This document shows positions 1 to 40,995 of a stretch of DNA of 40,995 nucleotides, in pieces (position 1 is the stretch's first letter; each line of letters starts with the position of its first letter). Position numbers and translations under genes: made by a program. The stretch comes from an uncultured Armatimonadota bacterium (GTDB lineage Bacteria > Armatimonadota > Fimbriimonadia > Fimbriimonadales > Fimbriimonadaceae), in assembly GCA_903899015.1 (NCBI GenBank), contig CAIUHP010000016.1:1-40995 (forward strand). The letters run 5' to 3'. A model generated the notes under the pieces. That model had not been told where the DNA came from, did not search any database, and worked only from the letters and a program-made list of their open reading frames with translations.

Positions 1-57
1 CCTATTCTTCCTGGGAAAACTTGAACTCCATCCACACAAAATCTCATAGAGCCCTTC

Positions 58-921
58 TTGTGTGCTTGGGGACTAGAAAAGGTTCTCACACCGTATTTTG
101 GAGTTCCTTACTTTGATCAATGGGGAATCGTGGGCGGACATACAAGCGCATATCGATGGCATATCAACGATCCGTTCTTGTTCAACACTTCCATCAAAGT
201 TCAATTTGAAACGTTCGGATGGATTGCACCTGACGAGAGCGTTCATAAGCGTGCCATGAGTTGGAATCCCCGCGAAGATGACTATGCGAGCGTTGCATTT
301 TGGTACCAAACTGGCACACCTACATTCAAAGCGCGTGCGCCTCACGCTAAAGAGCGAACCCTTCCCAATATCGAGCGCTTAGTCGTGGTCGTATCAGATC
401 TCGATTACGGACAAAAGAATTCGCTGGCAACCGACGAACTGCCGCGGTTGGAATACGACGGTCGAAAAATTAAAGAAAGCAAGGAGAAGGAGGTTCAGAG
501 ATTCCCCGAGTTGTTCGATCACAATTTACTCTTTGTTCCTGCACCCGAAGCGGAACCCAACTCCCTTGAGATCCCTTTCGAAGTTCACGAACGAGAGCCA
601 CTTCGCTTGCTGATCAATGTCGCGAAGGGTCCGAACCTGGGCGTTTATGAAGTGACCTTGGGTGGAGTAAAGATGGGCGAGCAGATGGATTTCTACTCAC
701 CCAATATTGAAGCTCGCGAGTATCATTTCCTCGATTTTTGGCCCGAGCCGGGAACTTACACGCTTCGTTTGGAATGCGTCGGAAAGAATCACCTTTCGTG
801 TGGATCGAGCTTGCTGATAGAGTCAGTGCGACTTCGAGAACGTCGACCGAGGGTCAAGGAAATGGCGTTTGACATCGACAACGATTGGCGCACAAATCCA
901 ATCTATTACGCAGGAACTTAA
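58..921 (+). CDS. DUF2961 (GH172-type) protein, 3' part only
   Basis: This is the C-terminal half of a DUF2961 protein, the family that includes GH172 difructose-anhydride-forming glycosidases. The segment SAYRWHINDPF (residues 30-40) matches the conserved S-x-Y-R-x-H-x-x-D-P block that follows the family's GTGTEDYF core, and the PYFG segment lies before it. The C-terminal half (about 170-260) reads as a beta-sandwich. The first codon listed (TTG at 58) is simply where the open frame can begin. An in-frame TGA lies at 22-24, and the GTGTEDYF core expected just upstream is not readable in this frame. Frame 3 upstream reads ENLNSIH, which resembles the residues before that core, so a small deletion between about 36 and 54 may have broken the gene. 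The 3' end overlaps the convergent DinB gene by 4 bp. A second family member is complete at 23188-24474. The family call is firm; the state of the 5' part is unclear because the window starts here. Confidence 0.7.
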   Translation: MCAWGLEKVLTPYFGVPYFDQWGIVGGHTSAYRWHINDPFLFNTSIKVQFETFGWIAPDESVHKRAMSWNPREDDYASVAFWYQTGTPTFKARAPHAKERTLPNIERLVVVVSDLDYGQKNSLATDELPRLEYDGRKIKESKEKEVQRFPELFDHNLLFVPAPEAEPNSLEIPFEVHEREPLRLLINVAKGPNLGVYEVTLGGVKMGEQMDFYSPNIEAREYHFLDFWPEPGTYTLRLECVGKNHLSCGSSLLIESVRLRERRPRVKEMAFDIDNDWRTNPIYYAGT

Positions 922-1454
922 GATGCGACTTTGGGTGGTTCCGTGAGATGACCACCCAGAAGCGTCAAGTCAGTAGGGAAGATATCCTGCATGGCGAGTA
1001 GTTCGCTCAATTGCCCACCATGATGGATATCGTGAGCCATGATGCGCCAGATTGTCCACTGACGGGACACTACGTAGACGTGACCATGATAAACGTGAGA
1101 ATACGTTTCGCCAAGATCATCGACTGTCCATTGCCCGATGGTTTCATCGATCATTGCCCAAGTTGCTTGCAGCCAACCGGCTAAGCTTTCACTAGAAAAG
1201 TGGGAGGGTGGCTGTCCATTTCTTAGGTCAATTTGGTTGCGAAGTGGAGCACATCTTTCAGGTGAAATGCGCTGAAACCAATCGACACGACCGTCCGCAA
1301 TGTGCCACGCAAGTTCGCCAACCGATCGCATTCCTGGAACTGAACGAAAGGCAAATTGATCGAACGTCAAGTCCCGAACGGCATGAATAAGGCTGAGGTT
1401 ATAACCTTCCCAGCCTTCGTAAACGTAACGTAATTCTTGGCGCTCTGAACGCAT
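918..1454 (-). CDS. DinB-family protein
   Basis: A 178-residue protein of the DinB/YfiT four-helix-bundle superfamily, which usually binds a divalent metal through three histidines and includes bacillithiol- or mycothiol-dependent transferases. The metal-site candidates are visible: H51 in ELAWHIADG and H141/H145 in IMAHDIHHGGQL. Length is typical of the family. It lies 9 bp downstream of the SnoaL-like gene on the same strand, so the two are probably co-transcribed. There is no obvious Shine-Dalgarno sequence before the ATG, which suggests translation coupled to the upstream gene. The substrate cannot be told from the sequence. Confidence 0.8.
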   Translation of the reverse strand: MRSERQELRYVYEGWEGYNLSLIHAVRDLTFDQFAFRSVPGMRSVGELAWHIADGRVDWFQRISPERCAPLRNQIDLRNGQPPSHFSSESLAGWLQATWAMIDETIGQWTVDDLGETYSHVYHGHVYVVSRQWTIWRIMAHDIHHGGQLSELLAMQDIFPTDLTLLGGHLTEPPKVAS

Positions 1455-1463
1455 GAGGTGCCA

Positions 1464-1856
1464 TTACATCTCGCCGAAAGCTTTCAGAACTCGAATCGGG
1501 TCGTAATACTCGCGGACGGCTTTGATCTTTCCATCGACGATCTCCGCTATCGCAACGTAATCCTGGTGGTAGGCATTGTTATTCTCGCGGCAGATCATAT
1601 CTCCCTGGTATTCAGCAATCGCGCCCGTCGTTGTCTCGACAATGCGCGGTTCGGGGCGACTGACAATTTCAAAGAACTCTTCGATCCGAGCCATGAACTT
1701 AAGAATCGTATCTGGACCATTTAACGTGTGGGTATGGCCTTCGGGTGAGTACATGAGCGTCATCACGACATCCTCATGGTAAATTTCGCGATCGCCCGGT
1801 TGCGTCGGACGTCCGACGAGTCCGACATGATGGCGAATGAGTTCAGTGTTCGACAT
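1464..1856 (-). CDS. SnoaL-like / NTF2-fold protein
   Basis: A 130-residue protein with the SnoaL/NTF2-like cone fold signature: an N-terminal helix, YHEDVVM in the first third, and a C-terminal beta hairpin reading VAIAEIVDGKIKAVREYYDP, the usual closing segment of SnoaL-like polyketide-cyclase or ketosteroid-isomerase-type proteins. Such proteins isomerise or hydrolyse small hydrophobic molecules, or only bind them. It is the first gene of a probable two-gene operon with the DinB gene 9 bp downstream. A TACACT box 6 nt before the ATG suggests a leaderless message. Specific function unknown. Confidence 0.78.
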   Translation of the reverse strand: MSNTELIRHHVGLVGRPTQPGDREIYHEDVVMTLMYSPEGHTHTLNGPDTILKFMARIEEFFEIVSRPEPRIVETTTGAIAEYQGDMICRENNNAYHQDYVAIAEIVDGKIKAVREYYDPIRVLKAFGEM

Positions 1857-1868
1857 GAACTGAGTGTA
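1857..1868 (-). promoter_or_regulatory. -10-like box for leaderless start of the SnoaL-like gene
   Basis: On the minus strand TACACT (1863-1868) stands 6 nt before the ATG at 1856. There is no Shine-Dalgarno sequence. This fits the TANNNT-N6/7-start pattern seen at several other genes in the window. No clear -35 box. Confidence 0.4.
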
Positions 1869-1964
1869 CTGGTTTGAAACGCTTCAGGTCCGTCCGTTGC
1901 AAGGTTTAAGAATGACGCTTATTAATTTGCTTACGACCGAATGAGTTGAACTTTGGAACTGCAC

Positions 1965-2008
1965 AAACAAAAAAGAGGCTCCAAAGTCGAACGACCTGGA
2001 ACCTCTTT
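1965..2008 (-). terminator. Intrinsic terminator of the esterase gene
   Basis: The arms at 1972-1983 and 1997-2008 pair over 12 positions with one mismatch (AAAGAGG-x-TCCA). On the minus strand the stem is followed by a run of T (complement of 1965-1974). It lies 23 bp past the stop codon of the esterase gene. Confidence 0.8.
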
Positions 2009-2030
2009 CCACTCCACTTGGAGGCCTTAC

Positions 2031-3059
2031 TTAGTGTTTGATCGGATAGCCTCTCCAGACCCACTCTAGGGCTTGAGGAAGGGTTTGTCGGACCACTCGT
2101 CCATCAACGTGATTCGCGTCTCGAGCAAAGACATACTGATAATGGTAGTGCTTTGCCTTCAAAACCGCGGCAGTTCGGTTGTTGGCAAGAACCCAGTTGT
2201 GATACGTCGAAACATCGTCGTTATAGCGAAGATCGTGTTCGCCCACTTCCATCCAGATTCTTAGCGGCTTATTCTTCGAATTCTGAATAAGGCCGTCATG
2301 GTATTCCCAAGCACCATGAAGGGTCTCAGGGTTGGGCGGCCAAGCTTGATTGACGAATGTGCCTGAATAGGAAAGGACGCGTCGGAAAAGGTCTGGACGA
2401 TACCATGCCATCGTCAGTGCGCAGGCAGCGCCTGAACTTCCGCCCATAGTCATGCGGCCATTGGGATCTTTCGTGAATTCAACGTTGCATTCTGAAGCAG
2501 CTCTTGGAAGCACTTCTGACTCAATGAATTGAGCGTACCAACCGGACATCGTATCGTACTCAAGGCCCCGCTCACTACCTTGAGCATCACTGCCGCCGGA
2601 ATCGATGAAGATCGCGATCATTGCTGGAAGACGATGATCTGCGATCATGTTGTCCAGAATCGTCGGGCATTCACCCTGAGCAAGACTATCCTGAGCTACA
2701 AAGAACGGAGCTTTCGTTCCTGGAACATATTGACTGGGAACGTAGACTGAAACTCGCCGAGTGTAAGGGACGATCTTGCCAAGAACGCCTTTTGCAATTC
2801 CCGGGTAAATCTTGCTGTCCTCAGACTTCATCACGAAGTGGTAGACCTTTCCTTTCGGAACGTCATTACGGACCTTCAGTTCTGGGGCATCTTTGTACTC
2901 AGGAGCAATGATGTAGTCTCCCTCATTCGATGTCGCTGTGTAAGGCGCGTACTTGGTGAAATCGATGGCGGGTGCTTGCGGAGTCTTCGTATTCGAACTC
3001 GCATTAACGACGACAAAGAGAGGGAGGAGAGCCGCTGCGCTCAATAGTCTTGACTTCAT
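2031..3059 (-). CDS. Secreted alpha/beta-hydrolase esterase (Fes / feruloyl-esterase-like)
   Basis: A putative-esterase-family protein (PF00756 type, enterochelin-esterase/feruloyl-esterase-like), expected to hydrolyse an ester outside the cytoplasm. I start it at the internal ATG (3059, MKSRLLSAAALLPLF...), which gives a clean signal peptide of about 20 residues. The open frame extends 16 codons further upstream to a TTG at 3107. In the 342-residue numbering the nucleophile is S208 in GGSSGA (G-x-S-x-G), with acid candidate D276 in VGEHDLRY and H317 in ANHVDGR. The segment RRVSVYVPSQY is the usual first strand region of the family. It is monocistronic, with its own terminator downstream. The ester substrate cannot be inferred. 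Confidence 0.82.
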   Translation of the reverse strand: MKSRLLSAAALLPLFVVVNASSNTKTPQAPAIDFTKYAPYTATSNEGDYIIAPEYKDAPELKVRNDVPKGKVYHFVMKSEDSKIYPGIAKGVLGKIVPYTRRVSVYVPSQYVPGTKAPFFVAQDSLAQGECPTILDNMIADHRLPAMIAIFIDSGGSDAQGSERGLEYDTMSGWYAQFIESEVLPRAASECNVEFTKDPNGRMTMGGSSGAACALTMAWYRPDLFRRVLSYSGTFVNQAWPPNPETLHGAWEYHDGLIQNSKNKPLRIWMEVGEHDLRYNDDVSTYHNWVLANNRTAAVLKAKHYHYQYVFARDANHVDGRVVRQTLPQALEWVWRGYPIKH

Positions 3060-3138
3060 ATTTGAGATCTCATTCAATTCAGAATCTGATTGCGGGACCG
3101 TTGCCAATAGGCAGTGAGTAGGACGCTACCTTATTAGT

Positions 3139-3167
3139 GAACAAAGTGTCAGCATTCAGGCTTTGTT
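3139..3167 (-). terminator. Weak hairpin after the TIM-barrel gene
   Basis: AACAAAG (3140-3146) pairs with CTTTGTT (3161-3167), a 7-bp stem located 15-42 bp past the stop of the gene at 3182-4048. There is no strong T run after it on the minus strand, so termination here is only possible. Confidence 0.3.
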
Positions 3168-3181
3168 AAGGTTAGGGATGT

Positions 3182-4048
3182 TTAAGCCGATTGATCCCAT
3201 GCTTGTTGGGCAAGCTTCTTCATGACCAGGCTTTGCTCCCATCGATCGCTGAATTCCTTTCCGTCTGGTGTCGTAATTGCGTAGCGTGGTGGACCGAGTT
3301 CACTAGCAAAAGGAAAAACGTCTCCTGGTCCTGCGCTTTTTCGCCACTCTCTCATAACTGTAGTCCAGATCTGCACGAAGAACTGAGCCGTCTGACCGCT
3401 ACCGTCTCCAACGTCCACCTGAACCTGCTCTCCATTAGAAATGCGTCCGTGAAGGTGCGAAGTTCGCGAAAGGATCGGCATCATACGGTCGATCGCCTTT
3501 TCATATTCCAAACCGTAAAATTCGCTGACAACGACAAAGTGTGAGAAATCTCCCGTGAAGCGAATTTCTGGGTCGGCATTGACGAGCTCTAGTGCTTGAT
3601 TGAGGCTTTCCGGAATGTTGTTTCGGTGTGTTTCAACCCAAAAACAAAGTCCCTCCTCATTGGCAGTTTTCCTTGCTTCTTTGAGAAACACAACTGCTTC
3701 GCGAATGGGAACGAAAGGGTTCAACGGTTGCGCAAAAACGAAATCGGCCCCGAGCCTCTTGGCTCGATCAACCGTTTGTCGTACATCGTCGAGCGTATGG
3801 GGATGATGTCCGAGCGTCAAGCGAAGACTATGCTGATCCAACGCCGCTTTATGCTTGGATTCATCTGCGTCAGAAAGCCAGCACTCGACGCCCTCAAACC
3901 CGGCCGCCTTAACTCGCTGAAGCTTCTCGTCGAGCGTCCACTCGGTTTCAGCGTTCATGGGCAAACCGATGAGTGACCAGAGGGAATGTTGAATTTGGAG
4001 GCGAGGAGGATTGTTGCTACCGTCGTTGTAGCGATCAAAAGCGGCCAT
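3182..4048 (-). CDS. Sugar phosphate isomerase/epimerase-like TIM-barrel protein
   Basis: A 288-residue protein of the xylose-isomerase-like TIM-barrel family (AP-endonuclease family 2 fold), which isomerises or epimerises sugars using a divalent metal. Candidate metal and active-site positions fall at strand ends: E in GFEGVECWL, H in LGHHPHTLDD, E and H in CFWVETHRNN, D in FTGDFSHF and H in SHLHGRI. The full barrel appears present. The cytoplasmic location is inferred from the lack of a signal peptide. It is divergent from the ankyrin-repeat gene with a 243-bp spacer. A TAGAAC hexamer lies 6 nt before the ATG, a weak match to the leaderless pattern. The substrate is unknown. Confidence 0.82.
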   Translation of the reverse strand: MAAFDRYNDGSNNPPRLQIQHSLWSLIGLPMNAETEWTLDEKLQRVKAAGFEGVECWLSDADESKHKAALDQHSLRLTLGHHPHTLDDVRQTVDRAKRLGADFVFAQPLNPFVPIREAVVFLKEARKTANEEGLCFWVETHRNNIPESLNQALELVNADPEIRFTGDFSHFVVVSEFYGLEYEKAIDRMMPILSRTSHLHGRISNGEQVQVDVGDGSGQTAQFFVQIWTTVMREWRKSAGPGDVFPFASELGPPRYAITTPDGKEFSDRWEQSLVMKKLAQQAWDQSA

Positions 4049-4160
4049 GCATTGGTTCTACCTTGCAAAATCGGAGAATTAATACCGTGTAAGAAAGAGA
4101 CTCATTCCCAGGTGACTTCTGGCAGAGTAGCTGCAAATGGACAGTTGGAGTTAAACTTGT

Positions 4161-4192
4161 GGAGGCGTGCAGGGCGCCTCCCGTCCGCGGAC
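4161..4192. promoter_or_regulatory. Hairpin plus palindrome in the divergent spacer
   Basis: GGAGGCG (4161-4167) pairs perfectly with CGCCTCC (4175-4181), and the perfect palindrome GTCCGCGGAC follows at 4183-4192. It lies 100 bp upstream of the ankyrin gene's Shine-Dalgarno sequence, in the spacer between divergent genes. It could be a leader structure or a regulator site. Confidence 0.35.
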
Positions 4193-4291
4193 AGGACTGA
4201 GTCCACCTGGTTATTTTTCGGCGCAGGTTCCTTTCGAATCTCCTTTCGCCCAGACTTGCGGACGCCGGGCATAAACCTGAGGAGGTTTGTC

Positions 4292-5545
4292 ATGACCCAT
4301 CGTCACTTTCCGGTTCGACCGAATCTAGTCCAACTCAAGCATCAAGCCAAGGAGTTACTGAGACAGCTTCACGCAGAAGATCCTTTTGCAATTGCCGACT
4401 TTACCGAGCTATTTCAATCTCGGAAAGTTGCAGGCCAAGCGAAGTTGGCAGATGCTCAGTTTCTTCTTGCCCGCATTTATGGATTGCCCAGTTGGCCAAG
4501 GCTTGTGGTCGCCTGCCACCTGACCCACGCCATTTGGCAAGACGACCGAGTTACTGTAAAGAAACTCCTCCTAGAGAATCCCAAACTGATTTTTGAAGAC
4601 GCTCGAGGGGTGGAAGGTAACTGGGGGCGGCCGATGTCCTACGCAGCAACTGTCGGACGAGATGAGATCGTCAGGATGTGCTTCGATCTTGGAGCTGAGG
4701 ACGTTCAATTCGCTTTTGAGCGCGCTTGCTTGCAAGGAAGACTTGCAACCGCTGAATTACTTTCTGAACTCGGAGGAAGCCCCCGACGGGGTGCAGTCAT
4801 GGGGCCTTGTGAGACTCTCAACGCCGAAGGGTTGAAGTTCCTTCTGGAGCACGGCGCAGAGTTTTGTGATGAAAGTGGAGACCGATTGGCTCCAGTAGGC
4901 ATGATCCTTCAAACCTATTGCAGGAGTCCGAAGGGGAAACACGGATGTCTTGAACTGGCGGCTCGACAGGGAATTCATCTTCCCGATTCGCCCGTTTTTG
5001 GAATGCATCGAGGGAGGATTGACTTGCTCGAAGCATGCCTTGCTCGTGATCCTGGGATGTTGTCTCGGACGTTTACGCATCGTGAGATCTTCCCCGATGA
5101 TTTGGGATGCAGCTCTGATGAGACGCTCGCCCTCTGTGGCACGCCGTTGGGAGGAGGGACTTTGCTCCACATGGCTATTGACTACGATGAAGTTGAGATA
5201 TTCGACTGGCTCCTTGATCATGGAGCGTCGCCCAATGCACGTGACTCCGTTAACGGTAGTAACGAAACCGGGCATACCCCTCTCTTCAATGCGGTCGTTT
5301 GCCAAACTGCCGCGACGAACTTGAGGAACGATGATTATTTCGCTCGTAAGTTGCTTGATCATGGTGCTGATACTCAAATTCGAGCATCCCTTAGCAAAGC
5401 CCTTCGGTTTGTGGAGGATGAATCACTCCATACCTACCATCAGGTGACGGCACTTGAGTGGGGAAGAGAGTTTCACGATCAACAGTGGGTGAATCGTGAC
5501 GTCCTCAAACTTCTCGCTAGTATTCAAGTCTTTACAGAGCCATAA
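4292..5545 (+). CDS. Ankyrin-repeat protein
   Basis: A 417-residue ankyrin-repeat protein, predicted to bind other proteins in the cytoplasm. I start it at the ATG at 4292 because GAGGAGG (4279-4285) stands 6 nt upstream; the open frame itself runs back to 3986. The N-terminal 70 residues carry the LKHQAKELLR ... FQSRKVAGQAKLADAQFLLARIYGLPSWPRLV block that precedes ankyrin repeats in many Acidobacteria, Gemmatimonadetes and Armatimonadota proteins. Repeats can be seen at RPMSYAATVGRDEIVRMCFD, EGLKFLLEHGAEF, TLLHMAIDYDEVEIFDWLLD and FARKLLDHGADTQ. There is no signal peptide or membrane segment. The binding partner is unknown. Confidence 0.85.
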   Translation: MTHRHFPVRPNLVQLKHQAKELLRQLHAEDPFAIADFTELFQSRKVAGQAKLADAQFLLARIYGLPSWPRLVVACHLTHAIWQDDRVTVKKLLLENPKLIFEDARGVEGNWGRPMSYAATVGRDEIVRMCFDLGAEDVQFAFERACLQGRLATAELLSELGGSPRRGAVMGPCETLNAEGLKFLLEHGAEFCDESGDRLAPVGMILQTYCRSPKGKHGCLELAARQGIHLPDSPVFGMHRGRIDLLEACLARDPGMLSRTFTHREIFPDDLGCSSDETLALCGTPLGGGTLLHMAIDYDEVEIFDWLLDHGASPNARDSVNGSNETGHTPLFNAVVCQTAATNLRNDDYFARKLLDHGADTQIRASLSKALRFVEDESLHTYHQVTALEWGREFHDQQWVNRDVLKLLASIQVFTEP

Positions 5546-6206
5546 CGGCAGTTCTCCGGTGCGAAAAGATCTACGGAAAGGTTGAGTTTTAAGGAATTCT
5601 TCTTAACACTCAGCCTTCAACCGGTTAAGCCCGCAACCCAAAACAATGTAAGCATGTTAGTTACTGAATTAGGCCTTCGACGTAAGTCTCAATCTACGCG
5701 TGACTACTTTCCTAGTTGTTGTAAATCAGCGATCAATAGGTTAACTCAGAATTTCGAAGCAGTATCTCAAGACAAGAAGTCACATATTTTAGGCTGACGA
5801 GTTCTAGATCACGCAGAATTGAACTTGTGATGACCAATTTTTGATTAAGATTGGTTCGGACTAAACTGATTTGTGCCCACCTACCCGGGCAAGAATTTGG
5901 TTAACTCTCTTGAACGAGTCTCGACTGATTCGGACTGAATCTTGCCTATCGAAGCGCACACATAGCTTTGATGAAAAGGGGTTTGAGAGGGTCTAAAGAC
6001 GTGTTTTCGTTCGCTGCCTGTTTCAGATGGGCATTTGGACCTATCGGTTTGATGCGGGAAGTGGCACAAATTCTAGACGTCAGGGAACCACTAGGCTTCG
6101 AACGATCGTGCAGCTGAGCCATATCAGCCTAGGAAACTTACTGATAGAACTAACCTGATGCTGGTAGAAATAGCAGGTACGCCGATGAACCTGATTAAGT
6201 TCCCTT
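5546..6206. other. Gene-free stretch upstream of the giant repeat gene
   Basis: About 660 bp without a credible coding region: the open frames here are short, lack ribosome binding sites and resemble no family. A small inverted repeat (ACCAAT ... ATTGGT, about 5833-5855) is the only other structure noticed. No tRNA or known riboswitch was recognised. Confidence 0.5.
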
Positions 6207-6244
6207 GAGCGATGTTAAGCGTTCAACATGCTCTTTAGTTTTTT
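6207..6244 (+). terminator. Terminator-like hairpin ahead of the giant gene
   Basis: GAGC-g-ATGTT (6207-6216) pairs with AACAT-GCTC (6225-6233), leaving one bulged G, and is followed by TTTAGTTTTTT (6234-6244), the form of an intrinsic terminator on the plus strand. It lies 660 bp past the ankyrin gene and 138 bp before the giant gene. It could end the ankyrin transcript, end an unseen small RNA, or act as an attenuator in a long leader. Confidence 0.5.
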
Positions 6245-6381
6245 GAGATTTGGGTGTATTCTGGCACCAGACGTTCTTGTACGTCTTGGCCTTGCTTCTT
6301 GGATAGTAACGACTTACTTGTCGGGTCGGCTATCGTGATGCACGGACATGTGATACACGAATCCTGGTCTGGGGAACATCG

Positions 6382-9300
6382 ATGCCACACACGGAACATA
6401 TTTCGAAACCTCGGCGGGCGTTTAGGCCGCCGATACAATTAATTTTATTGCTACTTGCGCTGTTGCTGCCAGCAATTGGATCAGCTCAAACAGTCAAGTC
6501 TCTCGCACTCAATCCAACGACGGTCAATGCGGGCTATTCCAGCACTGGAACAGTTACACTGTCTGCCGCCGCACCTGCCGGTGGATTGGTTGTCACTCTG
6601 GGCTCAAACTCCACTTCAGCTACTGTCTCTAATGTGACGGTTGCTGCAGGCGCGACGACTGCAAACTTCACGGTTGCAACGTCGCAGCAAGGAGCTACGA
6701 GCGTCACTGCGACAATCACCGCTTCAGCGAATAGCAGTTCGCAAACGGCTAACCTGACGATCAATCCAATCGCTTTGACTGGATTCTCAGTTGCCCCAAG
6801 CCCTGCTTACGGTGGTGGAACGATCACAGGAACTCTCACGATTAGCGCAGCGGCACCGCCAGCTGGCTTTAGAGTGAACCTTTCTTCTGACCTTCCTTCG
6901 CAAGTGACCGTCCCGGCAACAGCCACGGTACCGTCAGGAGCAACCACTGGAACCTTTACGATCACGGCGACGCCGGTGACCAGTAAGATAACGGCCAACC
7001 TTAGTGCAAGCGCTTTTGGCGCTTCGTTCCCATGGGCCCTTCCAGTTATTCCTCCGGTTCCTAATTCGGTAACGCTTAACCCAACATCTGTTCTTGGCGG
7101 CGCAAGCTCCTCAGCGAAAGTAACCCTTACGGGTGCTGCTCCGACTGGCGGCGTTGTTGTCACGCTTGGTTCCGACAATGCGGCAGCACAGGTTCCTGGA
7201 TCGATTACGATTCCAGCTGGCGGTTCTTCAGCCAACTTCACTGTCACAACGTCTGGTATTACCACTGGCGTCACAGCCAATATTTCAGGAACTGTTGGTA
7301 CGACCAAGGTTTCTTCCGCTCTCACGATTACGGCACCAACGGTCACCTCACTCTCCTTGAATCCTACAACTCTATTGGGTGGTAGCGGTTCAGTTGGAAC
7401 GGTCAAGATCTCAAGTGCTGCTCCGACTGGCGGCGACACAATCGCGCTCAGTTCAAACAACGCATCGGTAACGGTCCCTGCAACAGTAGTTATTCCTGCT
7501 GGAGCTACTACTGCAAACTTTAACGTTACAACGGTAGCAGTTGCTGCCAACTTGACGGCTACGATTACAGCCGCTGCTAATAGCACTTCGCAAACTGCGA
7601 CGCTATCGGTCGCCGGACCAACTGTTACTACTCTCACCCTCAATCCAACATCAGTGTTGGGCGGAGTGAGCTCTACTGGAACCATTACGATTAGTTCAGC
7701 TGCACCAGCAGGTGGACTGTCAGTCGCTCTTGCATCAAATAACGCATCTGCAACTGTTCCAGCAACCGCAACCATCGCAGCGGGCGCTACCACCGGTACT
7801 TTCACTGTTACGACAGTGGCAGTTGGTGCAAACGCAAACGCAACAATTACAGCTTCGTCAAATGGCTCGAGCCAAACTGCTTCCCTTGCACTTACGGCTC
7901 CAACGATTAGCGCCTTCTCGCTCAATCCGACAACCGTAGTTGGTGGAATCAGCTCGACAGGCACCATTACACTTACAAGCGCAGCCCCTGCAAGTGGCTT
8001 TGTGGTTTCGCTAGCATCTAACAATGCTGCGGCCACAGTTCCTGCGACTGCTACCGTTGCAGGTGGTGCAACTTCTGGAACCTTCACTGTAACAACTACA
8101 GCAGTGGGTGCCAACGCTTCAGCAACGATCACGGGAACCGCTAACGGCCAATCGCCAACAGCGACCCTCGCGATCACTGCTCCAACTATCACTGGCGTCT
8201 CCCTCAACCCAACTTCGGTTACGGGTGGTGTGTCTTCAACCGGTACGGTTACACTCAGCAGTGCTGCTCCAGCAGCTGGCTTTGCAGTCACCCTGACATC
8301 CAGCAACACCGCGGCCGCAACTGTTCCAGCAACAGTATCAGTCGCAGCAGGTGCTACAACCGCGACCTTTACGGTTTCCACGGTTACAGTTGTCAGCAAT
8401 GCAACTTCAACAATCACTGCAGCTGCGAACGGCGTTTCTCAGACAGCATCGCTTTCAGTGAATGCAGGATCTGCAGTTACGTTGAAGCTTGCTGGTGGTG
8501 GAATTGTTGGAGGCTTGTCCTTCGGCAATAACACAGTGACCATTAGCTCGGCTGCTCCAGCAGGTGGGACGGTCATTAACCTCAGCACCAACAATGCTGC
8601 CGTAACTGTTCCTTCAACGGTCACAGTTCCAGCCGGTGCGACAGTAACCCCTGGCTTCACAGTGAGCACCGTTGGTGTTACTTCCAATCAGGTTGTAACG
8701 ATCACGGCTACTCTCGGTGGTGCAACTTCGAAGGCAACCCTCACGGTTGTTCCTGCTTACATTAAGACAGTGGCTCTCAGCCCTTCAACAGTCGCTGGTG
8801 GCACATCGTCAACCGGTACTGTCACGCTGAACGGTCCAGTCGCTGCAGGCAGCACGACAACAGTCACTCTGGCTTCAAATAACGCAGCCGTAGTAGTTCC
8901 TGCTTCCGTTAGTGTTGCGGCCGGTGCTACAACGGCAACGTTCACGGCAACGACCAATGCGGTCCTGTCATCGACGTCAGTTACGGTTACCGCGACCACT
9001 GGTTCAAACAGTGCAACCGGAACAATCACCGTTGCTCCTCCAGCAGTCACTGCTCTCTCATTGAATCCAACTAGCTTGGTCGGTGGAAACAGTTCAACTG
9101 GCACGGTGACAATCAGTAGCGCAGCCCCAGCCGGCGGCCTTACCGTTACTCTCGCTTCGAACAACGCAGCCGCAACTGTTCCTGCAACCGTAAGTGTTGC
9201 AGCCGGTGCAACTTCTGCAACGTTCTCAGTTACAACCGTAGCCGTTGGGTCCAACGCGACCGCAACGATTTCGGCAACTGCAAACAGCGCGACTTCAACT

Positions 9301-12300
9301 GCATCGCTCACCATTACAGCTCCAACGATCACAGGACTTTCGCTGAACCCTGCTTCAGTTACGGGTGGAACGGCCTCAGTCGCCACCATCACGCTAAGCA
9401 GCCCAGCACCTGCCGCTGGATTCCCTGTAACGCTCACTTCGAGCAACACGTCAGCTGCTACGGTTCCTGCAACGACAACAATCGCTGCTGGCGCAACAAC
9501 TGGCACATTCTCGGTAACTTCGCTCGCCGTAGCTACCAACACCACTTCAACGATTACTGCCGCTGCTAACGGAGTCTCTCAGACTGCCAGCCTTGCAGTG
9601 ACTTCTTCGTCGACTGTGACTCTTTACCTCGCTGGCGGCGATATCGTCGGCGGCTTGTCATTCGGCAACAACACCGTTACTCTCAGCACCGCATCTCCTG
9701 AAGGTGGAACAGTGGTCGCACTTTCCTCCAATAATGCAGCGGTCACAGTGCCAGCAAGCGTAACAGTGGCGGCGGGCCAAACGGTTAGCCCAGCGTTCAC
9801 CGTAACAACGACACCAGTTGCAACCCAACAGGTTGTTACCATCACTGCAAGTCTGAACGGCGGAACTTCCACCGCTCAACTTACGGTTGTCGTTCCAACG
9901 ATCAGCTCCGTCGCAATGAGCCCAACAGCAGTTGCTGGCGGCCTTTCCTCAACTGGAACGGTCACACTTAACGCGAATGCGCCTACCGGTGGAATCACCG
10001 TAACGCTAGCTTCGAGTGACGCTTCAACAACAGTGCCGGCATCGGTATCAGTTGCTGCCGGATCCAAGACTGCAACATTCACCGCAACGACGGTCGGTGT
10101 CGCAGCCGCAACCTCAGTTACGATCACAGGAACGACTGGCGCGACCAGCAAGACTGCGACGTTAACGGTCAATCCTCCTGCTGTAACGGGTCTGACGCTC
10201 AACCCAACATCCGTCGTCGGTGGAACTCCTTCGACAGGAACTGTAACGATCAGTAGCGCAGCCGGGCCAAATGGCTTGGTAGTAACGTTGACTTCAAACA
10301 ACGCTGCTGCTACGGTTCCAGCGTCCGTAACCATTCCATCGGGAGCAACAACAGCCACCTTCACCGTGACATCTGTAGCGGTAGCAACCAATGCCACCGC
10401 GACAATCTCAGCCGCTGGTGGTGGAGCAACTTCAACTGCGACCCTCGCAGTAACCGCTCCAACTCTTACTGGCCTTACCTTGAACCCAACAACGGTTACC
10501 GGTGCGACCACTTCGACTGGTACGGTCACTCTTAGCAGTGCAGCTCCTGCTGATGGTTTTGTAGTCGCGCTCTCATCGAGCAACACTTCAGCCGCAACAG
10601 TTCCTGCATCTGTAACAGTAGCCGCTGGTGCAACCACTGCAACCTTCACAGCTACATCACTGAACCTTGCAACAAACTCAACATCGACAATCACGGCATC
10701 TGCAAACTCGGTTTCGCAGACGGCGACTCTGACTGTCAATGCTGGAGCAACGATCACGTTGAAGCTCGCTGGTGGTGGAATTGTTGGAGGCTTGTCCTTC
10801 GGCAACAACACCGTAACGCTATACTCAGCTGCTCCTGCTGGTGGAACGGTTATTAACCTTTCTTCTAACAACGCAGCTGTAACGGTTCCTGCAAGCGTCA
10901 CAATCGCTGCAGGCGCTACGGTTAGCCCCGCGTTCACGGTCACGACGACTGCTGTTTCTACTCAGCAAATCGTTACGATCACAGCATCCTTGGGTGGTGC
11001 CACAAGCACTGCGCGACTTACGGTGGTTGTTCCTACAATTAGCGCAGTCACGATGAGCCCAACCTCGTTGGTTGGTGGCAATTCCTCTACCGGAACCGTC
11101 ACCTTGAACGCAAATGCTCCTACCGGCGGACTTGCAGTTACCCTCGCATCGAGCGATGCGTCGACAACTGTTCCAGCATCCGTAACGGTTGCTGCTGGAT
11201 CCAAGACGGCAACGTTCACTGCCACAACGGTAGCGGTTGCTTCAAACGTAACAGCAACGATCACCGGAACGACTGGAACGACAAGCAAGACTGCAACCCT
11301 TGGAGTCACGGCTCCAACAGTAACGACGCTCGCTCTGAACCCAACTACAGTGGTTGGCGGAATTGCGAACTCGACTGGAACGGTCACGCTATCGAGCCCA
11401 GCTCCAACAGGTGGCTTCACGCTCACCGCATCCTCAAGCAACACATCGGCTGCAACAGTTCCTGGAACCGTTACAGTCGCTGCTGGCGCTACAACTGGAA
11501 CGTTCACCGTAACAAGTGCCAAGATCGCTGCTGACGCATCGGTCACGATCACACTTGCTGCGAACTCGACGAACTACACTGCAACTCTTGCAGTCAAGGC
11601 TCAGACGGTTGCTGGAGTTTCAGTTAGCCCAACATCGGTTATCGGTGGAACGTCCTCGACCGGAACGGTCACAATTAGCTCCGCAGCACCTGCTGGCGGA
11701 ACGGTTGTAAACCTGGCTTCGGACAACGCATCGGCAACTGTACCGGCTTCGGTAACAGTAACCGCTGGCGCAACCACGGCCACATTCACGGTAACAACAA
11801 CTGCAGTCAATGCCAACGCAACTGCTCACATCAGCGCAACGGGTGCTGATACTTCAACCGCAAGCGCGTCGCTCGCGGTGACGACTGCCGGTGTTACATC
11901 GGTATCGCTCAACCCAACATCCGTCGTAGGCGGCAACCCTTCCACTGGAACAGTGACTCTAACCGGTCCTGCACCAACAGGTGGAACTTCAGTAGCTCTT
12001 CTGTCGGATAATGCATCGGCAACTGTACCTTCATCAGTTACAGTCGCTGCAGGCGCAACCACCGCTACGTTTACCGTTACAACAACGGCGGTCGGAGTTG
12101 ATGGAACGGCAAACGTTTCGGCTACTGCGAACGGAACAGCCTCGGCTGCTCTCACGCTCAAGGCCCCAACGGTAACTGGACTCGCGTTCAGCCCAAGCTC
12201 CGTCATCGGTGGAAACCTCTCAACTGGAACGGTCACACTCTCCAGCCCAGCTCCAACTGGCGGATTCATTGTGAGCCTGACTTCCGGAAACACTGCAGCA

Positions 12301-12735
12301 GGAACAGTTCCTGCGACAGTAACAGTGGTAGGCGGTGCAACAACTGCAACCTTCTCATTCACTTCGATCCCAGTTCAAACCGCAACACCGGTCACGGTAA
12401 CAGCGACTGCGAATTCGGTTTCGGTAACTGGAACGGTCACAGTAACAGCTCCAACTCTCTCCCTCTTCACGATCGCACCTGCGAATACGGTTGGCGGACA
12501 GAATGCAACTGGAAAAATCACTCTGACAGGAGCAGCACCTGCAGGCGGCTACGTAATTACCGTAGCTTCCGATAAGGCCACTGCAACTCCTGCTACAACG
12601 GTAACGATCCCAGCAGGTGCAACCTCTGGAACGTTCCCAATCCCAACTCATGCAGTCAGCGTACGAACTGTTGTCAACATCACCGTTTCGGTTAACGGAA
12701 CCACGATCAAGACAGCCTTCGCCGTTACTCTGTAA
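6382..12735 (+). CDS. Giant secreted protein of 22 Ig-like repeats
   Basis: A 2117-residue protein, probably secreted and extended, with a surface or matrix role. An ATG at 6382 follows GGGGA with 7-nt spacing. Residues 1-36 form a signal peptide (two Arg, then a Leu-rich core ending GSAQ). The rest is 22 tandem repeats of about 94 residues, each opening with a xLxLNPTxVxGG-type strand, then STGTVTLSSAAPAGG, then TVPATVxVAAGATTATFTVTT and TATITAxANG. Composition is extreme: Ala, Thr, Ser, Val and Gly dominate, there is no Cys and one Trp (repeat 2). Repeats 8, 12 and 16 open with LAGG-x-IVGGLSFGNN instead, giving a four-repeat super-period. No sortase motif, PEP-CTERM, type 9 tail or transmembrane anchor follows repeat 22, so how it is held or released is unclear. 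Partner and ligand are unknown. Confidence 0.85.
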   Translation: MPHTEHISKPRRAFRPPIQLILLLLALLLPAIGSAQTVKSLALNPTTVNAGYSSTGTVTLSAAAPAGGLVVTLGSNSTSATVSNVTVAAGATTANFTVATSQQGATSVTATITASANSSSQTANLTINPIALTGFSVAPSPAYGGGTITGTLTISAAAPPAGFRVNLSSDLPSQVTVPATATVPSGATTGTFTITATPVTSKITANLSASAFGASFPWALPVIPPVPNSVTLNPTSVLGGASSSAKVTLTGAAPTGGVVVTLGSDNAAAQVPGSITIPAGGSSANFTVTTSGITTGVTANISGTVGTTKVSSALTITAPTVTSLSLNPTTLLGGSGSVGTVKISSAAPTGGDTIALSSNNASVTVPATVVIPAGATTANFNVTTVAVAANLTATITAAANSTSQTATLSVAGPTVTTLTLNPTSVLGGVSSTGTITISSAAPAGGLSVALASNNASATVPATATIAAGATTGTFTVTTVAVGANANATITASSNGSSQTASLALTAPTISAFSLNPTTVVGGISSTGTITLTSAAPASGFVVSLASNNAAATVPATATVAGGATSGTFTVTTTAVGANASATITGTANGQSPTATLAITAPTITGVSLNPTSVTGGVSSTGTVTLSSAAPAAGFAVTLTSSNTAAATVPATVSVAAGATTATFTVSTVTVVSNATSTITAAANGVSQTASLSVNAGSAVTLKLAGGGIVGGLSFGNNTVTISSAAPAGGTVINLSTNNAAVTVPSTVTVPAGATVTPGFTVSTVGVTSNQVVTITATLGGATSKATLTVVPAYIKTVALSPSTVAGGTSSTGTVTLNGPVAAGSTTTVTLASNNAAVVVPASVSVAAGATTATFTATTNAVLSSTSVTVTATTGSNSATGTITVAPPAVTALSLNPTSLVGGNSSTGTVTISSAAPAGGLTVTLASNNAAATVPATVSVAAGATSATFSVTTVAVGSNATATISATANSATSTASLTITAPTITGLSLNPASVTGGTASVATITLSSPAPAAGFPVTLTSSNTSAATVPATTTIAAGATTGTFSVTSLAVATNTTSTITAAANGVSQTASLAVTSSSTVTLYLAGGDIVGGLSFGNNTVTLSTASPEGGTVVALSSNNAAVTVPASVTVAAGQTVSPAFTVTTTPVATQQVVTITASLNGGTSTAQLTVVVPTISSVAMSPTAVAGGLSSTGTVTLNANAPTGGITVTLASSDASTTVPASVSVAAGSKTATFTATTVGVAAATSVTITGTTGATSKTATLTVNPPAVTGLTLNPTSVVGGTPSTGTVTISSAAGPNGLVVTLTSNNAAATVPASVTIPSGATTATFTVTSVAVATNATATISAAGGGATSTATLAVTAPTLTGLTLNPTTVTGATTSTGTVTLSSAAPADGFVVALSSSNTSAATVPASVTVAAGATTATFTATSLNLATNSTSTITASANSVSQTATLTVNAGATITLKLAGGGIVGGLSFGNNTVTLYSAAPAGGTVINLSSNNAAVTVPASVTIAAGATVSPAFTVTTTAVSTQQIVTITASLGGATSTARLTVVVPTISAVTMSPTSLVGGNSSTGTVTLNANAPTGGLAVTLASSDASTTVPASVTVAAGSKTATFTATTVAVASNVTATITGTTGTTSKTATLGVTAPTVTTLALNPTTVVGGIANSTGTVTLSSPAPTGGFTLTASSSNTSAATVPGTVTVAAGATTGTFTVTSAKIAADASVTITLAANSTNYTATLAVKAQTVAGVSVSPTSVIGGTSSTGTVTISSAAPAGGTVVNLASDNASATVPASVTVTAGATTATFTVTTTAVNANATAHISATGADTSTASASLAVTTAGVTSVSLNPTSVVGGNPSTGTVTLTGPAPTGGTSVALLSDNASATVPSSVTVAAGATTATFTVTTTAVGVDGTANVSATANGTASAALTLKAPTVTGLAFSPSSVIGGNLSTGTVTLSSPAPTGGFIVSLTSGNTAAGTVPATVTVVGGATTATFSFTSIPVQTATPVTVTATANSVSVTGTVTVTAPTLSLFTIAPANTVGGQNATGKITLTGAAPAGGYVITVASDKATATPATTVTIPAGATSGTFPIPTHAVSVRTVVNITVSVNGTTIKTAFAVTL
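8479..10805 (+). repeat. Distant direct repeat inside the giant gene (8479-8528 and 10756-10805)
   Basis: Fifty bases at 8479-8528 recur at 10756-10805 with a single mismatch, including 38 consecutive identical bases (8491-8528 and 10768-10805). They encode the LAGGGIVGGLSFGN start of repeats 8 and 16. The equivalent stretch in repeat 12 (about 9628-9665) codes for a similar peptide with many synonymous changes. Confidence 0.85.
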
Positions 12736-12749
12736 GTTGAACCTTACTC

Positions 12750-12792
12750 AAGGCCCCGGACTTCCTTTGGAAGACCGGGGCCTTGTTGTTTG
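12750..12792 (+). terminator. Terminator of the giant repeat gene
   Basis: AAGGCCCCGG (12750-12759) and CCGGGGCCTT (12775-12784) form a perfect 10-bp stem 14 bp past the TAA, followed by GTTGTTTG. The symmetrical stem may also stop transcripts arriving from the other side. Confidence 0.85.
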
Positions 12793-12810
12793 TGACGGTC
12801 CCGAGCGCCT

Positions 12811-13041
12811 TTAGACGGAGCGACTTATCGAAGAGATCCTGAAAATCTCGCCGTCCATTTCAGTGAATTCGAGCTCAATGAAACACCCTGTAAGGCGTAA
12901 TTCAATGCGCCCTCTCAGTCGTACTTCAGTCTGAGCGCCCTGGAAGCACTGGGGAAATCTGCATACGAATATTGCACGCGTGGCTTGCAGCAACAGGATA
13001 GCGATCCGGGATTTTGATTGTGGCCGGCGATCTAAACTCAT
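12811..13041 (-). CDS. Possible small hypothetical protein (76 aa)
   Basis: An open frame of 76 codons from an ATG with GGAAG about 8 nt upstream. The product has a basic start (MSLDRRPQSKSR), a short hydrophobic run and a strand-rich second half (RIELRLTGCFIELEFTEMDG). It matches no family I recognise. An overlapping 53-codon frame starting near 13093 is an alternative, so one of the two may be spurious, or the locus may be a frameshifted remnant. It lies between two terminators in an otherwise empty 520-bp stretch. Confidence 0.3.
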   Translation of the reverse strand: MSLDRRPQSKSRIAILLLQATRAIFVCRFPQCFQGAQTEVRLRGRIELRLTGCFIELEFTEMDGEIFRISSISRSV

Positions 13042-13202
13042 CGAGCCGACTTCCAGTTTCCGAAACCTTCACTTGTTCAGTCGATCCTGCCATTGCAATC
13101 GGACTGGACCGAAATCGCTGGAAGAGGCCTAGACCGAAGTCCAGCGGATAGGGCGGAATGAACCCCGCGTGTTTGGAGGCGTTTTGAACCTAAACTAAGG
13201 AA

Positions 13203-13238
13203 CAAAAAAATCCCCTAGCAACTTTGGCTAGGGGATTT
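13203..13238 (-). terminator. Terminator of the prepilin gene
   Basis: AAATCCCCTAGC (13208-13219) and GCTAGGGGATTT (13227-13238) form a perfect 12-bp stem. On the minus strand it is followed by a run of T (complement of 13204-13210). It lies 22 bp past the prepilin stop. Confidence 0.9.
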
Positions 13239-13259
13239 GGACGATCAGATGGATCGGAA

Positions 13260-14072
13260 TTAGCGGATGCCGTGGCCTTCGCAGAGAGGCTGGTCCGTTG
13301 GGAGTGGAGCGCTTGGATCCCAATAAACGTTTGCGGAATCGTAGTTAACACACTGGCCGCTTGCGTTTGGATCAAGCTCAACAACCTGGTCTGCAACCAG
13401 CATTGATCGAGCCTTGATTGCTTTCGCGTGGCTGTCCATGAAAGCGATGGTGTTGAAACCTGTGTGTCGGTCCGACATTCCGCCGTCAGCATTCAGGTTG
13501 TGATAAGGGCTGATATAGAAGCCATTACCGGTTTGATCTGGATTGCGCTGGGCGCTGTTTCCGTAAACAACCTGTTGAGAAGGGAATGGGAATTGACCTT
13601 CACTGAAGAACGTTTGGCAGGCTGGAGTTCCCGAAGAGAAGTCCTGCGAACAACTGTATGTGAATTCGGAAGTGAAGTAAACGTTCTGGCCGATTGACAA
13701 TTGCTTGTAGTCAACCGGAACGTAGTACATGCCGGTGAAATTCGAACCACCAAATGATGATTGCGGATTGTTTGCCGCCGGGTCAAGAGCCAGCTTGGTG
13801 CTCTTCATGTACGGCTGAAGGTAACCATTCCAGATGAGGGAAGTGGGGCCCTGGTTTCCTGTTGACATTCCTTGAGCAAGCTCGTAATAGACACCATCTG
13901 TGTCCTGAATGTACAACGTCGTACCAGTGACGAGTTGCTTCACGTTGCTGAGGGCTTGAGTCTTCTTTGCGGCCGCTTTAGCTTGCGCAAAGACCGGAAA
14001 TAGAATGGCGGCCAAGATTGCGATGATGGCAATCACAACAAGAAGTTCAATGAGGGTAAAGGCTTTTCTCAT
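13260..14072 (-). CDS. Type IV prepilin-like / pseudopilin protein
   Basis: A 270-residue prepilin-type protein with [20 protein letters not shown] at the N-terminus: a short basic leader, then the FTLIE methylation site and hydrophobic spine. The residue before the cleavage site is Ala rather than the usual Gly. The helix continues into [23 protein letters not shown], typical of Armatimonadota and related prepilins. The C-terminal domain contains [17 protein letters not shown], the H-X9-DG processing-associated motif with Ser in place of Gly. Cysteines in the tail ([28 protein letters not shown]) could form disulfides. It probably belongs to a type II secretion or type IV pilus-like apparatus encoded elsewhere. 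It is monocistronic, with its own terminator. Confidence 0.88.
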
Positions 14073-15140
14073 GGGGTTGTATCCAACGGTTCTGCGCGAA
14101 AAGAGATAATGGCAATCTTATCGTGTTCAAAGCCTACGTCGGGCGCTCTATCGCCCAATCAGGCACGCCCTATTTTACTACATTCCGTGGTTTTTCGGAC
14201 AGTGCAATTGCAACGCCAATGGGTATTTTGGCTAACCAAATATTGCGGAAAACTAGTTCGATTTGGAACGCATCTTTCAGTTCGTTTCGACGTCTAAATG
14301 GGGCTTCAATTGGATCGCTCAATTGTTAGCAAACGGTTAACAGATTTTGTGGGAAAACCGTAACTGGTAACTTCACCAGTGCAGCTGTTAGGTTGCATCT
14401 TTTTGAATGGAATGTTGGAATCGAAATGGGGCCTTCACCCAATTATTTCTCCCATTCGCTGAGCTCTATAAAACCGTCATTAAAGCCAACGGGCTTAGTT
14501 CAAAGCAAGCTGAATACCGCAAACGAGACGTGACAGATTAGAGTTTTTCGTCTGTTACAGGAAACGTTTATCTTGTTGATCAGGTTTTCGTGTGATTGTT
14601 CCCAGATCTTTTGGTAAACGCTCCTCTTTTGGTCTCAGTGTGCTCCCAAATAAGGAAGCCAATGTAAATCAATAGCCACTATTCAAGAAACGAATTAGAA
14701 GTAACAGGAAGGCGAACTATTAAATATGAGTTAAGGAAGTTTAGTAGAGAGAATTCCCTTGGTGTTGAAATGAAAAAGTGACGCAGCGAGAGCACTTAGA
14801 GTCGTGGCTGTGTGTCGCAAAAAATGCCAATGAAAGTTATGGGCGTGCTCATTCTATAGCATCGGATGCTCGACCACCTGTGGTTTAATACTTGCCCAAA
14901 TACTTGGAGATCTAGACGTGAACCGTTGGTCGCACGGTCGAGTCGGCAGAGTAAATCTTCAGACCATATTTGACTTAGTCTATGAGCTTAATGCAGTGGT
15001 GCATGCCCCATTGCGATCGTGTAAAACGCGTCTGTAGGCAGTCCGTTTGAACTTTGATAGTGGAATCGTAGACCTCAATTGGAATGCGTTTAAGGCTAAT
15101 CTTGCCGCTTCTCGCCGACTGAAGTTGGGAGTGATTTTAA
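14073..15140. other. 1.07-kb stretch without a gene
   Basis: AT-richer than its surroundings. Open frames are short, overlap on both strands and show no family features. Two similar short stretches (AAATGGGGCTTCA near 14297 and AAATGGGGCCTTCA near 14425) and a small hairpin (ACTGG/CCAGT near 14361-14378) are the only structures noticed. The promoter of the prepilin must lie at the left end. No RNA family was recognised. Confidence 0.5.
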
Positions 15141-15180
15141 GCGCAAACAAACCGACTTAGGGCTAAGGCTAAGTCGGTTT
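15141..15180 (-). terminator. Terminator of the hsp20 gene
   Basis: AAACCGACTTA (15149-15159) and TAAGTCGGTTT (15170-15180) form a perfect 11-bp stem 33 bp past the stop of the Hsp20 gene. On the minus strand it runs into GTTTGTTTG. Confidence 0.85.
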
Positions 15181-15213
15181 GACGGTGTGGTGGTTGAGAG
15201 TGAAGGGGGGTGC

Positions 15214-15621
15214 TTAATTCATCTGAACTGGAATTCGGATGGCATTTGCAGCTGTGGCCTTGGGTATCGAAACCCTTAGGCATCCATTCTGGAAAGTAGC
15301 GGAAAATCCTTTGGAGGCAACCGGAAAATCGATTGGAAAAGTTCGATGAAGGGAAGAGCACAAGTGATCGAGACTGTAGGCATCATTGAGTGTGCTTCCT
15401 GATTTCTTAGCTCGGATGGTTAGGAATTGACCAGTTAATTCGATGTGAACGTCCTGGCGATTCAGGCCCCGCAATTGGGCTGTAATTTGTAGCTCGGTGC
15501 TGCTCTCGGTAACTTCGACTTTAGGTGCGCTTTCGTCGCATGCACAACCAAAAACGTCAGCCATCATTTTGTCAAAGGGGTGGCAACTGTTGAGTCGCTC
15601 TGTTGGCCATTGTGTGATCAT
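15214..15621 (-). CDS. Small heat-shock protein, Hsp20 / alpha-crystallin family
   Basis: A 135-residue holdase chaperone that would bind unfolding proteins in the cytoplasm. The alpha-crystallin domain runs from about residue 35 (KVEVTESSTELQITAQLRGL) to 125. NGCLRVSIPKA is the conserved G-x-L strand near the end, and IRIPV is the C-terminal I-x-I anchor used for oligomer assembly. I chose the ATG at 15621 because GGAGGAA stands just upstream. The frame stays open to 15795 but that extension has no domain features and runs into the neighbouring gene. A possible promoter (TTGTTG, 17 nt, TATCAT) lies about 50 bp upstream, with GACGTAT repeated directly in the region. It sits downstream of two PAS/HTH regulator genes, which fits stress control. 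Confidence 0.9.
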   Translation of the reverse strand: MITQWPTERLNSCHPFDKMMADVFGCACDESAPKVEVTESSTELQITAQLRGLNRQDVHIELTGQFLTIRAKKSGSTLNDAYSLDHLCSSLHRTFPIDFPVASKGFSATFQNGCLRVSIPKATAANAIRIPVQMN

Positions 15622-15751
15622 GTTTCCTCCGGTCAAGGCGTCCGTTGCCTCGTGTGGGTAAATGATACGTCCGCAATAATTGGTCAACAAGTCGAGAATT
15701 AATACGTCATAAGAATGAATGACAAGGAATCCAACGTCAATATGGATTGCT

Positions 15752-16423
15752 TTAACCGATTGTGCTTCTTTCGATATCCGTGACTTCCCGAACAAAACAG
15801 ATGACTAGGCGTTCGCTATTCGAGTGAAGTACGGACAGTGAAGCCCTAATTAGGGACTCTGTTCCATCCTTTTTAAGTGCTGGCGTATCAACGTGATCAC
15901 CCATAAGATGCCTTTTGGGGTCGCCTAAGTAACTTTGCACATGAGTGTCATGGACTTCGCGATAACTTTCTGGCACCAAAAAGCGATGATCACGGCCGAT
16001 AAGCTCTTGGGTTGAATACCCAAAAATTTCGGCAACCGCCTGGTTCGCAAATTCAATCAATCCAGCCTCTGAAACGACGAGGATCGCTTCGGGTGCTTCT
16101 TCGATGATTTCTCGGTATGTGAGAACGTTTCCATCGGGAATATCGATTTGAATCTCGTGGACGAGCGAGGCGTTGGCATCCTGAAGGTGCTTGACTTCTA
16201 GATCGCGTTGAGCGCGCATCATTAAGGCGACGAGCTCCGTTCGGTTATACGGGCCAAATTTGATGCGAACTCGTCCCCAATAGGTGCCAACTGTCGCTTC
16301 ACTGATGCCAAGACGTTCTGCGATCGCGAGATCGGTAAGTCCCTCGGCGGCGAGATCCAGCAGTTGGTGCTCGCGAGGGGAAAGGTTCGGAACCGGTCGC
16401 TCAGGTTGCATTTCTTTGGCCAA
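15752..16423 (-). CDS. HTH (LuxR-type) - PAS regulator, copy 1
   Basis: A 223-residue regulator with an unusual order: the LuxR/GerE-type helix-turn-helix comes first (about residues 14-68, LSPREHQLLDLAAEGLTD ... ISEATVGTYWGRVRIKFG), then a short coiled linker (70-95), then a PAS domain (about 103-215, ILVVSEAGLIEFANQAVAEIFGYS ... LKKDGTE). PAS domains bind small ligands, haem or flavin, or mediate dimerisation; no covalent cofactor Cys is obvious. The listed start is a TTG. An ATG four codons in (16411) is equally possible. A perfect inverted repeat directly overlaps the promoter region, suggesting self-control. It is a close paralogue of the next gene and related to the interrupted gene at 17278. 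Confidence 0.85.
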   Translation of the reverse strand: MAKEMQPERPVPNLSPREHQLLDLAAEGLTDLAIAERLGISEATVGTYWGRVRIKFGPYNRTELVALMMRAQRDLEVKHLQDANASLVHEIQIDIPDGNVLTYREIIEEAPEAILVVSEAGLIEFANQAVAEIFGYSTQELIGRDHRFLVPESYREVHDTHVQSYLGDPKRHLMGDHVDTPALKKDGTESLIRASLSVLHSNSERLVICFVREVTDIERSTIG

Positions 16424-16432
16424 GCCAAAAGT

Positions 16433-16451
16433 ATCTGACTTGATGTCAGAT
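16433..16451 (-). promoter_or_regulatory. Inverted repeat, candidate operator of HTH-PAS copy 1
   Basis: ATCTGAC (16433-16439), TTGAT, GTCAGAT (16445-16451): perfect 7-bp arms around a 5-nt centre, ending 10 nt before the TTG start at 16423. The repeat overlaps a GATACT -10-like hexamer on the minus strand. A similar core (TCTG-x-CT-x-GATGTC) occurs upstream of the paralogous gene. Confidence 0.5.
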
Positions 16452-16527
16452 TAACGCATCAGCGTCAGAGATTCCTGTCCCGATTTCCACTGATTTGCAA
16501 CCTAATCAAGTCGGAAGGGTGTGGACC

Positions 16528-17163
16528 CTAAGAAATTGCTCGCAACGCACAAGTGACCAGTGTTCCAGTCGGAGTAGACAGAGCAGAGAGTGAGGCTCGC
16601 ACCAAGAACTCGGTACCGTCTTTGTGAAGGGCAGGAGTTTCCAAGTGGCTACCCATTTCACGCCGCATGGGGTCTCGAATGTAATCCTCTCGATGTAAGG
16701 TGTGCTGCTCGCGATACCTTTGAGGGATCAACTGAGTGATTTCAACTCCTTGGAGTTCCTCCCTTTCGTAACCAAATAGTTCGAGAGCGGCCAAATTAGC
16801 GTGCTCAATCGTGCCATTTTGTTTGACGAGGAGCATCGCATCGGGAGCGTTTTCTAAAAGCTCACGGTAGATCGAAGCTGAGCCTGAAGCTACTCGAACC
16901 TGCAACTCTCTTACCAACTGCTCGTTCTCTTTTCTTAGAGCTTCAACGGCAGCCTCTCGCTCGCTTCGCATCATGATTGCGACGAGCTCCGTGCGACTAA
17001 ATGGACCGAATTTAATGCGTACCCTCCCCCAATAGGTTCCAACCGTTGCTTCACTGATGCCAAGTCTTAGGGCAATAGCGGAATCAGTCAAACCTTCTGA
17101 TGCGAAGTTAATGAGTTGTTGCTCCCGGGGGGACAGTTTGGGATCGTTCCTTGCTTCGTGCAT
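16528..17163 (-). CDS. HTH (LuxR-type) - PAS regulator, copy 2
   Basis: A 211-residue paralogue of the previous gene with the same order: HTH at about 9-65 (LSPREQQLINFASEGLTD ... ISEATVGTYWGRVRIKFG, nearly identical in the recognition helix), linker, then PAS at about 95-205 (MLLVKQNGTIEHANLAALELFGYE ... LHKDGTE). The near-identical recognition helix predicts that both copies bind the same DNA site, while their PAS domains differ and could sense different signals. ATG start at 17163, with TATCAT 9 nt upstream and no strong Shine-Dalgarno sequence. The stop is TAG. It ends about 100 bp upstream of copy 1 and reads toward it. Confidence 0.85.
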   Translation of the reverse strand: MHEARNDPKLSPREQQLINFASEGLTDSAIALRLGISEATVGTYWGRVRIKFGPFSRTELVAIMMRSEREAAVEALRKENEQLVRELQVRVASGSASIYRELLENAPDAMLLVKQNGTIEHANLAALELFGYEREELQGVEITQLIPQRYREQHTLHREDYIRDPMRREMGSHLETPALHKDGTEFLVRASLSALSTPTGTLVTCALRAIS

Positions 17164-17183
17164 CGCGAGTGTATGATACGATA

Positions 17184-17199
17184 TCTGCTAGATGTCTAG
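17184..17199 (-). promoter_or_regulatory. Operator-like motif upstream of HTH-PAS copy 2
   Basis: TCTGCTAGATGTCTAG at 17184-17199 contains the palindrome CTAGA-TG-TCTAG and aligns with the inverted repeat at 16433-16451 (shared TCTG-x-CT-x-GATGTC). It lies between copy 2 and the divergent third copy, 20 bp from the first start codon. Confidence 0.4.
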
Positions 17200-17277
17200 G
17201 AACTAATCAAGGAAATGTTGAAATAATCACATCCAATTGTTCGTCCAAGATATGTTAAGTATTGACAGGAACTACTT

Positions 17278-17886
17278 ATGAAGGGACTCAGTAAGCCTGA
17301 TCAAGATGTTTTGCAATTGTTGATTCAAGGCATAAGCGATCGTGAGGTCTGCCGGCAGTTGAAGATTAGCGAATCGGCACTTCATCGGTAAGTCAAACGA
17401 ATCCAGCTTCGAGCGCAAGTTGAATCCGACGATGCTGGCAGACACTATGAAAGAGCCCTGAAACTAAGAGCAGAGGGGCAGAATCTGGCGTTGAAATCCC
17501 GCTTAAATGCGTTGATGGAGATCTTGCCTCAAGCGGTGTTGATCATTGATGGTCGAAGTGGGCAAATCAAGGAATCCAATCTCAAAGCATGTGAGATGTT
17601 TGGATACTCCAGCTACGAAATGGCGAATCTCACGGTCGAAGACCTTGTTCCAGCAGACCTCAAGAAAAACCATCCTGCTTTTCGACTTGCCTTCATGATG
17701 AATACAAGGAAACGGCAAATGGGTTACCATCCTCCAATTAGGGGCCTTTGTAAAGATGGCACTCAGTTAGACATGGATATCGCTTTGACCGCGACCGAAG
17801 CAGATGACGACGTTATGGTCATTTGCGGTGAACGCCAACCCGCGAAATCAGGTGTCATAGAAAAATTCGAAGCAAGTAGAAAATAA
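17278..17886 (+). pseudogene. HTH-PAS regulator, copy 3, with one in-frame TAA
   Basis: The ATG at 17278 follows AGGAA with 7-nt spacing. The frame reads an HTH (LSKPDQDVLQLLIQGISD ... KISESALHR), then TAA at 17389-17391 (codon 38), then continues without any frameshift (VKRIQLRAQ...) through a coiled linker and a full PAS domain (VLIIDGRSGQIKESNLKACEMFGYS ... LCKDGTQ) to a TAA at 17884-17886. By alignment with copies 1 and 2 the stop falls inside the HTH recognition helix at the position of their Tyr (ISEATVGTY). The layout is otherwise that of an intact 202-residue regulator. An annotation tool would report only the part from about 17491. It may be a recent pseudogene, a consensus error, or a stop that is read through. 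Divergent from copy 2, and followed after 128 bp by the Usp gene. Confidence 0.7.
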
Positions 17887-17938
17887 GGCGTTTGCTTGTC
17901 CCTGCTTCTCATGACACCCTTCGACTGACTTTGAATTG

Positions 17939-17950
17939 GCGACTAGTCGC
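17939..17950. promoter_or_regulatory. 12-bp palindrome between HTH-PAS copy 3 and Usp
   Basis: GCGACTAGTCGC is a perfect palindrome 64 bp before the Usp start codon. It could be a regulator site, but there is no second copy in the window. Confidence 0.3.
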
Positions 17951-18014
17951 AAGGGCCTAGAGCGCTCACACTTAGTCTGTACCTGCTGTCAATGATCGCC
18001 AGCAAGGAGCAGAT

Positions 18015-18896
18015 ATGAAGATTCTGGTTGGAGTAGACACTGCGCGGCATTACCAAGCCGTCATAAACTTAGCGGCAAGAATGAAGTTCCTGGAACCTCA
18101 TTAAATCCTAGCGAACAGTGTTGAGGTTAAAGTTCCGATTGCTGCCTATGGTAGCGCAGCCGAGGCCGCCTACAGAGCGGAATATGTTCAGCTTGCAAAC
18201 GTCGCCGCCGAGAATGCCATTGATGAAGCTAAAGGCTTTGCCAGCGCTCATGGTTACGATGCGGAATCACTTTTATTAGCAGGCAGTCCCGCGGTGGCTC
18301 TTGCGCAGTACGCCGACGAAGTTCATGCCGACGTTGTCGCGGTCCATTCCGACCGTAAAGGAAGGCTCGGTTCCTTCTTTTTGGGAAGTGTAAGTCGAGG
18401 ACTCGCCATATCTGCCCATCAGAGCATTCTCATTTCAAAAGGGGAAATTGCCGAACGGGGAAGCATTAAGGCGATCTTTGCAACTGACCATTCTGGTTAC
18501 GCGAACCAGGCACTCGATAAGCTCATCGCAATGAAGCCTTAAGGGCTGACGAAGATTGATGTTGTCTCGGTACTTCACATGGGGAGTCATATCCCCATTG
18601 ACCAGCCAGATCCCATGTATGCAGCAGTGGCAGTAGAAGATTCACTCTGGACTGAAGCGAAGTATAAAACCGAGGAGACAGCGAGCAAGCTTCGGGAGGC
18701 AGGTTACTCGAGCGCCGGCAAGCTGATGAACGGCCACGTTAACGAGATTCTCTCACAAGCCATGTCTGAATCGGAAGCTGACGTCCTCATCATGGGTGCT
18801 CAAGGTCATGGGGTAATACATCGGTTAATGCTAGGTAGCACTTCGCTCCATCAAGTTGTTGCCGAACCCTACTCGGTTTTCCTGCTGCGGCCCTAA
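18015..18896 (+). pseudogene. Tandem universal stress protein (UspA x2) with two in-frame TAA codons
   Basis: The ATG at 18015 follows AAGGAG. One frame runs to 18896 and encodes two UspA domains (293 codons): MKILVGVDTA ... at the start of the first, and SIKAIFATDHSGYANQAL at the start of the second. The second ends with the nucleotide-binding signature DVLIMGAQGHGVIHRLMLGS (G-x2-G-x9-G-S) and SVFLLRP. Two TAA codons interrupt this frame: 18102-18104 (codon 30, just before the second beta strand) and 18540-18542 (codon 176, in domain 2). There is no frameshift, and the coding signal is good on both sides of each stop. Usp proteins bind ATP or AMP and help cells survive stress, matching the neighbouring Hsp20 and PAS regulators. 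Read literally the gene is broken into three pieces. Confidence 0.75.
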
Positions 18897-18920
18897 TCTC
18901 ATCGATCCTTAACATCCAAG

Positions 18921-18955
18921 CGCTCCCAGTCTTAGCTAAACTCAGACTGGGAGCG
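18921..18955 (+). terminator. 12-bp hairpin between Usp and phosphoesterase genes
   Basis: CGCTCCCAGTCT (18921-18932) and AGACTGGGAGCG (18944-18955) pair perfectly. The stem ends 5 nt before the ATG at 18961 and begins 24 nt past the Usp stop. It lacks a T run, so it is not a classical intrinsic terminator, and it occupies the place where a Shine-Dalgarno sequence would be. Confidence 0.5.
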
Positions 18956-18960
18956 ATTAT

Positions 18961-19887
18961 ATGTCCATTACTCGTCGAGATCTCTTTCAAGCCGGTGCCG
19001 CCGTCGTTGCGTCACCCCTTCTCATATCACTTGAATCGTTGACGACTGGGCGAAATAGCTTTCGGTTCGTTCACTTCTCCGATTTGCATATCCAGCCTGA
19101 ATTGGGCGCGAAGGACGGCGTCTCGCAGGCAGTCAAGAAGCTGATGGAGCTTCATCCTCGGCCAGATTTTGTCCTGACGGGCGGCGATCATGTCATGGAC
19201 CTTCTTAAGGTAACTCATCGGCGCGCCGACGAAGAATTTAACGCCCTGACCGAAGCGCTCAAGCCACTTGAGCTACCCATTCACGGAGTGATCGGCAATC
19301 ACGACGTTTTCGGGTGGGGAAGTAGCGACATTCAAAAGTCAGATGCCGCCTACGGAAAGAAAATGGTCGAAGAACGATTCCTTGGGCAACCCGCCTATCG
19401 ATCTTTTGACTTTGGAAATTGGCACTTTACGCTTTTAGATGGCGTTCAGCCAGAACCAAAGATTGGCTGGCGAGGCGCGATTGATGACGAACAGCTGTCG
19501 TGGCTTGCTTCAGACTTGGAAAGGGCAGGAGACAAAAACAAGATCTTGCTATCCCACTTCCCAGTGATGACCTTGTTTACTCAATACACCGACGGCACAA
19601 CTGTCGCCCCAGCAGACACTCTTGTACTAGCCAACGGCAAAGAAGTCCAACAGCTTTGCCACAAATACAAGGTGAAGGCCGTTCTCCAGGGCCACACCCA
19701 TGTTGTCGAGGACTGCAGTTACCTAGAAACGAGATACATAACTGGAGGAGCTGTGTGCGGAGATTGGTGGAAGGGCTGGCGATTGGGTGTTCATCCAGAA
19801 GGTTTTATGGTTTATGACGTCACCGCCCACGATCTAAAGGCAACTTACGTGTCCTACGGCTGGAATGCAAAAGAGCACCCGCTGTAG
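18961..19887 (+). CDS. Tat-exported metallophosphoesterase
   Basis: A 308-residue calcineurin-like phosphoesterase. The N-terminus TRRDLFQAGAAVVASPLL (residues 4-21) is a twin-arginine signal, so the protein folds in the cytoplasm and is exported. The dinuclear metal motifs are complete: D41-x-H43 (FSDLHIQ), GGDH 74-77, GNHD 112-115, SH at 198-199, and GHTH 244-247. The family hydrolyses phosphomonoesters, phosphodiesters or nucleotides; the substrate is not clear. The start codon is preceded by a strong hairpin instead of a Shine-Dalgarno sequence. A short gap separates it from the GH110-like gene, which has its own promoter-like box. Confidence 0.88.
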   Translation: MSITRRDLFQAGAAVVASPLLISLESLTTGRNSFRFVHFSDLHIQPELGAKDGVSQAVKKLMELHPRPDFVLTGGDHVMDLLKVTHRRADEEFNALTEALKPLELPIHGVIGNHDVFGWGSSDIQKSDAAYGKKMVEERFLGQPAYRSFDFGNWHFTLLDGVQPEPKIGWRGAIDDEQLSWLASDLERAGDKNKILLSHFPVMTLFTQYTDGTTVAPADTLVLANGKEVQQLCHKYKVKAVLQGHTHVVEDCSYLETRYITGGAVCGDWWKGWRLGVHPEGFMVYDVTAHDLKATYVSYGWNAKEHPL

Positions 19888-19922
19888 TGGCTTGATTTAA
19901 GGTTGATTTTCGGCTGACTTGG

Positions 19923-19934
19923 TATGATCGTGAT
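19923..19934 (+). promoter_or_regulatory. -10 box for leaderless start of the GH110-like gene
   Basis: TATGAT (19923-19928) stands 6 nt before the GTG start at 19935. No Shine-Dalgarno sequence is present. TTGATT lies upstream but too close (14 nt) to be a good -35. Confidence 0.45.
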
Positions 19935-21719
19935 GTGCTTCTGAGCCTATTTCTAGCCGCTATGACAGCCGCTTCGCACTCCATCACTGTCGATGATTTT
20001 GGGGCCAAACCCAATTCCATTGCCGACTCGACTGCTGGTGTTGCCAAAGCAATCGCAGCCGCCAAACCAGGTACCACCATTGAATTCAGCCAAGGTGAGT
20101 ATCACTTCTACCGAGAAAATGGAATCGAGCGCGATCTGTTTCTATCAAACTCAGATGTCGCGAATCCTCGCAAAATAGCGATCTTGCTGGAAGGCCGTAA
20201 GGATCTCCATCTCAAGGGGCACGGAACGCGACTTATTTTCCATGATCGGATCATGCCGGTCGCGATCTTGAACAGTGAGAAGATCTCCCTTGATGGGTTC
20301 ACGATCGATTGGGAGCGTCCGTTGATGTCTCAGGGCACGGTTGTCCAATCTGGCCCCAATGGGTTTTCCCTCGACATCGATAAACGGAAATATCCGTTCA
20401 CCATCGAATCGGGTCATCTGGTCTTCACAGATACGACCTGGAAGCGTCGCGTTTGGGCCTTCATGGAGTTCGATCATGAAACACGAGGTGTTGCCTATGG
20501 AACGGGTGACAGCGGGTTTACGAATGGCGATTGGTCGAATGCCTCCGTCACCGAACCACAGCCAGGAATTGTACATTTCGACTACAAGTGCACTCGTTTT
20601 CCAAGAGTGGGCAATATCCTTGTAGCTCGGCATGGGGTGCGAGACCACGCAGGAACATTCATTGCTGACTCGAAGAATGTCGAAATCTCAAATGTCTTCT
20701 ATCGGCACACCTCGGGCCTTGGCGTCCTGTGTCAGTACACCGAGAACCTGTCGTTCAATCACGTAGACGTTGCCCCCGAGCCAATGACGGATCGTGTGTT
20801 TGCCGGCCACGATGACGGTTTTCATTTCTCAAATTGCAAAGGCCACATTACGGTCGAGAATTGCCACTTTGAAGGGCTCATGGATGACCCGATCAATATT
20901 CACGGCACCTCCGTTCAAGTGGTTGAAAAACTAGGTCCAACCAAGTTGAAATGCCGATTCATGCATGGCCAAAGTGTCGGATTGCGGTTCGGCGATTCGG
21001 GCGATACCGTGTCCTACCTTGACCACGAATCGATGCTTTCGCGAGGGAAAGGCAAGATTGTCGGCGTCAAACACCTAACGCCCGAAGATTTCACGGTCGA
21101 ATTGGCGGAACCGGTACCGGGAAGTTTAAATGTGGGTGATGCACTTGAGAACTTAACTTGGACGCCTTCCGCGACCATCCGCCATTCCGAATTTGGTTGC
21201 GTGCGAGCCCGTGGGCTCCTCGTTTCGACTCCGAGAAAAGTTGTCGTCGAAGACTGCATCTTCCGATCAAGCGGTGCCGCTATATTAATCTCCGGTGATG
21301 CAAATGGCTGGTTTGAATCCGGAGCCGTCAACGATATCACCATTCGGCGTAATCGGTTTGAGAACTGCAATTCAAGTAACTACCAGTTTGGTGATGCAGT
21401 GATCAGCATCCACCCTGAGATTCCCAAGTTAGGTACGAGCCCATTTCATCATGGAATTACGATTGAAGGGAACACTTTCAATGCCTTCGATGCGCCGATA
21501 TTGTGGGCGTTATCGGTGGGCAATCTGAAATTCTTAGGGAACACCGTCCATCAGTCCAATACCTATAAGGCGTTTCACCCCAAGGCTCCTGGGATGACTC
21601 TGATTGGATGCGAAGACGTACAAGTGCATGACAACAAAATCGATCCTAAGTTCCTCGGTAACACCGTCAAAATTGAAGGCGGAAATCTGAAGTCGATCGA
21701 CATCAAAGGTTGGAAGTAG
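19935..21719 (+). CDS. GH110-like alpha-1,3-galactosidase (parallel beta-helix)
   Basis: A 594-residue secreted protein with a right-handed parallel beta-helix. It resembles glycoside hydrolase family 110, exo-alpha-galactosidases that remove alpha-1,3-linked galactose such as the blood-group B epitope. Residues 1-15 are a short signal peptide. The diagnostic block is at about 291-325: GHDDGFHFSNCKGHITVENC followed by HFEGLMDDPINIHGT, whose acidic residues (D293/D294, D317/D318) are the catalytic candidates. RARGLLVSTPRKVVVEDC and SGDANGWFESGAVNDITIRRN further on also match the family. Length fits. The GTG start is supported by the TATGAT box. The nearby DUF2961 and hairpin-glycosidase-like genes suggest joint glycan breakdown. 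Substrate specificity is an inference from the family. Confidence 0.8.
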   Translation: MLLSLFLAAMTAASHSITVDDFGAKPNSIADSTAGVAKAIAAAKPGTTIEFSQGEYHFYRENGIERDLFLSNSDVANPRKIAILLEGRKDLHLKGHGTRLIFHDRIMPVAILNSEKISLDGFTIDWERPLMSQGTVVQSGPNGFSLDIDKRKYPFTIESGHLVFTDTTWKRRVWAFMEFDHETRGVAYGTGDSGFTNGDWSNASVTEPQPGIVHFDYKCTRFPRVGNILVARHGVRDHAGTFIADSKNVEISNVFYRHTSGLGVLCQYTENLSFNHVDVAPEPMTDRVFAGHDDGFHFSNCKGHITVENCHFEGLMDDPINIHGTSVQVVEKLGPTKLKCRFMHGQSVGLRFGDSGDTVSYLDHESMLSRGKGKIVGVKHLTPEDFTVELAEPVPGSLNVGDALENLTWTPSATIRHSEFGCVRARGLLVSTPRKVVVEDCIFRSSGAAILISGDANGWFESGAVNDITIRRNRFENCNSSNYQFGDAVISIHPEIPKLGTSPFHHGITIEGNTFNAFDAPILWALSVGNLKFLGNTVHQSNTYKAFHPKAPGMTLIGCEDVQVHDNKIDPKFLGNTVKIEGGNLKSIDIKGWK

Positions 21720-21739
21720 GTTCGGCTTCGATCAATGAC

Positions 21740-22120
21740 CTAGTGTCTAACCCACTCGATCGGCAACATCGTCAAGGGCTGAACGTTGAACTTAAGCGAT
21801 CGATTCTTCGGACCGAACTTGTAAGGATAGACTCCGCTGATCCAATCAGTGCCAGCTGCTCGACCGACCAGATGAAGAACCCCATCCGCGGTGCCCCATC
21901 GGATCTGGCTCATGCCGGGGACGATGGCTGTTCCGTTGGATAAGAGTTGAATGTCTTTGAAACGGGGAGCCGGCTTCTCGGTTTTCTTTCCGATCCAGTG
22001 GCCGATGAGTTTCTTGTCCCTTGTGGTCGGCATTTGGATATCTCTCGCCAATTTCTTGACGTACCAAGTGAATCCACCGATGATTCCAATGACAAGGATT
22101 GCAGATACCAATCGGCCCAT
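21740..22120 (-). CDS. Membrane-anchored lipocalin-like small protein
   Basis: A 126-residue protein with an N-terminal membrane segment (residues 4-20, VSAILVIGIIGGFTWYV) and an extracytoplasmic beta-rich domain (about 37-125). The domain reads LIGHWIGKK ... IQLLSNGTAIV ... IRWGTADGVLHLV ... YPYKFGPKNRSLKFNVQP. It is clearly related to the first domain of the upstream gene (22165-23181), where LVGAWDGHF ... VYFFADGTGT ... RFWWGSQAGEIHV ... YPYQIDASTHRVTF occupies the same order. No known family is recognised; lipocalin-like is a fold guess. It is probably the last gene of an operon DUF2961 - 22165 - 21740, with a 45-nt gap containing a small hairpin (AAGGTC/GACCTT). Confidence 0.65.
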   Translation of the reverse strand: MGRLVSAILVIGIIGGFTWYVKKLARDIQMPTTRDKKLIGHWIGKKTEKPAPRFKDIQLLSNGTAIVPGMSQIRWGTADGVLHLVGRAAGTDWISGVYPYKFGPKNRSLKFNVQPLTMLPIEWVRH

Positions 22121-22164
22121 ATGCTAGTTCGGACGAACGAGAAGGTCAATCTGGACCTTTCGGG

Positions 22165-23181
22165 TTAGGGTTGCGGTGATTCTTTCGAGGGAGCAGTAAC
22201 CCAAAGATTCTCTCCGATGACGACAGGAATGGTTCCTTCTAACAGGACATGAATCGGAATTTCAGATTTGCCAGCGAGCGGCTCGATCCGTTGAACGAGC
22301 AAAGGAGTTGTTGATCCAGGTTGTTCGCTTAGTTCAACTGCGACGAGCAGGGATGGGATTTCAAAATCGGGACCGGTAGAGTCATTTCCTCGATCATTCT
22401 CCTCGGCTCGAGGTTTGAGAGGCAAACCATCCAGTTCCTTGCACAGCAGGTAGATCGATCGATTGTTTGAGAACGATGGCTTGTCATACCAATGATCACT
22501 TACAGTCGTTGACACTTGAATCCTTGAAAGCGGAGAGAGCTTGCCTTCTACCCAACGAGTAAATGTCTCAGTCCCGTCAATAGTATTGAAGTCAACGAAG
22601 TAAAGCGCATAGGAAACATGAGATGGGAAGAGCACCCAGTGTCTTGAACCAGGGCCTCCATACCGAAATCCCGAATTTGGCTGCTTCAAAACCGCCCGAA
22701 ACAGATTGAGTCTTTGTTGAGCAAGGCTCATGGCCGTCTGATCGGAGGAGTGGAGTCCAAGCTTTGTTCTTATTGGATTCGGGACTCGTTCTCGTGTCAT
22801 CGACTTAGGCACGATGGCCCAGCTTTTGACGGCAAAGGTTACGCGGTGAGTTGAGGCATCGATCTGATAGGGGTAACTCCGGTTCGCCCAGTAGTCGGTC
22901 GCAATGTACTTCACGTGGATCTCACCAGCTTGCGACCCCCACCAAAACCGACCACGTCCCTGACTTGTTCCGGTTCCATCGGCAAAGAAGTAGACCTTTT
23001 GATCCGGTCTGTTGTTGGAGTAGTAATTGTAGAAATGACCATCCCAAGCGCCGACCAAATTAGGGTCGTGTTCCGATGGCAATGAAGCGAACCGGCCGAA
23101 GTCAGGAAGGAAGAAAAGGAAGACGAATGCGATCACGCAAAGGCTGACCAGAGTCCAGACGATTACGCGCACGAGTTTCAT
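22165..23181 (-). CDS. Membrane-anchored protein with lipocalin-like domain, unknown function
   Basis: A 338-residue protein with an N-terminal membrane segment (about 6-26, VIVWTLVSLCVIAFVFLFFL). Residues about 42-130 form the beta-domain shared with the downstream small protein. The remaining 200 residues (from QQRLNLFRAVLKQ) have no family I recognise and include FVDFNTIDGTETFTRWVEG and a strand-rich end (IPIHVLLEGTIPVVIGENLWV). The ATG follows AGGAAG, which overlaps the stop codon of the DUF2961 gene (6-nt gap), so the two are translationally coupled. The location suggests a role at the cell surface in handling the product or substrate of the DUF2961 enzyme, but this is guilt by association only. 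Confidence 0.65.
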   Translation of the reverse strand: MKLVRVIVWTLVSLCVIAFVFLFFLPDFGRFASLPSEHDPNLVGAWDGHFYNYYSNNRPDQKVYFFADGTGTSQGRGRFWWGSQAGEIHVKYIATDYWANRSYPYQIDASTHRVTFAVKSWAIVPKSMTRERVPNPIRTKLGLHSSDQTAMSLAQQRLNLFRAVLKQPNSGFRYGGPGSRHWVLFPSHVSYALYFVDFNTIDGTETFTRWVEGKLSPLSRIQVSTTVSDHWYDKPSFSNNRSIYLLCKELDGLPLKPRAEENDRGNDSTGPDFEIPSLLVAVELSEQPGSTTPLLVQRIEPLAGKSEIPIHVLLEGTIPVVIGENLWVTAPSKESPQP

Positions 23182-23187
23182 GGCTTC

Positions 23188-24474
23188 CTACTGTTTGAGC
23201 TTGCTCCAGACCTTTAAGTTCATTTCTTGCATCCGATCAAGTTTTGAAGCCAGGGGAGGCAAGTTGCTCTCAGGACGATCAAGGTAGAAATACACGGTTG
23301 CTGAGACATCGTCTCGACGATAGAAGTTCGTCCCTCCATTTGGGTGCTTGGGATCGGAGAAAGCAGGCAAGTTCTTTTCGTCAAAGAGTCGGTAGAACGT
23401 CGGCTCATGAAAACGGATGTTGAGCACATCCTCGTCATGGGCATCAAGCACTCCCACCGGTTGAACTTCAACTCCCTTAGCAAGCATTTCACGGACATGC
23501 TCACTTGACGTGTTGCCTATCTGCTGGAGCGTAACGCGGCAATCCTTGTGGAAGTACACCGGATCGTCTAGGTGGTATCGGTAAAAGCTGTAGAGGTCGT
23601 GTTCAGAATCAGAGACCAGCGATCCAAAGTACTTTGCGTGGTAAACGCCTTGGCCCCAACCGGATCCGATGTAATCCTCGGTTCCCGTGCCGATCAAAGT
23701 CGGATGCTGTTTGTCTCCATCAAGGAAGACCTTAACTTCACCCTCTCCGAACCAAGTCCCCATATATTCTGGACTTCCAATCACTCCGACATGAGTCCCC
23801 AAGTACCGACCCCTGCCAACGATGTGGGGCAAAATCTGGAAGTCCACGCCGAGCTTGGTATGTGCGTCTCGATGCCAAGCGGCATGGAAATATAGTGCAT
23901 CGCTGGGGAGCGATTTTACGACGCTTAGGTTGATGTCGTACCAGATCAGCACATAGGTATCCGATTCGTTGACGATCTGGATTTTGGCCCCGTGCCGGTA
24001 GGGCATCGGGATCGTAAAGTTGAATGACCTACCTTCGGGGTTGGAGAAAAGTGCGCTTTCAAAAGGTTTGACAACGCCCAAGCCCGCTCCAAAAAAGTCT
24101 CCGATGGGACAATCAACCGCTGGCTTAGTTGCTCCATCCCAGAACATCTCTAGCTTGACGGACCGACACTGCTCATGGCTACGCGGGATCGTTCCGCTTA
24201 GCCACATCCGGTGAATGATTCCGGCTCCCTTAAGGTCAGCTAGGACAAGAGTTGCTCCAGGCTTCACCGAGATGAATGCGTTTCCTTTGGCACCATGATT
24301 GGTTTTCCCGCCTCCTCCTTTCTCCCCAGTTGGATTTTCAGGACTGACCCATCGGGTTTGAACATCGGCCATGCGATATAGCGAATCTCCATGCCCCGGT
24401 TCTTGAGCCGCAACCATCATTGAGGTTGCCATAAGGGCGAGAATCAAGAGCAGCGTTGCTAGAGGAAACGTCAT
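23188..24474 (-). CDS. DUF2961 (GH172-type) secreted protein
   Basis: A complete DUF2961 protein of about 428 residues. GH172 members cleave or form difructose dianhydrides and related furanosides as trimers; other DUF2961 proteins have unknown substrates. Visible blocks: GAGIIHRMWLSG, the ring of conserved residues in VDCPIGDFFGAGLG, the core LIGTGTEDYIGSGWGQGVYH, and YSFYRYHLDDPVYFHKDCRV. The N-terminus MTFPLATLLLILALMATSMMVAAQ is a signal peptide. I start at the ATG at 24474 and not the one at 24483, because TATAAT (24482-24487, minus strand) overlaps the latter and lies exactly 7 nt before the former. First gene of an operon with 22165 and 21740. Divergent from the glycosidase-like gene at 24544. 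Confidence 0.85.
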   Translation of the reverse strand: MTFPLATLLLILALMATSMMVAAQEPGHGDSLYRMADVQTRWVSPENPTGEKGGGGKTNHGAKGNAFISVKPGATLVLADLKGAGIIHRMWLSGTIPRSHEQCRSVKLEMFWDGATKPAVDCPIGDFFGAGLGVVKPFESALFSNPEGRSFNFTIPMPYRHGAKIQIVNESDTYVLIWYDINLSVVKSLPSDALYFHAAWHRDAHTKLGVDFQILPHIVGRGRYLGTHVGVIGSPEYMGTWFGEGEVKVFLDGDKQHPTLIGTGTEDYIGSGWGQGVYHAKYFGSLVSDSEHDLYSFYRYHLDDPVYFHKDCRVTLQQIGNTSSEHVREMLAKGVEVQPVGVLDAHDEDVLNIRFHEPTFYRLFDEKNLPAFSDPKHPNGGTNFYRRDDVSATVYFYLDRPESNLPPLASKLDRMQEMNLKVWSKLKQ

Positions 24475-24487
24475 TACGCACATTATA
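24475..24487 (-). promoter_or_regulatory. TATAAT box for leaderless DUF2961 operon
   Basis: On the minus strand TATAAT (24482-24487), 7 nt (GTGCGTA), then ATG at 24474. A perfect -10 consensus overlapping the in-frame upstream ATG, so that ATG cannot be in the message. Confidence 0.55.
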
Positions 24488-24530
24488 GGTCTCGCCCACT
24501 GTCGGACTGTACGGATGGTTCATTGGCCCC

Positions 24531-24543
24531 CATAATAGTGGCT
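24531..24543 (+). promoter_or_regulatory. -10 box for leaderless glycosidase-like gene
   Basis: CATAAT (24531-24536), 7 nt (AGTGGCT), then ATG at 24544. It is the mirror image of the DUF2961 promoter 44 bp away, giving a compact divergent promoter pair with no room for Shine-Dalgarno leaders. Confidence 0.5.
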
Positions 24544-26793
24544 ATGCCGCTGGTGTCATCACTCCTTCTCGCACATCTGCTTACTGCCGGTCCGGGGTTA
24601 GACGCGAACGATTGGCTCGCCACCGTGCGAAGCGCTGAGATTAGAACCAGCAGCGGCCATGGTGAGCAAGTATCGAAGAAAATCCACATCTCATTCGTGC
24701 CATTTGCAGCCTCGTTTGACGGCACGAAGCTTCAGTCGGAGCTTCTTTCGGGATGGAATATATTGACGAGCATCACGGCGAAGACTGCCGGATCAAGGGA
24801 CTTCACAACTCGATTTGAATGTTCGACCGACCAGTCGAGACCAGCCTCGGTTTCGATGGGATTCCGATTTGATGATTGGTCGAAAGACAACTACGTTTTT
24901 ATCCCGGGAGCCGCATATAACGGCAATCGGTTCCGATGCCTGCCAGTGGAATACGCTCCGGTTTTTCCTCCCGAGGATCGCCGCCCCGACGTGCCGCTCA
25001 CCATCACGGACATGCCAAGGCTGAACCTCAATCAGGGAACTTCTCAGATCGAGTTGCTCAGCAGCTCCACCACATGTCCCGCTGTTGGCATCTACATGCC
25101 CAAGCGAAAGAAGGCCATTCTGTTCCTGTTCCCAGATCGCTCAGGCTTGGGGCAGACAGGAATAACAATTCAGGAGTCGTTTGACCGAAAGGAAGCGGTT
25201 CTCGTTCTCTCGGCACCGGGAATTCGGCGACTTCAATACAGTGGAATGCACTTGAACCCAAGTTCGGACAAGGGCGCGATGTTTCTGGCAGGCGAGAAGG
25301 TCGAGATGAAGTGCCGTGTCTACGAGTTCGAAGCTAAGGGACCAACCGATCTGCTTGAAACCTTTATGCGCCATCGCAAGGAGATGGTAGAGAACAACCA
25401 TCAGCGACAGACTACGCCGTACAGCGTCGCACTAAAAGACGAGATTGACCTTCAAAACGACCTCCGTTGGTTTGAACTAGGTGGCTACTTTAAGAACGGA
25501 AATGGCGACAGTCCATTCGGCCATATTCAGCTTGGTTGGGTCGGTGGGCTCATGTCAACTTATCCTATTCTGAAGCAGGGAAGTGAACCTGGCCGCTCTC
25601 GTGCGCTCACGAGTATCAACACAACCCTCATGCGATTGGCCGCTCCATCTGGCTTCCTGTATGGCATGTACAAAAACGGAACGTTGTATGGCGACAACTT
25701 CGATGACAACCTAAAGAAGCCCGAAATCGCGATGGTGCGAAAGAACGGCGATGGACTTTACTATTTATTGAAGCAGATGGCGATCTTGCCAAAGGGAGAT
25801 GTGCGCCCAGAATGGACGGTCTCTGCCCGGAAGTGGGCCGATGCGTTTGTCGTCATGTGGAATCGATACCACCAGTTCGGTCAGTTGGTCAACGTGAAAA
25901 CGGGAGACATTTCGGTTGGCGGATCAACCGCGGGCGCGATTGTACCGGCCGCATTGACCTTGGCCAGCAAAACACTGTGCGATCCGAAGTATTTAAAGGT
26001 CGCCGAAGAATCCGTCCGGATGATGTGCCGAAGAGATCTCGATAAGGGCTACACCACCGGTGGCCCAGGTGAGATTCTTCAATGCCCCGACAGTGAATCA
26101 GCGTTTGGACTTCTCGAGTCCTTAACCGTTCTGTATCAAGCAACTGGAAAACGCGAGTGGCTCACGGAGGCCAGGAAAGCGGCTGCGCTCTGCTCTTCAT
26201 GGGTGATGGCGTATGACTTTCCTTTTCCCAAGCGTAGTGAGCTAGGCAGAGTCGATGCTCGAAGCACCGGCGCGGTTTGGGCAAGTATTCAAAACAAGCA
26301 TGCTGCGCCAGGTATCTGTTCGGCGTCGGGTGACTGCCTGCTCACCCTCTATCGAGCAACTGGCGACCCGATCTACCTGGACTTGCTTCAAGACATCGCC
26401 CACAACATTCTTGAGTTCATGTCACGAAAAGACCGACCGATCGGTACCAATCGAGACGGTTACGTGAATGAACGAGTCAATACGAGCGACTGGGAAGGTT
26501 CTGGCGGAGTAGGAGCGGTCGGCGATAGCTCCGTTTCATGGTGTGAAGTCGCCATCATGCTAACTTGCACCGATTTGCCGGGTATTTATGTGGATGTTTC
26601 GCGGCACCGCATTTGGAATTTCGATCACATTGTCGCGGATTGGGTTGGCCCCAAGGAAGTGCAATTAACCAACACGACGCGTTTGAAGGCGAGAGTGAGA
26701 ACCGTTTTTGAAGGGAAGGGAATAACCGGGTTTTCAGTCGACCTCGACCTCGAACCCGGCGCTTCCCGAAGTATTCAACTTCCCGAGAAATAA
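24544..26793 (+). CDS. Secreted six-hairpin glycosidase-like protein
   Basis: A 749-residue exported protein (signal MPLVSSLLLAHLLTAGPGLDA). Residues about 30-285 are beta-rich and the rest is dominated by paired helices typical of an (alpha/alpha)6 barrel, as in GH127, GH88, GH105 and related hydrolases: GDGLYYLLKQMAILPKGD, AGAIVPAALTLASK, ESAFGLLESLTVLYQATG, YLDLLQDIAHNILEFMSRK. The C-terminus is a small beta domain (VQLTNTTRLKARVRTVFEG). I could not name a GH family; catalytic candidates are the acids in GDNFDDN and CPDSESAFG. I start at ATG 24544, not at the TTG seven codons upstream, because of the CATAAT box. It is convergent with the reductase gene, 3 bp apart. Divergent from the DUF2961 operon, so probably part of the same glycan-degrading system. 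Confidence 0.7.
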   Translation: MPLVSSLLLAHLLTAGPGLDANDWLATVRSAEIRTSSGHGEQVSKKIHISFVPFAASFDGTKLQSELLSGWNILTSITAKTAGSRDFTTRFECSTDQSRPASVSMGFRFDDWSKDNYVFIPGAAYNGNRFRCLPVEYAPVFPPEDRRPDVPLTITDMPRLNLNQGTSQIELLSSSTTCPAVGIYMPKRKKAILFLFPDRSGLGQTGITIQESFDRKEAVLVLSAPGIRRLQYSGMHLNPSSDKGAMFLAGEKVEMKCRVYEFEAKGPTDLLETFMRHRKEMVENNHQRQTTPYSVALKDEIDLQNDLRWFELGGYFKNGNGDSPFGHIQLGWVGGLMSTYPILKQGSEPGRSRALTSINTTLMRLAAPSGFLYGMYKNGTLYGDNFDDNLKKPEIAMVRKNGDGLYYLLKQMAILPKGDVRPEWTVSARKWADAFVVMWNRYHQFGQLVNVKTGDISVGGSTAGAIVPAALTLASKTLCDPKYLKVAEESVRMMCRRDLDKGYTTGGPGEILQCPDSESAFGLLESLTVLYQATGKREWLTEARKAAALCSSWVMAYDFPFPKRSELGRVDARSTGAVWASIQNKHAAPGICSASGDCLLTLYRATGDPIYLDLLQDIAHNILEFMSRKDRPIGTNRDGYVNERVNTSDWEGSGGVGAVGDSSVSWCEVAIMLTCTDLPGIYVDVSRHRIWNFDHIVADWVGPKEVQLTNTTRLKARVRTVFEGKGITGFSVDLDLEPGASRSIQLPEK

Positions 26794-26796
26794 ACG

Positions 26797-27756
26797 TTAC
26801 GCAGCGACAAAGGCATCTGCGAAGATGTCTTTGAGGCTGGCTCCGGCAAGAAAGCATTTGCGCTGCCCGGCCTTCACCAAGTTGGGATGCCCGCAAAGAT
26901 AGACTTTGTATCCATCTAGTTTTGCGTGCTCTTTAAGCGCTCCATCGAGAGGTGATCCGACTCGGTCATTTTCGAGCACTTCGGAATCTGCATACGTGTG
27001 GAACTGAAAGTTCGGATGCTGATCGGTGAGTTTCTTGAGCTCTAATTGGAAGTAAAGCCGGGAAGACGTTGCCGCTCCAAAGTGCAAGGAAATCGGACCC
27101 TCGTGCCCCTTTCTTAAAGCATCGGTGACGATTCCGTAGAGGGGGGCAAGACCCGTTCCTGAACCTATCAATAGGATGGGCTCTTGCTGGTCTGTCGTGC
27201 GGTAGCAGCACTTTCCAAATGGCCCTTCGATTTCGAACGCGTTGCCAACCGTCGCGCTTTTAAGTGATTCACTCATGGCTCCGCCCGGGATGTATCGGAT
27301 ATGGAGCTGAACAAACTCAGGTTCCATCCACGCGGGCGCGGCCAAGCTGTATGGCCGGGAAACGCCGTCCGACGAATGTAAGCGAATGAACCGTCCTGGT
27401 GAGCCCTGCCATCCGTCTACCTTCAGACTCGCGATAATCACGTCATCGGTAACCCATTGCTTGTCAACGAGCTTTGCCGCGAAGCGAGGGAACACTTCAT
27501 TATCGAGCCGCTCTGCGGATTGAATATCGGAAGCCTTGGCTTGACAGCTAAGGAAGATTCCACGCTCAATCAGCGTGTCGTCGAGACCGTTTTGGGCTGC
27601 TCTCGGTACGGAGTCGCCACTTCTAAGCAAGCAGGCCTGACACGCTCCCGCTTGGCAACCATTCGAGATTTCATGGCCGCCTCTTAGCAAAGCACTGAGG
27701 ACGGTTTCTCCGTCCTCAGCTTCGATCGTTCTTCCTTCAAAGGTGAACGACGTCAT
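26797..27756 (-). CDS. [2Fe-2S]/FAD/NAD(P)H oxidoreductase
   Basis: A 319-residue electron-transfer protein with a plant-type ferredoxin domain followed by a ferredoxin-NADP-reductase module, as in reductases of aromatic oxygenases and CDP-6-deoxyglucoseen reductase. The cluster ligands are C34, C39, C42 (NGCQAGACQAC) and C71 (FLSCQAK). The FAD site is RPYS (134-137), and the NAD(P)-binding loop is GSGTGLAP (198-205). The C-terminal YKVYLCGHPNLV motif is typical. The start codon ATG directly follows the stop codon of the truncated-haemoglobin gene, so the two are translated together and it probably re-reduces the haem protein. No oxygenase gene is next to it, which favours this over an aromatic-degradation role. 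Confidence 0.85.
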   Translation of the reverse strand: MTSFTFEGRTIEAEDGETVLSALLRGGHEISNGCQAGACQACLLRSGDSVPRAAQNGLDDTLIERGIFLSCQAKASDIQSAERLDNEVFPRFAAKLVDKQWVTDDVIIASLKVDGWQGSPGRFIRLHSSDGVSRPYSLAAPAWMEPEFVQLHIRYIPGGAMSESLKSATVGNAFEIEGPFGKCCYRTTDQQEPILLIGSGTGLAPLYGIVTDALRKGHEGPISLHFGAATSSRLYFQLELKKLTDQHPNFQFHTYADSEVLENDRVGSPLDGALKEHAKLDGYKVYLCGHPNLVKAGQRKCFLAGASLKDIFADAFVAA

Positions 27757-28125
27757 TTATATTCGGCCAAGCACCGATTCGCGAGTCGTTTCAGCAACCG
27801 CGGCAACTTCGGTGATGAGTTCCGCTGGTACGCCCATTTCAGCCAAAGTGGCGCCCAAATCTTCTACGACTGCGTCGAAGTGGCTGTCATCCAATCCTTC
27901 AGCGACGAGGTGAACGTGGCCGGTCTTCATGTCGAGGGCAGAGTAATTGTTCGGACCGCCAAAGGCCATGGTTAAAAATGACTTCTGCTTTGCCGCTTGC
28001 TGTTCCATGTCGACGCCTTCAAAGAATCGCGAAATGCGATCATCGCCCAAAACGCGTCGGTAAAACTTGTCGACGGCCGCGTCGACGGCGGCTGAGCCGC
28101 CTAACTTTTCGTAAAGAGTAGACAT
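27757..28125 (-). CDS. glbN: Group 1 truncated haemoglobin (trHbN type)
   Basis: A 122-residue 2-on-2 haemoglobin. FYRRVLGDDRISRFFEGVDM (21-40) and KQKSFLTMAFGGPNNYS match mycobacterial trHbN. Y22 is the B10 tyrosine, Q47 the E11 glutamine that hydrogen-bonds bound oxygen, and H70 (MKTGHVH) the proximal haem ligand. Such proteins turn nitric oxide plus O2 into nitrate when re-reduced. The gene ends with TAA immediately followed by the ATG of the reductase, giving a split equivalent of flavohaemoglobin. ATG start with AGGAT upstream. Very likely a real operon; the nitric oxide role is inferred from the family. Confidence 0.88.
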   Translation of the reverse strand: MSTLYEKLGGSAAVDAAVDKFYRRVLGDDRISRFFEGVDMEQQAAKQKSFLTMAFGGPNNYSALDMKTGHVHLVAEGLDDSHFDAVVEDLGATLAEMGVPAELITEVAAVAETTRESVLGRI

Positions 28126-28282
28126 ATATGTTCAATCCTGACCAAGAATTCCCTCAGTCCTCTCTAGATTAGTCAGTGATTTCAGGGGCGTCTATGACGG
28201 ATATCATACGGTTTTGCCCCCTCGCGACTTTGCCATTCACACTCGATTTAGCCCATTCATGTGGTAATATCCTTGATCGTTT

Positions 28283-28359
28283 GCTCCGGTCGTCTAGCGG
28301 TTTAGGACATCGCCCTCTCACGGCGAAGATCGCGGGTTCGAATCCCGTTCGGAGTACCA
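28283..28359 (+). tRNA. tRNA-Glu (anticodon CTC)
   Basis: A full cloverleaf can be drawn. The acceptor arm is GCTCCGG (28283-28289) with TCGGAGT (28349-28355), with G-U closing pairs. The D-arm follows. The anticodon stem TCGCC/GGCGA surrounds the loop CTCTCAC, whose anticodon is CTC. The T-arm is GCGGG-TTCGAAT-CCCGT. Discriminator A28356 and an encoded CCA follow at 28357-28359. The GTCTAGCGG D-region is typical of tRNA-Glu. A truncated gene begins immediately after the CCA. Confidence 0.92.
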
Positions 28360-28745
28360 GCCCTTTTGAACTTGGGTTTGTCGTCAGTCCGGATTGGGAC
28401 GATCAAGACCGCGACTTTGCGGCCATGTGGCAGAATCAGAAGAAATGGGTCGTGTCCCGTACGCTAACCGAGGCGGGGCCAAATGTGACTCTCATCAAAG
28501 ACAACTTGCGGTCGGCGATTGAAGAGTTGAAAGACCAACTGGACGGTGAAATTGACGTTGCCGGACCCCAATTGGCGGGAAGCTTAACGAATCTTGGGCT
28601 CATTGACGAGTATCACATCTACCTCCACCCCATCGTGCTCGGCAATGGACAGCCCTTTTTCGTAAGTCCTCAACCAAAGCTTCGGCTCGTCGATAGTGAA
28701 CGAATCGGTGAGGATGTCATTCGGTTGGTCTACGTTCCAGCGTGA
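28360..28745 (+). pseudogene. 5'-truncated RibD_C / dihydrofolate-reductase-like gene
   Basis: From about 28393 the frame reads the C-terminal part of the dihydrofolate-reductase-like family with a RibD C-terminal domain: WVVSRTLTEAGPNV, then IDVAGPQLAGSLTNLGLIDE, YHIYLHPIVLGNGQPFF and the closing strand VIRLVYVPA. These are the usual second-half motifs, including the G-G/P-x-x-L-A-x-x-L block. The first half (about 80-90 residues, with the V-S-L-D-G start and the NADPH-binding G-R-x-x-Y part) is missing, and in its place is the tRNA-Glu gene. The open frame continues back through the tRNA to 28176, but that part is not protein-like. No ribosome binding site is seen. It is probably a remnant from recombination at the tRNA 3' end. 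Confidence 0.7.
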
Positions 28746-28869
28746 GTGCGACGGTAGGCAGTACGCAAATCTCTACTTCTAGAGTCTCTAACGCAATTTT
28801 GACATTAGCTAAGAATATACACATGGCATTCCACCTGTAGTGAACTTGCCTTTAGTTGCCTGGTCGGCT

Positions 28870-28882
28870 TAAACTAATGAAT
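28870..28882 (+). promoter_or_regulatory. -10-like box for the lipoprotein gene
   Basis: TAAACT (28870-28875) lies 7 nt before a GTG at 28883 and just 1 nt before the ATG at 28877. If the leaderless rule of this window holds, the GTG is the true start (MAKIHVRF...). Confidence 0.35.
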
Positions 28883-29611
28883 GTGGCAAAGATACACGTT
28901 CGCTTCGGAGTTGGGGTTGGGATTCTTGCGTTTGCTTTGACGGGTTGCAAGTCCGGTCCAGAGTTGCATGTGAGCGTGGCAGCGCCAGCAGTCCTGCCGG
29001 TCGGGTGGTCTACGGCTCAAACATCAGATGGCTCGGTTTCCGTTGGTGTTCCGGGAGGATGGCGCGTTGGGGTCGACACCGGGGCAAATAGTCTTGCGGA
29101 TATGACTTCTGATTTGGGGTCGCCCAACAATGGAACCCAGGGCGGAGACAACTCTGCCTTCGGTCAAGAAATGCAGAAAATGGCTGCAGACATGGACGCC
29201 AAGAACAAGCAAGAAGAAGCGGACGGACTTGCCGCTCTTACCAAAAAGGGCGTTGTTTTGAATGTGATCAACGGGTCGAAGCCGATCCCAGGCGAGAAGC
29301 GGACTCGATTCTATGTCAAAGTCAAGCATCAGGGGGGATCGCTTTCACGGGACGACGCCATAAACATTGAGCGCGAGCACTATGCTTTCAAGCCGAAAAT
29401 GTTCGAAGTTACGTTGCCGATCGGGAAAGCCGTTAAATGCATAGCCGACAATGAGATGCGGGACGGAGGTTCACTGCATCAAATCAGCTACGTAATCGTC
29501 GACGGAGGAGATATTTACTCCCTAAGATTTGTTACCGAAGAGGGAGTAGAAACGATCAACTCCATCGCCGATCAGGTAGCCAATTCCTTGAGGATCAAAC
29601 CGACCAAATAG
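28877..29611 (+). CDS. Lipoprotein of unknown function
   Basis: About 244 residues. The N-terminus MNVAKIHVRFGVGVGILAFALTGCKSG carries a signal peptide with a lipobox (L-T-G-C), so the protein is lipid-anchored outside the cytoplasm. The following domain starts with GWSTAQTSDGSVSVGVPGGWRVG, the beginning typical of small extracytoplasmic proteins that resemble PsbP or DUF1795-like folds, and ends VTEEGVETINSIADQVANSLRIKP, also typical of that group (a helix after a strand). A stretch rich in Asn, Gln and Lys (about 75-120) interrupts the domain. The frame extends upstream to 28856. Either ATG 28877 or GTG 28883 is the start. Function unknown. Confidence 0.75.
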   Translation: MNVAKIHVRFGVGVGILAFALTGCKSGPELHVSVAAPAVLPVGWSTAQTSDGSVSVGVPGGWRVGVDTGANSLADMTSDLGSPNNGTQGGDNSAFGQEMQKMAADMDAKNKQEEADGLAALTKKGVVLNVINGSKPIPGEKRTRFYVKVKHQGGSLSRDDAINIEREHYAFKPKMFEVTLPIGKAVKCIADNEMRDGGSLHQISYVIVDGGDIYSLRFVTEEGVETINSIADQVANSLRIKPTK

Positions 29612-29670
29612 AGAGTTTTTCGGAACACTCGCCGAACCATTAGCTCCGTATAATGGGGTGACGAAACGCC

Positions 29671-30408
29671 ATGAATTTCCTACTCACCTCCTCTGGAATC
29701 AGTAATCCGAGTATTCAGGATGCTCTCGTTGATCTTCTAGGCAAACCGATTTCTGAGGCGAATGCACTATGTATTCCCACCGCCATTTATCCCTTTTCTG
29801 TCGGACCCGTAATGGCTTACAAGTTCATCGCAGGGCTCACCAACTCTCCGATGTGCGGCTTAGGTTGGAAGTCGTTGGGCGTTTTAGAACTTACGGCCTT
29901 GCCCAGTATTGACGAAGAGGTTTGGACGAAGGTCGTACAAGAAGCAGATGCTTTCCTGGTCTTCGGCGGTGATGTTCTGTTTCTCAGGCATTGGATGCAT
30001 CAATCCGGACTGGCGAAGCTCTTTGCGTCCTTGCGCCCAGAGATGCTTTACGTTGGCATCAGTGCTGGAAGTATGGTGGTGACCTCCCAAATTGGCGAGA
30101 CTTACACTCACAGCAAACCACCGAGCGACGCCGACATCACTTCGGAAAGCATCGTTCTTCAAACTCCCGAAGGAGAAAACCTAGACGTGACGCTTGCCGT
30201 TGCACCTGGTTTGGGATTGGTTGATTTTGCTTTGATTCCCCACGTTGATCACGAGAGGTTCCCCGAGAATTCCCTTGAGAACGTGAAGAAGTGGTGCCCC
30301 AAGGTGCCTGCATCCATGTATGCCATCGACGACCAAACCGCGATCAAGGTAACTGGCGGCGTTGTCGAGGTCGTTTCCGAAGGGAAGTGGACACTTCTTC
30401 CTCACTAA
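29671..30408 (+). CDS. Peptidase S51 (dipeptidase E-like) family protein
   Basis: A 245-residue class I glutamine-amidotransferase-like fold protein of peptidase family S51 (alpha-aspartyl dipeptidase / cyanophycinase-type). The nucleophile elbow is GISAGSM with S131 (G-x-S-A-G). FGGDVLFLRHWM (98-109) is the substrate-binding G-G-N/D-x-x-x-L block. PHVDHERFPEN (190-200) provides the His of the active site. The length fits dipeptidase E. No signal peptide, hence cytoplasmic. TATAAT lies at 29650-29655, 15 nt before the ATG, giving a leader of only about 8 nt. It would trim peptides starting with Asp; the exact substrate is uncertain. Confidence 0.85.
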   Translation: MNFLLTSSGISNPSIQDALVDLLGKPISEANALCIPTAIYPFSVGPVMAYKFIAGLTNSPMCGLGWKSLGVLELTALPSIDEEVWTKVVQEADAFLVFGGDVLFLRHWMHQSGLAKLFASLRPEMLYVGISAGSMVVTSQIGETYTHSKPPSDADITSESIVLQTPEGENLDVTLAVAPGLGLVDFALIPHVDHERFPENSLENVKKWCPKVPASMYAIDDQTAIKVTGGVVEVVSEGKWTLLPH

Positions 30409-30466
30409 GATCAGCGAAAAACTCTCTTTAATCGCATCCAAATTCAGGAATGTTGAGCGCCTTCGC

Positions 30467-30479
30467 TATACTGGCGAAC
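30467..30479 (+). promoter_or_regulatory. -10 box for leaderless interrupted-hydrolase gene
   Basis: TATACT (30467-30472), 7 nt (GGCGAAC), ATG at 30480. No Shine-Dalgarno sequence. Confidence 0.5.
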
Positions 30480-31337
30480 ATGAAACGGTTGATGGGGTGG
30501 TTCTTTGCCTTGGGCTTGGTAGCAACGACTTTTGCTCAGTCTCGAGCTCAAGATGTGATCTATCTAAAAAAGGGGGGCATTGCCTACACGATGGACATTT
30601 TCATGCCCGCCAAGCCAAATGGGGCGGGCGTGATCTATATGGTCAGCGGAGGTTATTTCTCAGACCATTAAAGGATCGATCCTGATGTGGCCAAGCTCTT
30701 CACCGATCAAGGTCTCACCGTTTTCGAAGTCGTTCATGGATCTCAGCCGAAGTACACCATTTCTGACATTCTGCCGCAGGTTCGTCATGCAGTCCGATTT
30801 GTACATTCGGTAGCTAGCCAATATCGCGTCGATCCAAATCGCTTAGGGATTGTCGGAATCAGTTCTGGCGGCCATTTGACGTTAATGCTCGCCGGGACCG
30901 GGGATGCCGGTGATCCGAACGCGAAGGATCTGGTGGAAAGGGAGAGTAGTGTTTTGAAGGCTGCCGTCGCCATCGCGCCTCCGACTGATTTTCTCAACTG
31001 GGACAAGCCTCATCGGAGCCTGGTGGAAGACAAGGTGCTCGCTTCACTGCTAACAGTTTATGAAATTACGCCTCAGATGCCTGCTGAGAAGGTGAACAGC
31101 ATTCTGCTCGACCTTTCGCCGGTGCATACCGTTACAGATCATTTCCCGACAACACTTCTCGTGCATGGCGATTCTGACACGCTCGTTCCCAATCAGCAAT
31201 CTAAGCTGTTGGATTTAGAACTGGAGAAGCACCACGTCAAGCACAAACTGGAGATCGTACCGGGTGGCGGCCACGACGGCAAGACATTCGCACCTGGGCT
31301 CCTTTCAGCCGTGAAATGGTTCCTCGCCAACTTATAG
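30480..31337 (+). pseudogene. Secreted alpha/beta hydrolase with one in-frame TAA
   Basis: A single frame of 285 codons from ATG 30480, with a signal peptide (MKRLMGWFFALGLVATTFAQS) and an alpha/beta-hydrolase of the BD-FAE/esterase-lipase type: VIYMVSGGYFSDH (first strand and oxyanion loop), LTVFEVVHGSQPKYTI, the nucleophile elbow GISSGGH, LLVHGDSDTLVPNQQS with the catalytic Asp, and GGGHDG with the His. TAA at 30669-30671 (codon 64) interrupts it just after GGYFSDH; the frame then continues RIDPDVAKLFTDQGL with no shift. Related proteins usually have Glu, Asp or Asn there. A complete leaderless-type promoter box is still present. Read literally only a 63-residue fragment would be made, or a piece restarting downstream. 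Confidence 0.75.
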
Positions 31338-31376
31338 TTTCAATCTTGGAAGTTCTGTTTGCCCTTTCAGCATGTA

Positions 31377-31934
31377 ATGAAGACACACATTAGGCTAGAA
31401 GCTCCAGACGAAGTGGCGACGATCAGTCGCATTGTGGGAGATGCTTTCGGAAACGATAAAACACCGGATCTCCTTCAAGCGTTACGCGATTCGAACGCTT
31501 GGTTAGGGCTCTCGTTTGTCGCCGAAGTTGGCGGTGAGTTGGTCGGCCACATTTCATTCACTCGTGGATGGCTGGATGCGCCAGATGAAATCGTTGAAGT
31601 TCTTATCCTTAGCCCCGTTTCGGTTTTGCCAAGTCACCAACGACAAGGAATAGGGACGCACCTTATCCTTACTGCGCTAGAAATGCTTGCTACGCGAGCC
31701 GAGCCACTCATCTTTCTGGAAGGGGATCCAAGATTCTATTCACGCCTCGGGTTTCTTCCAGGAAAGGAAGCGGACTTCATTCGACCCTCGGTACGTATCC
31801 CCGAACCTGCATTTCAATTTGTAAAATTGCCCAAGTACGAATCTTGGATGACGGGGCAGCTTGTCTATCCCGATGCATTTTGGGAAATGGATTGCGTCGG
31901 TTTGAGGGGCGAAAGACTGCGGAGATGGAACTAG
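31377..31934 (+). CDS. GNAT-family N-acetyltransferase
   Basis: A 185-residue acetyltransferase that would transfer acetyl from acetyl-CoA to an amine. IRLEAPDEVATISRIVGDAF is the beta1-alpha1 region, VGHISFTRGWLD the beta4 region, and VLPSHQRQGIGTHLI the acetyl-CoA-binding Q/R-x-x-G-x-G/A loop. IFLEGDPRFYSRLGFLPG is the beta6-7 segment (as in YhbS-like members). The ATG at 31377 is chosen over the TTG six codons upstream, although neither has a clear ribosome binding site. It follows the interrupted hydrolase by about 40 bp on the same strand. The substrate is unknown. Confidence 0.85.
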   Translation: MKTHIRLEAPDEVATISRIVGDAFGNDKTPDLLQALRDSNAWLGLSFVAEVGGELVGHISFTRGWLDAPDEIVEVLILSPVSVLPSHQRQGIGTHLILTALEMLATRAEPLIFLEGDPRFYSRLGFLPGKEADFIRPSVRIPEPAFQFVKLPKYESWMTGQLVYPDAFWEMDCVGLRGERLRRWN

Positions 31935-32069
31935 GTAGCTCGGGTTAATGAAAATTCCAGTTCCTGTGACTTTTTCTGGAAATCATGTCGAATCCCAAAA
32001 TCGCCATTCGACTTGAGTCTGTAAGCGGTGAAGTCGACCTTTTCGACCTCGGTCCAAGGAGTAAGAATC

Positions 32070-32417
32070 ATGATGTTTTTGGCAAGTGTTCATATGCCCG
32101 ACGATTACGTTCCTTCTGCAGAAGACGAAGCGATTGGACGAGAAATCCACGCGCTTAATGGAGAACTAGAAGCTGCGGGTGCCATGGTTTTCGCCTGCGG
32201 ACTTCAGCCTGTCAACCTGGCAAAAATCGTTCAAGCCCAACCCGAAGGGAAGTACTTGATCACCGATGGGCCTTACCTCGAGACCAAAGAGCACATCGGA
32301 GGCTTCTTGATCTTCAAAGCCGAAAGTATGGATGAAGCGCTCGCATGGGCCCGCAAAGGAGCTACTGCGTGTAGAAGACCTGTCGAAGTTCGGGAGATTT
32401 TCTTCGACGAGGGATAG
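32070..32417 (+). CDS. YCII-related domain protein
   Basis: A 115-residue protein of the YCII family, small ferredoxin-like-fold proteins of mostly unknown role, related to muconolactone isomerases and often found next to sigma factors. The start MMFLASV at 32070 follows AAGGAGT with the right spacing; the frame upstream to 32028 has no support. Visible signatures are ITDGPYLETKEHIGGFLIF and MDEALAWARKGA, the classical D-G-P-F-x-E-T-K-E block, ending VEVREIFF. No ECF sigma gene is in the window. Confidence 0.85.
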   Translation: MMFLASVHMPDDYVPSAEDEAIGREIHALNGELEAAGAMVFACGLQPVNLAKIVQAQPEGKYLITDGPYLETKEHIGGFLIFKAESMDEALAWARKGATACRRPVEVREIFFDEG

Positions 32418-32530
32418 CACATCAAGTTAAATCAATTCGTCGATGCATTGAGCACCATCAATGCTCCCTCAAAGAAAGCCGCGAGGGGGAATGACCAGAA
32501 CCTTTTAGGATTATCGGCAGAGTCCCTCGG

Positions 32531-32553
32531 TCGTTCCGCCTGGTACGGAACGA
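32531..32553 (+). promoter_or_regulatory. Inverted repeat upstream of the second DinB gene
   Basis: TCGTTCCG (32531-32538) and CGGAACGA (32546-32553) form a perfect 8-bp inverted repeat with a 7-nt centre, 16 nt before the TAGAAT box. It sits where an operator or -35-region activator site would be. Confidence 0.4.
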
Positions 32554-32569
32554 TGGGGAGATCGTCCGA

Positions 32570-32581
32570 TAGAATATTGCT
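32570..32581 (+). promoter_or_regulatory. -10 box for leaderless DinB gene
   Basis: TAGAAT (32570-32575), 6 nt (ATTGCT), ATG at 32582. No Shine-Dalgarno sequence. Confidence 0.45.
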
Positions 32582-33058
32582 ATGACACAACAAGAAATAA
32601 TTACTGGACGTTTAAAGAATGCTCGCAATTGGCTCGGCAGCGTCTTACCGAGAATCACGGACGAGATGCTTCCTACTGCTCCGACGGAGGGAATGCGCAC
32701 CTTCGCGGGACAGCTTGTCGAGATAATTGAGGTTGAGGCCCAGCTGGTTCCGGTTCTAACCAGCGGGAAGACCTTATCCGACGAAGAGTTGGCGGCCCTT
32801 ATTGGCGATGTGACCACTCTCGATGGTCTCAAACGAGCTCTGACCGAAGTACGAGAGGGGACGCTTGCCTACCTCCAAACACTGAGCGAAGCTGACCTTG
32901 CGGAGGAAATCATTGTGCCCCAATTTTACGGCGCATATTGGCCCAAGCCGGGTCCTAGGGGAGAGCACTTTCGAAATGTCGCCGAGCATGAGTTCTATCA
33001 CGTCGGGCAGCTCATCAGCTACTGCTGGGCTCGCGGAGACGACCCGTACAAGTGGTAG
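32582..33058 (+). CDS. DinB-family protein, second copy
   Basis: A 158-residue DinB-superfamily protein. RNVAEHEFYHVGQLISYCWARG (131-152) gives the C-terminal metal histidines H136 and H140, a good match to the family. The N-terminal His of the usual triad is not visible: the corresponding segment reads TFAGQLVEIIEVE, so metal binding may differ or be lost. It shares little sequence with the first DinB protein at 918-1454. Substrate unknown. It has its own promoter-like box and an upstream inverted repeat. Confidence 0.78.
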   Translation: MTQQEIITGRLKNARNWLGSVLPRITDEMLPTAPTEGMRTFAGQLVEIIEVEAQLVPVLTSGKTLSDEELAALIGDVTTLDGLKRALTEVREGTLAYLQTLSEADLAEEIIVPQFYGAYWPKPGPRGEHFRNVAEHEFYHVGQLISYCWARGDDPYKW

Positions 33059-33104
33059 CCCGCCCTTGATATAAAACGTAACTCAACATTTGAGTAGCAA
33101 TTTG

Positions 33105-33626
33105 TTAGCCTTGGTTGCTACTCACTTGTTTCAGAAATGCCCGAATTTGCCGAGGCGAAGTCAGATGGTGAATCTCCTTGGATGTCTTGACTTCGGAGAC
33201 ATATTGGCGATATCTCGGTGTAAGGTTTCGATGGCACAAGGAGATCACACGATATCCAGCCATCGAGCTTCTCCAAATGGGGCTATTGGGGGGCCAACCC
33301 TCCGGAGTGATAAACATGCCCTTCACGAGCCGTTTGGTCACCCAAAGATAGTGGTTGATCAGTGGTAGATCAATGTAAATCAAAGTGTCTGCAGCCGCTA
33401 AGCGCTCCCAGATGGATATTGAGCAACCGTATCCGTCGATGATCCATTTCTCTTGACCGAGAACTTCGGCATGCTCTTTCAAATATTGGTCGTGAGGAAG
33501 GCTTCGACCATCTGGAAATTGCATGATGTCGATGGAATACAGGGGAAGTCCTGTCAATTCAGACAGCCTTCTTGCAAGCGTGGATTTGCCTGCGCCTGCG
33601 TTTCCAAATATCGCGACTTTATCCAT
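33105..33626 (-). CDS. P-loop kinase-like protein (adenylate-kinase / topology-modulation type)
   Basis: A 173-residue P-loop NTPase of the small-kinase type annotated as topology modulation protein or adenylate-kinase-like. Walker A is GNAGAGKST (8-16). LPLYSIDIMQFPDG, KWIIDGYG and ADTLIYIDLPL follow as in this family, in which the D of the S-I-D motif and the lid Arg residues take part in phosphate transfer. The basic C-terminal part (VTKRLVKG, LTPRYRQYV) forms the lid. The substrate is unknown. It is convergent with the DinB gene (about 46 bp). Confidence 0.8.
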   Translation of the reverse strand: MDKVAIFGNAGAGKSTLARRLSELTGLPLYSIDIMQFPDGRSLPHDQYLKEHAEVLGQEKWIIDGYGCSISIWERLAAADTLIYIDLPLINHYLWVTKRLVKGMFITPEGWPPNSPIWRSSMAGYRVISLCHRNLTPRYRQYVSEVKTSKEIHHLTSPRQIRAFLKQVSSNQG

Positions 33627-33707
33627 CGTTCAGGAATCCTATCTGCCGTTTTACGCTGCTAAGGTCCAAATTGCAAGCTCGACTCAGTTATGAATGGGCC
33701 GTCGCAT

Positions 33708-33719
33708 TATAATGTCGCC
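33708..33719 (+). promoter_or_regulatory. TATAAT box for the DUF1549/DUF1553 gene
   Basis: TATAAT (33708-33713) stands 6 nt (GTCGCC) before the ATG at 33720. A perfect -10 consensus; the in-frame ATG at 33690 lies upstream of it and so is excluded from the message. Confidence 0.55.
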
Positions 33720-36545
33720 ATGAGGCCCGGCAACGTTGCATTGGCGATCACGTCTACCTTGATGGTTGGTGCCGGATTTGGTGGGCAAGGGACGGCGGAT
33801 AAAGAAACTATTTCCAAGCAAGCGGTTGCCATCCTTCAAGCCAACTGTATTCGCTGCCATGATTCCAGTAGGAAAACTGCAGGAATCGACCTTTCAACCC
33901 GGGCCCTCTCAATCTCGACTACTGCTCTCAATGATCGAGATCTCGCAAAGAGTCGGCTCATCCAGCAGGTTGCCAGTGGTCAAATGCCGCCAACCGGGCG
34001 TCTTTCAGATGCCAATATCGACATTCTACGGGAATGGATAAGTCACGGAGCCAGCTACCCAGTTGAAAAGTTGATTGCCATCAACCCGGCCATGATGCCG
34101 CTGTGGTCCTTTCAACCGGTTCAACCGCAGGTCATCCGTCAGACGCCGTTCGACAAACTTGCCCGAAACCCAATCGATCATTTTGTTTTTGAAAAATTAG
34201 CTTCGAGCGGTCTCCATCCGTCGCAACCGGCAGACAAGTTGACCCTACTTCGGCGAGTTACCGTGGACCTTACCGGACTCCCGCCCACGACTCAAGAGAT
34301 TGATTCATTCGTCAAAGATCAGTCTCCAAAGGCATACGAAAAAGTCGTCGACCGCCTGCTTGCTTCTCCAGCCTATGGCGAGCGTTGGGCGCGACATTGG
34401 CTCGACGTCGTTCGTTATGGCGAAAGCGATGGGTACGAGCGGAATATTTTGAGGCCCAATGCGTGGCCCTATCGGGATTACGTCATTCGAGCTTTCAATC
34501 AGGATTTGCCATTTACGAGATTCATTACCGAGCAAATTGCGGGTGATACGATTGGAAAAGGCGATCCAAACGTCGAAGCAGCGACCGGATTCCTAGTTGC
34601 TGGCATCCACGATACGGTTGGAAATGCGACGGAAGAGGGAACACGTCAGCAAAGGATTAGTGACCTCGAAGACATTACGTCCACAACATGCGCTTCATTC
34701 TTGGCGATCACGGTGGGATGCGCCCGATGCCATGATCATAAATTCGATCCCATTCCACAAAGGGATTTCTATCGCTTGGCGAGTTCATTTGCGGGGGTTC
34801 ACTTTGGAGAACGGACGATCGCCTCGGGGGATGTGCTCTCCCACACGCTTTTCGAGAAGGAAAAAATTGCCAGTCAAGCATTCGTAGCGATCAACTCACT
34901 CAATGAATTGGACGATTCGGCACGCCATCGAGTGATACCAACCCCTGCTATTCCCGGGAAAGCTCGCTCCGCTGTGAACGCACGTCGCAACGTCGACTCG
35001 TTTGCACCTGTTGTGGCGCGGTGGGTCCGGTTTAATGTGCTGGCAACACGGGACGGATCGGAGCCTTGCCTCGATGAATTACAAGTCTACGGCCCAGATA
35101 ATCAGAAGGACCTTGCGCTCGCCTCAAACGGAGCAGTAGCCAGCGCTTCAAGTGTTTACCCAGGGAACGAGTTTCACAAGATCAATCACTTGAATGATGG
35201 TCGTCTGGGGAACGAATATAGCTGGATCAGTCAAACGCGAGGCACTGGTTGGGCACAGATTGACTTAGGGAAGACCCAAAGAATTAGCCGCGTCGTTTGG
35301 AGCCGAGACGGGGCCGAAATTGCTCGATTCGATGATCGACTCCCTACTGCCTATCGCATTGAGGTTTCCCTTGACGGGAAAACTTGGAAGACCGTATCGA
35401 CGGAGGCGGGCAGGTCGGACCGAGCGGGTCGTGACTACGTTCATCCGGATGCCCTAATCAAAGTGATGAATCTAGCCGAAAGGTCTCGGCGAGTTGCGCT
35501 CCAAAAGGCGTTGCAAGATCTCACTCGAAAGAGAGAAGCTTTGGATGCGTTCGGTACGGCGTATGCGGGGCAGTTTACAAAACCCGATCCGACTTTCGTG
35601 TTGCGCAGAGGCGACGTTATGCAGCGAGGCGAAGAAGTTTCTCCCGGAGCCCTTTCGCAAATTTCGAGTTTGCCTTCTAACCTGTGCGACGCACCAGATG
35701 CTCCCGACACGATTCGCCGACAGGCTTTGGCTAGTTGGATTAGTAATGACAAGAATCCACTCACGGCCCGAGTAATTGTCAACCGAATTTGGCAGTATCA
35801 CTTCGGCGTGGGGCTTGTTGGCACCCCCAGCGACTTTGGAAGAAACGGTGAAAAACCGTCCCATCCGGAACTACTCGACTGGCTGGCAAACGATTTTATG
35901 ACTCACGGCTGGCGCATTAAGCGACTGCAAAAAATGATTGTGCTCTCCTATACCTTCTGCCAGTCTGGGGCCGCCGATTCAAATGGGTTGAAACTGGACG
36001 CAGGGAACCGGTTACTTTGGCGCATGCCTCTCCATCGCATGGAAGCCGAGTCGATACGTGACGCAATTCTGGCGACCAGTGGGAAATTGGATCGGCGCAT
36101 GGGCGGGCCAGGGTTCCGACTGTTTAAGTACAGCGAAGTCAACGTAGCGATTTACGACCCACTTGATCAATATGGCCCCGACACTTGGAGGCGAAGTATC
36201 TATCGGGTCTCGGCACGATCGATTCGCGACGATCTGTTGGAGAACTTCGACTGTCCCGAAAATGCACAGCGAGCGCCAAAACGTGAAATGACAACGACCG
36301 CTCTGCAAGCGTTGAGCCTTCTGAACGGGAAATTCCTTGTAGATCAAGCTCACTACTTCGCGAATCGAGTCAGGTCAGAAGCAGGGCCAAAATTGGAAGC
36401 TCAAACGGCTCGGGCTTTTCAGCTTGCTTTTGGAAGAGTGCCCCGTCCAGCAGAAGTGAAAACAGCCACGAACGTTGCTAGGAAGTTAGGTATGCCAAGT
36501 TTTTGTCGCGCACTGATGAATGCCAATGAGTTCCTTTACTACTAA
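33720..36545 (+). CDS. PSCyt1 / DUF1549 / DUF1553 (PSD1) secreted protein
   Basis: A 941-residue exported protein of the kind abundant in Planctomycetes, Verrucomicrobia and Armatimonadota. In order: signal peptide ([19 protein letters not shown]), cytochrome-c-like PSCyt1 domain with C43-x2-C46-H47 (NCIRCH), DUF1549 (about 125-370, containing [17 protein letters not shown] and a second C-x2-[15 protein letters not shown]), a discoidin-like F5/8 type C insert (about 430-565, [14 protein letters not shown] ... [17 protein letters not shown]), and DUF1553 (about 650-935, [18 protein letters not shown]). The haem motifs imply electron transfer; the precise role of this family is unknown. Start chosen at 33720 from the TATAAT box. 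It overlaps the DUF1501 gene by 26 bp and forms the usual pair with it. Confidence 0.88.
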
Positions 36546-38001
36546 ACCACCCCATGTCGACCTTAACCCGTTGACTCACGACGACTTTTTAAGTCGGCGT
36601 CAGTTCTTAAGCCAAATGGGAACCGGGCTGGGTGGCATCGCCCTGGCATGCCTGCTGGCAGAGGAGGCTTCAGCATCCATGCAGTCCGAATGGGCACCCA
36701 GGCAACTTCAATACCCAGCCAAAGCAAAGCGAATTATTCAAATCTTCTGTCCCGGCGCAGTAAGCCAACTAGACACTTTTGACTACAAGCCGGAACTCAT
36801 CTTGCGCCATGGACAAGCAATGCCGGGACAAGAAAAATTGGTTACGTTTCAAGGCGGCAACGGCGCCTTGATGAAGAGTCCTTGGGGATGGAAGCAGCAT
36901 GGACAGAGTGGGAAGTGGGTTTCAGACTTATTGCCGCACCTTGCCGGATGCGTGGACGACATGGCGTTCATTCATTCGCTGACCGCCAAGAGCAATACTC
37001 ATGGCCCTGCTATGCTGCAGATGAATACCGGGTTCATCTTAGAAGGGTTTCCTAGCATGGGTGCCTGGACGACTTACGCGCTCGGCACGCTCAACAAGGA
37101 CCTTCCTGCATTTGTCGCGATTCCCGATCCGCGCGGAATGCCACCCAACGGTCCCGCAAATTGGAGCGCAGGATTTCTGCCCGCCACCTTTCAAGGCACG
37201 CCGTTTAGCAACGATCAACCCATCGCTAATTTGAAGTCACCTGCGGGAACGGATTCCAAGAGCGAGCGTGAACTTCGCCAATATCTGGAAGAATTAAACC
37301 AAGATCATCTCAAGCATCATCCTGGGCAAAGTGAACTTTCGGCCCGAATTGGAGCCTATGAATTAGCGGCACGGATGCAACTGTCTGCACCCGAAGCGAC
37401 CGATCTTTCCCGTGAGACTCCCGAGACGCTGAAACTTTATGGGGCCGATAGCAGTGACGTCATCCGAGCCGGCTACGCAAAGAACTGTATCCTCGCGAGA
37501 CGCTTACTCGAGCGAGGGGTGAGATTTGTCCAGTTGTATTGTGGTGCTCATGCCTCGGCGGTCGATGGAAACCTTAATTGGGACGCGCACAAAACGCTGA
37601 AGAAGGACTACGAGCGTCACGCTCCGATCATGGATCAACCGACCGCGGCATTGTTACATGATCTCAAGCGGCGAGGACTACTCGAAGATACGCTCGTTCT
37701 TTGGACCACCGAGTTTGGTCGGATGCCCACTCACCAAACCGGAAGCGAAGGCCGAGACCACAATCCAATGGGATTCACCGCCTGGATGGCGGGTGCGGGA
37801 GTGAAATCAGGCTTCTCCTACGGAGAAACAGACGAATTTGGTTACCAAGCTGTTAAAGATGTCTGCACCATCTACGACTTCCATGCAACCGTACTTAGGC
37901 TCCTTGGAATTGATCACAAGAAACTCACTTACTATCACAACGGCAGTTTCCGTCGACTAACCGACGTGCACGGAGAAGTGATCACCCCGCTCCTTGCTTA
38001 A
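36520..38001 (+). CDS. DUF1501 domain protein (Tat-exported)
   Basis: A 493-residue protein of the DUF1501 family (sulfatase/alkaline-phosphatase-like fold). A twin-arginine signal lies at 26-48 ([21 protein letters not shown]), so it is exported folded. Conserved blocks: [19 protein letters not shown] (first metal-site region), [42 protein letters not shown], and [25 protein letters not shown], which carry the acidic and histidine positions of the family. The ATG at 36520 lies inside the preceding gene (26-bp overlap), indicating coupled translation; an ATG two codons further on is equally possible. The substrate is unknown. Confidence 0.9.
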
Positions 38002-38011
38002 GATCACCCAG

Positions 38012-40129
38012 TCATAAAGCCACGGAAGACGTATCGGTTAGATGTTCGAGCTGAGTTTCTACGGCTTTAAGGAGTGTGTCAAGCGTAATGGGTTTGGAGA
38101 TGTAGTCGTCAAGACCGCTCTGGAGGCACTTTTCGCGATCGTCGCTCATGGCGTTTGCAGTAGTGGCAATCATTCTTCGGTGGCCGCCCGATTCACGTTC
38201 AATTTGCCTAATTTGGCGAGTGCATTCGAAGCCATCCATTACAGGCATTTGGCAATCCATAAACACGATGTCGTAGTTGTGTTCTTGCATTGCAGTAAGT
38301 CCGATTTCGCCGTTGGAAGCTAGATCAACCTCCGCACCTTGCCGAATAAGCATTTCGGAAAGGATCATTTGATTAATTGGATTGTCTTCCACTACCAAGA
38401 ACTTACGCCCAGCTAGCCTCTTGAGGGGCGAATTACTTGCCGGTTTGATCCGGCTGACTCCTGTTAGTAAAAGTCGGACCTGTGAAAATCGGAACGGTTT
38501 TCGGAGGTAGGAAATTCCGGTGGTACTTCTTATTGGGTCGGTGGTTGTTACGACCAAGTTTTGATATCTAAAGGGCTCCAACGCAGAAGAACCGAAGCGC
38601 TCAAGCCAATTGTCGTTGACAAAGATCGTATGCCAAACCGTGTCGCTTAGGTTGCCGATTTGAACATTCAGCAGAGAAGAGCAGGAATAGCCAGAAGCTT
38701 TGACCATTGCAGCAAGGGAGTCTGACGCATAGGCGCTTTCGCCGCAGATAAGGCAACTTCCTTGATGGAGGACGACGACGTCCCCTTGCGTAGAGTCTTC
38801 ACTCGGAAGAATAAACGTAAACTTACTTCCGTGGCCCAGTTCACTTTCAAGAGTCAACGAGCCGCCCATCGCGTCTGCAAGCTTACGGGAAATTGCAAGT
38901 CCCAAGCCAGTTCCGCTACGTCCGCTTAATTGGCGTTCGCCCACTTGTGAGAAGCTTTCAAAAACGGTTTCAATCGCATTCTTTGGAATGCCGATTCCGG
39001 AGTCAATAACGTGGCTGATGAGCTTGCCTGAGATATCTGATTCTTGCTGCCAACCGACGCGCAGAATGACGAAGCCATGGGATGTGAATTTGAGCGCATT
39101 CCCGATTAAGTTGATCCAAATCTGCTTGATGCGGTCAGGATCACCTCGAACAGTTCGCGGTACGTTCTCGTCGACGATTGCATGAAATTCGAGAGGCTGT
39201 TCCATGGCTTTGGATTGCATCGTCGCCATCACATCATCTATTGCGTCCTCGATGTTGAACTGGCGGGGTTGGATAAGAATCTTGTCCGCTTCAATTTTTG
39301 AAAGATCAAGAATGTCGTTGATCAGAGAGAGCAGAGTCTCACCAGAAGCCTTGATGCAATCGACGTATTCTCGACAGGCGTTACCTGTCTCCATCTCTTG
39401 TAGGAGCGCCGACATTCCGATAACCCCGTTCAGAGGAGTTCGAAGTTCATGACTCATATTCGCTAGAAATTGGGATTTGATCGAATTGGCACGTTCGGCT
39501 GCGCTTCTGGCTTCATTGAGAGCAGCGTTCGATTCCAGTAGATCATGTCTTTGTCGAGTGTCGCGTAGCAATCCTAGTCGCAAGTTGTGAGCCCAATAGG
39601 CGCACACGCCAACTTGTCCAACCGCGATGGAGTAGTGGAAAAACTGTTTCGTAACCGTCACGTAGCTATCTGGGAAGAAATAGAGTTGATATCCCGCGTT
39701 GTTGAGGGCGGAAAACAAGATGTGCTGCACGATGATGAGAAGTGTCCCAGGCCAAAAGGCCCGGGCATCGTAGTACAGGATCATCATCGTCTGCGCGGTG
39801 AAGAAGAAGAAGTGCATTTCTGGTAAGCCGTGAAGCTGATAGATATGCAACGCGACGAATGCTTGCAATGCGATCCCTGCGATTGAGCGCGTGAAAAGAG
39901 TTCGCGGCATGAACCTGCGTGAGATTGCGAACATGAGAAGGGCCGACGCCGCGACAGGCACTGTAATCAGCCACGTGGAATAGACAAACGCCAGAGCGAA
40001 TGCGATGGCCGAATGGATGATGAGAAATCGCTCCATTAGCAGATCGATTCGACCGTACTGTTCCTCGAGAATGTCGTGGACTTCTGCGCTGCTAAAGCCA
40101 AAAGTCGTGTCGGCAGGAGTGGCAATCAC
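38012..40129 (-). CDS. Hybrid sensor histidine kinase with inactive and active receiver domains
   Basis: A 705-residue membrane sensor kinase. Residues about 35-185 hold five to six membrane segments containing MHFFFFTAQTMMILYYDARAF and IIVQHILFS, a His-rich membrane sensor type also seen in some GGDEF and chemotaxis proteins. Then a coiled linker, HisKA with H227 (SHELRTPLNG), and HATPase_c with N344 (NLIGNALKFT), DSGIGIP and GTGLGLAI. Two receiver domains follow: the first (about 450-565) lacks the phospho-Asp (TIFVNDNW), and the second (575-690) has EDN, D625 (IVFMDCQMPVMDG) and K679. GTG start one base after the stop of the thioredoxin-like gene. No partner regulator is adjacent. The signal is unknown. 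Confidence 0.88.
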   Translation of the reverse strand: MIATPADTTFGFSSAEVHDILEEQYGRIDLLMERFLIIHSAIAFALAFVYSTWLITVPVAASALLMFAISRRFMPRTLFTRSIAGIALQAFVALHIYQLHGLPEMHFFFFTAQTMMILYYDARAFWPGTLLIIVQHILFSALNNAGYQLYFFPDSYVTVTKQFFHYSIAVGQVGVCAYWAHNLRLGLLRDTRQRHDLLESNAALNEARSAAERANSIKSQFLANMSHELRTPLNGVIGMSALLQEMETGNACREYVDCIKASGETLLSLINDILDLSKIEADKILIQPRQFNIEDAIDDVMATMQSKAMEQPLEFHAIVDENVPRTVRGDPDRIKQIWINLIGNALKFTSHGFVILRVGWQQESDISGKLISHVIDSGIGIPKNAIETVFESFSQVGERQLSGRSGTGLGLAISRKLADAMGGSLTLESELGHGSKFTFILPSEDSTQGDVVVLHQGSCLICGESAYASDSLAAMVKASGYSCSSLLNVQIGNLSDTVWHTIFVNDNWLERFGSSALEPFRYQNLVVTTTDPIRSTTGISYLRKPFRFSQVRLLLTGVSRIKPASNSPLKRLAGRKFLVVEDNPINQMILSEMLIRQGAEVDLASNGEIGLTAMQEHNYDIVFMDCQMPVMDGFECTRQIRQIERESGGHRRMIATTANAMSDDREKCLQSGLDDYISKPITLDTLLKAVETQLEHLTDTSSVAL

Positions 40130-40130
40130 T

Positions 40131-40811
40131 TTAGGATTTGCCCTCGTTTTTGGGATCCATCAAGGTCGGAATGGCGCAACCATACGCTGGAATCGACGAC
40201 TTCACCAAAGCAGGCAGGGGCTGGCCTGCTGTCACGCTCTCAAGCGCCAAGCGAACAAATTCGGTTCGCGGATCATTGCAATAGCGACTTACGTTATAGT
40301 TGCCTCGATAGACTAGTCGCTCGTGAGAGTCGGTTAACACCGCTTGCGGGGTTGCATAAACTCCCAGTGAACGAGCAAGCTTGCCATCGGAATCAAAATA
40401 GGGAGTGGCGCGTAGCTTGAGTCCCTTAAAAACTTCCTGTTCCTCTTTGACTGTTCCACTCTCTAGGACGATAACAAACTTAATGTTCTGACCAAATTGC
40501 TTTGACAGTTGTCGGACATGGTCGAGGTTAAACCGAGAGCAAGGGCAATCACAGTTGTAGAAGTTGAATAACGTGGGACGCCCATTTCCAACCTGACTGG
40601 AATTTAAACCGGCCGAGAGATTGGTTCCAATCTTAGGTGCCTTCCATCCATTTGGTCGCGGAGTGGGAAGGGAATAGCGTAAGTCTTGAAACCAGAAGGA
40701 GAGTCCGATGATGCCCAGAAGCACTACTTCAGCCACGATCACGCCCGCAATTTTTAGAGAATGATGAACCTCTCTAATGCGTTTTACGGGCTTGTCGTCG
40801 GAACTCCCCAT
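40131..40811 (-). CDS. Membrane-anchored thioredoxin-like protein with C-x-C-x-C motif
   Basis: A 226-residue protein with one membrane segment (about 20-39, LKIAGVIVAEVVLLGIIGLSF) and an extracytoplasmic thioredoxin-like domain. PTLFNFYNCDCPCSRFNLDHV has three cysteines (C87, C89, C91) where thioredoxin has C-x-x-C. LRATPYFDSDGKLARSLGVYATPQAVLTD is the thioredoxin-fold core with the cis-Pro loop (ATPQ). It resembles TlpA-like and DUF6436 proteins, and could act as a thiol reductase or a metal-binding sensor partner. I start at the ATG at 40811 because TACTAT lies 7 nt upstream; a longer form begins at 40850. It is in an operon with the histidine kinase downstream (1-bp gap), so it may help sense redox or metal. 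Confidence 0.72.
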   Translation of the reverse strand: MGSSDDKPVKRIREVHHSLKIAGVIVAEVVLLGIIGLSFWFQDLRYSLPTPRPNGWKAPKIGTNLSAGLNSSQVGNGRPTLFNFYNCDCPCSRFNLDHVRQLSKQFGQNIKFVIVLESGTVKEEQEVFKGLKLRATPYFDSDGKLARSLGVYATPQAVLTDSHERLVYRGNYNVSRYCNDPRTEFVRLALESVTAGQPLPALVKSSIPAYGCAIPTLMDPKNEGKS

Positions 40812-40824
40812 CCCCCTGATAGTA
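40812..40824 (-). promoter_or_regulatory. -10-like box for the thioredoxin-like gene
   Basis: On the minus strand TACTAT (40819-40824), 7 nt (CAGGGGG), ATG at 40811. GGGGG could also act as a Shine-Dalgarno sequence, so this case is less clear than the others. Confidence 0.35.
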
Positions 40825-40914
40825 ATACTATTTGCACGATTATTCGGCATATAAAATTGTCTGGCGCAAAAATGGGCTCTATGAACTTCTGTGTGGGCAA
40901 TCGCATTTGAGTGG

Positions 40915-40980
40915 CGCTGTTCTTCCTCTGATTTGAACCTCTAGTGCCCATGCGCAGGTTCAAATCAGAGGAAAACAGCG
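40915..40980. repeat. Long inverted repeat at the window end
   Basis: Arms at 40915-40940 and 40956-40980 match over 25 bp, with one extra C in the left arm (after CGCTGTT), around a 15-nt loop. The arms contain CCTCTGATTTGAACCT and its complement. The long stem is followed by TTTCTG on the plus side. It could be a bidirectional terminator for a gene beyond the window, a regulatory RNA or a small mobile repeat. No second copy was noticed in this window. Confidence 0.75.
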
Positions 40981-40995
40981 TTTCTGATCCGGCCA

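Follow-up and report, generated by a model that had tools for sequence, protein, structure and literature searches.

The locus at positions 15,214 to 18,896 of the window (the whole 40,995-nucleotide stretch analyzed) is best read as part of a heme-based low-oxygen or redox regulon, in which two FG214-type heme switches, here called A1 and A2, probably run a common palindrome-bearing set of genes that includes hsp20, usp and low-oxygen genes. It comes from a little-studied soil and freshwater bacterium. Genes were called from open reading frames and a Pfam profile scan (Table 1), and these calls bear out the layout claimed in an earlier note made on the sequence, namely an hsp20 gene, two intact HTH-PAS regulators and a broken third (B), and a usp gene, which proves to be broken as well. 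They also bear out the HTH-first domain order, with GerE matched at residues 9-63 and PAS at residues 99-210 (A1) or 107-208 (A2). Rfam and tRNA scans gave no match in the locus, and sigma-70 promoter matches at hsp20 were no commoner than by chance.

Table 1. Genes and predicted sites of the locus, in window coordinates.
Feature	Position	Strand	Evidence or remark
hsp20, small heat-shock protein, 135 aa	15214..15621	-	Pfam HSP20 35.5 bits
Predicted hsp20 operator TACGTCATAAGAATGAATGACAAG	15703..15726	.	20.4 bits; centre 93 nt upstream of ATG
Second, weaker candidate site overlapping the hsp20 operator	15718-15741		
A1, LuxR-type HTH then PAS one-component regulator, 219 aa	15752..16411	-	GerE 46.7, PAS 50.1
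Inverted repeat between A2 and A1	16433..16451	.	Repeat of the earlier note; likely a weak terminator following A2, or else some local feature
A2, LuxR-type HTH then PAS regulator, 211 aa	16528..17163	-	GerE 38, PAS_9 50.2
B, third HTH-first PAS regulator, broken	17278..17886	+	PAS 30.9 bits; GerE 20.6 bits
Predicted usp operator CTTGTCCCTGCTTCTCATGACACC	17895..17918	.	About 108 nt upstream of ATG at 18015
Tandem-domain universal stress protein gene (usp), broken	18015..18896	+	Pfam Usp 73.2 bits, TAA read as X

The earlier note knew of no described system with this layout, but the regulator type is already known. FG214 of Fimbriimonas ginsengisoli, described in 2026 as a new class of heme switch together with an artificial DNA site, is a bis-histidine one-component protein with a heme pocket formed by proximal His156, distal His175, an alternative Met172 and a second histidine, His159 (PMC13060918, in the part of the preprint text covered here; PDB 10jx, 10jy). 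All four residues are kept in A1 and A2 (His154, His173, Met170, and His157, respectively). FG214 is the closest solved structure to A2 (10jx, phmmer E 8.2e-42) and has the same domain order and HTH as the A proteins; the PAS parts are about 50% identical. An AlphaFold2 model of A2 (mean pLDDT 84.1) retrieved FG214 (10jx) as the top match in both Foldseek and VIA-align searches, with FixL and EcDos close below. All 25 A proteins of an alignment that drew on 22 of the 24 loci in its locus set keep His154, Met170, and His173; in a wider A set (n = 54) the proximal His is found in 49, the Met in 45 and the distal His in 42 proteins, and some divergent members in loci L079-L089 lack part of this triad. 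Judged by sequence, A1 and A2 are FG214 homologues with the heme-pocket residues kept, and the match of A2 to 10jx suggests that they bind heme b. By analogy, a change in redox state or ligand may convert them from monomer to dimer. It is very likely that these clustered one-piece switches use a heme to sense oxygen or redox state.

A1 and A2 are 55% identical and have SEATVGTYWGRVRIKFGP in common without a change. The recognition helix described earlier as virtually identical in the two proteins is indeed identical, but it is common to the whole family and is not specific to this pair. Four full-length A paralogues, including A1 and A2, are encoded in the genome, and because the helix is common to all four, they would be expected to serve one regulon. 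The proposal that several sensors feed one regulon agrees with the invariant HTH, the four paralogues and the single operator family described below.

The third regulator stands apart from the other two: A1 and A2 are intact homologues, but B belongs to a subfamily of its own, in which the HTH has diverged (its GerE score lies below the Pfam cut-off of 23.5 bits), and carries an in-frame TAA at 17389-17391, with the reading frame otherwise kept. Among nine B proteins the proximal His is present in 9, the Met in 7 and the distal His in 8. The usp gene has in-frame TAA codons at 18102-18104 and 18540-18542, one in each Usp domain match, and its frame is also otherwise kept. The alignment speaks against a genome-wide recoding of TAA as a sense codon, since relatives carry differing residues at the three stop columns (Tyr and His at the usp columns in the closest relative, L048; A, V, S, E, or D at the B column), and no single sense reading therefore fits. 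Relaxed selection on the broken genes was rejected, since pN/pS against L048 (0.34 for usp and 0.40 for B) resembles the values of 0.25-0.42 for A1/A2; synonymous sites are nearly saturated, and no older decay is visible in either gene. The stops may be sequencing or assembly errors. Within the mechanism proposed below, the window B and the adjacent usp would have been broken recently. The genome has intact copies of both at other places, that of B lying at L015:7037-7708. An apparent in-frame TAA in the hsp20 gene of a relative (G012) proved to be that gene's own stop codon.

The regulators and their neighbourhoods were surveyed in 51 loci, with repeated contigs, L091-L096 and the HTH-only matches L119 and L120 left out. 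In a separate linkage count across 18 Fimbriimonadaceae genomes, usp genes lie within 6 kb of 10 of the 32 A clusters among the matches listed (0.29 expected) and hsp20 genes within 6 kb of 8 of the 32 (0.24 expected), with both nearby in 7 of the 32 listed. Gene order differs between clusters, and linked hsp20 homologues occur at 12 loci beyond the window's own. The architecture is thus linked to these genes far above chance, and not scattered without such a link, the outcome that the earlier note had said would count against it. The genomes compared are related and hence are not independent samples. FG214 itself lies in a locus ordered usp-usp-B-A, and over residues 73-214 it matches the L053 regulator of genome G008 without a difference; that regulator adjoins a B gene and two usp genes.

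A de novo motif search returned a 20-bp palindrome, TGTCAT-N8-ATGACA (LLR 268; two samples of neighbour genes of the same size gave 86 and 96), found before 12 of 13 linked hsp20 genes and also before usp and regulator genes. In leave-one-genome-out scans, for which matrix training was seeded with the consensus from all data, sites above 10 bits precede 12/13 hsp20, 22/54 A, 4/9 B, and 8/19 usp genes, compared with 49/662 in the background. Unlinked genes carry the operator at 2 of 17 hsp20 and 5 of 14 usp genes in A-bearing genomes, and at 0 of 3 and 0 of 7, respectively, in genomes without A. When this genome is left out of matrix training, the window hsp20 site scores 20.2 bits and the usp site 16.1 bits (16.8 in the first scan). 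A strict form of the pattern gave 31 sites versus 1 control in 81 genomes of the family, and none in 24 genomes from other families of the order. It has one match in the window (none in 100 shuffles) and three in the whole 4.94-Mb genome, at the window hsp20, a usp gene and a sigma gene beside a third regulator. Each reading frame was taken to begin at its first Met, and some upstream regions are therefore misplaced; the C89 usp site (L015:8655-8678, 16.4 bits) was missed in the first scan for this reason. These patterns suggest that the A regulators bind the palindrome. The best scores upstream of A1, A2, and the FG214 gene are 3.2, 0.1, and 7.3 bits, and autoregulation therefore does not hold throughout. 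The inverted repeat at 16433, which the earlier note had suggested testing as a binding site for both regulators, does exist (chance expectation in the window 0.11, allowing up to two mismatches), but it is not the shared operator of the regulon: besides the low operator score upstream of A1, it scores as terminator-like and has no exact copy among the compared loci apart from copies of the window.

The view of the locus as a module controlling chaperone and Usp is supported by this linkage and by the common predicted operator, but the likely target set is wider. Elsewhere the palindrome lies before cytochrome bd oxidase, PFOR, cytochrome c552, protoglobin-chemoreceptor, and ECF sigma genes, a multicopper oxidase gene is among the predicted targets, and phosphoketolase and acetate kinase genes lie between regulator and usp in two loci (L060, L064). 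In Fimbriimonas ginsengisoli the palindrome is assigned to usp, the P-type ATPase and the 138-aa ORF gene of L053, and further predicted sites lie at L053:4341-4364 and G000:C44:18416-18435. Some matches precede genes for carbohydrate-active enzymes or for proteins of no known family, some fall inside reading frames, and none of the ten proteins searched against NCBIfam, predicted targets or neighbours, had a hit above a curated cut-off. A switch that answers oxidative stress or nitric oxide, and not low oxygen, would have suitable targets for NO or nitrite stress in the protoglobin, the cytochrome c552 nitrite reductase-like protein and the multicopper oxidase, and the covered preprint text speculates on oxidative-stress genes (PMC13060918). 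We nevertheless consider this rather unlikely, as cytochrome bd oxidase, PFOR and phosphoketolase with acetate kinase point to oxygen limitation, and FG214 is off in the oxidised state according to the same text.

The palindrome could also be bound by another factor, for example of the CRP/FNR or TetR type, with the HTH-PAS genes as targets and not controllers. This we judge unlikely: the half-sites and spacing of CRP and FNR are unlike the palindrome, and the strict operator tracks full-length A (19 of 36 genomes with it versus 5 of 45 without) and is absent from the other families, although within the genus the association is not significant (8/13 vs 0/3, p 0.2). Such a factor would fit the presence of the operator before just the 22 of 54 A genes and of one site before another LuxR-type gene (L151). 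It would also fit the array-derived half-site of FG214, GGGGCGGGG, which differs from TGTCATNGR and agrees with it solely in the 9-2-9 inverted-repeat geometry; yet this geometry, which is that of the 20-bp palindrome, is where the clearest ligand-dependent binding of FG214 is reported in the covered text (PMC13060918). A chance neighbourhood without common control is highly improbable, for while B and usp are broken in the window and the best of 30 window shuffles (20.6 bits) exceeds the best single operator score (20.2 bits), the genes stay linked in varied orders at the usp and hsp20 frequencies given above among the matches listed, and the operator statistics argue the same way.

In the mechanism that we favor, control by the A regulators, the PAS residues His154 and His173 (His156 and His175 of FG214) would hold the heme in the oxidised ferric state, with the HTH tucked against the PAS domain. 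Reduction of the heme, or binding of O2, NO, or CO, would displace the distal His and free the HTH for dimerization and DNA binding; of these steps, the covered text reports switching of FG214 in vitro by reduction and imidazole (PMC13060918), and we extend this to gas ligands and to A1/A2. The dimer would sit on TGTCAT-N8-ATGACA, usually 60-110 bp upstream of hsp20, usp, and often the regulator gene itself, and also at genes of anaerobic or low-oxygen metabolism. Targets would be turned on, a direction suggested by FG214 and by site position, and the likely signal would be oxygen limitation or a reduced cell state. B would act as a partner whose heme ligands are the same but whose HTH has diverged.

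Known heme sensors resemble this design in part. FixL and EcDos (DosP) have the PAS fold and proximal histidine position of the A proteins, and their outputs are a kinase or a phosphodiesterase, whereas the Pfam scan detected neither a kinase nor a cyclic-di-GMP output domain in A1 and A2. The column of the FixL distal-side arginine, which we take to be Arg220, is hydrophobic in the A profile (Val in A1, Leu in A2), and the A proteins carry a distal His. The DosR/DevR dormancy regulon of mycobacteria is rich in Usp proteins and an alpha-crystallin; DosR is a response regulator driven by the heme kinases DosS and DosT, and its box differs in sequence from the palindrome found here. The nearest solved HTH to that of A2 is DevR (3c3w, E 3.3e-07; 1zlj, E 1.9e-04), but the Pfam scan showed no receiver domain in A1 or A2. 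The best reading is a regulon with content like that of DosR, but built from one-component switches.

More tentatively, with chances that we place a little short of even, Fimbriimonadaceae may run a low-oxygen or dormancy regulon through paralogous one-component heme switches, one 20-bp operator and tuning by B, instead of FNR or DosSR. Such a regulon would comprise stress proteins, alternative oxidase, PFOR, nitrite reduction, phosphoketolase-acetate kinase, and an ECF sigma factor, and B could exert its tuning role through mixed dimers with A. Our literature searches found no published oxygen-response regulon of Armatimonadota and one relevant paper, the FG214 preprint, whose text as covered here does not report the natural target genes or operator of FG214 (PMC13060918); both are proposed here. 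The locus and its relatives thus offer candidates for the target genes, the natural operator and the biological role of FG214-type switches. If this is true, a DosR-like stress response would have been reached by a one-protein design in Armatimonadota.

The cluster of hsp20, HTH-first PAS regulators and usp described in the earlier note is real, with the gene order listed in the table below. In the two intact LuxR-type regulators, A1 and A2, a GerE domain (residues 9-63) precedes a PAS domain extending from about residue 99. All three related regulators and the usp claimed by the note are present, but B, the member of a separate subfamily with a diverged HTH, carries an in-frame TAA (17389-17391) and usp carries two (18102-18104 and 18540-18542), the rest of each frame being intact. 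These stops reflect either recent loss or sequence error. The source genome (4.94 Mb, 119 contigs, the window being complete contig C16) has same-family relatives among Armatimonadota MAGs, several of which bear the name Fimbriimonas or Fimbriimonadaceae. Elsewhere in this genome, an intact B (+), usp (-), and A (-) adjoin one another on contig C89 (locus L015), and another A adjoins an ECF sigma gene on contig C113 (L014), giving four full-length A proteins. An uninterrupted version of the window's gene set occurs in genome G013 (L048) as usp, B, A, A, with hsp20 about 1 kb further; A2 is 71% identical to its counterpart there.

Features of the stress locus, predicted operators and other stretches
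Feature	Position	Comment
Stress locus	15214-18896	hsp20 (-), A1 (-), A2 (-), B (+), tandem usp (+)
B and usp	17278-18896	one transcription direction; three in-frame TAA stops, no frameshift; predicted usp operator retained
Predicted hsp20 operator	15703-15726	93 nt upstream; second site overlaps
Predicted usp operator	17895-17918	
Predicted operator of C89 usp	L015:8655-8678	
Third A locus of source genome	L014:8970-10437	convergent with ECF sigma gene bearing strict operator
A, phosphoketolase, acetate kinase, usp	L060:2601-8133; L064:7620-13615	all on one strand
471-aa ORF stretches	L198:1606-3018; L202:1607-3019	reach fetched-locus edge; strict operator about 95 nt upstream of each
2117-aa protein	6382-12735	many similar Ser/Thr/Ala-rich repeats (by eye); marked negative GC skew
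tRNA-Glu (CTC)	28283-28359	sole tRNA in contig (tRNA scan)

The A proteins belong with FG214, a one-component heme switch from Fimbriimonas ginsengisoli, a kind of regulator known since March 2026 (PMC13060918). A phmmer search of the PDB with A2 returned 10jx and 10jy first (E 8.2e-42; 10jx is the PAS portion of FG214), followed by FixL (2.4e-10), while the HTH part matched DevR/DosR (3.3e-07). For the AlphaFold2 model of A2 (mean pLDDT 84.1, pTM 0.51), 10jx likewise ranked first in both Foldseek (E 7.4e-17) and VIA-align (Z 18.9, rmsd 8.8, 139 aligned; FixL 1d06, Z 17.6). FG214 also places its HTH first; His156 and His175 ligate its heme b, Met172 is an alternative ligand, and His159 is important (PMC13060918). 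The L053 regulator of G008, a genome of the same genus as the source genome, is FG214 itself (residues 73-214 identical; H, H, M, H at 156, 159, 172, and 175). All four pocket residues are retained in A1 and A2, and every one of 25 aligned A proteins has the equivalents of His156, Met172, and His175. In a wider set of 54 they are kept in 49, 45, and 42 proteins, respectively, the losses falling mostly in divergent members, and in nine B proteins the counts are nine, seven, and eight. Among 151 genomes sampled across the phylum (E 1e-30), matches outside the family cover the PAS part only, starting at query residue 58 at the earliest, so, as far as this sample reaches, only Fimbriimonadaceae seem to have the HTH-first form.

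The earlier note's link between this architecture and hsp20 or usp holds in related genomes. Across 51 A or B loci, usp (14 loci, leaving out the window's broken copy) and hsp20 (13) are the commonest neighbour families, the next reaching at most six. Gene orders vary, with hsp20 divergent from A in some loci and usp-hsp20 in others. In 23 genomes with coordinates, 18 of them with A, usp lies within 6 kb of 10 of the 32 A clusters among the matches listed (0.29 expected by density; Poisson 8.6e-13), hsp20 within 6 kb of eight (0.24 expected; 2.3e-10), and both within 6 kb of seven, although these p-values overstate independence because the genomes are related.

A palindrome-constrained motif search of 95 regions upstream of A, B, hsp20, and usp found TGTCAT.G.AT.C.ATGACA (width 20, log-likelihood ratio 268, versus 86 and 96 for two equal-sized draws of neighbour genes). 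With matrices trained without the genome in question, scores above 10 bits were obtained upstream of 12/13 hsp20, 22/54 A, 4/9 B, and 8/19 usp genes, versus 49/662 other neighbours, yielding 35 distinct predicted sites in 29 loci and 19 genomes. Sites also precede genes unlinked to A, namely 2/17 hsp20 and 5/14 usp in A-bearing genomes, versus 0/3 and 0/7 in genomes without A.

Searching 81 family genomes for the strict form YGTCATNNNWWNNNATGACR gave 31 sites, versus one for the reversed control. A related pattern gave 24 sites in 37 family genomes (control 5) and none in 24 genomes of the order's other families (control 5). Counting only A matches that span HTH and PAS, a strict site is present in 19/36 genomes with A and 5/45 without (p 6e-5); outside the genus the figures are 11/23 and 5/42 (p 0.002), and within it 8/13 and 0/3, a non-significant difference (p 0.2). 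In four of the five site-bearing genomes without A the site is inside an ORF, and in the fifth (G036) it is near an ORF start. The 20-bp palindrome fits two 9-bp half-sites with a 2-bp centre, the 9-2-9 geometry of FG214's clearest ligand response (PMC13060918). However, the half-site published for FG214, GGGGCGGGG (PMC13060918), differs in sequence, which is the main loose end.

Further predicted targets include genes for protoglobin-MCPs (L136, L144), pyruvate:ferredoxin oxidoreductase (L140), cytochrome c552 (L146), a CcmF-like protein (L150), an iron-sulfur assembly protein (L147), cytochrome bd oxidase subunit I divergent from an A gene (L212), a multicopper oxidase (L217), ECF sigma factors (L014, L051), a P-type ATPase in the FG214 locus (L053), an SDR (L050), and a flavodoxin-like family. 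Some sites suit this picture less well: they precede genes for proteins with matches to glycosyl hydrolase or BNR-repeat families (L142, L143, L206) or for 471-aa proteins (L198, L202) with no Pfam or NCBIfam matches at the cut-offs used, or they lie within ORFs. Literature searches and the text consulted from PMC13060918 yielded no target genes or natural operator for an FG214-type regulator.

Family membership, the pocket residues, the gene linkage, and the palindrome statistics are established by the analysis itself. Heme binding, dimerisation, and DNA binding have been demonstrated for FG214 only: the oxidised protein is a monomer, and displacement of the distal ligand by reduction or imidazole gives a DNA-binding dimer (PMC13060918). 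By analogy, we hypothesize that A1 and A2 carry heme, and that A regulators would bind the palindrome and thereby activate the genes behind it, with oxygen limitation as the probable signal. The sensing module for chaperone and Usp proposed in the earlier note is strengthened by the usp/hsp20 linkage and the palindrome, and widened by the further predicted targets. Because the ECF sigma gene at L014 has one of only three strict sites in the source genome (the others precede the window's hsp20 and a usp on contig C44), a sigma cascade may be part of the regulon, and the arrangement at L060 and L064 suggests an acetate-fermentation operon under a heme switch.
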